From contig CM059587.1 in NCBI GenBank assembly GCA_030407085.1, positions 34,135,001 through 34,199,000 on the forward strand: DNA of 64,000 bases, given 5' to 3'. The notes beneath the pieces were generated by a model. That model did no database searches. It was given only the letters and a program-made list of their open reading frames with translations, and had not been told where the DNA came from. This document shows positions 1-64,000 of this stretch, piece after piece. The DNA is from Trichopria drosophilae. Its lineage: Eukaryota; Arthropoda; Insecta; Hymenoptera; Diapriidae. Position 1 is the stretch's first letter, and each line of letters opens with the position of its first letter. The position numbers and the translations under genes are program-made.

Positions 1-919
1 AATACAAACTTTGAGTATTTTGCGAAACTTCCACCATCAAATGACAGATCCCAATATATACGCACCCAAAAACTGCAATCTGTCAGAAGTATACACCAAC
101 CCTTCAGTCAAGAGGGCTGCATATTTGGGATGCAACTATATAAGTGAAGAGTGGCCCTGACTGCAAGAATAGAAATTACTTCTGCAATATGTATGAAATA
201 TTAACTCAAGTAATCACCAACAAGTACACCAGATACACCAACGAGGTATTAGAATCTGTTAGATATGAGGACGTTTTTATTCTTATTTTGTATCATTTGT
301 TATTATTTTTCTTCTTCCAAACGTTAATTTGAGTATTCGACAAACATTCTGGATCTCCGCTATTACAATAAATCATTTTCTGAGAAAATGTTTTTCGTAG
401 AAGGCATTAAAATAGATGACGTTATTTCGGGCCTTTATGCATCATCCGTTATCTTTACAGCTAAAGCAACCCGATAAGCACACTTTAAAAAAAAACCAGT
501 TTCTTAAGAATTCTTTAATGTCCGTTTTAAATCGATATTTACAATATTCAAAAAATATTCAAAAAATAATCTTTATGAATAAATGTATTAATTACACAGC
601 TGAAGCAGCCATTAGTACAGTAAGTTAAAATTGTAATGAGAGTACTCATAAAGTATTCTTTAAGAATGCAGAGACAATCCAGATACAAATGATTTATATA
701 TAAAGATTTATACATACTAATTTTATAAAATTGAATAGAAATTATACGAACGATATATAATTATATATTATTATATCAATTGTCTCTGCAATTATGCATA
801 ACTATATGTAATTTGTACATAATTCATAATTTTTACCGGGAAGTGGATGCGTATGATATGACATTTTATCGATCTGAATTTATAATTGAATACTAAATGA
901 AGTTAGGTGTCAGTTGATC
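1..919. other. AT-rich intergenic DNA, no gene seen
   Basis: Only short unrelated reading frames are present. The sequence is AT-rich, with scattered TTCTTTAAGAAT-like and ATTCATAAA-like words that recur up to about 1640. I see no splice-bounded coding exon or RNA gene. Confidence 0.5.
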
Positions 920-1085
920 GCGTTTGTTTACGACACAGAATCATTTATATTCTAATATCACTGTAAACCGTCTGTGCATTAGTCAAATGTCAAATTCTAA
1001 AATCTGCAAATGTCTCGCCTTCTGCTCGGGCCGCAACCTGCACATTCGTTGCAAAAATTTTTACGCTCTTGCATCAAAATGTACT
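920..1085. repeat. Dispersed repeat with CTCGCCTTC-GCTCG core
   Basis: About 60 bases around 1010-1070 (CTCGCCTTCTGCTCG, then CAACC, CACATT and a run of A and T) match 58970-59030 (CTCGCCTTCGGCTCG) in the same order at roughly 80 percent. Both copies stand out by their C/G content in AT-rich DNA. Family unknown. The second copy lies directly against the tail of the LINE at 59 kb. Confidence 0.45.
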
Positions 1086-1089
1086 ATTA

Positions 1090-2099
1090 TACAGACGTGT
1101 AATAATTATACTGAGTGCGTGAGATATACTGGAATATATGGCAGTAATCCATGTTTAACCTAAAAAATGTCTCTTATGCAAAATGCATCCGGAAAATGGG
1201 TGTCCCTATGTTCCATTCTCTCTAACTCACCCAGTATACGCTTAAAAATGATGATAATTATAACTATAATTTTTGTAATAATTAATATTGATTATGATTA
1301 TTATTATTACGACTCCCTTACGAATAGGCGGAATAGATGCATGCTGTGAAAGGAAAAATGTCTTTAATATGAAACCTTACAGATCTTTTAAAAATATTCA
1401 TAAAAATATTAAAAGTACTCATAAAAAATACTTAATGAATACTTCGTCGTAATTTTTTTCTGGTAGTACAAATCTTATTTTGATATCAAGAATTCTTTAT
1501 GAATACTTCTAATATAAGACAGAAGCGGACATTCGTTACATGATGATAAAGTTATCATTAAGAAGTCTTTTAAAATGCTTTTTATAAAAAAGCATTCATT
1601 AAGAATTCATTAGGAACTCTTTTAGATGTCTTGATATTTATCGGGAATGTTCTTTAATTTCGCACTTTTTCGATGTATCATGTACTAAACACAAGAATCT
1701 CGAAATAGCTAGAGAGACCACATGATCAATGTTACGATACATCGTCTTTTTCCAACATTGACGCAAAGCCATTCTAGACGTTGCTGCGGTCATAGCATCA
1801 AGTCCAACTAATTGTTAGTAATGTGAAAGGTCAAAAATATTTGGAAAATATTAAGCCCGCCGCGACGCCTGCTTGGATGGGTCAACATTTATCAGCCAAG
1901 AGCTATCTTCCGCTTTGTCATAATTTTTAAGATGTAGTTCCTTCATACATTCTGTGAATATCCTGGATTCCAAATCACGAATATGCGTTGACAAAAAGCG
2001 TCAGGGGGACTGACCTACCATCCATCGTACATACAAATTGAATATCAATAAATGATTATAATTTCAGTTTGAAAATTAAACTCTGTATATTTGTAAGGC
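1090..2099. other. Intergenic, no gene seen
   Basis: AT-rich with many TTAATGAATAC / TTCATTAAGAA words (1370-1640) that can pair with each other. A slightly GC-richer patch at 1855-1920 was inspected on both strands and gave no recognisable protein. Confidence 0.4.
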
Positions 2100-2600
2100 C
2101 GTATAGTATTCTAGGAAGGATAGGAACGTAAATATGTAAAGAGTGTTTTTTACAATAGCGCATAAGAGATATACCATGATGAAGATTTTTGTTTTCTGAA
2201 GCCGGTGGTGCAAAAAATAATTTTCAGCAAGGTGTAGTTCATTTGTGAATTGAATTGTAAAGTTGATTTATTTCGGGAGCATCATCCCCAACCAGAATTG
2301 AAGAAAAATCGAATGACGACTGCTTCACATCGTACACGTGGCCAGGTGACAGTAGAAAACCAAAATCGATATTGCCGGGAAGGATGTTAAGAAACAGTCA
2401 TGTTTTTATTCGAATTACTGAACGCCTGCGGGTGAGGTTAAAATTATCAGAAATTTCTTGCAAAATACAATGCAAAAACAAGCTGATCTCGGTAAACAGT
2501 AAAAAATAATGCTAATACAACTTAAACAATAAACTCAGTATGTAACTCAAAGAATTAATAAGTAGTTGATTTATACCAATGATAATTTTTAACAAGAATT
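2100..2600 (+). repeat. Unclassified interspersed repeat, copy 1
   Basis: This segment aligns, with substitutions and small gaps, to the reverse complement of 8268-8745. Landmarks in order are GCGCATAAGAGATATACC, ATGATGAAGATTT, a TGCTTCACATCG block, a GGTGACAGT block, ATTGCCGGGAAGGAT, and GATTTATACCAATG at the far end. The other copy has ACAGGGTGT just outside the GCGCATAAG landmark, like the terminus of some mariner-type elements, but no matching opposite terminus was found. Reading frames are short and differ between copies, so neither is called a gene. Confidence 0.55.
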
Positions 2601-3373
2601 ACACTGGCGTTTGTTAATGTTTTTGAACGATTAAAAAAAGGAAGATTATAGACTGAATTCAAACTACCAAACATTTCACATAGTAAATTATTTAGATTTG
2701 AGCCCTTTCACGATTTTTCCAACAAAAAATGTCGGAGCAGATTGGCACTATTATTAAACGAACGAAATAATGAAAGTGCGAATTGCATTTGAATTATCCA
2801 CTGCCGAATTCAGAAAATAAGTTACATAACTATGTGTTTATTAACTCCAGCTTTTTCCAGTCTTAGTTTTTTGGAAGTATTGAACGAACCGAAGGACGCA
2901 TTTCTTTAGTGAATTTGAAACCTACACTTAACTGATAAAAATATGTACCAATAGGAATCTTTCACAACCTCTTTTATCTGCTAATTCAGGAAAAACTAGT
3001 GTTGGCGTGGTGTCTCGCTCGCTCAGAAACATCGACCCAGTGGAGAGTCGGCTATTCCTTAATAATCGTTTGTTTACTAACAACTTTCAATTATATTATA
3101 AAATTATATTGATATTTGGGGGTCCAATCATATTTATGTCAAAGTGGCTTCGATAGATATGTTACAACAATATAGTGTTTCTCATATGTATGATAATTGA
3201 AAATGGGCATTTTCAAAACTTCGGCCACAACAACAGGCCAGCCGAAGTATTAATAAATAAAAGTTGCAAAACACTTACTTCATGCACTTGTATTCTAATA
3301 GATTATTCGATGCATATTACATGTTTACTGTGTTTTTTTCTAATTACTGTCTGTATCATTATGATCTTATATA

Positions 3374-4130
3374 CAGGGTCATCGAAAAGTATCGGACCCC
3401 CCCTAATATCTTCAGTTATAATGCACTTAGGAGAAAATGTCCAATAGCAAAGTTGTATGGTTTCAAGCGGGGAGTAAGATGATGACCTTGACTTTGACCT
3501 TGACCATGTCCTTCAAGGTCATTTCAAGGTCAATCTTATTTTTTTAAATAGAACCCCCTACATTTTATTGCATATTCTTATAGCTTATCTCGAGAGCTTT
3601 CCAAAACACTATAATAAAATATTTTTTTATTAAGTGCTTTTTGAGTTATAAAGGTTTGAAGTTAACAATTTTTTGACACAAAATGTAGAATATCTTGTAA
3701 AATATTATTTAGTTTTCAGTAATCATAACCTTAATACTTTTGTGCGCGGAATAATGAGACCAATTAATTGGTTTAAAGAAAATACATTAATCGGATCCCC
3801 CTAATATTTTCAGTAAGAATGCATTTTGGAAACAAATTGTTAACTTCAAACCTTTATAACTCAAAAAGTACTTAATAAAAAAATATTTTATTATAGTGTT
3901 TTGGAAAGCTCTCGAGATAAGCTATAAGAATATGCAATAAAATGTAGGGGGTTCTATTTAAAAAAATAAGATTGACCTTGAAATGACCTTGAAGGACATG
4001 GTCAAGGTCAAAGTCAAGGTCATCATCTTACTCCTCGCTTGAAACCATACAACTTTGCTATTGGACATTTTCTCCTAAGTGCATTCTAACTGAAGATATT
4101 AGGGGGGTCCGATACTTTTCGATGACCCTG
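3374..4130. mobile_element. 757-bp foldback MITE, copy 1
   Basis: Ends CAGGGTCATCGAAAAGTATC and its inverse, flanked by TA on both sides. Almost the whole length forms two inverted arms of about 300 bp (3374-3670 and 3830-4130). The empty site is visible in E5 as a plain TA-rich stretch. TA duplication and CAGGGT ends suggest cross-mobilisation by a Tc1/mariner-type transposase (inference). No transposase is encoded. Each arm holds a cluster of TCAAGGTCA-like motifs. Confidence 0.85.
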
Positions 4131-4164
4131 TATATATACATATATATATATACAATATATATAT

Positions 4165-5512
4165 GGGTGATTCTCCAAAAACAGGGCATTTTCAAGAATG
4201 AAATTTTTTTTTTTGTTACTGTAAATTCGTTTTTTTTAATGGGTTCTTGCTTATTAGCACCAAGTTAAGTTATTGTTAAAGTAGTCACGCTAGAAAATTA
4301 TTTTAAAGGAAAGGGGAAGACCTTTACTTCATACGGCTATATAAACCAACAATTGCTTATTAAAAACTTGAAAAAAATAACTCTAAAGAGTCAAAAACAT
4401 AATGTACATAACTGATTTAGTGCATTTTTGTGAATAAATGAAAATTATTTATTAAGTAATAATTAAAAAATTAAGAAAAACACATGAACTTTTGAAGAAG
4501 TTTTAGACAAAATAAATTTATTAAAGTTAATGTGTCGTTGGTTAGTAACTACAATGATAATATTATATTCATAATTTTAATAAATAATATTATTTCATAA
4601 TAAACTTGATTCATAACGTTGTAACAAATATAAAGTTTAATTTTGTGGTTTTTTAAATTATATTTAAATAAATGTCTAAGAGGAAGAGAAATATAAATGT
4701 TATTTATGATTTGAAAAATATTTTCTGCTACGGGTTACACTTTGTTCTTGTTTCGTACCTGATACGCCAAATGTTTGGTAACGACAATGAAGGTGACGAC
4801 AATGAAAATTTGTAAAAAAATCCAATTTTACATATTTTAAACAATAATAAATTAAAAATCAAATTGCCAGTAACGTTTATTCCTTTAATCTTTAAGTTTT
4901 CATCGTTTTTTAAGTGCTGTTTGTATCAAAATACCAAAATTAGTACGGGTGACGACAATTAATTTAATAAAAATACGTGGTATTTTTATACAGTTTTTAC
5001 TTGTTCATGAGGTAAATATGTTCTCTTTTCAATTTTCTATGGAGGATTAGTAAAGTGTAGTGTTTTTTCTTTGATTTTCTCATAAGTTTTAGTAAAAAAG
5101 TTAATTATTTCCAGTTCATTTATACCAGTTTACGCATTGTCGTTACCTCATAGAAATTTCTTAAGACATTAATATTTCAATAATTATAAGTATATATATT
5201 GATTTAAATAAATATTATACAGAGAGAAATTGTACAGTTTGAGCTTGAATAAATTAAAATAATTCGGTTTCTTAATAGCGCTAATATTTTAAAGTTTTGA
5301 ACTTAGAGGTTTGGACATATAAAAAATGCTACTTTTAGTCTTTAAATGTCATTTTACACCAGTTTTTTGTAATAAAAGTATTATTTTTTCAAATTAACAT
5401 GGGCCAGGGATATTTATTTAACATTTCTATCGAAATTTAATAATTTATTGTCAAAGTTTTTGTAAGATATAACGTAAAGACACGAAAATGCCCTGTTTCC
5501 GGAGAATCACCC
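4165..5512. mobile_element. 1348-bp non-autonomous TIR element
   Basis: The left end GGGTGATTCTCC, then ACAGGGCATTTT, is mirrored by the right end AAAATGCCCTGT ... GGAGAATCACCC, giving about 28 bp of terminal inverted repeat with two mismatches. The interior is very AT-rich with no long ORF, so it is a deletion derivative or MITE. It contains repeated GACGACAATG words at 4780-4805 and 4949-4960. It is inserted in an (AT)n tract of E1, so the target duplication cannot be read. Superfamily unknown. Confidence 0.7.
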
Positions 5513-6336
5513 ATATATACATATAATTCGTCAAAGATATCTTGAAAGGTTCAAAAAGATCTCTGACGGATATCTTTTAGATATCTATAAGACATCCTTT
5601 AGACATATCGAAATAGTTAGTTTCGTATCAAGGGCATAAAAGAACTTATGCGTCCGTAGGTGATCACCGCGCCCGAGGGGCTGGCGAAGACTACCCCTGG
5701 GGGGTAGGGGTCAAAACGTCGAAATTTGATGAAAAACTATAGGGTAATTTTTTTGCCGAGGTGACCAAATTCAATACTTTTTCAGACAATAGTCAAAAAC
5801 ATTTTAAACCAGTTTTTATGGCATTATCGTTCACTTTAGGAAGAAAATGCATAAAACCTTTTTTGTAGAGAATTTAATGCTCTATCTTTTTTGTTTGAAA
5901 CATTTTTAAATAAAATTTGTATTTTTCAAAATAAATGCAAAAAACTACGAAGAAAGTTAATTGGGGCTTATTTTTTTTAGTAATGGACGCACGGATCTGC
6001 CCCAAAAACTAATCAGATCTAAGTTATGCCAAGACACGTATTTTAAAAAAAAATTATGTCATTACGCTTATCCGTCCGCGAGTTATCGCGGGACAAAAAA
6101 ACGGGACGTACGTACGTACGTACAAGATCACGGACACAAATTTTTTTATTGTTGATTTGGGCTCCTTAGGGTTTGAAAGTCGACATTTCATGAAAAACTA
6201 TAGGGTAATTTTTATGCTCGAAGTGACCAAATTCAATACTTCGTCCAGACCTAAGGTCTGGGCCGAAATAATTATTCCCTGGTATTGTGAGTTATTGTAA
6301 GACCGGAAAAAGAAAAGTACAGATTGAATTTAAATT

Positions 6337-7990
6337 ATGACTTCGACCCAGACCATAGGTCTGGCGAAGTATTGAATTTGGTCAGTTCCCGCCAAAAAAT
6401 TACCCTATAGTTTATCATCAAATGTCGACGTTTCAGGCCCTAAGGAACCCAAAGCAACAATAAAACTAGATGCCTTCGACCCGGGTGCCTACAATTTTGG
6501 CTAAATTCGTATTGCAGTTCTCTGACGAAAGGCTGATGCTTACGGGAATATTCCCAGTTTAACACTGCCAGGAAAGAAGGCGGCAGAAGGTAGTTCTAGC
6601 ATCGTTAGGTTCGAGTAGTTTCGAGTAGTTTAGTTTCGAATATCTTGTTCCTTAAATAGGGTGAATATGCCAATGAATGGACGGTTAAGCATTTTTCACA
6701 CTTTGATCGATTGTAACTTTTGAATTCTTTTATGAAAATTTAATTATACTACCGCCATTAGAATCGTTAGACTCTGCTCTTTGTGACCGTCTAGTTCAAC
6801 CTTTGATTTTATTTAATTATTAACCTCGTCTTCATACGTTTTTAAAAAAATCCGCTAAACCCCAATGAATAGACGTGGGGCAATTTTGTATACGCGATGT
6901 CTCGCGACTGGCAGGACGAATTTAAAAAGTACAAACGGATTTGGGATTCTCTTGGCCAAACTTAGATCTGATTAGTTTTTGGAGATAATGTATACTAGAT
7001 TATGGGGAGGTTTAACAAAAAAACGCTTAAAAAACACGTTTTTCCATTTTTTAACAAAAAAAAAACAAATCGTGCAAAAAAATGTTTCAAACAAAAAATA
7101 TAGAACATCGAATTCTCTACAAAAAAGGTTTTATTCATTTCTTCGTAAAATCAACGATAATGCCATAAAAAACGGAAACCGAAGTATCCCACATATAAAA
7201 AAATTTATTTCCTGCAACCCGACCTGTCAAAAACTCGACTAAACCGCGATTTTTTAAGCATCAGTGTGAACAAGACGTGCTCATGAATCAGTGCTTCGTC
7301 TGACCTGCGGTCGGGGTCGAAGTTTTGAAAATGCTCATTTTCAATTTTAATATAGGGTGAATATGCCAATGAATGGACGATTTTCTACATATTTCTATTT
7401 CTTATGAATGTATGATGCACAACATGCAACAAAATACATATTTTTATGTTCTTTGAACATTCAAAACAATATTTACAGTACTCTTGATCTTCCAGTGTTT
7501 ATTATTTTGTAAAATCAAAGCAAAGTTTTAAAGCCATCCAAAACTGGTACTGAAAACGTCCCATTTGATTTAATCCGTCTATTCATTGTGGTTTAGCGGA
7601 TTTTTTTACAAACGTATGAAGACGAGGTTAATGATTAAATAAAATCAAAGGTTGAACTAGACGGTCACAAAGAGCAGAGTCTAACGATTCTAATGGCGGT
7701 AGTATAATTAAATTTTCATAAAAGAATTCAAAAGTTACAATCGATCAAAGTGTGAAAAATGCTTAACCGTCCATTCATTGGCATATTCACCCTATTTAAG
7801 GAACAAGATATTGTTACAATATATGTATAGAAACTACTCGAACCTAACGATGCTAGAACTACCCTCTGCCGCCTTCTTTCCTGGCAGTGTTAAAATGGGA
7901 ATATTCCCGGAAGCATCAGCCTTTCTTCAGGGAACTGCAATACGAATTTAGCCAAAATTGTAGGCACCCGGGTCGAAGGCATCTAGTTCA
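6337..7990 (-). mobile_element. HINE-like composite element E2 with inverted arm
   Basis: The orientation is opposite to E1. It starts with the palindrome at about 6337-6368 (ACTTCG, CAGACC ATA GGTCTGG, CGAAGT) and follows E6 (53733-55045) closely, with a second palindrome at about 7278-7315. Between about 6467 and 6876 it carries an inverted copy of its own distal end (compare 7572-7989), in place of the tetranucleotide array found there in E6. This makes a foldback with arms of about 410 bp whose mirrored ends read ACTAGATGCCTTCGACCCGG. Predicted ORFs inside are not conserved between copies. Confidence 0.6.
7355..7792. mobile_element. MITE with 26-bp TIR nested in E2
   Basis: The ends GGGTGAATATGCCAATGAAT and their inverse are flanked by TA. 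The same nested unit occurs in E4 (14942-15279) and E6 (54388-54844), and a half copy lies in the inverted arm of E2. E5 lacks it: the flanking words (TTTTCAATTTT, then a TATTGT-ACA-TATC block) lie next to each other at about 20170-20220. It is therefore a separate insertion that later amplified with its host element. Confidence 0.65.
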
Positions 7991-8267
7991 AAATTGAAAT
8001 GAGTGAATTGGTTAGGTTAGAGTTCGATGTTGGGCACGAAAATTGAGACTCTAGACTGAATTTAAATGATTCCATATTTAATTGAAAGAATTTTTTACAT
8101 TAGGATCCTTTAGTTTAAACGCTCGGGCTTTATGTGTGCGCAGAAATTACATTGCAGACTGGTATCTCTTCATTATCCCAATTGGAAAAACACAGATTGA
8201 TATTTAGTCAAATAGCTAGTTAACAAAGATAATTGATGACCTTTTAATTATTTCTTGCTACTTTTGA

Positions 8268-8745
8268 GCAAGTTAGAATCACCATTGGTATAAATCAGCT
8301 ACTTATTACGTCTTTGCGATACACACTGACCTTATTGTTTAAGTTGCATTAGCACTGATTTTACTGTTCACTGAGATCTGCTTGTTACAGCATTGCATCA
8401 TCATTGACAACATCGAAATTTCTGATGATTTTAATCTCAACCACAAGCGTTCAGTTATTCGAATAAAAACATCTGTCTGTTTCGAAATATCCTTCCCGGC
8501 AATGTATAGATGTGAGTTTTCAACTGTCACCGGGCCAAGTGTTCGATGTGAAGCAGTCGACTTTTACATATTCCCCAATTGTCTCGTTGGGGAGGATGCC
8601 CCCAAAATAAATAAACTTTAAAATTCAATTTTCAAAAGAACCATACCTTGCCGAAAATTATTTTTTGTACCAACTGCATCAGAAAAAATAAATCTTCATC
8701 ATGGTATATCTCTTATGCGCCATTGCAACAACACCCTGTATAAGA
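8268..8745 (-). repeat. Unclassified interspersed repeat, copy 2
   Basis: Reverse-oriented partner of 2100-2600. On the minus strand it runs from ACAGGGTGTTGTTGCAATGG past GCGCATAAGAGATATACC to GATTTATACCAATGG. A 63-codon minus-strand frame (8339-8530) exists here, but the other copy has stops in the matching stretch, so it is not called as a gene. It begins about 20 bases beyond the putative poly(A) signal of the minus-strand exons at 8852-9206. Confidence 0.55.
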
Positions 8746-8851
8746 AATACAGAAAAGTATTGAAATATGCATTTTATGTTTATTTAAACATTATCACATT
8801 AATTTGTATAATCATAGAACATAAATTTATTAATTTTGTAATTCACTTACG

Positions 8852-9206
8852 CTAGCCATTACTATTGAATTTGGCTGATTTTCGAAACTTTTTCGATGAA
8901 TGAACGTACTTTCTACTTTTGGATATAGAGTCTGAAATATATAATTTGACATTTTAACATTTAGATACTGCAGCTATAAATATGAATATAACATTTATAG
9001 AACATCTTACCAGAGTCAGTGTCATCTGAAACTTCATTGCGAATTTGACTCATCGAATTTTCGTCTCCCGTATCTGGACGATGGAAGATGAATTGGGGCT
9101 GGGCGTTGCGTACCACAATGGGCTGGTCTAACGTATCATGCTGATCTGTTATGTTTTTTTCATCTCCAACTGGCTCTCCAATGCTGATAGTTTCTGAACT
9201 GGTTAA
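8852..9206 (-). CDS. Putative C-terminal exons of an unrecognised gene
   Basis: Two minus-strand segments splice in frame. The first is 9206-9011 (196 nt), preceded by AG and followed by the strong donor GTAAGATG. The second is 8931-8852 (80 nt), preceded by TATATTTCAG and ending in TAG. Joined in phase 1 they encode about 91 residues. The first part is acidic and polar, with PQFIFHRPDTGDE and NEVSDDTDSDS. The tail is basic, with KSRKYVHSSKKFRKSAKF. A minus-strand AATAAA lies about 20 nt past the stop, as expected for a gene end. Upstream exons would lie above 9206. A frame at 9821-9594 ending before a possible GTAAAC donor is a weak candidate. I do not recognise the protein. Open frame, compatible phases and the poly(A) signal are the only support. 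Confidence 0.35.
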
Positions 9207-11696
9207 CTATGTAAACAAGAATTTTTCATAAATTACAAGATTATTGCTGTAAATAGTGCATATTGTAGCACAAAAAAGAACATTTCCAGCCAGAAAAGCC
9301 CCAAATACTCAAGTTTTCACTAGACAAGTAAAAATTTTACCTTGCAAGGCCAGAAATTCTTTTTTTGAAGACACAATTTACAGTAGCTATAGATATGATG
9401 CATTGCTCTAACAACACGGAAAATAATGTTTGTATTGCCGCAGCCTAACACGTGGTATTGGCGCCATTGTTTTACCGTAGCCACACATTTATTCTTTATA
9501 AGATTTCGCTGATTCTAGGAAAACTCTTGTGCTGCGGTAGCACAACAAATGTTTATGTAGAGGTTGTTATGCCGTCGCACGGTAATACTGAGGTCATAGC
9601 CATATCGGCACCACAATTTTGCTGTCGCACCATAATATTAGCCTGTCGCGGCGTAAAATTATTTTCCGCGAATGCTGGCGAATTAATACTACCCTATTCA
9701 AGCGTTTACCTCTCCATTTGAAGCAAGTGTAAGAGTATTCAAAATCAGGAACGAAGCAAATATGTATAATAGTTGATCCATCATTAGTATTACAAAATGT
9801 TACAATCGATTTATATAGCACAACTTCGATTGATTTCAGTACGGTACAGTTAAAGCTTTCATTACTCTACTCTGTTAGTTGCATAAAAATAATGTACGAT
9901 CAGTTGTAGTAAAATCGCATGCACGACTTTATATTTTTTTTTAAATCCATGTAGATAACGTATCGCTGGAAACCATCAGCGACAGCTCTGAAATCATTAT
10001 TCATGTTACTGTCATTTGAATAAACTACTAAAAAAAATTACACGATACGAAGTTCGAAAGGTAAATCTTAAAGACGTGAAGATATGTAAATTAATAATAA
10101 TTATAGGTTGAAAACGTATAATTGTTATTATTTCATTGTGCAACCAGTAAAGTTTAACTAAAAAACACTTTATCTAAAAAGGTTTGCCAAGTTCTTATTG
10201 ATAAAAAAAATAGCATTAAAAATAACAAGTAATTCTATATTATATAATAATGCATGTATATTATAATTTTTACTGATTTTCTCATGATTTTCTGAATAAA
10301 ATTAACAGGCCGGGCATTCCATGCGAAGTGGGCCACCAATTTTTAATTTTGTGTTTACCAAATATAATTTTGGGTATACCTAACCACATATAAATATATT
10401 TTTAATTTCGCGACTTCCCATCGCTGAATGCCTTATGACCGAACGGCAATCTATTTCTGTTCCGGTCGCCGTAAGTGCGAAGTAGCGTCTGACGGCGACA
10501 AGCCTAACTACATTATTTGCACGATGAGCAGTCTATCATAGTTTACTGAAATATGTATATGTAAATTTATCGGTAGATCTCTGTTTTACCAAAAAGTTCA
10601 GTGCAGTTTAATAAATTAGTTCACCCCGTGATCAGCTCGTCAGAGAATAGGGAATTGCCGCCCTCACGCGATACACTTTCCACGCGAATTTCCATACAAC
10701 CAGGGTTTCCTCTTTCTTTTATTATATGCTCTAAATTATCCGTAAGCCGTTAATTTGTCATGACAGAGCTATATTTCCTCTTTAAAATGAAAAAAAAATT
10801 ATTTTTCGTTAATTTTTGACCGAGATACGGAAGGATGAAAATGAAAAATTAGAGTCCCCTTTGCATGCAATCGTACTATACTCAGGGGACTTATTTTTTA
10901 ATAACTACTTTTAATGTGTTTTTCTGCATATACGCTCTTCAGTTGGCACTTTATTCAATATGTTATCATGTTAGTAATGAGATTTGTTTTCAGATATATA
11001 AAAATACCCAAAATAACGAAAAATTAACTTTGAAAATTTTATATTTTCACGCATTTTTGTTGGATTGAAGAGTAGCTAAAGTTATTCTGTTTAAGAAAAC
11101 ATATGCGACGAAGTGTTTCTTATAGGATATTTCAAAAGCTTTCAAAACATAATATAAGTTGCAATATATTAAGGAAGTTCGTATTTTAAAGTCAAGTGCT
11201 TTTTTCGCCCGATTTTTACTAGTGCAGTACCGTTTAGACGTCAAAAGTGGCAAAGTTTTGACAACGATTTCAATTAATTTGTCTTACCTAACGTATCAAA
11301 TCGATCTAATTCCTTCTCTCAAATATTTATTATATATTTTTCTTTAATCGCCATTAATTGTGAGTAAAGCTTTTTGTTAATTATATGCAAATATCACATA
11401 TAACGGCTTGAAAATGCCATATTACTTATAAGACACCATGTTAATAAGCACATGTTTTTCGTAATTTCTCAACACTGAGGTATCCAAATGACTCAACATT
11501 TTCAGGGAATTCATTTTATATTCACATTAACGTATAGTAATTTATTTGTCGAAATGTATTTGTTAATTCTGTGTCATACCAACTTCCTTAAGTATGTACA
11601 ATTTGCAGTTTTCGACGTGTTAATGATTTTGATATGTATAACATACAGCGATTGTACGTTATGAAAATATTTAAATGATCATGCGAAAAAAAGTTT
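9207..11696. other. Intergenic or intronic, no certain gene
   Basis: Mostly AT-rich. GC-richer patches at 9590-9680 and 10430-10510 contain repeated GCGACAG/GCGACGG words and short open frames, but nothing recognisable. If the minus-strand gene at 8852-9206 is real, its upstream exons should lie here. Confidence 0.3.
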
Positions 11697-11880
11697 TGCT
11701 CCACACAAACCAGATTTGTGTCTAACCCAAATCTCGAAGTTTGTGCTCAATATAAAATGAGTTTGTGCTGTGATCAGAATTTGCCCTAGATACACACTAA
11801 GTTACTGCTGAGCGCAAACTTCTAAGTTTGTTTTGAGTACAAACCTGGATTGTGTAGAGCCCAAACTATTTTTGCCATGT
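11697..11880. repeat. Imperfect inverted repeat, MITE-like
   Basis: The left half (GCTCCACACAAACCAGATTT ... AAGTTTGTGCTCA) pairs with the right half (TGAGCGCAAACTTCTAAG ... GATTGTGTAGAGCC) at roughly 70 percent. The whole segment can fold as one long hairpin. No coding content and no second copy noticed in the window. Confidence 0.4.
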
Positions 11881-12244
11881 ATGTCTCTGTCAATATTAAT
11901 CGTATCGAAATTTTTAAAAAATGAACATTGTTCATAATTAAATACTCTACGAATGTCGATTCGGGAGATAAAAGCGAATAACGCGCGACGCGTTAAAGGC
12001 CTTCAAGGAAAGTACATAATAAGCTATTTCCCAAATTTTCAGAGCTGCAACTAGTATTTCGTCGAAATCTTCTAGTTTTACTGGGTTAAGAGTAATATAT
12101 GTATAACCTATCACGCCACGCTACTCTTGATTTAGAATTCGGCTTTCAAATACACCATTTCGAAATAGCGGTTAAATTATTGACGCAAATAAACAATCAT
12201 TATAGTATATTTGTTTAATCCATTTATTTATACCCATCAATAAT

Positions 12245-12736
12245 ACCGGAATGCAAAAATAAACTTATGTCATATGCAAGAAACGCAACTAGTTCTTCTT
12301 ACAGGTTTTGGGCCGCTGACTCTGAATTTAAGGACAGAATTGGTCCTATACGTTTGTTTGTTTGTTACTTTATTAATGACACAGGATTAACTCCCTTTAG
12401 CCAACCATGTTATATACATAATATTGTTTACAGTAGTAGTGAATTAAATAAATTAAAGTAAATAATGAAGTAAAACAAAAATTAAGAAAAAATGAAAGTG
12501 AGGAGTATACGTCTGAAGTTTATTTAAATCTGAGGTTTATACTGCTATAAATTGTTTTTTTTTTTTGTACATTTTCCCGAACAAAGCAATTTTTGGCACT
12601 TTAAACCTGAAATATAAAAAACTCTGACGTATGGGACTACTTCTGTGCTCGAATTCGGATTCAGCCGCCCAAAATCTATAAGAAAAACCTAGTTGCGTTT
12701 CTTGCACATGACATAAGTTTTTTTTTGTAGTCCGGT
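12245..12736. mobile_element. 492-bp foldback element
   Basis: The ends ACCGGA...TCCGGT are followed by about 100 bp of inverted repeat on each side (12245-12345 and 12635-12736). The arms share ACTTATGTCAT, GCAAGAAACGCAACTAG and TTTTGGGC-GCTGA. The 200-bp interior is AT-rich. The small ORF at 12267 lies in the left arm and its mirror, so it is not a gene. Non-autonomous DNA transposon of unknown family. Confidence 0.65.
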
Positions 12737-13728
12737 GTAATCATATAAAAGGTTGTATATCTAACACTTGCTAGGATCGAAATAGATGTTTTGTTATATA
12801 TGTAAAGTTAACTCTGAGATTTTCATAGTTAAAACTATAAGTATTAGAATACCATATTTTATATATTTTCATAAAAAGTAATTTTTTCAGCTACAGAAAT
12901 TATAACGAGAAAATATAAACATCCAGACGTATGGTGATATCGTTTTCCTGCCGATGAGGGCTATAATTTTGTCAAGAAGAAATTACAAAGAACTGACGGT
13001 ATATTATTCAGGGGAGTTTAGACTTTGTCTAATCCGATGTTATCTGATTCGTGAAAAAAAATCATGTAAAAAAACGCACATGATCTGATACAATGTAAAG
13101 CTAAATTTCTTATATCCCCTACTTTGCCATTTTGTATCCAATTAACTATTTTGATAGTCGGGTGGTAGGATTCATTTTTACCTTAATTAATTACATAACA
13201 TTTGATAAAAACGTTTGATAATCTAATTAACCGAATGAAAAATGTATCCTTTACTTGCAAGCTCTTTGTAATTGAGTGCAAGTTTATGCTCAAACAAGAA
13301 CATGAAAACAAATAATCATACAATGATGATCAGAAAATTTACATTATAAATATGATAGCGTCTATAATTAGTTAATGGCTGAGAGGAATCTGTTCTGCAC
13401 ATAGTACACTGAACATTATAAAAAATGCATCATGTATACTGATTATGCATGGGTTAAATATATCATATTGAAGGGATCACATTGAGAGTTCTTTATGAGT
13501 AGTGTTTGAAAATATTCTAGAAATGTGGTATTCGAAATGTCTCACAACATTTCAACTTGATTTCGACCGAACGTTGATCAGAAAATATTGCAGAACATTG
13601 CAGATGAGACATTCTGAGAATATTTCATTTGAGACATTCAATATGTATTATTCATATATATATATATGTATATGATGCATTATACATATTATGGGGATAT
13701 TCTGGAGATTTTATTTCTATGTGGGAAT

Positions 13729-14572
13729 AGACTATTCGATGTATATTACATGTTTTCTGTGTTTTACTAATTACTGTCTGTATCATTATGATCTTCTATA
13801 TACAAATATATACATATAATTCGTGAAAGATATATTGAAAGTGTCGAATAGATCTCTGACGGATATCTTTTAGATATCTATAAGAAATCTTTTAGATATA
13901 TCGAAATAGTTATTTTCGAATCACGGGCGTAAAAGTACTTATATAGGTGAAAACCGCGCCCGAGGGGCTGGCGAAGACTACCCCTTTGGGGTAGGGGGTC
14001 GAAACGTCGAAATTTGATGAAAAACTATAGGGTAATTTTTTTGCCGAGGTGACCAAATTCAATACGTTTTCAGACAATAGTCATAAGCATTTTAAACCAG
14101 TTTTTATGGCATTTTCGTTGACTTTAGGAAGAAAATGCATACAACCTTTTTTGTAGAGAATTTCACGCTCTATCTTTTTTGTTTGAAACATTTTTAAATA
14201 AAATTTACATTTTTCAAAATATGTAAATGCAAAAAACTACGAAGAAACTTAATTGGGGCTAATGTTTTTTAGTAATGGACGGATGGATCTGCGCCAAAAT
14301 CTAATCAGATCTAAGTTATGCCAAGACGCGTATTTAAAAAAAAATATGTCAATACGCTTATCCGTTCGCGAGTTATCGCGAGATAAAAAAAACGGGACGT
14401 ACGGACGTACGTACGTACAAGATCACGGACACAAATTTTTTTTATTGTTGATTTGGGCTCCTTAGGGTCTGAAACGTCGACTTTTGATGAAAAACTATAG
14501 GGTAATTTTTATGCCCGAAGTGACCAAATTCAATACTTCGTCCAGACTTGGTCTGGGTCGAAGTAATTAAAA
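13729..14572 (+). mobile_element. HINE-like element E3, 5'-truncated
   Basis: Collinear with E1, without the two insertions of E1. It enters at ACTATTCGATG, so the distal part seen in E5 is missing. It contains repeated AGATATCTTT/TAGATATCT words, a tetranucleotide array near 14395-14418 (GGAC and GTAC units), the AACTATAGGGTAATTTTT block, and a terminal palindrome at about 14539-14566 (CTTCGTCCAGACTTGGTCTG, then GGTCGAAG). E4 follows in the same orientation after about 180 bp. Confidence 0.6.
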
Positions 14573-14753
14573 AATTATGAATATATTAAAATTTTAGCTA
14601 CTGAACATAATTTATATAAAAGACAACATATTGAAAATTATTTTATTAGATGTAATAAAAATGCTGTTAATATAAGATTTGAATTATCTCAGCTTCCTAA
14701 CACATATTTTTCTCTTATTAAATATTAATAAATTTTATCAAAATTTAAAATTA

Positions 14754-15937
14754 AACTAGATGCCTTCGACCCGGGTGCCTACAATTTTGGCTAAATTCGT
14801 ATTGCAGTTCTCTGACGAAAGGCTGATGCTTCCGGGAATGTTCCCAGTTTAACACTGCCAGGAAAGAAGGCGGCAGAGGGTAGTTCTAGCATTCGAGTAG
14901 TTTCTATACATATATTGTAACAATATCTTGTTCCTTATATAGGGTGAATATGGCCAATGAATGGACGGTTAAGCATTTTTCACACTTTGATCGATTGTAA
15001 CTTTTGAATTCTTTTATGAAAATTTAATTATGATACCACCATTAGAATCGTTAGACTCTGCTCTTTATGACCGCGTAGTTCAACCTTTGATTTTATTTAA
15101 TTATTAACCTCGTCTTCATATTGGAAGATCAATAGTACTGTAAATATTGTTTTGAATGTTTAAAGAACATAAAAATATGTATTTTGTTGCATGTTGTGCA
15201 TCATACATTCATAAGAAATAGAAATATGTAGAAAATCGTCCATTCATTGGTAGTTGTCCATTCATTGGCATATTCACCCTATATTAAAATTGAAAATGAG
15301 CATTTTCAAAACTTCGACCCCGACCGCAGGTCAGCCGAAGACCTGATAAATGAGCACGTCTTGTTCACACTGATGCTTAAAAAAACGCGGTTTAGTCCAG
15401 TTTTTGACAGGTCGGGTTGCACGAAATAAATTTTGTTATATGTGGGATACTTCGGTTTCCGTTTTTTACGGCATTATCGTTGATTTTAAGAAGAAATGAA
15501 TAAAAACTTTTTTGTAGAGAATTCGATGTTCTATATTTTTTGTTTGAAACATTTTTTTGTACGATTTGTATTTTTTGTTAAAAAATGGAAAAAACGTGTT
15601 TTTTGAGCGTTTTTTTTAAACCTCCCCATAATCTAGTATGCATTGTCTCCAAAAACTAATCAGATCTAAGTTTGGCCAAGAGAACCCAAATCCGTTTGTA
15701 CTTTTTAAATTCGTCCTGTCAGTCGCGAGATATCGCGAATACAAAATATTGCCCAGGGGCGGACGGACGGACGGACGGACGGACGGACGGACGGTACAAC
15801 CTAACGGTCACCAATCTTTTTTATTGTTGCTTTGGGTTCCTGAAACGTTGACATTTGATGAAAAACTATAGGGTAATTTTTGGGCGGGAACTGACCAAGT
15901 TCAATACTTCGCCAGACCTATGTTGTGGGTCGAAGTA
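14754..15937 (+). mobile_element. HINE-like composite element E4
   Basis: Near-complete copy in the opposite orientation to E6. It starts ACTAGATGCCTTCGACCCGG and includes the nested 26-bp-TIR MITE (14942-15279). A palindrome lies at about 15308-15337 (ACTTCGACCCCGACC GCA GGTC...CGAAG) and a (GGAC)n array of about eight units at 15762-15793. It ends at a palindrome at 15904-15934. A 77-codon frame through the array gives a low-complexity Gly-Arg-Thr-Asp repeat and is not a gene. Tetranucleotide arrays in this position are a hallmark of DINE-1/pearl-type elements. The family call remains inference. Confidence 0.6.
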
Positions 15938-17457
15938 ACTGCAAAATTTTTTTCTGTTAGTTACATTCACACATTTAAAATTTCCAAATAACTTCTAAAT
16001 AACTTCTAATCGATTTTTACCAAAAGACAAATTTTTTAAAATTTTTTTTTCCTGATGATTCCTCCCTCCTGCCAAAAAATTCCCTAATAGATATATTTAT
16101 TTATTTAATTATTTAAAAAAAATTGAGTTCTTATTCAATATGCAGCCGACCACAGAGAAAGTTTAATTAAAGATGCTTCCACTGAGGTGGAAAAAATTCA
16201 CCATCCTGTTAAAATATTACCTTTTTTGCATTTTTCAATATTTTTTATTTGTTGTACAAAGGTTCAATATACTACTTAAATATTTTTATTAAATGATATA
16301 ACTATGCCCAAATTCACAATTTCTCAAACATCACAGCTTAAGACAAATATCTACAAAAACAAAAAACGTAATTGAAGGAAAAGATGTACGCTACTTCAGC
16401 TTTACAATGGATGATATTTTGTGATAATTTTATCGAGAAAGTAGTACAGTCGCCATTATAAATAATTTTCATTATTTTTATTATAAAATACGGTGCGATC
16501 GTTTTTATCTACATTTTCGGCTAAACTTGCAAATCAGTTCTTTACTCAACTATTCTTTTCTGTTATTTTGTATATTAGTCATTCGGTTCATGGTGTATGC
16601 TCATCTATCTTTTAGGTAATCGACACTCAAATACCGTTTGCGCTACACTGAATACTAATATATCATATAGAGACAACATATTTACTGATTCCAATCATTG
16701 TTAAGTAAGCTGCGCGACATCAGTCATCTATACTGATGTCGAATCCTCATATGTCATCTAGAGAGCCACGCTTCTTTTGGTAAAAATCATTTTTCGTGTT
16801 TAAATCGTATTCGGACGATATCACGATACCAAAGTTTTAAGTTATGGGATAATATGAAGAAAAACCCCAACCATCTAAAAATAATTAAAATTGACTAGTG
16901 TACACGTGTGAAAATACAAAATATCTGATATAATGGCTACAAATTGTATTACATTATTCGAAATTTCCGGGTCTCATGCTTTGTAGTTCCCATATTAGTA
17001 ACCGATATGCAGCGCCACAGATCAATAAGTAGTAGAAGCACTATTTTCCCAGACGAATATTCGGTGTATTTCACCATTGTAACGTGTCCCATACCCATAA
17101 AGGAGTTTTTCTTGGTTTGTACTTTTTCTTTTTTCCTATTTCAACGATTTTCCGGCTTCCTGAAAAGTACGAAATTACTGGTTGAACGAGATTTGTACAT
17201 AATAAAATATTGTAAGTAAATATATCATGTCTTATTTAAAAGCTTCAAATTTATCAGTTATTTAAATGCTATTGATGGCTTAGAAAAGTATTATTATCAA
17301 ATTTTCAAAATCTTTACCAGTTTAATGCGCCGCTGACAATATTTATTAAAGCCATAACAATCCTAACCTAAAATAATACCTTAATTACAAAGTAATAGCT
17401 ATTTGGAAAGCTCGTACGAAGAGTTTTTAGAAGGTTACTAGTCAGTCTGTAAAGCAG
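15938..17457. other. Intergenic, no gene seen
   Basis: AT-rich. A 91-codon frame at 16944-17219 has no recognisable domain, no splice support and an unusual stretch of aromatic residues. It is treated as chance. Confidence 0.4.
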
Positions 17458-17546
17458 CTCTAGCTGTGACTCGCCTTTTGGTTAAAGAGCAAATTTATGT
17501 ATCACTTTGTGCCAATAAAGACAAATTATTATTATTATTATTATAA
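17440..17546 (+). mobile_element. 3' end of a LINE-type retroposon
   Basis: The sequence runs CCTTTTGGTTAAAGAGC ... GTGCCAATAAAGACAAAT and ends in (ATT)n. An AATAAAG-type motif followed by a short tandem tail is the usual 3' end of 5'-truncated non-LTR retroposons. A similar but different tail lies at 48815-48915. No coding part is attached. It sits about 120 bp before the start codon of the HD-like gene. Confidence 0.5.
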
Positions 17547-17666
17547 GGTTGCGATCGATTGCATTTCCTTTTACATTATGGCATTTATAACTTTTCGATT
17601 ATACTTTGGTACTTATAAATTAAGGTATTCGTTGAAACATAATAATTTGCTGTCTTTAGTAACAGC

Positions 17667-20639
17667 ATGACTTTACTTGAAGAAAGTTGGAAAGAGGCAA
17701 CGAAAGGTTTCGATGCTGATGTATCGGATACATGGTTTACAAGGTTACAAGAGGTGTACTCCGATGAGAAGCGAACGTATCATAACCTCGATTCGTTACG
17801 GGGAAAATTACAGCGATACGAGGAAATCAAGACCAATTTAAAAAATCCCCAAGCGGTCTTAATGGCGATCTTCTTTCAAAAGTATGTGAAAACTTTACTC
17901 AAAATGTTACAACAAAATAAACGGTGGTCTTCTTTTAGTTTCGAGTACGACCCGAAAGCACTGGATGGGGAGAACAAGAATATAGAACACTTTACTTCGT
18001 TTGCTGAGGCAGCTGGTCTGTCAGCGGTTAGTTAGAAAAGTTTGGACATGGAACCTTATAAAATTAAATAATAATTTTATGAATTTATTACATATATGTC
18101 ATCCAGGATGATGATCTCTTTCAAGAAACGTGTGCTTTATTAAAAGCAGCATCCACACATAGTACTGAAGCCCATAAAGTTGGAGGTGCTTACGGTGAGG
18201 AAGATGCTCACTATCTCCTGGATCTAGATATGGCAGTATTGGGTGCCGCTGTCGATGCCTATGCTGATTATAGGGAAAGGATACGTGGTGAATATTCTTT
18301 CCTTAGTGAACCAATGTACACTGCCCTAAGGCTCAAGGTACGCATACAAATCAAGGGCTTAACCGTAAAGTTTGATAATATAAATTCCTAACTTAAAATA
18401 TTCAAATTAATCTGTTATGAACGTAATTCAAAGTGATCATCTTATTTTCATCCACTTCAAATTACAAATTAAACTTTGACCTTGTGACGAGTTTGTTATT
18501 CCTTAATACTCTTTCGTTTACTAATAGGTTTTAGTTATAATATTAAACAAGTTCGCATTGTAGTTTTTTGAGTGAAAATTTGAGCTTACGAGAACATTCC
18601 CAATGTCACATAACCAGAAACTGGAAGAAAGAGTGGCGCTTATGAGAACATTCCCTATGTAACTTAGGTAGGAAAGAAGGGGAGTGGAGGAGGGGGTTCC
18701 TTAAATGTGTAAAAAGTGAAAATGAGCATTTTTAAAACTTCGACCCTCACCTTATGTCAGCCGAAATAATAAATAACATTTTTAACACTCCGGGCGCGAA
18801 GCTCGGTTGCGCGCCCTTGAACGCAACCTTCGGGTTCGAATTATTGAGCCTCACGCTCGTCGTATTAAACAATATCGTTTCAGTTGTTTCAGTGTCAACG
18901 TAATTATATCAGAATTTTTTGCGATGAAGTGGCACATCGAAAGATTTACCTAAAATTCGAATTATACGAATGAACAATAATTTTAAAGGATTTGGTTCAC
19001 ATTTTACTCGATTCCCCAAAATATGCTCTCTTGATCATTATAGAAAACTTAAACTATAGACTATCAAATTTTGTAATTATATTTATAATAATGGAGAAGT
19101 AATTCTTGCTGACAATTTATACGATTAATACCAATTTCTCAAATTCATTTTATCCATAAATGATATTTAAAACCAGTACTAAAAAAGCCACAGTTTCAAA
19201 TTTAAATGAAATATTTAGATCTTATAATTTCCTATTACTTTGACCCAGACCTTAGGGCTAGACGAAGTATTGAATTGGGTCACTTCGGGCATAAAAATTA
19301 TCCTATAGTTTTTCATCAAATGTCGACGTTTCAGATCCTAGGTACCCCAATTCAACAATAACAAAATTTGTGTCCGTGATCTTGTACGTACGTACGTCCG
19401 TATGTCCCGTTTTTTTGTCTCGCGATAACTCCCGTACGGATCAGCGTAATGACATAAATTTTTTTTACAATACGTGTCTTGGCATAACTTAGATCTGATT
19501 AGATTTTGGCGCAGATCCATCCGCCCATTACTAAAAAACATTAGCCCCAATTAAGTTTCTTCGTAGTTTTTTGCATTTATTTTGAAAAATACAAATTTTA
19601 CGAAAAAATGTTTCAAACAAAAAAGATAGAGCATTAAATTCTCTACAAAAAAGGTTGTATGCATTTTCTTCCCAAAGTCAACGATAATGCCATAAAAACT
19701 GGTTTAAAGTGCTTATAACTATTGTCTGAAAAAGTATTGAATTTGGTCACCTCGGCAAAAAAATTACCCTATAGTTTTTCATCGATTTTCGACGTTTCGA
19801 CCCCCTATCCCCCAGAGGTAGTCTTCGCCAGCCCCTCGGGCGCGGTTTTCTCCTATATAAGTTCTTTTACGCCCGTGATACGAAAATAACTATTTCGATA
19901 TATCTAAAAGATGTCTTAAAGATATCTAAAAGATATTCGTCACAGATCTTTTCGACACTTTCAAGATATCTTTGACGAATTATATGTATATATATTGCAT
20001 ATATATAAGATCATAATGATACAGACAGTAATTAGTACAACACAGTAAACATGTAATATGCATCGAATAGTCTATTACAGTACAAGTGCATTAAGTAAGT
20101 GTTTTGCAACTTTTATTTATTAATACTTCGGCTGGCCTGTTGTCGGGGTCGAAGTTTTGAAAATGCTCATTTTCAATTTTCATACATATAAGAAACGCTA
20201 TATTGTTGTAACATATCTATCGAAGCCACTGGGACCTAAATATGATTGGACCCCAAAATATCGATATAATATTATAATATAACTGAAAGCTGTTAGTAAA
20301 CGAACGAGTATTAAGGAATAGCCGACTCTCCACTGCGTCGAAGTTTCTGAGCGAGCGAAGCAAGCGAGGCACCACGAAAACACTAGTTTTTATTGTATTT
20401 CTCAGATCATTTGACTTATTAAAAAAAAACAGGGCCAGCTATTTTTAAATATCACATGTTTACTTCACCATATTATATATTCGTGTAATTTAAAACACCA
20501 ATATTGGTTGAAACTATGTTTACAGGTGTTGCAGAATTTTTTACAGATTCCAAATATTTTCGCAACAAAAGAATTTCGTGAACAATTCGAAGAGCAAGCG
20601 CGAATGAACATCGAGTCCGAAATAGATGTCCTGTCTTAA
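17667..20639 (+). CDS. HD-domain-like protein (COG4339 family), four exons
   Basis: Four exons encode 215 aa: 17667-17881, 17939-18026, 18107-18337 and 20526-20639, all with GT-AG introns. Length and motif order match the COG4339 group, predicted metal-dependent HD phosphohydrolases of about 200 aa: Trp near the N-terminus, RTYHNLDSL (36-44), AIFFQNFEYDP (67-77), [10 protein letters not shown] (81-90), [11 protein letters not shown] (137-147), [12 protein letters not shown] (153-164), [12 protein letters not shown] (179-190), then [12 protein letters not shown]. The family's usual FHD here reads FQN (Q71 N72), so the metal-binding dyad is lost. The protein may be a non-catalytic relative (inference). 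The first intron is 57 bp with no stop, so an unspliced reading adds 19 false residues. Intron 3 (about 2.2 kb) holds repeat copies. AATAAA lies at 20754. Substrate unknown. Confidence 0.85.
18716..18860. repeat. Fragment with E-type palindrome plus GC hairpin, in intron 3
   Basis: At 18716-18775 the block AAATGAGCATTT...AACTTCGACCCTCACC...AGCCGAAAT is a degraded copy of the internal palindrome seen in E4 and E5. Just after it, 18797-18833 forms a GC-rich hairpin: CGAAG and GGTTGCG pair with CGCAACC and TTCG. Both lie inside intron 3 of the HD-like gene and upstream of E5. Confidence 0.45.
19213..20395 (-). mobile_element. HINE-like element E5, uninterrupted, inside an intron
   Basis: Best uninterrupted copy of the E1 type. 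On the minus strand it runs from AAAACACTAGTTTT (palindromic, about 20380-20395) through a CTCGCTTGCTTCGCTCGCTC patch. It continues through a palindrome near 20128-20158, the (AT)n stretch where E1 carries its insertions, a GTAC/GTCC array near 19383-19404, and a terminal palindrome near 19238-19268. It lies wholly in intron 3 of the HD-like gene, antisense to it. It serves as the empty-site reference for the 757-bp, 1348-bp and 26-bp-TIR insertions. Confidence 0.65.
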
Positions 20640-21600
20640 TATTTCAAGAAACAAGAAGCAAACAATCTAAATACAAAAATCAGACAGCCTGGAGCTGAAA
20701 TTTGTTAATTACATTTTATTAAAGCTCGCACGAAGGAATTTGCAAGTAGGATTAATAAAAATATAGGAACAAGTAAGGAAGGCTTTATTATTTTTTTGCC
20801 TTATGGTGTTATATCAAGTTTCTTGTTTGCATTACAATGTCTGTACCATTTGTGCGGATTGCCTTTGCCGTGTCACTGCGATATATTGTAGATCTACGTT
20901 TATTGTTATTCAAAGACACACATGTGTGTAAAGTAAAAGCTGGAATCGTCCACTTCTAAATGAAGAATTCTTGCAACAATCCAGTGAAGTTTTAGAAATA
21001 TGCACTTTTACAGGCTAAAATGGTTGAAGTACACAGCTCATTATAGTTAAGAGAAGGTTTTAATTCTTCAGAAAACATTTTTCAATCCCAATGAGTTCAT
21101 TGATAGTATCAAATATACACGCATATTATATTCGTTACTCTAAGAGAATGAAAACCTTTCGTTCCTTTGGAAACAGATTTCAACATTTTTAGTCTGTAAG
21201 TGCCTACTTATTTCGTTTTAATAAATGACTGACACTATGCATCGACTTTTCGCGGATGTAAGCCGGACACAAAAATACGGGTTTAATATCCCTACTAACA
21301 GTAAACGAATTCAAATGGAGAAAAAGTTCGTATCCATTTTAACGAGTTTTTCAGCACCTTTCATTCTTTTCAATCGGTAGTTATTCGTTAAAAACAAATT
21401 GAGTTGCAGATACAAACCAACAAAAAAGTATCGTTAAGTATTCAAACGTATGTGAGCAGATAACTGAAGTATTAAAACGGATAGGATTTGTATCTAGTTT
21501 CTTGAAGCACAGAATTTCTTTCTGTATAATTAGTTTAGAATACCGATAATTGTAAAACAAAGTTTGGTTCGTTTTTTACCAAAAATCTCATCGTCATCAA
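20640..21600. other. 3' flank of HD-like gene and intergenic
   Basis: Contains the gene's likely 3' UTR with ATTAAA near 20717 and AATAAA near 20754. The remainder is AT-rich with no recognisable gene. Confidence 0.5.
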
Positions 21601-23088
21601 CAATTGAGGACATGGATCTTAAAAGGGGTCGCGCTCTCAAATGGTCGTAAAAGTATTGTCCACGCGTAACAATGAAATCTAAGGGAGACTTTATTCAATA
21701 AATGTTTTTGACTTGAACTCGTCATATCTCCTCAAAAACTGCATGAAAAAATCTGAAATTTTCAGGGTACATGCACAAGATAGTGGCGAAACAGATAGGT
21801 GAAGTTAAGTTAACAAAATATCTGCCGAATTGTTAATAATAATTAACAAAAGTAGAAGTAAATTTAATGAGCTCGAAAATTCGCCGTTTGCGAGCTATAT
21901 CGAGAAAAAGTGTGTTACAAAATTTACGTTAGAGAAAACTTCCAGTGGGAAAGTTGTTCGTAAATGTATGACGAAGATTTCTGCAAAGTTTCAAATTTTT
22001 TGGAACTAAGATGCGTTAATTATACGTTATTATCTAAAAAAAACGCGTGGTGCTCTGATGCCGGCGATTCTGCACGCTTCATTTCATACACCACATAAAA
22101 GGAACATACGAGGAACAAAACATGCTGTATAAATTTATGATTAATATTACTTTATTTATAGACTTAATAATATTTTGTTGTATTTTTAATTTATGTACAG
22201 TACTTTTTCAACGCAGATTAGTTATTTCCTTTCAGACATCAAAGGTTTACAGGAATCGCTATGGCTTTTTCTTCCCGTTCTTCTTGAATTATTGTTTTTG
22301 TCGCTCATTATAAACAAAATTTACTGATCACGTTATGAAAAATACTTATTATTATATTATTAATATTAAATACAATATTTCATAAGACAAAACGACTTCC
22401 CTTTCCTTACGGAACTCGACATGCTTGAACTTGTAAAACATTGTTGTCGTATAATAGAAGAGGCGGACAGTTTAAAAATATTACATCTAATATTAATCTA
22501 ATATAAATTGCTAATTAACTAATAAGTATTAATTTATAATCAATATCAATCATAAATTTATACACAATGTTTTGTTCTTCGTATGTTCCTTGTATGTGGT
22601 GTATGAAATGAAGCGTGCAGAATCGCCGGCATCAGCGCCCCACGCGTTTTTTAGATAATAACGTATAATTAACGCATATTAGTTCCAAAAAATTTGAAAC
22701 TTTGCAGAAATCTTCGTCATACATTGACGAACAACTTTCCCACTGGAAGTTTTCTCCAACGTAAATTTTGTAACACACTTTTTCTCGATATAGCTCGCAT
22801 ACGGCGATTTTCGAGCTCATTAAATTTACTTCTACATTTGTTAATTATTATTAACAATTCGGCAGATATTTTGTTAACTTAACTTCACCTATCTGTTTCG
22901 CCACTATCTTGTGCATGTACCCTGAAAATTTCAGATTTTTTCCATGCAGTTTTTGAGGAGATATGACGAGTTCAAGTCAACAACATTTATTGAATAAAGT
23001 CTCCCTTAGATTTCATTGTTACGCGTGGACAATACTTTTACGACCATTTGAGAGCGCGACCCCTTTTAAGATCCATGTCCTCAATTTG
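21601..23088. mobile_element. 1.49-kb foldback element with 520-bp arms
   Basis: Left arm 21601-22122 and right arm about 22566-23088 are near-perfect inverted copies. The outer ends read AATTGAGGACATGGATCTTA and its inverse. The inner ends read ACATACGAGGAACAAAACAT and its inverse (with TTCGTATG). The spacer of about 440 bp is AT-rich. All predicted ORFs here, including those at 22632, 22694 and 22963, lie in the arms and appear in mirrored form on the other strand, so they are not genes. Foldback-type non-autonomous transposon. Confidence 0.75.
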
Positions 23089-24549
23089 CATTTTAAGTTA
23101 TTTAAAATTTCTGCAATATATGCCATTGTAATCAACCAAAGTATACAATTTGTTTTAAACTTTACTAATACTGACAAAGTTTACAATATTGAAAGTAGAG
23201 TCAGGAAATGAGAATCGTCAATTGAAAGACATGGTGCACGTTTAACGCCAGTTAAATCATTATAGCAATCTGCTGCGTAATCGCATTATTATTTGACATT
23301 CTGAAACGCAAGTAAGACTAACTTGAAGTTAAAACAGATATTATGTTACAATATAAGAAATATATAAACTGATATCAGTTTCTTAACCGAAACTTTATAA
23401 CGTGAAGTTCTCTGTTGTTATATGATTGTTAGGAAGCACTTCTATAACGTTAATAATCAACTAGGTTGTAAATGTACTATAATATGTTGTAACTGTAGAT
23501 AATGAGTGAAGCGTTTGAAATGTTATACAACTATATTTTAATAGTTGTGCAACAATACCGTTTGTCGTGTCCGGTTACAATAATTTTAATTCGATAATTT
23601 CGAAAATAACCTTGGATAAAACAATTTCGAAAATCGCAGTTTGATTTTGTATAAAGTAAATTTAAAAGTATGTAATTTTAGTTGTAATAAAATAGCGAAT
23701 ACTGTGTACAGTTATTTTCGACGGTAGTAAATCCACATTCGGACTTCTTCGAACAACTTCGTTTATAAACAAATGTGTTGTGAAAAGTCTACTTTACATG
23801 TGCTTGTACATTTCGTGGGTCGGTGTGCGTTGATGTATTATGAAGAGGAAACTACGATTTGTTAAGTTTGACTAATGTTACGTAAGATTACTGCCGAGTT
23901 GGTGGTATATTTAAAAACACAATGTTTAAATTGTCATACAAATTGTCATATTCGTGAATAATATACAAGAAAATATAATAACAGATGAAAATGTAATTAT
24001 GATTTTTCTATAATTTATTGCAGACGAACCTTTTTTACGTTTATTTTTTCTGGTACTATCGACATAGCGAAATAATAAAATCAGATATATCTTGAAAGGG
24101 TGTAAAGTTAGAGGACTCCAATTGGAGGTAAAGTTACTTCTTATATAGTTCTAAAACTTTAAAAAATAGTAGAAATCGGAGAGTAAGCGCCAGATCAATA
24201 GATGGTATTTTGCGTTTTCACCCATATATTAGCACTTTCAAAGTCGTATATTCAGAAACAAGTTTTTTAAACTCAAATAAGTAAATCAGTAAAATTAATA
24301 GAAAAACATTTATAATTTAAACAAAAATATTTGTTATTACTTTTTGAATTTCAGAAAATGATTTCTTTTAATAAGTATCTTTTAAAGATCTACAGGTGGT
24401 ATTTAATAATAAAAAGTGGCATTGAATATATATTTAGCACATCCGTCCGAATACTTCTAAAAACATATTTGATTGATTTAAGATTTGTTATCATGTATAT
24501 AGTTGTTTTGGGAAGTAGGATCCCTATGTGGACTGTATAGGGCGCAAGT
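23089..24549. other. Intergenic, no gene seen
   Basis: AT-rich throughout. The 69-codon frame at 24331 starts in a T-rich run, lacks splice or motif support, and is taken as chance. Confidence 0.45.
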
Positions 24550-24711
24550 GTAGTTAATAAATAGAGAGCACCCCTGGCCCCGGGAGAAGAGGGTATGATC
24601 GGTGAAGAAGCCGTCGGTGGCCTATTCCTAAGACAAAAGTTGGCTTATCCGGCAATCCGGGTAAGAAGTTCCACGCACATATAAACAAGTATTAGTTATT
24701 ACAAGTTAGCT

Positions 24712-24782
24712 GATGTTTCGTCCCGGGCCCGCTCTCGGACTCGTCAGTGGGGCTACGAGTAGCGGGCCCTGCCCCAGACATC
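24712..24782 (-). ncRNA. Type III hammerhead self-cleaving ribozyme
   Basis: Read from 24782 down on the minus strand. Stem III strand GATG (24782-24779) is followed by the UC of the cleavage site (24778-24777). Stem I is TGGGGC/GCCCCA (24776-24771 with 24753-24748). The core CTGACGA (24747-24741) matches CUGANGA. Stem II is GTCC/GGAC (24740-24737 with 24723-24720). GAAA follows (24719-24716), then CATC (24715-24712) closes stem III. All invariant core bases are present (C3, G5, A6, G8, A9, G12, A13, A14 and the A15.1-U16.1 pair). Loop 1 (17 nt) and loop 2 (13 nt) share a 9-nt complementarity, GGGCCCGCT with AGCGGGCCC, so a kissing interaction is likely. Stem III is open and only 4 bp, as in type III hammerheads of plant retrozymes, where dimers cleave best. 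Activity is inferred. Confidence 0.88.
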
Positions 24783-25011
24783 GCATGCAAATATGTAAAT
24801 ATATAAACGACATATGAAAATAAATGGAAATATTAATTAATATTCATTAACCGACTAATTGTTCCTGAACTCATTTTATATACTTACTACTCACTCACAG
24901 ACAAGTCCGAGCGGCGTCCCGGGGTTCACAATCAGTCGTCCGCACCTCCCGCAGTCTTGGCCCAAGCACTGTCACACGCTCGAGATCTGATCGCTTAGGA
25001 TCTTCTCGATA

Positions 25012-25047
25012 AACTGATTAGAAATGCCCTCAACGGGCATATTTATA
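25012..25047 (-). promoter_or_regulatory. TATA box plus initiator, minus strand
   Basis: TATAAA (25047-25042) and TCAGTT (25017-25012) have core-promoter spacing on the same strand as the hammerhead ribozyme. Both words are short, so the pair could be chance. The context of a GC-rich retroelement-like patch and a downstream ribozyme makes it more likely to be real. Confidence 0.4.
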
Positions 25048-25231
25048 TGTTCACGGAAATCTCCCATTGCGCCAAGACTTCGGGGAAATTCAACCAAACA
25101 CACAATTAGAAACAGCGACTCAGAGTCCTGTATACTCCCTTCTCATATGCATGGGTGTTCAACCAGTAACGGGAGGGCCCCCTCTCCTAACCAACTCCGA
25201 GCAACTCTTTGTTGGGATTATATCCCGAACA

Positions 25232-26535
25232 ATAGTAGATTTATCATTTCAATTAAAGTTAATACATTTACCCCGGATTTAAAAACTATGCTGTAAAATA
25301 ATCTATCAATATTATTCTTTGTCAGGATAAACATATTTTCGTTTGATTTTCATTTAAATTCGTTTTCTATCACCGTGTTTTTCACACAAGATGGGTTTTT
25401 GTCGATTAGTTCGCCACACTGTACATTCATAGTACTTATATAATCTTCATAACATTTATGATGGTCTTTTAGTTATTTCTTTATTTATTTTTTGTGTAAT
25501 TTAAAGTACATTATCTGTTATTCTAAAAGTTAATTGTTTCAAATAAATTATCTCTATTGCAATTTACACAAAACACAATTTTTTTATGATTATTTGTTCA
25601 AGAAGTCACGTTTGTATAACGTGCACAAAGAATAAAGGCTGCACCAAATCTGATCCGCATTATATACATTTTTTTCAATAGTTTTTGTATATTACATTCA
25701 TCTTATGAAATCTGGGCACGGTGGAAATTAATTGATATATTCTAGTTGTTGACATAACTTTTTGAACGTCACACGCTTATTGCATTATTCCTTACATAGT
25801 CGAGAACACACAATTTCGGTGTATGCTGAAATTGAAATTACAATTTCAATTAAAAAGCTGAAGCATCACGTTATTTCGACAATTTTTATTTTATTACAAA
25901 AAAATCCAGTTTCGACAGCATTCGCCTAAAAGGAGGCTACATTATTAAGTAAAAGCTTTTGGTCAGTGTAAGCGTTTTAATTTACTTACTGTAATACATC
26001 CCTAAATCTTGTTTTGAAAAAACTGTGCACGTCTTTACCGCAAGTTTTGAATGGACAAAATAGCAACATACTGTCCTGTAACGATATACGAAGAAAATTG
26101 GACATTTGTATTTCGTGTCAACGTAATTCTTCATTATTTCCACGTTGCAAGAATTTTATATAACCCAGCAAATAATTTTTTTAAATTAAAAAAATTAAAT
26201 TTTTCATGGAAAATAACCCTCTAACAAAATTGTGGTTTTAAATTAAAAAAACATTTTTAAATACTTTAATAACTTTGTTTTAACTTAAACAAATTTTTAC
26301 TTTATTTTAAAGAAAGCAGGACAAAAGTACCATTGTTTAAATTTAAATAAACCTTTTATCTGAGTGTATGACGTGATAATGAACCAAGAGAAAGTTCATC
26401 GATTTATTGCGTTTCCAAGGAACATCACGGATGCATCCCTCGTAGAAACAGCACGTTGTGTTGTTTGTTAAAACACATCGAGTTCACAGTTTCTTACGAA
26501 ACTGTCATCGTATTTTTAATGCGGAAAACGGAATT
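25232..26535. other. Intergenic and 5' region of the Tctex1 gene
   Basis: AT-rich with no recognisable gene. The last 150 bp (26380-26535) are less AT-rich and probably hold the promoter and 5' UTR of the following gene. No clear TATA box was identified. Confidence 0.4.
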
Positions 26536-28828
26536 ATGTCGACGCATAATGAAGGCTTTGACAGGTCGCGTGGTGAAAACTATCAGGTAAATTTCAAATT
26601 TTTTATCAGTTAAGATTCAAACTTGAAAATTTATATTAGTGAAAAGTGGACATTGATACTCCTGTAGAATATTTGATATAGCATTAATGAAAAAATAGTA
26701 ACTAAAAAGGCTAAGGATTTTAATTTTTTATAAAATCTCGCAGGTAGCAAAGTATCAAAATAGCTACCGACTCGAATCCCAGAATCCATTCAATGTGGAG
26801 AGTGTGGAAACGATCATGGAAGAGGTCATATCAACGAACTTGGGAAATACATCTTACGACCCCACCAAGTGCCCGAAACTCTGCATTGACGTTGCGGCGG
26901 AAATACGTAAACAAATTAAGGGACTCCAGTTTGACAGGTAGCAAAGCTGAATTATTTTTAACCCATTTAGAAAGTTTAATTTTTCGCCCATCTTCATTGT
27001 CTTGAAGTAAATAGTAGCAATTTTTCTTGAATTTCGTTTTCGACGCAGTTGCGCGTATCACCAAGCAAACAAGTTTTCTTTTTTCATACGATATTAGGAT
27101 ACGCTATAGTATAATATATGTATGTTGGGTCGATTGTTTGAAATTTTTTATTCTTATTATGAATATTGCCCATATTTTAGTTATAGAAAAATTTCGATAA
27201 ATCGTACATTTTTATGATAAAAGTCCCATACTGGCGAGGAAATTTGGTATGGTTGGAGGAATACAGGTATTCTAATTTATTCATGAACATGTAGAATATT
27301 TCTTCATGTTTATAGTATATCCCGCTGAAACCAGACAGTATGGATAGCTTTCCATGCGAAATTTTCTATTTAGAACATTTTTTCGTAGAGCAACTATCTT
27401 TCGAGATATCCAAAAGTTTCAAGTTAAAAAATCCCCCTTCTAGAATTAAATTCATGCATCGATATTTTCAATACTGATCTAAAAAATTCCCATACTACAA
27501 CAGATGAAAATTTTGTAGAGGTGTTCTAATTATTTAATTAAAATATGTAGGAAATCTTAATTTTGTCAAAAATATGGTACACGTTTTATATAAGGACGAG
27601 GAGATGGGTGCTCGGTACGAAAAATCGACTGGAAATTTCCTGTACAGATCGGCTGAGATGGCTCACTTTTTGAAAAATATTTTCTATTATATGGCCGTTA
27701 TGTATTTGTATTTGATATCTAAACCATAGACGGTAACAACTACTTGGTGGGGAAAACTATAACTAATTGGTTTGCCCCAACCAACTCCTTTAGTGCACCT
27801 ACAAAAATATTCTCTGTCGACTAATTGGTTCTCCTAAAACAAACAAATTTCAACCAACGACCGACATTTTTACGAACAAAAGGGACCTCAGGAATGTAAA
27901 TCGTATGTCCCACTTACTTAGTGTAAATTATCGACCATTAGTTCGACATTTGAACTAAATGATGGATGACTAAATTTTCATTTGTGTCCCGCGTAGTGTA
28001 TCTCGAAGAAACACATATCTCAAAACATCGTTTCCCATTTATTGTAATATTCACATACCTCATTAGATTGGTATATTCGTGTATAAACGACGAGTTTTTC
28101 AAAGCGGAGCATTGAGAATACCATATTTAACCTATAAATTGATATTGATAATTAACTAACAATTGCGAGAAACGTTATACTCAATTACTTTTCCGATTGG
28201 TAAGATCCATTTTATTGCATAAAATACCAATTTCGAATCGGAAATGTTTATGTCAAGCCGCACATGGCATCTGTACAGCGCTATATTTGAAATAGAAACT
28301 GGTTCTGCTATGTCAGTGGGCATTTTTATTCAGAAAAATCCTTTATTTTCAAAAATATTCCTTCGAACTAAATTTTAAATATTTTCAAGTCCCATACTGC
28401 CAATTGAAAAACTCACCAGGTATACTGTTATGGAGAAATTTTTGTACTCTTTTATGGGACTTTTTCCATTATTTTTTACTGTGCATGGTTACTATCCTCA
28501 AGCATAATTGAATAAGTTACAATTTGAAAGATTTCAAAATTATCGACCTGTAGAACAACATTTTTCCGAATGAAATTGAGCGACTCCAGTTAATCCAACC
28601 CTCTCAGATGTAAAATATATAGATATTTACAACAATTAATAGCATATTCTCACTTTTTACAGGTACAGAATCGTTGTTGTTATGACGATAATAGAAAAGG
28701 CAAGTCAAGCAGTAAACGCATCGCTGGGATTTCTATGGGATGCTCAGAGAGATAATTTTGCTAGATACACATTCGAAAGCCATTCATTCTATGCTTATTG
28801 TTACGTATTTGGTGTATATTACGAGTAA
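26536..28828 (+). CDS. Tctex1-domain dynein light chain-type protein, three exons
   Basis: The exons are 26536-26586, 26744-26937 and 28663-28828 (411 nt, 136 aa), with GT-AG introns of 157 and 1725 bp. The second junction splits an Arg codon (AG|G). A Tctex1 fold fills residues 24-136: YRLESQNPFNVESVETIMEE at 24-43, YDPTKCPKL (55-63), then GLQFDRYRIVVVMTI, FLWDAQRDNFARYTFE (105-120) and the C-terminal FGVYYE. FDRYxIVV and LWDAxxDN are signature segments of the family. The C-terminal strand completes the dimer's beta-sheet. Members act as light chains of cytoplasmic or axonemal dynein, or of the retrograde IFT motor. The NPFNVE start and YYE end fit the DYNLT2/DYNLT5-like group better than classical DYNLT1, but a precise ortholog cannot be fixed. 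It is unrelated to its neighbours. The frame at 26793-27005 is an out-of-frame shadow of exon 2. Confidence 0.9.
27270..27430 (+). repeat. Dispersed repeat, copy 1, inside Tctex1 intron 2
   Basis: A GTAGAATATTTCTTCAT ... TATATCCCGCTGAAACCAGA block with CAGTATGG matches 30405-30530 in the same orientation at about 80 percent. The surrounding intron also carries recurrent AAGTCCCATACTG words at 27228 and 28391 and an inverted one at 28457, suggesting an old TE inside intron 2. Confidence 0.4.
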
Positions 28829-30404
28829 ATTTTATTATTTTTAAAAACTTTCAACCGCTAACGCTTCGCGTTTTTTATTAACAGTCTGGAATGTAATAAT
28901 CCAGTTAAACTCCACTTCAATCGCGAATATTGTAAATGTAGCATTATTTAATTCAGAATTTAACTACATTAGTCTTCAATAAGTTTCAGTCACATTAAGT
29001 ATTTGAATATACGCAATCTTCTTACCGTAAGGCGGTATCGTTGTTTCTACGTGCAGTATTACCACCGTTAGTTAAGCATGCTTGTCTATCCTCCCCCCCC
29101 CCCTCCAATATTAGTCAAATGCGGTAACGATTTTTTCACCCAATACGTGTATATAATGACATAACGTATATGCGTCAGCCTAATATATATATAGTGAACT
29201 AAGGCCCGAGTGAAACATTGCACATGCGTGATATCGCCGATGGTACAGAGATGCCAATATTGAGAAGGATCGAGGCTACTATTGGGGAGGCTATTAGTTG
29301 GAAGACTAATATTGGGAGGGGCTACTTCACATGGAATTTCTACCGCATTAGGAATTCAAGAATCTTGTAAAAAATGTACCATATATCTGGATCGGAAAAT
29401 ACAATAACTTTACGAATTTTAGAGGTTAGGATTGTTCAAAGAGGGCTTATATAAATAACCCTAGTTTTAAAGATTCGAATAATTTTGCTTTATACTATCT
29501 CGGTATTATGCCATTAAAAAATTGTCTTCTGCATTTTTGAATATTTTAATCTCCTATAATCTCGCTACAAAGTTGTTAAGTACATGGAGTGTATTATAAT
29601 ATAAATATTCTAAAAGCGTATATCAAGGGATTTTGCGAGTTACTATAATTATGTATTTTAGGTTAAAATTAGGATATTCCGAATGATGGATTCAATCTGG
29701 TAGACCTAATATTTTTTAATCCTATACACTCTATGTACAGGTGATAGAATTACAATATTTGAAAACACGCAAAACACCTTCATTCTGCGAGCATTCCTGA
29801 GCATTAAAAAAATATATAATCCGACTAGAATGACTCGGAATAGACCATCGACAAACTACGCCGCATACATTCGTCAGAATTTATTTGTTTTATTTAGACC
29901 GCTTCCAAGTCGGCTCGATGTGAAGCACTTAAAACTATAGTAAGCTACACTAATGTAAATGACCGAAAATTTTTGCTACAACTTCATCATTTGGCGATAT
30001 TCGATACGCCGCGTTTAGCATACAATTCTCATTACTGAGGTAATTAATATAACTATGAAACATAGCTTGTATATCTAATCAGAAAACAATTTTAACGGTT
30101 GGTGTAAAGATTTATGTATAAAGTCGCAATAAATAAATTTCCAATAATTACAAACGTTCCCTATTTCTATAAAAGTAATAGTATAATTTGTACGTAATGT
30201 GTTATAATGAACGAATATGGAGCGTGGATTCACCTCTGTTCACATATATGAGAAACTCATCTAGACAATTCAGAATTATTCGCATGTTGAAGAAAATTCA
30301 ATTGTCACATTGCACTGATTGTGAGATAAATGCCGATAATTCCTACATTTCTATGCAAGAAAAAACCCCACACTGGTCAGAAAATGTGGGAACAGGTTTG
30401 TTAA
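28829..30404. other. Intergenic, no gene seen
   Basis: AT-rich with a poly-C tract at 29090-29102. No exon, RNA gene or repeat with a clear partner was noticed. Confidence 0.45.
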
Positions 30405-30530
30405 TTAATTCGTGAAAATGTAGAAAATGTCTTCATTTTCAGTGTATATCCCGCTGAAAGCAGACAGTATGGGAATTTTTCTATGGAAAATGTTCTCAGT
30501 GAGGGTTAATGATGTAGTTTTTACAATTGG
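30405..30530 (+). repeat. Dispersed repeat, copy 2
   Basis: Partner of 27270-27430: GTAGAAAATGTCTTCAT ... TATATCCCGCTGAAAGCAGA with CAGTATGG. The short frames at 30188 and 30427 overlapping it have no support. Confidence 0.4.
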
Positions 30531-30874
30531 ATCGTTTCCCTGTAAGAAAATTAAGATTAAGGAGATATTGGCCAGAATCTGGATAAAATTTCTGGGCGGT
30601 GGCCAGATTATGTCCTAGATTCTGGCCAGAATCTGCTAAAGTCTACCAGCATCTGGTGCATGACGTTTAAAAAAATGAGATGGTTCTCCTTGCTCGCTCA
30701 GCAATAATGTGCAACTTAATGTGTATTGGAAGTTATTTTCAAGTTTCACTCACTACATAGTTACATCTATATAAAAAATATATTGTTTGGACATGTTTTA
30801 AAATTCTTTCGGTTTGTACATTCACTTGTAGCGATTCTTTCCACGTCGGTCTCTCTTTTTACACATATAAACTA

Positions 30875-31234
30875 CTATTTTCTGTTACTCAAAATAGGGA
30901 AGACAGCTATTGTAAATAGTTCATATAAATTAAGAGACGTAAACACTTTACCAAGTATAGGCCATATAGTTGCAGAGCTGGATTTGAATGGTGATATACC
31001 ATCAATGTTTATTATTATTTCTAAACTTTGAGTCCTATGTTGTTGTTCATCAACTCGTTTTAATAAATGGGTTTTTAAACAAAAATATTTAAATTTTCCA
31101 TTAGAACTATCAGCAACTGTCATTTTTTCAATGTCGGAGAGATCAACTTCACATTTTAAACATGTTTTCGCACACTTTGGAAGAGATGATAATAATATAA
31201 AATAAACATCGTTAAGAAATACCGGCGCCTTCAT
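30875..31234 (-). pseudogene. Transposase fragment (NxDG-KSS-WPIL type)
   Basis: A 119-codon minus-strand frame contains LPKCAKTCLKCEVD, then KFKYFCLKTHLLKRVDEQ, then IIINIDGISPFKSSSATIWP. The block INxDGxPxxKSS, four residues, WPIL is a familiar conserved segment of transposase-domain proteins abundant in insects and cnidarians, probably of the CMC/Plavaka-like group (recalled, not searched). Only a few percent of a full transposase remains, with no catalytic residues identifiable and no TIRs found nearby. It heads a row of unrelated TE remnants that continues to 32723. Confidence 0.55.
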
Positions 31235-31289
31235 CGTCAGATCTGGACATCAGAATTAACCGGGAGAAATAAGGTGGCAACCACGAATA

Positions 31290-32030
31290 TGTTGGTCTTT
31301 TTACCAGTGTTCAACGCAGTTTGCATGCAAGATCTTCCGTAGAACGACTGTATTTGCTCCGAAATATAGAAGGTCGTGGCCTTTTGAACCAGGAGTGTAT
31401 GCATGACCGATTGTCCTCGAAATAGCTTGCGACGTGATTAATCGAACGGAGGATCCCCTAATGATGCTAGTTCATCAGCAATGAAATTCAGGGGAAAGGG
31501 TCGTTTTTGTACAACGCGGCGGAACGAGCGGCATGAAACCTCGGTCTGGTTTTCAAAGTGGGACATAATGGTGCACAGGAAGCTGAATCAGTCATCAATC
31601 TGTGCCCAGTGCGTCTCAGGGTTAACATACGGAAGAAACAACTCCGTATTTTGGAGGGAAGGCATCTCGACAAGCCATTGCATGGACAATTCTTTCGAAA
31701 TGTTCAGTACATAATATAATAACTTGGCTTGTCGATAGAGATGACCTTCTCGTTCTTAAAATAAGCCAATATCTTAGCGTACCGCTACAACATCTTACAC
31801 CACGAGTGCAGAGTAAGCTTTGTAGATCGTGTAGATGTCATGTTGAGACACTAATGCATCTTTTGGCAGAACGGCCAAGATATGCATTTCAGCATACATC
31901 GAACGTTACAATGCGGCTCTCTGAGTGCTGTATTATCATCTTCGTAGCACCTCTGGTATTGATGCGACCCCAGTTTTGCCGTACGTCCCACTGATATTGA
32001 ATCCATAGTCGGAAATGAGTCGTGCCGAAT
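31290..32030 (+). pseudogene. Degenerate non-LTR retrotransposon ORF2 C-terminal part
   Basis: Conserved pieces are spread over shifting plus-strand frames: NIEGRGLLNQECMHDRL, ACDVINRTEDPLMMLVHQQ, FLYNAAERAAMK, a CRSCRCHVETLMHLLAE segment and YNAALxVLYYHLRSTSGID. A C-x2-C-x4-H/E...H-type knuckle after the reverse transcriptase, followed by this tail, is characteristic of R2-superclade-like LINE C-termini (recalled). Stops and at least two frame changes show that it is dead. Confidence 0.5.
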
Positions 32031-32405
32031 ATACTGGAATTACTCACTTCCAATTAATTAAATTGGAATATTGAGACTTATGGTTTGGCTTTAAATAAAA
32101 GTCTAAAAAGCAGAGAAAGTGCAGAGCGTTAGATTTGGATGGCAAGAAAAGAGCGATTTGGGTCACCATCCTGTGTCCTCTGACAGCAAATACGAATATA
32201 ACAGTTTCTTAAATGAGTGTATTGTGGAGCTATTCCGTATTTCCGAAGGGAATACATTCCAGAGTGTGGCCGCGAAAGCTGAAACTTCTGGTAAACTACT
32301 ATTTCTCCTGAGACCCTAGTGACTCACAGTATTGTGTCGATCGCAAGGTGAATAAATTATGAAGATACATTGGTACCTCAGATTGCAGAACATTACGCCT
32401 TATTA

Positions 32406-32723
32406 TTATGAAAAATATAATCTGCGATATTTTAAAGGAAGCCACTCTAATTTACGTCGATATGGCGATACGCTGTTTTCGCGTTTAAGGTTGAACGCAA
32501 ATCGTACGCAGGCGTTCAATAAACTTTGACACTTATCGCTTCGCGTACGGGAGATATCGATGTGGGTTACACAACAATAGTCAAAGTGCGGAAAGATGAG
32601 AGCAACTACTAAGTCTCGCCTGAGCTTGGTGGAGAGCACGTTCTTATTGCACTTCAGGCGGTAGAGTGTGGAGTAGACCTTTTTAGAAATCTCTTTAATT
32701 TGTTGATTCCTGGTAAGTGTCAA
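32406..32723 (-). pseudogene. Truncated LINE reverse transcriptase C-terminus
   Basis: 105 codons on the minus strand. KKVYSTLYRLKCNKNVLS, LRRDLVVALIFPHFDYCC, LLNACVRFAFNLKR and LEWLPLKYRRLYF correspond to the post-RT thumb and C-terminal segment of Jockey/CR1-type ORF2 proteins. The intact LINE at 59-62 kb has the comparable KKALKNLGFLKRQ and VQHKFLSFISYK, but this fragment is too divergent to be the same family. No RT catalytic box is present. It opens after an in-frame stop. Confidence 0.6.
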
Positions 32724-32913
32724 TTTTAAGTCCTTAATTCATTACCTCGGTCATGAGAGGGATTGTAGTGTTTTCAACTTCAAAAGAAGGGTAATCCGTC
32801 AGGACGAAACGATTTACGTGGATAAATGTCGACGAGCCCCTAAGAGTATTAAAGTATATCCATAAAAAATAAATATACGTCTACCTAATACGTCTGCGTA
32901 TTTATGTCATATA

Positions 32914-33671
32914 CAGGGTCATCGAAAAGTATCGGACCCCCCTAATATCTTCAGTTATAATGCACTTAGGAGAAAATGTCCAATAGCAAAGTTGTATGGT
33001 TTCAAGCGGGGAGTAAGATGATGACCTTGACTTTGACCTTGACCATGTCCTTCAAGGTCATTTCAAGGTCAATCTTATTTTTTTAAATAGAACCCCCTAC
33101 ATTTTATTGCATATTCTTATAGCTTATCTCGAGAGCTTTCCAAAACACTATAATAAAATATTTTTTTATTAAGTACTTTTTGAGTTATAAAGGTTTGAAG
33201 TTAACAATTTTTTGACACAAAATGTAGAATATCTTGTAAAATATTATTTAGTTTTCAGTAATCATAACCTTAATACTTTTGTGCGCGGAATAATGAGACC
33301 AATTAATTGGTTTAAAGAAAATACATTAATCGGATCCCCCTAATATTTTCAGTAAGGATGCATTTGGACTTAACAAATTGTTAACTTCAAACCTTTATAA
33401 CTCAAAAAGTACTTAATAAAAAAATATTTTATTAGAGTGTTTTGGAAAGCTCTCGAGATAAGCTATAAGAATATGCAATAAAATGTAGGGGGTTCTATTT
33501 AAAAAAATAAGATTGACCTTGAAATGACCTTGAAGGACATGGTCAAGGTCTAAGTCAAGGTCATCATCTTACTCCCCGCTTGAAACCATACAACTTTGCT
33601 ATTGGATATTTTCTCCTAAGTGCATTCTAACTGAAGATATTAGGGGGGTCCGATACTTTTCGATGACCCTG
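32914..33671. mobile_element. 757-bp foldback MITE, copy 2
   Basis: Second copy of the element at 3374-4130, differing at only a handful of sites (for example the central GCATTTGGACTT against GCATTTTGGAAA). It has the same CAGGGTCATCG ends and TA flanks. The low divergence between copies implies recent spread. It carries the same arrays of TCAAGGTCA-like motifs. Confidence 0.85.
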
Positions 33672-34642
33672 TATGTGTGTGAGTGTTAAATAAATACGTA
33701 CGAATGTAGAAAAAACTACAGAACAAGTAGTCATATCTTAATATGATGCAATCCTGTTTGGTTATAGAATAAACATTTACTATTTTTAAGTAATTATTTA
33801 CTTGAAGCAATGAAATATTTTCTGCAGCTAAATAAATATTTACGTAATAACAGGTCGGAGAAAAAAATTATTCAATACGATGAAGTAAATATCTATTTCT
33901 TTCAATTAAATATTTCATGAAACTGAAAAATGCATTGCTCAAGGAATTAATTTTCTTGAAAAAATGAAATATTTTGTGGAATTAAGTAAATATAGATTTT
34001 AGTCCAGGAATTATTTTTTTCAAGCAAACAGTCTAATAAATATTTTGTTGCAACTATTCAAAGAAACCATTCCCGCGAATAAAGCAAATTTTATTACATT
34101 TTGTTTTCAGTATATGGATTAAACTTCAGTACCACAATCAGTCCCTATTTAAGAATTTAACTTTAACGTCGCGTTTTCTACGATAATGGATGCCTGTAAA
34201 ACAACTAAAAAATTCTAATCGAAAGATACGATGGGACATGTCCCCGCATGGAAAATTCACTCAAAAATTCACTACAATAATCAAATTTACTGTACAATAC
34301 CCCTCCGGTCTTTTATTCGGTCTAACTATTTCTTAGTTTTTTGCTAATAAACTTTTATACTTAACAGCTTATGATTAAAATGTGGCCAGGTTTAAAAACT
34401 CAACGATAACATTTATTGTATTTCGATACGACTTTTAGATAAATTATGGACTGTTGCTGCTCTGTTTGCTGCAAAAAAGTACTGAGAATATTTAAGAAAA
34501 ATAACTTATTCTATTTTAAATAATTTTGCTGAATATTAGGTAGTATATTTAGAGAAAGCTATGAGCAATTTTAATCCACTTATTATTATCCACTATATAG
34601 ATAGTTTTGTAACCTAATACTGATTTGATCATTTGTGACTAG

Positions 34643-34800
34643 TTAGGTGTAAAGTACTCCTTTCTTTTTGCGGGCGTAAAATTGACTTTCACGCCTGCAA
34701 GGCGTAAAGTAAGCCCTAGGGTGTAAAGTTATACCCGTCGGCGATTGTAACGATTCTCGGCCCGGAGAAGCCGGCCCTCGAGTCGTCGATCGCCAACGGC
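34643..34800. repeat. GGYGTAAA repeat cluster and GC-rich hairpin
   Basis: GGTGTAAAGT (34646), GGGCGTAAAA (34671), GGCGTAAAGT (34701) and GGTGTAAAGT (34720) are direct copies, with one inverted copy (ACTTTCACGCC at 34684). Next to them, 34735-34799 forms a GC-rich imperfect hairpin: CCGTCGGCGAT and ACGA pair with TCGT and ATCGCCAACGG. A looser set of the same words lies at 47590-47960. Confidence 0.45.
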
Positions 34801-36049
34801 TGTATAATGACGAAATAGTTTTGGTAGGGTACGCATAAAGTGCGACTGTATTATTATATACAGTTGTTATGCGATATTCCTAAACAAAATACGATAGATA
34901 ATCTGCTTTAATTTCTGTCGTATAGAGCAACACCTGTATATTCAAAGAATGACATGTGAATGTTCTCTTTCCTGTACAGACATGTCTCGAAAATAATCAA
35001 ATTCTATTAGTAGGACACTATAAATAATACGTAAAATAATCATAGTATATATTACATTTGACATAGTAAACTTTAAATGATCCGTGAGTTTACTGATTAT
35101 TAGGATTGTGTGGAAAATTTCGAGTGCAATGATAAGAATATGGCATTATCGCTATTTTTTAAGTTAGATAATCTTGTCTTCTAAGTTTCATAAAATACAC
35201 TTCAAGTATTTATTAAGAAAATTAAATAAATTTGAAAAATCCTTTAAAGAAAAGACATCTTAAAGTGTAATATTTTTACACAATTATATTATATAACGCC
35301 ATTTTTATAAATTTTTTACTAAATTATGGGATAACAAATATTAAGTTTTATGAAACATAGCAAGTATGTGGTATATCCGAGAGATTGAACAGAAAGTAAA
35401 AAAATACAAGAACAATTGCATTTTTATAATATAGATTAATATGTTTCATAATAATCACTTTTAGCCACTGTGCTATGCTCTCGTTTATACGACCACGTGA
35501 ACAAGAGTAAGTTATACTCTACGAAGAAGGCTTATTGATAAATGTTGAAACAAGATATATCGTTTAACAAAAATGATGCAGCTCTACATAGACGTTAACA
35601 TTTACTTCCAAAATAGTAGATGCAAACTTATTTCATACAGATATTTTTCTCTGAAAAGAAATGTTATTGAAGTTTAATGATTTTTATTTAATATTGGGAC
35701 TTTTATTTTAGAAATGTGTTCGCGAGGTATACAATTCATGCATTAAATGTAATTACACATAAACAAATAAATGTTTATTAAGGTTTCTATAGGGACATAA
35801 ATTGTGAAATAAAGTAGTTTTGCGTACAAGGGGGGGGGGCTTATATATGTATGCGATGCCTGTACCAACTTTTGATATAGAACTGATAATCTAGACATAT
35901 TCAACTTAATGTTAGATTAGTAGATTCGATTCAGAAAAGCAGCCTTTCTTACTGGTGACACTACTGACAGCCAGTGTTAGGTTAGTACTATTGCTCTATC
36001 ATTCAGTACTTGATGGCGAATACCCACTATGGGCGAATATAGTATTTGC

Positions 36050-36200
36050 TACATGTACTGAATCAGTGGTTTGGCGATATTATTGACAGTACTGATTTAC
36101 TGTCGCACACATGTCTGTATACCCGTACTAGATCAGTTGTTCGCAGGTATATTGCCAGTACTAACTCATTTCCGTTAATCCGTAATGGTATCAGTATATG
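36050..36200 (+). repeat. Two-unit imperfect tandem repeat, about 72 bp
   Basis: GTACTGAATCAGTGGTTTGG ... GACAGTACTGATT at 36055 recurs at about 36127 as GTACTAGATCAGTTGTTCGC ... GCCAGTACTAACT. A weaker earlier unit begins near 35996 (CAGTACTTGATGGCG). The plus-strand frame at 36046-36294 simply reads through it. Confidence 0.4.
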
Positions 36201-39200
36201 GTTAGTATATTGCCGGAGGTTTACTCTGCCCATTTCTACTGGGGTTGTGGTTGTTCTTTATCATTTCTCACATATCTTAGACGGGTATAAATAAAAGAAC
36301 AATTTTTTCAATTAAGTCAATTTGAGTAACCTGAGATATAAAATTTCCACATGCCCGAAATTAACGATTTGTTCGCTTAGCTCGGCACCGACTTGACGCT
36401 CGTTACAATCACTATCGTTTCGCCCTTCAAGTCCAATATACTAATTCGCTCATTTTTGCGAGTTACTCGAAATGTTGCGGGTATTTGAACTAAACGGATT
36501 TCAGATTAGAATGAAGAGCATTCAAATTCAATCAAGATACGGTTAATCCTGATCAAAACCTCATTTTCCTAATTTTATCGGCCACGTTCATGTGATTTTT
36601 CGTTATTTTTTACGATTTAGTCAATATTTTTGGATTTCAGATTCATATTCAGCTCGTGAAAATGCATAATGACCGGTTTGATTAAAAGTACAGACTAATT
36701 TTGTTTTTTGTCGGGCTCTGATATTGAAACTAGCCAACTTACGTGATGACTGAAACGGAAAAAATACAATGGATTGCTTATATCACTCATTAGATGGAGT
36801 GTAGTGACGGGTTTTCGCAAGTAGTTGATATAATAATGTATTCAGTATGAGAAGCCCATTGAGATAGTGTGCTTGCAGCGTGATCGAAAAGTACAAAAAC
36901 TACCAAATAACTTTAGAGGAATGCTTATTGCAGAAAAATCTCATACAAAAGTTTTTTTTCCTGATTATTCCGTTGTGATCTAAGTTTTGATACCGACCGA
37001 ATCAAACATATGCGTTCCTATTTATAATAGTACATTTGAGCTTGAGATGATATTCAAGGTCACGATCAGGGTTAACTGTCATGACATACATGAATTACCA
37101 GTACCAACCTAAAACCTTCGTTAGAAACATTTTTTTCAAAATACATTCCACAAATGTTATTTGGCCGTTTTCTTGGACCACCCTGTCTAAAGGTAGGTGT
37201 AATTTGCGAATGAGGTCAGCAATAAATATTAACTGTACTTATACTTACTTTGTAAATTTCTATCTTACAAATACAGGTAAGGTTTATTTCAATTTCAAAA
37301 ATGTTTTTTTACATCTTCATAGGTAATATATTACATTTCTATGCCTCACAAGTGTGTTTCATAGATTTTTGATTCTGTACTATTTGCATCATTTAGTATT
37401 AGACTTACCATTCAAAATCAGCTTTTATTCGATCATTTATGATTTTTTTAACAAAGGTACGGCTAAATAAAATATGTGATGGAATTTCTTGGAATTTATC
37501 GATCAATTGAAAATATCATTTTGAATAAATGTATAGACGTGACTGGGAGCTCATTTTGAAGGGTAAGTGTAGTTCTAAAATTGTTGCATCCTTTAAGTAA
37601 TCTTGAACGCTTTTTCGGAGTACATAACCTCAAATATCTCAAAATCCTGACGTGATGAACCAATTCTGACTTTGGATACGGATCCTACCCACAAAACTAC
37701 GACGGAAAACCCACAGCTTCCCAACGACATCCAAGACCCCCTTTTTCGTAGACCTGTGTTATTTATCTACAATAAAAAAATATTTCCGGGTTTAGAAGTA
37801 CTGTTAATAAAAATCTGCATTCTAATATATGCACTTGGGACACAGTAACAGCATTCTTGTTTGTTTATATCTTTGTATTAATTAATAACTACACCAAAAG
37901 TTTAAAACATTACATTGGCTATTTGACTTGTGCCAATTAAAAGCAAATAAAATAATTTTAAAATATATTCGGTTTAAAAAGAGGAATGTAGAAGAAATTA
38001 TATTGGTGATAGAAAAGCATATTCATAAAGCTTTCACTTAAACTTTAAAATCTTTCAACAAACAGTAATAAGAAAATTGAAGTCAAATATCACAAACTTT
38101 TTACAAATCAAGAATAGATTTTCTTCACCACGTTCCTAGTGATTGGTGCGATTATTCTCTTTTTGCATAATAATAGGATTTATAGACGAACGAGAGTAAT
38201 ATCCTGCTTCAGATTTTTAATTATGGATACTGGGATCAACAAAAAGTAACGAACTAGTTATTGTCGATAATTACAAAAAAAAAAACATTATTCTTTGCAT
38301 TTAACATTATCATGCGTTACTTATGACTGTTATTTTCCTACTTTTTTTATTTTACTATATAATTTAACGAGCTGTAATGCACAAACCTGAAAGTTATTCT
38401 TTTTAATGAACCATTATGAGGTGGAAAGATCCAAAAATTTTTGACATACTTTACAAGTAATGTATTCTAAATTATTAAAAAAATATTAGATTATTATTGT
38501 TATCATTGTCGTTGTTATTATGAGTACCTATGATATATACCTATTAATATGTTATTTTTTTTAATATTATTGTAAAAAGTAATTTTATGAATGGAATATC
38601 GCATTAAAATCATTGTGATCTATTATATGAAAATGTTTATCGCTATTATGTATCATTATAAATGTTTATATGAACTAGTTGTTCAAGATCCAAAAGATAT
38701 GCCTATACATGCAATGACTAATACTCATTATTGTCTAAGAAATTAATTGTCATGTTCAGTTTGCACTACGACCTTTTGCAATCAGCCTGATATTGCTTTA
38801 ATTGCATGAAATTTGGAAGAAATATACAATACAGTCGTTTTTATAAATCATAGCGAAGTACTCGTATTATTACCACTTTAAATTCGACTTAGTATTCAAT
38901 ATTTTTTGCTAAATCCGTAGAAAAAGAGATGATTAATATTCAATTTAAGACAAAGAGGGACAATATTACGCCAAGCAATTTTGGAATTGCGTTAGTAACA
39001 ATTCTGCATTTGATTCGAGAGGTAAGTTTTGAATTTATTCCCAAACATTAGTTGGTATACTCAAAATTCTGCATAAATCTAGTCGTACTAACGAAAACTT
39101 ACTGTAATTTTCATTCAAAATAAATTTAAAAAAGGACGGTTGCGTTTATATTTCATATATTATTTTTGTTACTACATAAGCATTTTAAATTTGGAGAATA

Positions 39201-41361
39201 TATCAGTTCATAGCTTTTCTCTCCAATTTCTATTCATTATTTTTTCAACTTTTTATTGCATTCTGAAGTTATAACTTTATATGAAAAAATTAAATATAAA
39301 TTGCCAGATTTAATCGTTACTGCTTGGGATCTATTTCATAGAAACAATCTGACAGTTGATTAATATTGTGATTAACAATATCAAAAACGCGAGTAAAATC
39401 AAGAAGATGCCACAGAGAAAGACAATTATGATCCTAATTAGTAAGAATATCTTCAAAAACTTTGAGACTGCAGTTTCATATTCGAAATTGCACCTACAAC
39501 CAACTTCGGAGAAAGATTGAAATTCCTCTAGCTTATAAAATCTCACTTTTGGCTAGAGAGGCATGTCCTCTATGCCATAATAAACACACAAACAAACAAA
39601 CTTATAGAGGTTTGCACGTGTAAACACGACGGGGTCGATAAATTTCTCTACCTCATAAAGGTTACTCTCTTATCCTATAATGGGGGAGGAAGGACCGAAG
39701 TTTTAATGAAATGATAGAATATTTTTATTATTTATATGAAATTAACTAGAACGATTCTGTACATATTTAAATTTCACTGACAATTCTACACATCACAAAA
39801 AATTATAAAATATACTCAGGCCAGTCAGATTAAGCAGAAATACATTTACCTTCCGTAAAGTTAATATTACGGATTAAATAATACCATGTAACTACTGAAT
39901 TACATGGATAAAACAGTTCTAAGACATATTGTTTAATATCTTCTCATATGTGTTTCGAAGTTTATTTTACTCATTTGCACATGAAAAATAAAATGCAGGG
40001 CGCAAAATCGAGTTCAAAGTGGAATTTTGGACGAAAAAGTGTTAAAAATGGAATTTTGCGCATGGTGTTAGGAAAAGACCTTTTTTGAAATTGTAAAATT
40101 TTGAAATGAAAGACAATAATAACCATTTCTGTCTTCTCAGTTGTTCACGTCCCTAAAAGCGTCCAAGTCAAAATATCGTTTCAGCATTTCGTTGAATTAT
40201 TTATGGAAAATTATTGGTAAATATTTTGTAATTCTATTTAATTAGAATATTACGAATGATTTTTCTACCCAGTATTGTTGTAGCAAAATCTACGCCAAAA
40301 TAGTGAAGACTTTACTTCATCGCAGTACATTTTACTGCAAAAGAGTACAATTTTTACTCCTCTCGAATGCGCTTCATTGAAATAATCGTAATATTTATTT
40401 AATGTTTTAAAATGTACTACCAGATAAGAGCGCAAATTATGAGTAAATTTGATATCATTTGGAAGTGTGAAATTTGTTTACATATTAGTCTATGCAGTTT
40501 CCTTCCCGATACATTTGAAAAGAGATATCACGTAACATGTTATCAACAATATGCATACGGAATTCTCGTTACTTAATACTTATGCACTACTCGAGTGATA
40601 ATTCAAAAAATAACTATTTTAAATAAAAAATAAACAGTTGCGTAAATCGTACATTTTTCAGCATTCTCCGAATGCAGGAATATATTCAAATACAACTTTA
40701 GTCACATTTCAAATTATTTATATTTTTCTAGACTAAAAAGGGCAAAAACAAAATGTTCTTATTGATTTCGCTGATTAAATTCAAATGTTATACGATTCTA
40801 TAATTTTTTTTAATTTTCTGTGAATGGCTGCGATATTCAAAACAAAAATCGCTACTTTTTGTCCGTAACTTTGAGACGATATTCGTGACTTTGAATGATA
40901 TTCTACTACATTTCGCATAATAAGATTTAATGAATTGAAAAACAAATATAACAAAAATCAGTTTTTTTAAAACATGGATAACTTTTTTATTTGAAAATTT
41001 ACAAAAATTTGTTATGCACCATTGCAAAGAGTGGCCAATAAAATATGACAATTATCTCAAACATAAAGTTAAGAAGTATTCATTTAGGCGTTAAAGCGTC
41101 AACAAAGTTTATAAAAATGGAATTAAAAATGGGTCTAAGGAAAAAATGCCGCACATTAATCCCACTTATTTATAACACTAAAATGTCTCTGAGTAAATAA
41201 AATATGATTGTATGTCAGTATAGTGCAGTTACTTTTAAAACGTTCAATAAGATTTTTAAACTAATGATCCATAAGATTTAACTCATATAAAATACCTTTC
41301 TTAAATTAGGAACATTTAGCAGACGTTTATAAAAGACCGATAAAAGGAACCGAGAAGCAAG

Positions 41362-42842
41362 ATGACCAGCGCTTTGAAAATCGATGGCTTGCATGACTTA
41401 TCCCTTACCGATATTACAGTATTCCATGAGCTTATAACAGGAGTAAAACTTCCGAACAGTTTTCACTCTCTTTCAGAAGATGAACAGAAACAATGGGTAC
41501 GTGAATTTGTCAAAACCCAATTTCCGAAATTGCGAGAGTCATTAAAGGATTTTGTCACTGGCATGTTTTATGCCGGTGACTGTGGACGTCCCACTGATCA
41601 ACTTCCAGATTGGCTCGATCTGGAAAAATATCAAAGAGGTCAAGCCGTGGTAAGAAGATACTTCTACGGAATTGCTCTTAACAATATTGTATCGACGGCA
41701 ATAGGCTTTACCTTTCTCGATGGACTAAAAAACGTCGTTGTGACAAAAAAGTCCAGTACTCCATATACGTCCTATAGGCGGTATTTAAAAACTATTAACA
41801 TGATGGTAAATTGGTATTACAATGATCCATTTACGAAAGGAACATCGGCATTCAAAGACATGGAATATACCCGCAGAATGCACTTAAACGTCAGGAAAAA
41901 AATGATGTTATCTTCCACGTCGGAGTTAAAAAATGCAGCCACTATAGAAAATACTTGGTCTCCGACATACAACGACTTGTTGAAGGATTTTCAGGAGTCT
42001 TGTGATGAACGAAGTATAGAGCAATGTCCGTTTGCAGCATTCACCAGGGACCAAATGCACAATAGAAAAGGAATGAGCCAAGCAGATATGTTAGTTGGTC
42101 AGTTTGCCTTCACGGGACTTGTCATCCTGTATCCAAGTGAGTTTGGGATGACTAATGTCACTGATCAGGAACTGGATGACTATTGTTACGTATGGAGATG
42201 TTTAGGATACCTCCTTGGTATTGATGACGAGTACGTAGATTTTAAAATGGATGGACGTTACTTTGAATGACATTAAATAGAATATTGTTTTAATTCAGGT
42301 TTAATTTTTGCCGAGGGACTTTACCAGAAATTCAGGAGCGAGCAACGGACTTTGTGGAGCATTGGTTGAAACCGAATCTACCCCACTTTATACCAGAATG
42401 GGAGCATATGATGCGATGCATGTTCGAAGGCATGCGTTATTATATGCCTTTACCATCTTTCGATACATTGATGCTGCATTGTTTTAAGATGCTAGATGTT
42501 CAAACACCCAGATTCGAAAAACAAATACCATTCTTCGAATGGGTTTGGTACAAAACTTTTATGTGAGTAGTTTTATGGAAAATCCTGATCTTTATATATG
42601 TCCTGTGCTGATGATATATGCTTATTATTAAATTTGTATACTGGATAATTAGTAGATTTTATTTTATTTGCAGGTTTATCTATGGCGTGTCAGGACGATT
42701 TTCAGGCGCTGCCTATATCCTCAACAAAATAATTCTTTCAATGATCAAATATGGCAGTAATTTCAGTCCGGATCAGCATAAGAAACTATTAAGAATGTCG
42801 ACTAACATCTGGAAATTACCAGCGCAAAAATTGCAATCGTGA
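41362..42842 (+). CDS. ER-bound oxygenase MpaB / rubber-oxygenase-like protein, paralog A
   Basis: Exons 41362-42230, 42299-42562 and 42674-42842 give 1302 nt and 433 aa. Both junctions are phase 2 (GA|G after GIDD; AT|G before FIYG) with short introns of 68 and 111 bp. The protein matches the insect branch of the DUF2236 / MpaB-rubber oxygenase catalytic domain. It has FYGIALNNIVS (101-111), KKSSTPYTSYRRYL (129-142), NDPFTKGTSAF (154-164), TRRMHLNVRKKM (170-181), the hydrophobic GQFAFTGLVILYP, YVWRCLGYLLGIDDEF, then FNFCRG and KPNLP. By analogy with Lcp-type b-heme oxygenases the RxxH histidine (H174) is the likely heme ligand. The insect substrate is unknown. The ATG precedes the family's usual N-terminus and no further upstream exon is needed. 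A same-strand paralog starts 7 kb downstream. Confidence 0.9.
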
Positions 42843-43071
42843 ACATATTTGTTGCATCTTCTACTTAAAAATATGACAAAAAGAGACCCTTAAATTCTCT
42901 GGATGGTGTTTTTGGTTAATGTAATATTGACAACTTAAATTCAAACCATTTTCAAAATATTATATCTGCTGCTTCTGTTATTATAAGAATAGTATATTGT
43001 GCATTAAATGCATTAAATTCTCGTCTGTGTCAGCACGACATTTTTTGTCAAACCTGTATATAAAAAACTAC

Positions 43072-43268
43072 GGCCGGGGAACAAAGTTCCGAAAATCAAA
43101 ACCCCCTGAAAGGCTAAAGTTTCGATATTGCGTGAGTCCAAGGTATTTTAATTTGCTTTCTTTTAGTCAAATTTTCAAAGACAAAGTGAAGAAAATCACG
43201 CTGGATCCATGCTATATCGAAATTTGGGGCTTTCGGTATGTTGATTTTCGGAACTTTGTTCCCCGGCC
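43072..43268. mobile_element. 197-bp hairpin MITE
   Basis: The ends GGCCGGGGAACAAAGTTCCG and their inverse start an inverted repeat of about 70 bp per arm (GAAAATCAA, then an AAATTTCGATAT/AAGTTTCGATAT block). It lies about 230 bp past the stop of paralog A. The overlapping sense and antisense frames at 42997-43332 and 43114-43302 are produced by the palindrome and are not genes. Confidence 0.65.
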
Positions 43269-45880
43269 AAAAATATGCCTTTATAATGCCGGTAAAGTGC
43301 AAGGCGGGTGCAAAATCGCGAAAAAACGGTAACCGGGCGCAAAAAAGCGAAAAGCGCCCGGCAATAAGTTACCTGTCGCAGGCTTCACCGACTGTGGATT
43401 TTGTGTAAGTGTGGCAGACAATAGAAATATTTCATACATTGTTTAATGTTATAAAAATAATGGGATAACTCTTTGTATACGAACATTTGGAAGAACATAT
43501 CAAGATGCAATTTGTTACGCTTTGTTGTTAAACTGGATCATTTTACCTTTCAAATCTTATGCCCATTCCTTAAATTCCCCGCCGATTGATCAACATTAAA
43601 ACCGTAAATAAGTTTTTGTTTTGCTATCCATAAAAGTATTATTCTTCCCCCAGTATTTGTTCTTCAGAAGTAATAATTATATATAATAAGTCATCAATAA
43701 GTATTTTTTCTTTAAAGTTAGATATTCTGAAATATCTTATTTGCCAATGCCTTGTGAACTGTGATTTTCCGATTTCGAATCTTCTTTATTTTTTTTCTGT
43801 AGCATCGTCGATAACATAAGTTTGTGATGCTACAAAAGCAGTATGTTGAGTGTATATTTGTACTGTTTCGAACATAGTAATTCAATACATTATTAGAGTC
43901 AGGATTCGCGAATAATTTTAATTCCTTACTAAAATAATGAATCTGAATTATCGGTGAGGTTATGATGTAATGTAAAATAGGATAAAAAATCAATTTTGTG
44001 ATTAGTTCAGCAAAATCAATGTTATGAAACAGAAGTCTGAAAGGCCAACGCTAATGAAGCGGACATTTCATATTAGGCATGAATGTGGACAAACTTTAAT
44101 GCTTATACTCTTCTTTTAGTGAATTTCAAGCCCAGTTCTACTTTATCTCAAGTGAATCCGTCATATAGTGGACCTCTATGTAGTGAAATATCACTCTTTG
44201 ACAGAGAAACGAAAAGCTGTTACCTTATTCAGCGATTATTCCTAAGCTATTAACGCAAATTCAATTTTTGGCATAAGTTTATGAACTAATTTTTCATCTC
44301 TTAAATAATATTTTTTTAAATATTGCCAATGCTGTACTGAAGTTCGTAGATGAGTTATTTGCTCTAATGGTAGAGTTTGGTGGCTGAATGTATGTTATTT
44401 CGTATAACTCCATTCATATATTCCATTTGTGTTAGGTGTAGAACCGTTTTATATCTATTAAGCCTACAAAAGTATATAAAATACTGATTTTATTTGCAAA
44501 TTTGAATTTTCATCAAGTACACGTAAGTATAAGGATGTTTATTACATAATAATTCCAGTGTCTTCATTAAGGTGCAATTTCACTTAAATATGAAGTCATA
44601 TTTGACTTTACAAGGGTGGCTCAAAGGTAACATTCACTAATGAAGTCATTTTCACCTTGAGAATTTAGAGTGTACGGTACGATCATTAAAGCTCTTTTAA
44701 GAGGTCCTAATTAGGCGTAGAAAGGTCCATTAAGCGTACATTAAACGCTTCTTTTTCATCTCCTAATTATTCTTTATTTTTTCAATATTTCTTACATTGA
44801 GGATGATGGACTATTTACGCTTCAAACTTGATGTGCCTAAGACCAGGGTTCGACTCTCGGTCGGAATATTTTTAATTTTTTAATTGATTATATATCATTT
44901 AAGCCTTCGTACAAGCATTACGCATACTTTACCAGGGAAACAAAGCTGAATAAACTCGAACCTTTATTTACCATTAAATATCATATGTTTTTAACTGACC
45001 AACGTCCATTGTGATCTTATAAATAAATAAATTTAAATCTAGTTTCACAATAATTATTTCACAAATTATTCACAATAATTATTATCCAATGGTTCCTGTT
45101 ACAGACGGCACTGAATGCCCGACGTAACATTAGACATCAATTCCAAAGTCCAATTGCGATTCATCATCGTAATCGGTTTGTCGCCTAGCGGAAGGTATAG
45201 AAACCGCATTATAGTGATCACCTGTCGGTAAGGCAGCATCAGAGCAAAAATTATTTCTTGCAAATTTTGCACAGCTCGGTACATAAAGGAATGCCTTGGA
45301 AACACTTAAAGCGCTGTTAATAAGAATTTCTATGCACGCATGTTAAAACTTCATGTACTCAAGGACAGTGCTTCTAATTTTACTACACATGCCCACCAAT
45401 TTTTCCTCTTGATCAAGGATTTTTAAAATTACAGATGAAATATTTGTTTAAACAATAAGAAAAACTGATTACAACCGTTTATCACAAATTTAAGAAACAG
45501 CTTCTATTGTCTGCTCAAGCAGCAAAATCGAGTGAGATTCACTCTTTTCGTCCTTTCATTAGGACGACAGATTTTCTCGACATATAATTCAAGGCATATT
45601 CCTGTTAGGTCGTAGTCCGAATTTAGTAATACAAATCAGTAGTAGATAGAAAATTGATAAAATTTAGGTAATTTTTTTTTTCGACAGTAAAATGCGAATT
45701 CATGCACTGAGATACGTACAATGAAAACTGTGTAAAATGTTTACTATAGAATAAAATCAATAATAAATCTCGCTCTGCTGATTACAACTGGGTATGGGAC
45801 AATTTCCCAAAAATTGTTGATTTATATTTTTATATATAGTATAAATATATATTATTAGGGAGCCCCCGCTTTTCTGGGGT

Positions 45881-46123
45881 CCGGTAAAAATGCCAAATTG
45901 AAAAATACCAAATGTACTTAAGCTCTCATACGAACGATATATACATACACTGAGAAACCGGAAATAACAAAAATTGCAAAACTATTGAATAATTTAAGGA
46001 TAATCGATGCACAGCCATAACAATTCTAAAATTTTATTTTATAATTTTCGTTATTTACGTTCTCTCAGTGTAGATATACAATTATATGCATTTGGCATTT
46101 TTACAATTTGGCATTTTTACCGG
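45881..46123. mobile_element. 243-bp foldback MITE
   Basis: CCGGTAAAAATGCCAAATTG at the left is mirrored by CAATTTGGCATTTTTACCGG at the right, and pairing continues inward through ACACTGAGA/TCTCAGTGT. Outside, CCCCCGCTTTTCTGGGG and GCCCACGCTTTTTT suggest the arms may extend by about 20 bp. No coding content. Confidence 0.6.
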
Positions 46124-48606
46124 CCCACGCTTTTTTGTACATATGGGTATAGGAGTATACATATGAATTTTTGTATTTGAAATTAAGAATCCGTACTGTA
46201 AATTGTCAGCGTTATCATTTGACACGATACCGATTGCATGTCTTTCCGTTGTTTAAACGAAACTACTAATTTGTTATCAGCGTCTTCAAAGAACTTATTA
46301 CTGACTCATTATCTTCGTAAAATCTACCTTACTTTTAGTTAGATAGTTTCAGATTCAATGTCAAAAGTTGAACTTTGAACGAAACGAAAAAAGTTGTTGA
46401 AAAATACTATTGAAATAATCAGAGTAAAATTAGCAGATGAACCAAACGCATACGCAATGTTAAATTATAAAGTATGTCATTTCCATCTCTGTATTAGTAT
46501 ATCTCATAAATATATATAATTTTTAGATTTAATAAATGAAAAAAAGTGTGTTAGAAGTTTTCTGAAAACTATCGTGGTGTAATAAAAATCTAAAAGAAAT
46601 TTATTAAACAGCACATTTCACGAAGTAATGCATTGTGCAAAAAAGGAGCAAACACCGTTTCTACCTTTTTGGCCCTATTTCCTCACAAGAGAGCGCCAGA
46701 TGCTATGTGATTTTGTTTAAACATTAAAAATTGTAAAACAAGATGAAGTATACATTTTCAGTAAATAAAAAGATTTTATTGTAGTCACATATTATATAGA
46801 TTTTTAAAATTTTTAGGAAGTATATTTTTTTAACAAGTGCTTAACGTTAAATTTTCAGTGAAACCGTTTTTAGTGTCAACACTTACGTAATGAACTTACA
46901 GTTGCACATCTGCCGTTGCATTTGGACACGCGTTAAAAAGGAAGTACATTAGTGCACGAACAGCTGATTGGTAGGTACGATAGAAGAAAATCAACTAGTT
47001 TACACGTGGATTGCATGCTATATTTTTGTTTTATTTCGTAAGAGAAAATTTTCGCGCACTGTTTTTAGTGTACGAAGTATAGCGCACAAATAGAGCACAT
47101 CGCGGACTAAAAATACAGTACGAAATTGAATTTTTGCCAAGACTATTAAATTAGACCAGAATAATATTATAATGATATCTAGATTATGAATTTCCATAAA
47201 ATTCAGTCTTGTTTTATATCGAACAATATAAACAAACATGTAAATAAAAGAAAAATAGAAACAATCGTCATTATAATAACAGCGCACGACGCGCAACTTA
47301 ATCTCAACAAATTCTGAAATGCATGAAAAATTGTAATTACTATTATTATTACAAATTGATGCTTATAATAAAAATAAAGTAAAAACTAACCACGGTTGGT
47401 AATTACGATTCATTTGGAGCCTCGTTTGAACATTTTTATTTTTTTGGTGATCTTCGAGTACTTTTCTTTAAATACGCGATTGCAATATCAAATATCTATA
47501 TTTTACCATCTAAAATATTAACGAAATAGATTTATGTAATAAAGAATTCGCACAATCAAATTTTACGCACACTGTTTTAAAATAGTCCTTTATGTGCGTC
47601 TTTTCTTAAAGTAAACTTTACGCACTCGATTATACGATTAAAAGTTCTTTACGCGTACGCACTTGTATCGAAAAGTAATATTTCATAGCGAAGTGACACT
47701 CACACTCTAAACGGGAGTTCTACTTCCGGCAAAAAGTGACGTTTCATAATTGCGTGCGTAAAGATCGTGTTTAAGTACTTTTAATGTCCATCTGTGCATT
47801 TAAAGTAAAGTTTTAGGCACGCGGTTACAAAAAAATAGGATACCTAACATGGGTGTAAAGTATAAACTTTTGTACGCACACGCGGAAACTTACTCGTCAC
47901 CCGGCGCCTTTGGGGTCTCACCTGTACAGTTTATGCCCGTGTCTAAAAGTATACTTTACATCCTTGTTGGGTAATCCACTAGTTCGATACATGCACGAAA
48001 AATATGATTCTAATCATCGTTTCTATCTAATCGCATGTCAAAAAGCGATTGTTCGCTGTGACGTTGCTTATGGTAGGCTTTCTTCTAATATAGTACATTA
48101 TGTGCCTAGGGCACAATTATCGATCTTCGACGACTGGAAGTTTGTCGCCCGAGCAAAGTGAGAGTATCAATCACACTCGTCGGAGATCGATATTTCGCCC
48201 GAGACCAATAATGTATATTTTGATCCGATTGTCGTAGGAGTCGGTAATTCGCGGACAAAGGTTTCGCCCTAGATCAAGAAATCGAGTTTTACGGCCGGAG
48301 GGTAAAAAAATATATTTCCATACGGAACGTGAAAAATCTATTGATATACAAAACTTTGAAGCGGCGGTACTGAGTAAGTAGCAGTTATGAAACGGCAATG
48401 TTCGATGTATGTGAAGATGTACGTACTAGTTAGGATAATAAACAACTTTGATTGGCCTACTCGATTTTTCTCGTATAATATCGATTATTTTTAATCGTCT
48501 ACCTCTTAGTGTTAGATCTGCTGTCCTTTCGGTAGGCTTATTTATATACATATATTATAATTAAAAAAAGTTCTGAAATTTTATTTTGCTATTAAATCCT
48601 TAATAA

Positions 48607-48675
48607 CAAAAGTTGGCAGAAAGTCGGCATAATGCCAACAAACCTACCATTATGTCAGCTTTCCGCCGACTTTTG
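48607..48675. repeat. Small perfect-ended hairpin
   Basis: About 29 bp of inverted repeat (CAAAAGTTGGCAGAAAG...CATAATG against CATTATG...CTTTCCGCCGACTTTTG) around a loop of about 10 nt. Probably a MITE relic. No partner copy noticed. Confidence 0.4.
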
Positions 48676-48814
48676 ATACGGGGGATTGCGCCTATAAGAA
48701 ATGTTTTAGCCTTATTGCTGTTTTTATTTTGTTGATATTTTGTAAGCATATTGTATTTATGCTTTTTAATTGTGTTTATTTATATATGTTTTACTAAAAT
48801 TGTATGTATTTATC

Positions 48815-48915
48815 TGTACTCCGGACAGACTGCTAAACAGTATCCACTATACTCAGTCTTGCCGATGGTTGTAGAATAACAATAAAGACTTTATTATTAC
48901 TATTATTATTAATAT
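48815..48915 (+). mobile_element. 3' end of a LINE-type retroposon
   Basis: CTGTACTCCGGACAGACTGC ... GTTGTAGAATAACAATAAAG is followed by a TTATTATTACTATTATT tail. This is the usual form of a 5'-truncated non-LTR insertion. No coding part is retained. Same class but a different family from 17440-17546. Confidence 0.5.
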
Positions 48916-49840
48916 TAATGTTCACTTCACATCTCCACTTTTGTAAAGTAAATTATTATGTAATATATAATAATTTTTGTAATAATCTGAACTGCAATAA
49001 ATAAAGTGTTTAATTAGATAAATAAAACCTGTAAACTTAAATATTTATAACATTTTCTTTCTTATATTTCAAATCGCGTTTTTCCCGAGATGTTTCTGCA
49101 GAACCATTATAATCAGCATAGCAAATGCATACGAAAAATTAACATCGATTAATACATCGATTGTCGGAGTAGTGTTGAACTCTATTTAACTTTTGACATA
49201 CGCTTGACATGCGTTGTTTCAATCACAATTCTCAATTAATTTGATTTTCAGTTAAAAATCAACACGTGACTGTGAGACATTTCTCGCTATATGTAAGTGG
49301 GCAGCATCATACGAACTATAACCGCATCAGTCAGTGGAAAATCAGTTAGTTCTAGTCGACCTCATTCCACTTGTAGCATTCGCGTAAACGTTAGTAAAAT
49401 AGGGTGCCTCAAATAAATCGTAATGTGCTAATCCAATCTGGTACATATTTATACATATACATTATTTGCAAAATCGTTATACTTAATTATAAAATGAATC
49501 TGATGGTATAAAATGTAATTATGTAAGTAACAGGAGAGTGATTTGTTATCAATTATTCAATTAAACTGTTACAAAACAGATTCGAATGCATTTAATCATT
49601 CATACGAAAATGAAACATTTCTTAATATGGATGAAGATAAGCAACTCACTTTTCTGACACTAAATAAAATTTAAAAAGTGGTAACTTATTGGCCCATAAT
49701 TTTAGGGGAACGTTAATTGCGGACGAAGTACTTTTCATTAAGAAAATAAGAGAATAAAGTGATAAGAATAACGACAAATTGAATTGAAAACTGGGAAATA
49801 AAAAAAACAATAAAAATAATAGTAATAAAACCCTATCACA

Positions 49841-52184
49841 ATGAATAATACATCAACATATGAGTACGGCTTTTGCCCAAACATCTTCTCGGCATACTTC
49901 CAAAAAGTAATGAATAAGGAAGTCCCTGATAGTTTTCACAACCTATCAGCTTCTAAACAAAGGGCATGGATTTACGAATTGTTGAAAGAACAATACCCAG
50001 CTTCACCGGACTCAATTTTGAATCTACAACTTGGATTATTTTATAGTGGAGATTCGGGAATATCTGAAGACGCACGGCCGGAATGGATGGACGTTGCAAA
50101 ATACAGGAGAGGACAAGAAGTTGTTAAAAAATATTTATATGGAATCGCACTCAATAATATTGTCTCTACATCATTAAGCTTGACTCTAATCAACGGCACA
50201 GATTTGATGGTTGTTACGCGTAAATCCAGCACGCCGTACACTTCGTTCAAGCGGTATCTTAACACTATCAACATAATGAAAAATTGGTATTTTAACGATC
50301 CATTCACAAAAGGGACCTCAGCCTTCAATGAGATACAACTTGTGCGCAAATTACACATGAACGTTCGCAAGAAGATGATGGATTTAGGGAAAGACAGTTT
50401 AAAAATTCCAAACGCATGGTCTCCGGCTTACGAGGCAATGATCAAAGATTTTAAAGAATGTTGCCCAGTATTAAAAACTGGACAAAGCCCTTTCTCGGAA
50501 TACAATGTTGAAGATTTCGAAAGCAATGGTTTGAATCAGGCACATATGTCACTGGGACAATTCACATTTACCGGTTTAATTATTTTGTTTCCAAAGGAGT
50601 TTGGAATGCCTGATATTACTGACGAGGAATTAGAGGATTACATCTACGTATGGAGATGTCTGGGGTATCTACTTGGCATCGAAGATGAGTATGTTAATAA
50701 CGTTATTTTCATTTAGGTATTTATTTTATTTATTTGTTGAAAAATCAATAACAATCTCTCAATCTAATTGTATTCATAATATTTTAACACTTGTTTAATA
50801 GTACATTATGCTACTAGTTTTTACAATGGACTTTTTTAAATTCAATACACCGTCGAATTAAAGTGCAAATCGTTCCCTAACCTATTAGAAGCTAGACATG
50901 CCGAGGAGAAGGCATTGTGAAATTCGACGGGAAATCATGACAATTTTTATTTTTAAAATCTGTCTCTAGATTCGTAATCAGCGATACCAAAGCGGCTAAT
51001 ATATTTCAGCTAATTTTAAATGTATTTTTTAAACTCTCGTACTTAGCACACTAAAAACAGTGCGTAAAGTTCTTCGAACCATCAGTTCAGTGCTCAAGAA
51101 GTTCTCTCACGGAGTAAAAAAAATAGCATACGATACACGTGCAATGTATCTGTTTCACTTGTGCGCAAATCACCTACTTCTCCCACTTGTATCGTAATGT
51201 ACTATTCTCAAACTTTCCAGTAAGTCCACGGTGACATATACACATTGCGAGAGTGATTTTAACTTTTAAAACTTGGTTACTACTTTTTGAGTTGCAGGAG
51301 TGTCGCAAAGGTCTGACGACAACTTCCTTGTATTTTAACGCGCGAGTAGGAACAAGTCAGTTTTTAGACTTTTGAACTTTCAACTGTCAGAATTCAACCG
51401 CCTCTTTAGCCTTTCATAAAATAATATAATGGAGTACCTACAAATTGTAAGCGATAGATCTTTTCAAGTAAACCGCAGGAAATTTCAATAGGTCCAATTC
51501 GGCACCATAAAACTTGGAACTCTAAAAAACGAGAGTAGAATACATTCATAGAGTTTTTTGTGACAGTAAAGACCATTATAGGCTTTGATTCTTTTCGTTT
51601 TGGTCTTGCTGATTACGATTCTTATATCAGAAGTTTTAAATTGATATTATTCATTAAAATATATTATCCATATACATTTTGATGTAGATTCAACTTTTGC
51701 CGTGGCAATTTACAAGAGGTCCAACAAAGGACAAGAGACTGTTTGGAGATCCTTTTGAAACCAAATTTACCACATATAATTCAAGAATGGGAACACATCA
51801 TGCGATGCATGTTCGAAGGCATGCGTTTTTACTTACCATTACCTACTTTTGATTTAATGATGTTGTATTGCTTCAAACTGTTAGATGTTAATATGCCCAG
51901 ATTTGAAAAACAGATAAAGTTTGGAGATTGGCTGTGGTACAAAAGCTTCATGTAAGTTCAATGTCAACTAACTCATGTAATTCAATATATAAACAGTTTG
52001 AATACATTCAAAATATATGCTTATATTTAGGTTCGTTTTGTTCATGGCTGGTAGAGTGCCTATAACTAGGAATGTTCTAAACAAAGCACTTCTCTGGCTA
52101 TTGGATAACGGAAGTAATTTCAATGCAAAAAGACATCAAGAACTCAAGCAATATTCTGATACGATTTGGCGATTTCAAACCTGA
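49841..52184 (+). CDS. ER-bound oxygenase MpaB / rubber-oxygenase-like protein, paralog B
   Basis: Exons 49841-50688, 51688-51951 and 52031-52184 give 1266 nt and 421 aa. The splice phases and the 264-nt middle exon are the same as in paralog A, but intron 1 is 999 bp against 68 bp. Conserved blocks are LYGIALNNIVS (99-109), RKSSTPYTSFKRYL (127-140), NDPFTKGTSAF (152-162), VRKLHMNVRKKM (168-179, candidate heme ligand H172), GQFTFTGLIILFPKEFGMPD, YVWRCLGYLLGIEDEF, FNFCRG, and EWEHIMRCMFEGMRFYLPLP in exon 2. N- and C-termini diverge from A (MNNTSTYEYG against MTSALKIDGL). This is a tandem duplication with both copies intact. Substrate unknown; a role in hydrophobic or terpenoid lipid oxidation would be speculation. 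Confidence 0.9.
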
Positions 52185-53732
52185 TTTATACATAATTAAC
52201 TATTAAGTGAAAGTTTGTATATACGGAAATTGTTGTTACTGAATGTATGTTACAGGGTGGTTTACCACTTGATATAAAGTGGCAATTTTCTACACAACCA
52301 CCGATAATAATATGTATTTATTGCGCAGAAAATGGCACTGTGATATTTTAGAAATCTTAGGGTTCGAATGTAGGTTTTAATAATATATGCCACTATTAAA
52401 GCGAACATTGGATCCTGATTTAATTATAACCAGAACCAAAGTTACTTCTAGGCAACAACGCGTAGGTAACATATTCAGCTCCTGAATCTAATGCAAAGAT
52501 TTACTAATTATGTTTTTGCAAAAGCTCATTGATTTAATTTTATTTATTATGAACATTAAATCGATTACATTCCAGGGTAATGTTATTATATAACTTGTAA
52601 CAGGTTGTATGAATATTGATAAAGTTATCAATACCAGTTCTGGTATTGTACCGATCTTCTAGTATTTGCGTACCTTGGACAGTGGCGACAGGTAATCATG
52701 AGATCGAGAACTGTGCTTTTTATTCAAAAGAGTCCGCAATTGTCCATCTGGCTAGCGATGTGAATGATTCCCCACCAGCTAATACATACATGACCCACTC
52801 CCCCGCAACTGAAGTATGCATTCTCGTGTGTAAGCGTTGTCTTTTACGAATAGCTTCATACAGACACAGATACATATAGTCCGAACCCCTAAAGGAAGTA
52901 TAAACTCCTTTATTGTCAGTCTTCATTCCCACCCATAATACGCGCTTGGCTTACAATGGATTTGTTACAGCAGACAATAACGGGATATCGATAATTATTG
53001 AAGACGATAATTAGGTGGTTTGGACTATGCGTACAGTTAAAGATAATATGAAGAAGGGGAAGCACACCTTCCTTTACGCATGCGCGGAATTGTATGTTTA
53101 CATACTTTACTTTTGAACAAGTAAAATTAGAACTGAATTTATGATCGATTAATCGTAGTTGCAGTAGTTACAGCCGTACAAGATCAGACCGGTATTTCAT
53201 GCATACAGAAAAATGACCATTCAAGGCAAAGTTTTTTTTTAATTGTGATACATTTTTCCCCCATAAAGTCGAAGTTACAAGCATTATTTTAAGCCATTAC
53301 GGAAGTCCTTACCTCGACTCCGTCAAAAGGTATGCCTCCTCAAACATAGTAGAAAATTACGTTTTTTTGAACATTGACCCCATATACCTTAATGAGGTCA
53401 AAGTAAATTTTGTTATTATCGGATTCGGATTCAGGGACCCAAAATTGACAAATGTTAGCTATTTTCATCTCCGAAAGATTCCTTCAATTTTGACGACTAG
53501 TGTTATGCACTTTGAATTTCGAAAATCAATACAGCGGATACAAAATGGCGAACTAAAATGCGAAAATTTAATTTTTATGACATTTATTACCGCCACATTT
53601 ATTATGCCATTTTGAAAAATTAACACCGAATTCGTAATTAACGCCCTAAATAATATTGAATATATATAGATTCCGGTTATACTTTATATAAGAATGGTTT
53701 CCTTCAAAAAAAGAAGCCTTTTCGGTACATTA
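52185..53732. other. 3' flank and intergenic, no gene
   Basis: AT-rich. Opposed short frames at 52616-52932 overlap each other and resemble nothing known. A GTAAAG/CTTTAC-rich stretch at 53040-53115 resembles the words at 34643 and 47590. Confidence 0.45.
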
Positions 53733-55045
53733 TTACTTCGACCCAGACCATAGGTCTGGCGAAGTATTGAATTTAGTCAGTTCCCGCCAAAAAATTACCC
53801 TATAGTTTTTCATCAAATGTCGACGTTTCAGGCCCTAAGGAACCCAAAGCAACAATAAAAAAATTGGTGTCCGTTAGGTTGTACGTCCGTCCGTCCGTCC
53901 GTCCGTCCGTGGGCAAAATTTTGTATACGCGATATCTCGCGACTGGCAGGACGAATTTAAAAAGTACAAACGGATTTGGGTTTCTCTTGGCCAAACTTAG
54001 ATCTGATTAGTTTTTGGAGACAATGCATACTAGATTATGGGGAGGTTTAACAAAAAAACGCTCAAAAAACACGTTTTTTCCATTTTTTAACAAAAAATAC
54101 AAATCGTACAAAAAAATGTTTCAAACAAAAAATATAGAACATCGAATTTTCTACAAAAAAGGTTGTATTCATTTCTTCGTAAAATCAACGATAATGCCGT
54201 AAAAAACGGAAACCGAAGTATCCCACATATAAAAAATTTATTTCCTGCATCCCGACCTGTCAAAAACTCGACTAAACCGCGTTTTTTTAAGCATCAGTGT
54301 GAACAAGACGTGCTCATTTATCAGTGCTTCGTCTGACCTGCGGTCGGGGTCGAAGTTTTGAAAATGCTCATTTTCAATTTTAATATAGGGTGAATATGCC
54401 AATGAATGGACGACTACCAATGAATGGACGATTTTCTACATATTTCTATTTCTTATGAATGTATGATGCACAACATGCAACAAAATACATATTTTTATGT
54501 TCTTTGAACAGTCAAAACAATATTTACAGTACTATTGATCTTCCAGTGTTTATTATTTTGTAAAATCAAAGCAAAGTTTTAAAGCCATCCAAAACTGGTA
54601 CTGAAAACGTCCCATTTGATTTAACCCGTCTATTCATTGGGGTTTAGCGGATTTATTTACAAACGTATGAAGACGAGGTTTAATAATTAAATAAAATCAA
54701 AGGTTGAACTACACGGTCATAAAGAGCAGAGTCTAACGATTCTAATGGTGGTATCATAATTAAATTTTCATAAAAGAATTCAAAAGTTACAATCGATCAA
54801 AGTGTGAAAAATGCTTAACCGTCCATTCATTGGCATATTCACCCTATTTAAGGAACAAGATATTGTTACAATATATGTATAGAAACTACTCGAACCTAAC
54901 GATGCTAGAACTACCCTCTACCGCCTTCTTTCCTGGCAGTGTTAAAATGGGAATATTCCCGGAAGCATCAGCCTTTCGTCAGGGAACTGCAATACGAATT
55001 TAGCCAAAATTGTAGGCACCCGGGTCAAAGGCATCTAGTTTATAT
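53733..55045 (-). mobile_element. HINE-like composite element E6
   Basis: Reverse-oriented copy of E4. It has a palindrome at 53733-53766 (ACTTCGACCCAGACC ATA GGTCTGG...CGAAGT), a (GTCC)n array at 53885-53910, a second palindrome at about 54325-54360, and the nested 26-bp-TIR MITE at 54388-54844. The distal end reads CACCCGGGTCAAAGGCATCT then AGTTT. It is the best intact reference for E2, which has an inverted arm where this copy has the tetranucleotide array. Frames at 53800, 54014 and 54238 are repeat-derived. Confidence 0.6.
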
Positions 55046-55410
55046 ATAAAATCTACTTGTTTTGCAGCATATTAGGAACATAGTAGTATCAAATACCTAG
55101 AACACAGAAGACTATATAGATAAAAATTCGAGAGAGCTGCGAAAAAGGAGGTGATACTCCGTGATTATCACTAGGCATAAACACCAAACCGCATTAATTC
55201 TGTCACCAACTGTCTAATAATGGCGGACATTTCTCAAAAGTTATAGCCCCTCATTATCCCCACTTCCGTATCTTTATTTATATCCGTGCAATGGGTGCTT
55301 CTGTGTGTAAGTGTCGCGAAACGAGTGTGGCTCTAGGAAGCAATGTGGTTGAGAGAAGGTGAGGAAGATACTAGTATATCTTTGGACGGTATAGCTTAGT
55401 GCGGGTATTA
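55046..55410. other. Intergenic, no gene seen
   Basis: Less AT-rich than average, but no long frame, exon or repeat partner was noticed. Confidence 0.4.
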
Positions 55411-55692
55411 CAGTCGAACCTCTCAAATTTAGATCCTGACGATTTCACTTCCCCAACTTGACCTCTCAAATTCATACTTTTCCCCTCGATCGCTTTCAGC
55501 TCCCACTACACCAAACAGTCCACCACTTTTGTGCCTCTTTGCTTATTTATCACTTTTTGCTCAGCGTGCTCAGCTGCCATGCTATATCTATTGGAGGGGG
55601 TAACGGAACAAGGAACACGGAATGGACTGTCTAAATTTGAGAGGTTGATTGAGTCGAAATTTGCGGGAGTCTAAAATTTGATGGATTCGACG
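55411..55692. mobile_element. pogo/Tigger-like MITE 1 (282 bp)
   Basis: The left end CAGTCGAACCTCTCAAATTT matches the inverse of the right end (about 23 bp with one gap), flanked by TA on both sides. A second inverted pair, CTCTCAAATTTAGA, sits inside. CAGTCGAACCTCT-type termini with TA duplication are typical of pogo/Tigger-class elements (recalled). No transposase ORF. Confidence 0.6.
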
Positions 55693-56029
55693 TACTGTGC
55701 ACGGAAAATAATGTCGTGGTGATAACTACCGAAATAGTTCCAATATTGAGGGATATGACAAAAAAATCTTCGAAAATTCCTGCATTTTCAATAAATTTAA
55801 TCATATTTTCCCCGAGTAATTACAGAATTGAAAAGTAAACATTGAAACAAGATTCAATAAGAGGTATACATTAATAATTATGGACGAGTTGAGAGAAAAA
55901 AGCAGACTTAACGATCATTCCTATAGAATATGCTTGGTACGATTTACATTCCTCTTTTAAGAATTTTCATTATAATGATGCAATAGCAGAAATCGGTGTA
56001 TTACTCTCGAAAAATTACAGATCTGTGTA

Positions 56030-56239
56030 CAGTAGTCCCCCCATAAGTAATCTTCCCTTAAGTCATATACCCCCCTAACGCATATATTTCCCTTCCACTA
56101 AGTAATATTTTCCCCCTGAGGAGTCCTCCCACCATTCGCTGGTTGTGCATAACTTGTATGTGTGTGTGTCCGCATGTAAAAAGTGGAAATTCAAGTGGTG
56201 GGAGGTGAGGAGAAATATTACTTAAGAGGGGGATTACTG
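56030..56239. mobile_element. pogo-like MITE 2 (210 bp)
   Basis: CAGTAGTCCCCCCATAAGTAATCTTCCC... is mirrored at the right end by TTAAGAGGGGGATTACTG, with TA flanks at 56028-56029 and 56240-56241. Internal AAGTAATATTTTCCCC and GGAGAAATATTACTT pair as well. The minus-strand frame at 56058-56273 is read out of the palindrome. Confidence 0.65.
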
Positions 56240-56241
56240 TA

Positions 56242-58849
56242 GTTAAATGTACTGCGCAACCTGTTCTGCGCATGATATTCCTGTCTTGCGACGATCGCGG
56301 CCCTCGTGCACTTATACAACTACTCTAGAATCCTTATAGAAGGTGCTTTTTTGGCGTTTGTGCATATGACTACAAACGGTGAAAAAACATATACATAAAT
56401 AAGAATGTATGTATATATCATCAGCATCCGAACGTAAAGAAGAAAACGCCCATGAGTAAGTCCGTGGGTTAGTTTTGGATCTGTATTTGTTCTCTGCGTA
56501 TACCACGTATTCAAACGGCGTCGAGTGTAACGCAATAGAAAAACATTTTAAATATACCCGGACTTTATCAAACTAAATTCTCGCTAGATGGCGTGTTCCT
56601 CACAATCCCAGAAAATCGACATTACTTAGTAAGCCCGACGTCTATTATTACATGTAAGCGTTTCGACAATAATTTCCGTCGTTTCTATATAGCGTGCGTG
56701 CGAATGTTAATAGTAATTAAAAGTAGGGGTACTAGTGTTTTGAGGTAGTGTTATTATAAATAAATGAATGTAACATATGTAGATGTAATTTACATTCTCC
56801 ACATTTTTTGGTCTCTATTTGCTATTGAACTCATATATACCATCGCGCTTTTTTCGGAAATTATTTCAAATATTACTGAACTGATCTCCAATATTCGAAA
56901 GACGATAGGCGTCCGCGAAAAATCTTCCGTTACTGAATCACGCCTAATGCAAAAACGCTATACCTATGCGAGGACCGCCAATACATTTTCCGACTGACCG
57001 TAAAGAATTTTTCATGTTGTCGAACTGTCAGACTTCGGAAAAAAATCTGATCAACAGCAGGCCCAAAATTAATTTGCTACCTTTGCGGAAAGTTTGCGAA
57101 TTATTTTCATGTTATTTTAACCATCGTTAGTCCGCCTACAAATTGACGACCCGTTAGACTTCGGACGATAAGTTGCTTCGCATCTCTCAGTGTACATGCA
57201 TAACGTTGAGAAAGTGCACTCGGTCATACTGATGAGGTTTATTCAAGCATCAATTACGAATGCGACGTTACTGAGAAACTTGGTAGTGTAAAAATAAATT
57301 AGCACTAAAGAAATAAGTTCAGAAAATATAAATTCAACGTAGGTGCATTTAAAAATTAATATAGTTAACGGCTTATATGACATGGAAAAAAATGTTTAAT
57401 AGAAAGTAAGAAATAAATACATGTTAATTAAAAAGTAAACAAAAAATTAAACATAAAAAATTGTATTAAGGATTTTTAACTTTATAGTTGTGAATATAAT
57501 TTTTCTTTTTTTCCTTTGTTCTTTTTTCTTCCTTTTCAAATGACCGCCATTTCGTCTCATATTATTCAATCACGACCATTTTTTTTTAAATATGCGGTAT
57601 TTCATCAACTTTAACTTGGGTCTGCCACATTTTGAATTACTTAAAAAATCGTCGAGATAAATGAGAATAACTAAAAAAATGTTGTTTTTGTTCAAAATGA
57701 AATTTCTCAAAAAGGCCAACTTTGATTTCTGCCAAATTTGGAAGCTTTTTCCAAGACTATATAAGCTATTTTTCTACCAAATTTCAACATGCCAACTTGC
57801 TTCTTTTTGGATATAAGGTCAGACAAAGATAATCACGAGTATTTACAAATTTTTACCCCATACATGCCGCAAATATGATCCACTATTCTCTTATATGACG
57901 ACTCTCACCTTTGAATTTGCAGAATATTTAGTTAAGTGCGACTTATAGATGATAAAAATTATAAGTTTGTGAAATCTCATAAGCTCAACTAATTTCTCCC
58001 GAATCGAAATTGTTTGGAAATGTATCCAGATACACGGGAAAAAATACATTTCATTTTTTTGTCTATTGCTGATTGGTAAGTAGCTGTACTTGATCGATTT
58101 ATTATTTTTATTTCGCGATTGATGCTTGAGTTAATTATTTTTTTATGGACTGGGTTATGCTATTTTTTCAAAGGTGTTGTATTACTACCTAAGAGAAGTG
58201 TGAAATTTATATAGCCACGCCATTTGTAGCCACTGGAACTGCTATATATATTAGTTATTAATGACGTGAGTATTAACACGTTGCTATAAACATTTTCAAT
58301 TAATCTTCTGTAATACTAAATATTTTTTTCAGGGTACTTTCATCAAAAAATAAAATAATTTAAATATTTTTTAATTTTATCAAGAAGTTTACCGAAAACA
58401 TTTTTCAACTTAAAACCTTTTGAATTGTTGCTGTTTCATAATATAATATAGCATGTTGAAGAGTATAATTTCATATTTCATTTCCATCAAAAAAGTTTGG
58501 GGAGGTTCGGATAACAACAACATTTAAAAAAATCATACCAGGTCATTTTGGTGTATTTTTGACTTCTGATTATGAATATGATAATTAAAATTGGCGATCA
58601 CGGAAATTTATGCCGCAATTTTCACGAAAAAGTGTCAGCAACTCTTTTTTAAAGTCTCAGATAGCACGGCGTGACTCTCACGTTGAGCACATATTTGAGG
58701 TCTCGTTTGTGAGTGCGTATTTGAGTTCGCACGAGACTTCAAGGGAGAGTTTAATGCATGCGCAAACACGGTCGAAATATCGGTAATTGCGTCCTTGTTA
58801 CATAATATACTATTTTGATGCAATAGACGTAAATTTTTTTTTTTTATTA
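56242..58849. other. Intergenic, no certain gene
   Basis: AT-rich. The 77-codon frame at 56764-56997 has a plausible N-terminal hydrophobic stretch and a basic tail, but no recognisable domain or neighbouring exon. The sense of the rest is unknown. Confidence 0.4.
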
Positions 58850-59037
58850 CAGCGTGAGAACAATGCTATTGTTTACACGTTGTCCATTTTTCTTTCGCAT
58901 TTTACACACACTTGTAACAAAAAATACATTTGGACGGATGTGCAGAAATGTTTTTTGGACGAACATACTTGCAGTACTCGCCTTCGGCTCGTGCCACAAC
59001 CCTCACATTTGTAGAAAAAACTTTTACCCACTTTACG
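58850..59037. repeat. Dispersed repeat with CTCGCCTTCGGCTCG core, LINE target
   Basis: Partner of 920-1085 (CTCGCCTTCGGCTCGTGCCA, CAACC, CACATTTGT). The LINE's tandem tail starts immediately after it, so the retrotransposon landed in or beside this repeat. Confidence 0.45.
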
Positions 59038-59244
59038 AAATTTATTTATTTTATTTATTTATTTATTTATTAACCAAAACGGGCATTACTGCCCAAGAAT
59101 TACATCTATTGCAAAAAAAAAAAAAATAAACTTACAGAAATTGACAATTTATAATATGTAAAGTATTAACCTAAGGTTCCGGTGCGCGTTGATATATAAA
59201 GATAACAAGAATCTACTTACAATGTTATTATAAAAGGCTTAATG

Positions 59245-62157
59245 TTAACGATAATCTTGTAAAAATGTAATTCTCGCCTGGCTTTTGAAGCAACCAAAAG
59301 AAAGCTGTTTAAGTGCAGGGCAGTTAGGGCAATTACCAAGTTTAATAAGTCGATTTACAGGAGAGTTAAGACCATATTCAGTTCTGTGGACCTGTGGCAA
59401 AAAGAGTCTATTGTTTCGAAAAGAATACGGATTTTCCCAGTGTATAAGGCAAGAATTTAGTTCTGGACAAAAAATTAAACCATTTACAATTTTATAAAGT
59501 AGACAAACATCAGAATAAATTCTATGTGACTCTAATGTGCTTAAGCTAATTTTAGTGGCAACTTCAGTATAGTCATGCGATCTAGCAGGATTCTGTAATT
59601 TTAATTTATAGGAAATAAATGATAAAAACTTATGCTGCACTCTTTCCAACTTTCTTCTGTGAACGTCAAATAATGGTGACCAAACAGAAGAACCGTACAT
59701 TAAAATAGATTTAACCAGGGAATTATATAAGATTATTATTGCCGAAGTATTCACAAATTCTTGACATTGCCTCTTAAGAAAACCTAAATTTTTAAGCGCT
59801 TTTTTAGTTATATAATCAATGTGTTCGATGAATGTCAGTTTATTATCGATGAGTACTCCCAGGTCACTGATAACTGGTACTTTTTCCAGTATTGCACCAT
59901 TAATAGTATAAGTGAAAGAAAACTGAGAACGCGTTCTCGATACGCTTAATACTTTACATTTTTTCGTGTTTAGTGCCATGGAATTAGTTTCACACCATCG
60001 AAGTAGTGAATCTAAATCTTGTTGTAAGAGTACAGCACCATCACCTAATGGATCTACTACTCTAAAAAATTTGCAATCATCAGCGAATAAAAGAAACTGA
60101 GAGTGCTGAAATACTGTATCAATATCGTTAATAAAAATCAAAAACAATAGTGGACCTAGATGAGACCCTTGCGGGACTCCTGATAATACATCGATCTGGC
60201 GTGACTGGAAGTTCTTATATTTAACACACTGACTTCTGTTAGTTAAATAGTCAAGTAGCCATTTACAGAGTGATACACTAATACCGGCGTTGTATAATTT
60301 TGAGATTAATCTAATCTTTGGTACTCTGTCAAAGGCCTTGGAAATGTCAGTATAAATAACATCCACCTGCTGACCCTTCTCAAGCGCATCAGTTAATATG
60401 GATGTAAATACTAATAGATTAGTAGTGGTTGACTTTGTGTTAATAAAGCCATGCTGTTCAGAGATGATTTTTGAAACCAAGAATGAATTTATATTGTCAA
60501 CGACTAGACTTTCAAATAATTTTGGTACAGTACTAATGATTGAAACTGGTCGATAATTGGTAACATCAGTTTTATCGCCAGATTTATAAATTGGAGTAAT
60601 AAAACTTGTCTTCCATGACACTGGAAAGGTCATTTTATTTAGAGAAAGGTTGAAAAGTTTTGTTAAAGGACCACTTAAATATTCGGCGCAGTTACGTAAA
60701 AATAATGCAGGTATACCATCAGGTCCAACACCTTTCCGAGTATCAAGGGAAACAAGCTTATTCCGGACATCAGCAAGATTTATTTGCGATATGTCAAATA
60801 AAGGACCAGGTTGATTTCCACTCCTAAAGGTCTCTAAGAGAGGGTGGATGTCTTCCCTCAAATGGACATAAGAGTTCTGAAAGTGTTCTGCTAAAAGATT
60901 TACAATACCGTTGCCCTCTGTACTAGTTGTATTTTCTAAATGCATCATATTAGGAAGACAACCGCTCTCTTTTTTAGAGTTCACATAATTCCAGAAAGCT
61001 TTTATATTATCACAGATGGAGTGTTCAAGTTTATAAACATACTTTTTGTATAGATATCTAGCTAAACTCTTACATGCAGACCTAAAGGTCTTAAATTCAT
61101 TATAATCATTCTGGCAATTTGATTGCCTATATCGACGGTACATTCTCTGTTTTAATTTAACAAGAATACGCAGTTTTCCGTTAAACCAACAAGGGAATGA
61201 ATTTGATTTAATACTGACTCTGGGTATAGTTTTAGCAATAACAGTATGTAAATTATCATAAAAATAATCAACCAATTCATCAATATGATTAGTGGAATCT
61301 ATATAATTCCAATTAATTTTAGATAGTTCAGAATTAACTTTATCATAATCGGCTAGGTTAAACGCAAACGACTTAAGATTAAATTTAAGATTAGTGTCCT
61401 TAACATGACCATGAAAAATATCTATCGATAACGCAGGATGATATTTATCAATGGGTACGATTGGATCTATCACAGTATTAATGTTAACCTTCTCTGCATT
61501 AGAAAAAACCAAATCTAATATATTATTTGAACAGTTAGTAACACTATTATATTGGGATAGATTCATGAAACCGAATGATTGCATTAGAACAGAAGCTGCT
61601 TCATTGATGGATCGATGCATGCTGCCGTAGTGATTAATTGATACTCCGAGTTCATCATTAGACCACTGAATATTTGGTAAATTGTAATCACCAACTATAA
61701 ACACATTAGCCGAGGGGTTCATTTGAACAATATCTTCGAGAGCTTCGCAGTGTACATTGTAGATTTCAATATCCGATTGGGGTGGAATGTATACAGCTCC
61801 AAAAATAAATTTTGTATTGTGAATCCATACCGACACAAATAACTGTTCTAGTTTTATAGGACATGCTATAGAGGCACTGTTCAATTTTTTTGAAACTGCA
61901 ATGAGCACACCACCACCACGAGAACAATCACTGGTTTCAAAACATCTGTCTTGCCTGTAGATATTGAATCCATGCATGCCCAGTTCAACGTCATTTATAC
62001 CATCCTTAAGCCAGGTTTCAGTTAATATGATAATATCATATTTCACACAGTTCAATGGTATATTGCGAAGTGAATCGAATTTAGTATTTAAGCCTCTGAC
62101 ATTTTGATAGTAAACCTTTAACACTGGATCATTAGCACTGTTATTAATTAGTTTTTT
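59245..62157 (-). CDS. LINE ORF2: APE endonuclease and reverse transcriptase
   Basis: The frame is open from just before 62157 down to 59245. Counting from a GTG at 62124 it gives 959 residues. The endonuclease (1-235) has QNVRG (N8), LTETW (E36), RGGGVLIAV (69-77), VGDYNLPNIQW (D146, N148), DLVF (D204) and KYHPALS (H229; the usual SDH Asp is Tyr here). The reverse transcriptase (about 460-760) has KGVGPDGIP, YRPVSII, TDISKAFD (D593), SGVPQGSHLGPLLF and FADD (680-683, D682/D683 intact). LGVLIDNKLTFIEHI lies in the thumb. Organisation and motifs place it in the CR1/Jockey group. It carries out target-primed reverse transcription on cut chromosomal DNA. No AUG precedes the endonuclease. The first Met (residue 50) would delete its N-terminus, so a -1 frameshift from ORF1 or a mutated start is implied. 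Confidence 0.92.
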   Translation of the reverse strand, partial: KKLINNSANDPVLKVYYQNVRGLNTKFDSLRNIPLNCVKYDIIILTETWLKDGINDVELGMHGFNIYRQDRCFETSDCSRGGGVLIAVSKKLNSASIACPIKLEQLFVSVWIHNTKFIFGAVYIPPQSDIEIYNVHCEALEDIVQMNPSANVFIVGDYNLPNIQWSNDELGVSINHYGSMHRSINEAASVLMQSFGFMNLSQYNSVTNCSNNILDLVFSNAEKVNINTVIDPIVPIDKYHPALSIDIFHGHVKDTNLKFNLKSFAFNLADYDKVNSELSKINWNYIDSTNHIDELVDYFYDNLHTVIAKTIPRVSIKSNSFPCWFNGKLRILVKLKQRMYRRYRQSNCQNDYNEFKTFRSACKSLARYLYKKYVYKLEHSICDNIKAFWNYVNSKKESGCLPNMMHLENTTSTEGNGIVNLLAEHFQNSYVHLREDIHPLLETFRSGNQPGPLFDISQINLADVRNKLVSLDTRKGVGPDGIPALFLRNCAEYLSGPLTKLFNLSLNKMTFPVSWKTSFITPIYKSGDKTDVTNYRPVSIISTVPKLFESLVVDNINSFLVSKIISEQHGFINTKSTTTNLLVFTSILTDALEKGQQVDVIYTDISKAFDRVPKIRLISKLYNAGISVSLCKWLLDYLTNRSQCVKYKNFQSRQIDVLSGVPQGSHLGPLLFLIFINDIDTVFQHSQFLLFADDCKFFRVVDPLGDGAVLLQQDLDSLLRWCETNSMALNTKKCKVLSVSRTRSQFSFTYTINGAILEKVPVISDLGVLIDNKLTFIEHIDYITKKALKNLGFLKRQCQEFVNTSAIIILYNSLVKSILMYGSSVWSPLFDVHRRKLERVQHKFLSFISYKLKLQNPARSHDYTEVATKISLSTLESHRIYSDVCLLYKIVNGLIFCPELNSCLIHWENPYSFRNNRLFLPQVHRTEYGLNSPVNRLIKLGNCPNCPALKQLSFGCFKSQARITFLQDYR
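62148..62157 (-). promoter_or_regulatory. Candidate -1 ribosomal frameshift site A_AAA_AAC
   Basis: The heptamer occupies 62157-62151 with codon boundaries A AAA AAC in the ORF1 frame, followed at once by the UAA stop (62150-62148). A -1 slip places CTA ATT AAT in the A site, which is the ORF2 frame. That frame stays open through residues KLINNSANDPVLKVYYQ into the endonuclease. No strong downstream pseudoknot was identified by eye. Confidence 0.6.
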
Positions 62158-62930
62158 GGAATGCGATTACCAATAGAAATAATTTTGGGAGTCCCCTTGA
62201 CATACTTAATGGTATATTTTGGATCATCAGACGTGTTTAAGGTGGAAAGTTTATTCCTTAGCTCCTTCAAATAATTACGCTGCTGAACGGTTTGGTCGGA
62301 GAATATGAGCTCACGACCATTATATTTGGCTTTATTTCTGAGAATCGTTAGTACAATATCCTTATCCTTAAAAATGACTTTTATAGGTCTTGAGTGTTGT
62401 TCGGAAGATTTTCCTATTCTTATGACCATTGAGATGTCGAATCTATCAGAAATAATTTGAGATAAAATTCTAGTAATTCTAGATAAGTCGCTGGCAATTC
62501 TTTTATCTTTGTCTTTTTCTTTCGATTCGGGTACATTTAGAAAAATTAAATTGTATGCTCTCTGATGTCTCTCATTGTATTCAAGTATGCACTCCTCGAT
62601 CATAGTTGTTGAATCAATTGACTTAGACGACGAGACTTCTTTAAGTGAATCAACAGAACTTTTTAAGTGTTTTATTTCATTCTTCACTGAGGATAGTTCA
62701 TTTAGTACTTTAGGAAGAATGGAGAAACCTTTCTCACATTCATCACAGAAAAATTTCAGCTTACGTGCAGTTTTTAATTCAAGACATCGTTGTTCGGTTG
62801 ATGAGATTTTACAACATTCGTAGTGACTACATCTCCCACAGCTGTCACAAGTAGCATATTTATTTGATCGTGGTAATTCGTTGTCGCATATCCAACATAA
62901 CGGAATGCAAGTTTCATCATCCGTGCTCAT
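62148..62930 (-). CDS. LINE ORF1: PHD-like zinc finger nucleic-acid-binding protein
   Basis: 260 aa from the first ATG at 62930 (MSTDDETC). The frame is open for 35 further codons upstream but without an ATG. The N-terminus has a PHD-like zinc cluster: CWIC, CDSCGRC, SHYECC, then FFCDEC (about residues 12-65). A Leu/Lys-rich coiled coil of about 35 residues follows (LPKVLNELSSVKNEIKHLK), then an L1-ORF1-like RRM/C-terminal region: NLIFLNVPESK, MVIRIGKS, RPIKVIFKDKD, TVQQRNYLKELR. PHD plus coiled coil plus RRM-like is typical of ORF1 in CR1-group LINEs. It should bind the element's RNA. The gene ends CCA AAA AAC TAA, a canonical slippery site abutting the stop. Confidence 0.88.
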   Translation of the reverse strand: MSTDDETCIPLCWICDNELPRSNKYATCDSCGRCSHYECCKISSTEQRCLELKTARKLKFFCDECEKGFSILPKVLNELSSVKNEIKHLKSSVDSLKEVSSSKSIDSTTMIEECILEYNERHQRAYNLIFLNVPESKEKDKDKRIASDLSRITRILSQIISDRFDISMVIRIGKSSEQHSRPIKVIFKDKDIVLTILRNKAKYNGRELIFSDQTVQQRNYLKELRNKLSTLNTSDDPKYTIKYVKGTPKIISIGNRIPKN

Positions 62931-64000
62931 AATTACAATATTACTCTGGAATATAACCACAAATTTTGCCACGTGTTTCAGTAAGTAATGTTGACTGAAA
63001 TATCTCTCTCGATTCGATGAAGTCTCACTAATCAAACTATCAAACCACTTATTTTATTTACAAAACTAATTTTTTTGGGCACAAAAACTTGTAAAAAGTG
63101 ATAGTAAAGTAAAAAAATATAGTAAAGTAAATTTCCGAAAGTTTATTCTTAAAGCGCCATCTGTGAAATATACTATTTTTCAAATAACTTTAGTTGTATT
63201 GATGCTACTACTTTAGTTCATGTTTGTAAAAACTACTCTGCCCTCAGTATAAAATATTTTGTCATATATTTTCATTGTTATAAATAACGCAAATATAGTT
63301 TTGCAACAACTATGGTAGATCGGTACGAATACTGATACTGATACCCCTACATCTCGACCGAGCTACTTGGACTTCAGATTTCCCTCCGACTGAGGCATTC
63401 AACCCCTGCTGGCTCAATTTTTTGGGGTTCATCAGCCAGTGGTTCGTGTGCTCATTCTGCGTCTGGTGTTGCCGTTTCGCTACTATGGGTTTGGTCTGCT
63501 GGTATTCTCATTCATGAGTCGAGGTAAATCTCCTCTACATCCACCGCTATCCTCTCACTTCATCCTCATCTCCTTTCCAGACGACCGTATTCACTTCCCA
63601 TTGTCGGTTTAGGTCCAATTGACAATATCGTCGCGGGTCATCGATCATTCGAACGAGAAGCTTTTAAAAGCCTATCCAATTTTCTCTCCGCGCAAACATC
63701 AAATAAGTTACTTTTCTACCCTTCGATTACGTAATCACTTATTGCTGGAAGCTAAACTGTACAAATGACATCAGGTGGAAAACTCATCAGGAGCTGGGAG
63801 CTGAAAGTGATAACCATAGTTTTTTTAATGTCATTTTCTGTGATGTAACTGATAAAAAGATGAGAGTAATCCACAATATACAACTCTATTACAAAATTTT
63901 AGTTTAATCGTACCGAATCTTTGATGGCCTCGGTCGTCTATGCCAATGATATAGTATCTGCCAGAGGTATCGATCTCTGGCAAACTAATTGCTTCTCTTA
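62931..64000. other. LINE 5' region and flank, no gene seen
   Basis: The first few hundred bases are probably LINE 5' UTR. From 63330 to 63660 the sequence is GC-richer, with several frames open for 50-60 codons on both strands, but none shows a recognisable motif. The window ends without a further exon. Confidence 0.4.

Follow-up and report, generated by a model that had tools for sequence, protein, structure and literature searches.

Type III hammerhead ribozymes in the LTRs of a non-autonomous retrotransposon from the hymenopteran Trichopria drosophilae

Hammerheads in plant and animal retroelements

The LTR retrozymes of plants, as described by Cervera et al. (2016, PMC4918200), carry a hammerhead ribozyme, of type III in plants (PMC7229834), in each of their long terminal repeats (LTRs), together with a target-site duplication (TSD), a primer site, a polypurine tract (PPT) and a non-coding interior. 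The same account gives them many solo LTRs, families that are alike mainly in the ribozyme and the LTR edges, and a helper presumed to come from LTR elements. The animal non-LTR retrozymes reported by Cervera and de la Pena (2020, PMC7229834) are also hammerhead-bearing, non-autonomous retroelements, with insects named among their hosts, but their hammerheads are of type I and lie in short tandem repeats of 150-450 bp, for which LTR, primer site and PPT are described as absent. HDV-like RNAs and the genomes of termites and dipterans are reported to contain hammerheads of type III (PMC7936874); these combine Watson-Crick pairing of loops 1 and 2 over 4 nt with a longer helix I and an extra hairpin, are isolated motifs in termites, and are presented in that report with no LTR described. 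A search for this atypical architecture is reported there to have returned none in hymenopterans, hemipterans or a cockroach. More generally, a loop pseudoknot is thought to be used by about 40% of hammerheads (PMC3088659), and insects are mentioned as hosts of elements with type III hammerheads in a review (PMC7761336) that refers to an earlier paper and to work in preparation. Within the open-access literature, a scope outside which most subscription papers fall, we found no description of a type III hammerhead in insect LTRs.

The locus described here lies in a 64,000-nucleotide stretch of the Trichopria drosophilae genome (contig CM059587.1, positions 34,135,001 to 34,199,000; hereafter the window). 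The element to which it belongs is a non-autonomous LTR retrotransposon with a hammerhead in each LTR, and is best read as an insect counterpart of the plant LTR retrozymes, about seven times longer, that probably passes through a circle. It shares with the plant elements all of the features listed above, and differs from their description in PMC4918200 in its insect host, in LTRs of 728 or 632 bp rather than about 300-400, in cleavage sites that are ~5 kb rather than ~0.7 kb apart, in an apparent tRNA-Tyr rather than tRNA-Met primer, and in its long Watson-Crick kissing helix; the circles demonstrated for the plant elements are inferred here from sequence. The GC content of the LTR is 47%, compared with >55% for the plant retrozyme unit (PMC7229834). 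Since a full length of 5.7 kb, with sites 4,971 bp apart, and a TSD of 5 bp depart from the plant retrozyme size (circle about 600-800 nt) and 4-bp TSD, we do not count the element as a member of the plant-type LTR retrozymes. Unlike the animal non-LTR retrozymes, it combines a type III hammerhead with LTRs, a primer site and a PPT. Cassandra, Helenus and Ajax (PMC10886601) are likewise non-autonomous LTR elements built on a small-RNA-related module, which is described as 5S rRNA-like in Cassandra or as another small-RNA-like sequence, and which is a ribozyme here.

An arrangement known so far mainly from plants is found here in an animal. A first-pass annotation of the window had contrasted type III hammerheads in plant LTRs with mostly type I or II in metazoan retroelements; this stands insofar as the animal retrozymes are of type I and lack LTRs, but type III hammerheads with loop pseudoknots were already on record for the genomes of termites and dipterans (PMC7936874). 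The published division, with type I and no LTR in animal elements and type III in LTRs in plant elements, does not hold for a type III hammerhead in true insect LTRs, and it becomes a question whether the LTR retrozymes of plants and animals have a common origin, arose twice or were transferred. The longer element also offers a test of whether a circle can template LTR retrotransposition, for which its young copies (two LTR pairs less than 1% diverged) are well suited.

The hammerhead and its LTR

Read on the minus strand from 24784 to 24710, the motif begins with GCGATGTC up to the expected cleavage site, continues as TGGGGC-AGGGCCCGCTACTCGTA-GCCCCA-CTGACGA, and ends with GTCC-GAGAGCGGGCCCG-GGAC-GAAA-CATCAG (Table 1). 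The invariant core CUGANGA, GAAA and UH, three helices and an open end at stem III are all present, in agreement with the type III architecture and the stems of 4, 6 and 4 bp in the first-pass annotation; stem III consists of GAUG/CAUC plus a U16.1-A15.1 pair (4+1 bp). The kissing loops that had been proposed are likewise there: 9 contiguous nt of loop 1 are complementary to loop 2, and CTC/GAG beyond one bulged A extends the helix to 12 pairs. When loop 2 was shuffled 2000 times, pairing of the loops over at least 9 nt arose in 2 draws. As a nested structure, the isolated 75-mer has its minimum energy in an alternative hairpin through the kissing strands rather than in the hammerhead (-35.0 vs -17.8 kcal/mol), because the kissing helix dominates and is incompatible with the stems in a nested drawing.

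Table 1. Positions of the ribozyme, its parts and the surrounding LTR features in the window
Feature	Position	Strand	Basis and remarks
Type III hammerhead ribozyme	24710..24784	minus	Rfam match, core inspection; cleavage expected after 24777 (GUC)
Stem III 5' strand, GATGT	24778..24782	minus	pairs with 24712-24716; sequence, pair counts
Stem I 5' strand, TGGGGC, 6 bp	24771..24776	minus	pairs with 24748-24753; sequence, pair counts
Loop 1 kissing strand, GGGCCCGCT	24761..24769	minus	extension 24757-24759
Catalytic core CUGANGA (as CTGACGA)	24741..24747	minus	model match, core count
Stem II 5' strand, GTCC, 4 bp	24737..24740	minus	pairs with 24720-24723
Loop 2 kissing strand, AGCGGGCCC	24725..24733	minus	extension 24734-24736
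Core GAAA	24716..24719	minus	final A doubles as stem III pairing base
Solo LTR, family A, 728 bp, ends TGTTCGGGA...TTCCCAAAACA	24504..25231	minus	edges common to copies
TSD, LTR 5' side (ACTAT on minus strand)	25232..25236		copy alignment
TSD, LTR 3' side (ACTAT on minus strand)	24499..24503		copy alignment
TATAAAA box, candidate LTR promoter	24874..24880	minus	~95 nt upstream of the hammerhead; inferred from position only
Possible anti-ribozyme arm, 28 nt (hypothesis)	24896..24923	minus	79% complementary to hammerhead 3' half; upstream of TATA box

In an Rfam scan of the window, the type III model RF00008 (Hammerhead_3) was the top of six matches (E up to 5), as anticipated in the first-pass annotation, with 39.5 bits and an E-value of 4.7e-5, though the score falls short of the gathering score of 48.5 bits. 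A genome scan with RF00008 placed none of the 14 matches listed over this cut-off, the best reaching 44.5 bits (68 of 124,751 candidates scored). The gathering cut-off is a curation threshold and not a structural feature; at the level of sequence, the E-value and the covariation presented below speak for a hammerhead. In addition, the exact core pattern CTGANGAGTCC-N6..14-GGACGAAACAT occurs at 342 sites in the 936-Mb host genome and at none for a reversed control, which, together with the RF00008 match, rules out a chance motif. The core pattern gave no hit in viral contigs (viral_contigs) in one search and three loci in another, and none in genome_contigs. We conclude that this is a real ribozyme motif in real LTRs, which is probably functional.

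Support for LTRs comes from the copies of the repeat, which the first-pass annotation had delimited as 24550-25231, short of the 728 bp given by the edges common to the copies. This family A LTR is present at 40 places or more in the host genome (936 Mb in 509 contigs), counting the one in the window; identity is 90-99% at the others (40 of 631 candidates scored, giving 41 match rows; the rows L003 and L008 were removed as the same as L010 and L009). A direct TSD of 4-5 bp flanks 23 of the 40 listed. The PPT TGTGGGGGAGTA (TGTGGGGAAGTA in L042) stands directly before six and a primer site directly after five, with one letter altered in L017 and a deletion in L026; L012 pairs with L011 over the TSD TTTAC, and five have no LTR hallmark. 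The TSDs, PPT, primer site and paired copies identify these repeats as LTRs and the repeat in the window as a solo LTR, presumably left by recombination, and bear out the earlier suggestion of a retrozyme-like or LTR-linked family. The solo LTR has a GC content of 46.8% in surroundings of about 28-37%. The PPT-LTR junction occurs at 43 exact genome sites, with none for the control, and the hammerhead core is intact in 37 of the 40 copies, which were found by LTR similarity. Two of the copies with near-identical flanks, L007 and L028, may be one insertion held twice.

Paired copies, for which a genome-wide search had been proposed, were also found, with LTRs ~5 kb apart. A full-length family A element at C1:139725448-139731146 (L043; 5.7 kb, TSD AGGTG) has two LTRs in the same orientation, 4,971 bp apart and differing at 6 of 728 sites; both have GUA instead of GUC at the cleavage site. 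The L012/L011 pair, on C3, has LTRs that differ at 15 of 728 sites plus three gap columns. The full-length elements have two direct LTRs with TG..CA ends, and the hammerhead is on the sense strand of each LTR, as set by the primer site and PPT, in family C (below) too. Over 18 nt, CCA included, the family A primer site matches a tRNA gene in the same genome at its 3' end; ARAGORN labels this gene '???', and its anticodon is GTA by inspection, from which we read the likely primer as tRNA-Tyr. A genome pattern search for a tRNA with GGTTCGAN gave no sites, and a looser tRNA pattern gave 15. No recognised genes were found in the L043 interior, where ten open stretches compared with Pfam gave nothing near a cut-off (one at E 0.17, far below its cut-off); Pfam was applied to this interior alone, and the other interiors were judged by ORF length only.

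LTR families and conservation of the ribozyme

The spacing of the core sites was analysed for 98 sites on C1 (of 100 listed, out of 342), which sort by loop and core letters into 48 of a group C, 32 that are A-like and 18 of a ~590-bp repeat family or other. Same-strand neighbours less than 13 kb apart form seven pairs among the 98 sites, all 4,971-6,596 bp apart. Cleavage as a tandem dimer, as first suggested for this hammerhead, does not fit these data, as the closest same-strand A/C neighbours among the C1 sites listed are ~5 kb apart and type III hammerheads are reported to cleave efficiently as monomers (PMC6155905).

Group C corresponds to a second LTR family. A full-length family C element in L084 has LTRs of 632 bp with six differing sites, an interior of 4,399 bp and flanking ACCATG. 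Its PPT is common to A and C; its primer site is unlike that of A and presumably corresponds to tRNA-Phe. In a BLASTN comparison of the window LTR with L084, the two hammerheads were the sole match, and in a global alignment of the A and C LTRs the hammerhead is 84% identical, compared with 43% for the remainder and 60% for the best other 75-nt window. The family C loops are complementary over 12 contiguous nt (GGGTCCGCTCAC / GTGAGCGGACCC). When the upstream part of the C LTR alone was used as query, at least 40 places were found (40 of 262 candidates scored), 12 of them on C1, and the exact hammerhead pattern was at the expected place in 11 of these 12 listed LTRs, found without the hammerhead in the query. 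At five places (C1:73499208, C1:133350300, C2:92815375, C2:121178788 and C4:34648061), a family-C-type PPT/LTR junction is found either within an A-like hammerhead pair or 1.6-4 kb ahead of a family-A-type junction, which suggests composite elements.

Stem conservation in homologous copies, which the first-pass annotation had named among the tests of its reading, was then assessed in the LTR families and the ~590-bp family together, 51 distinct hammerheads in all. Both the stems and the loop-loop helix are kept with changes on both sides: 93.1% of cells are paired, compared with at most 54.9% in slid controls, and two-sided changes occur in 13 of 27 pairs, seven of them in the 12-pair kissing helix, whose pairs were placed after the alignment had been viewed. 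With the ~590-bp family left out, the LTR families alone give 94.6% paired cells and a two-sided change in 5 of 27 pairs; on the measure of further pair types, 106 of 500 shuffles, which treat the sequences as unrelated, were as high. In this LTR-only alignment, 14 of 39 rows lack one and the same kissing pair, at which the series CAC/GTG, CTC/GTG, CTC/GAG looks like a compensatory change with its intermediate. The per-locus survey of hammerheads and loops covered the loci other than L043-L053, L068, L041, L042, L063, L070 and one of the two in L072.

Young A copies give a further measure of constraint. Their 11 core positions show 0.45% divergence, compared with 4.5% at matched LTR positions (P 0.005) and, among those in the slow half, 2.7% (P 0.042), while the 75-nt hammerhead as a whole has hardly any excess conservation (2.4% vs 2.6% in the 150 nt upstream). 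Alignment A2 and model R1 were built from 20 chosen sequences, some of them from the hammerhead search, which biases conservation in old copies; the argument therefore rests on the A-versus-C comparison, the core divergence in young copies and the C LTRs found without the hammerhead. At the level of the predicted motif, these comparisons show a ribozyme conserved across LTR families while other LTR sequence has mostly diverged.

Related hammerheads were also seen in other repeats. The ~590-bp family, collected from L054 (L068-L079), is non-LTR-like and consists of units arranged head-to-tail along with inverted partial copies (103 match rows; 40 of 629 candidates scored), for example L071:1383-2593 and two hammerheads 591 bp apart in L079. 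Its related type III hammerhead has loops pairing in the same register, and 11 of 12 loci have the core. One copy has, at a distance of about 1 kb, a Penelope-type reverse transcriptase fragment, recognised by eye, and a weak GIY-YIG match (E 0.0037, below cut-off; L080:2908-3995 and L071:3-374), and in L083:162-3556 a Tc1/mariner-like transposase piece, also identified by eye, lies between inverted ends formed by the family. The L067 family is old, with copies ~80% identical (40 of 496 candidates scored), and a hammerhead, decayed, was seen in L067 only. The sequence GTGAGTGAGTAGTA, which resembles a 5' splice site, is found upstream of the hammerhead in L067 and family A, and in a shorter form in C (roughly 45-115 nt).

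Possible roles of the ribozyme

How could a hammerhead in each LTR serve the element? We think it reasonably likely that the ribozyme is a working part of these non-autonomous LTRs, and that double self-cleavage, a circle and copying by a helper follow from it. Transcription from the 5' LTR, with the TATA box just upstream of the hammerhead, into the 3' LTR would yield an RNA with a hammerhead near both ends; promoter and transcript start site are guesses here. Self-cleavage at both sites, with the kissing helix (9-12 bp) keeping stems I and II in the active position, would release a ~5-kb unit RNA with 5'-OH and cyclic-phosphate ends, from which a host RNA ligase could make a circle that includes the equivalent of a single LTR. 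Copying around the circle might then start from a tRNA-Tyr primer, with an autonomous LTR element supplying the reverse transcriptase for this step and the integrase for insertion of the product. Among four BEL/Pao loci considered as helper, none has this PPT-LTR edge; the nearest, GGGTGGTGGTATGTTTCGG in L090, bears a partial likeness (these loci stop short of the 5' end).

The complementary arm upstream of the hammerhead, strong in family C, may lock the ribozyme after the circle has formed. Among 60 base-shuffled controls for each locus, none gave as good a duplex in L084 and L061 (family C) or in L062 (older A-like), and as good a duplex was obtained in five for the window, nine for L058, seven for L059 and 13 for L067. 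In both A and C the arm lies upstream of TATA-like boxes, so that a transcript would lack it at the 5' end and contain it in the 3' LTR, and a circle would contain it too. In plant retrozyme circles, the hammerhead is described as conformationally blocked (PMC4918200). The arm was also considered as a second hammerhead of opposite polarity, and is only a degenerate look-alike.

More tentatively, and with greater doubt than confidence, we propose that an exchangeable ribozyme cassette with a 9-12 bp kissing helix occupies several LTR families and at least one non-LTR-like repeat, and that ~5-kb circles, far above known retrozyme circles, jump-free reverse transcription and an arm-locked hammerhead together mark an animal branch of LTR retrozymes.

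The hammerhead could instead trim transcript ends or silence read-through, with the element taking the usual linear LTR route and making no circle. Its position ~95 nt downstream of the TATA box would suit such a role, as would the lack of AATAAA in LTR A (family C has two, upstream of its hammerhead), and the element has the PPT, primer site and TSD of ordinary LTR retrotransposition. Against this, a cut in R or U5 would remove the terminal repeat needed for linear strand transfer, and plant elements of the same layout are reported to make circles (PMC4918200). We consider trimming rather unlikely.

A second alternative is that the hammerhead was active in an ancestral element and is now a functionless passenger of the LTR. 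The window copy is a solo LTR, stem I has decayed in L067, a member of the old family, and in young copies the ribozyme is little more conserved than the LTR upstream of it. A passenger would be hard to reconcile with the high identity of the A and C hammerheads in otherwise diverged LTRs, with two-sided changes in kissing pairs, and with LTR pairs less than 1% diverged in two of three elements compared, and we judge it improbable.

Derivation from an integrated viroid-like or HDV-like circular RNA, such as the termite and toad agents with type III hammerheads, can draw on the loop pseudoknots of the type III hammerheads reported from HDV-like RNAs, dipterans and termites (PMC7936874). It is highly improbable, however, given that the motif is part of true LTRs accompanied by a TSD, a primer site and a PPT, that its opposite-polarity partner is only a degenerate 28-nt look-alike, and that the longer helix I and extra hairpin described for those hammerheads are absent here.

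Other features of the window lie apart from the LTR. On the minus strand, 59245-63053 holds a non-LTR retrotransposon (labelled Jockey-like) in which a 301-aa frame lies upstream of an endonuclease-reverse transcriptase frame of 973 aa. Two similar frames of 295-308 aa lie on the plus strand at 41344-42270 and 49829-50716; the first has named homologues in the wasps Belonocnema, Leptopilina and Polistes, with 34-44% identity.
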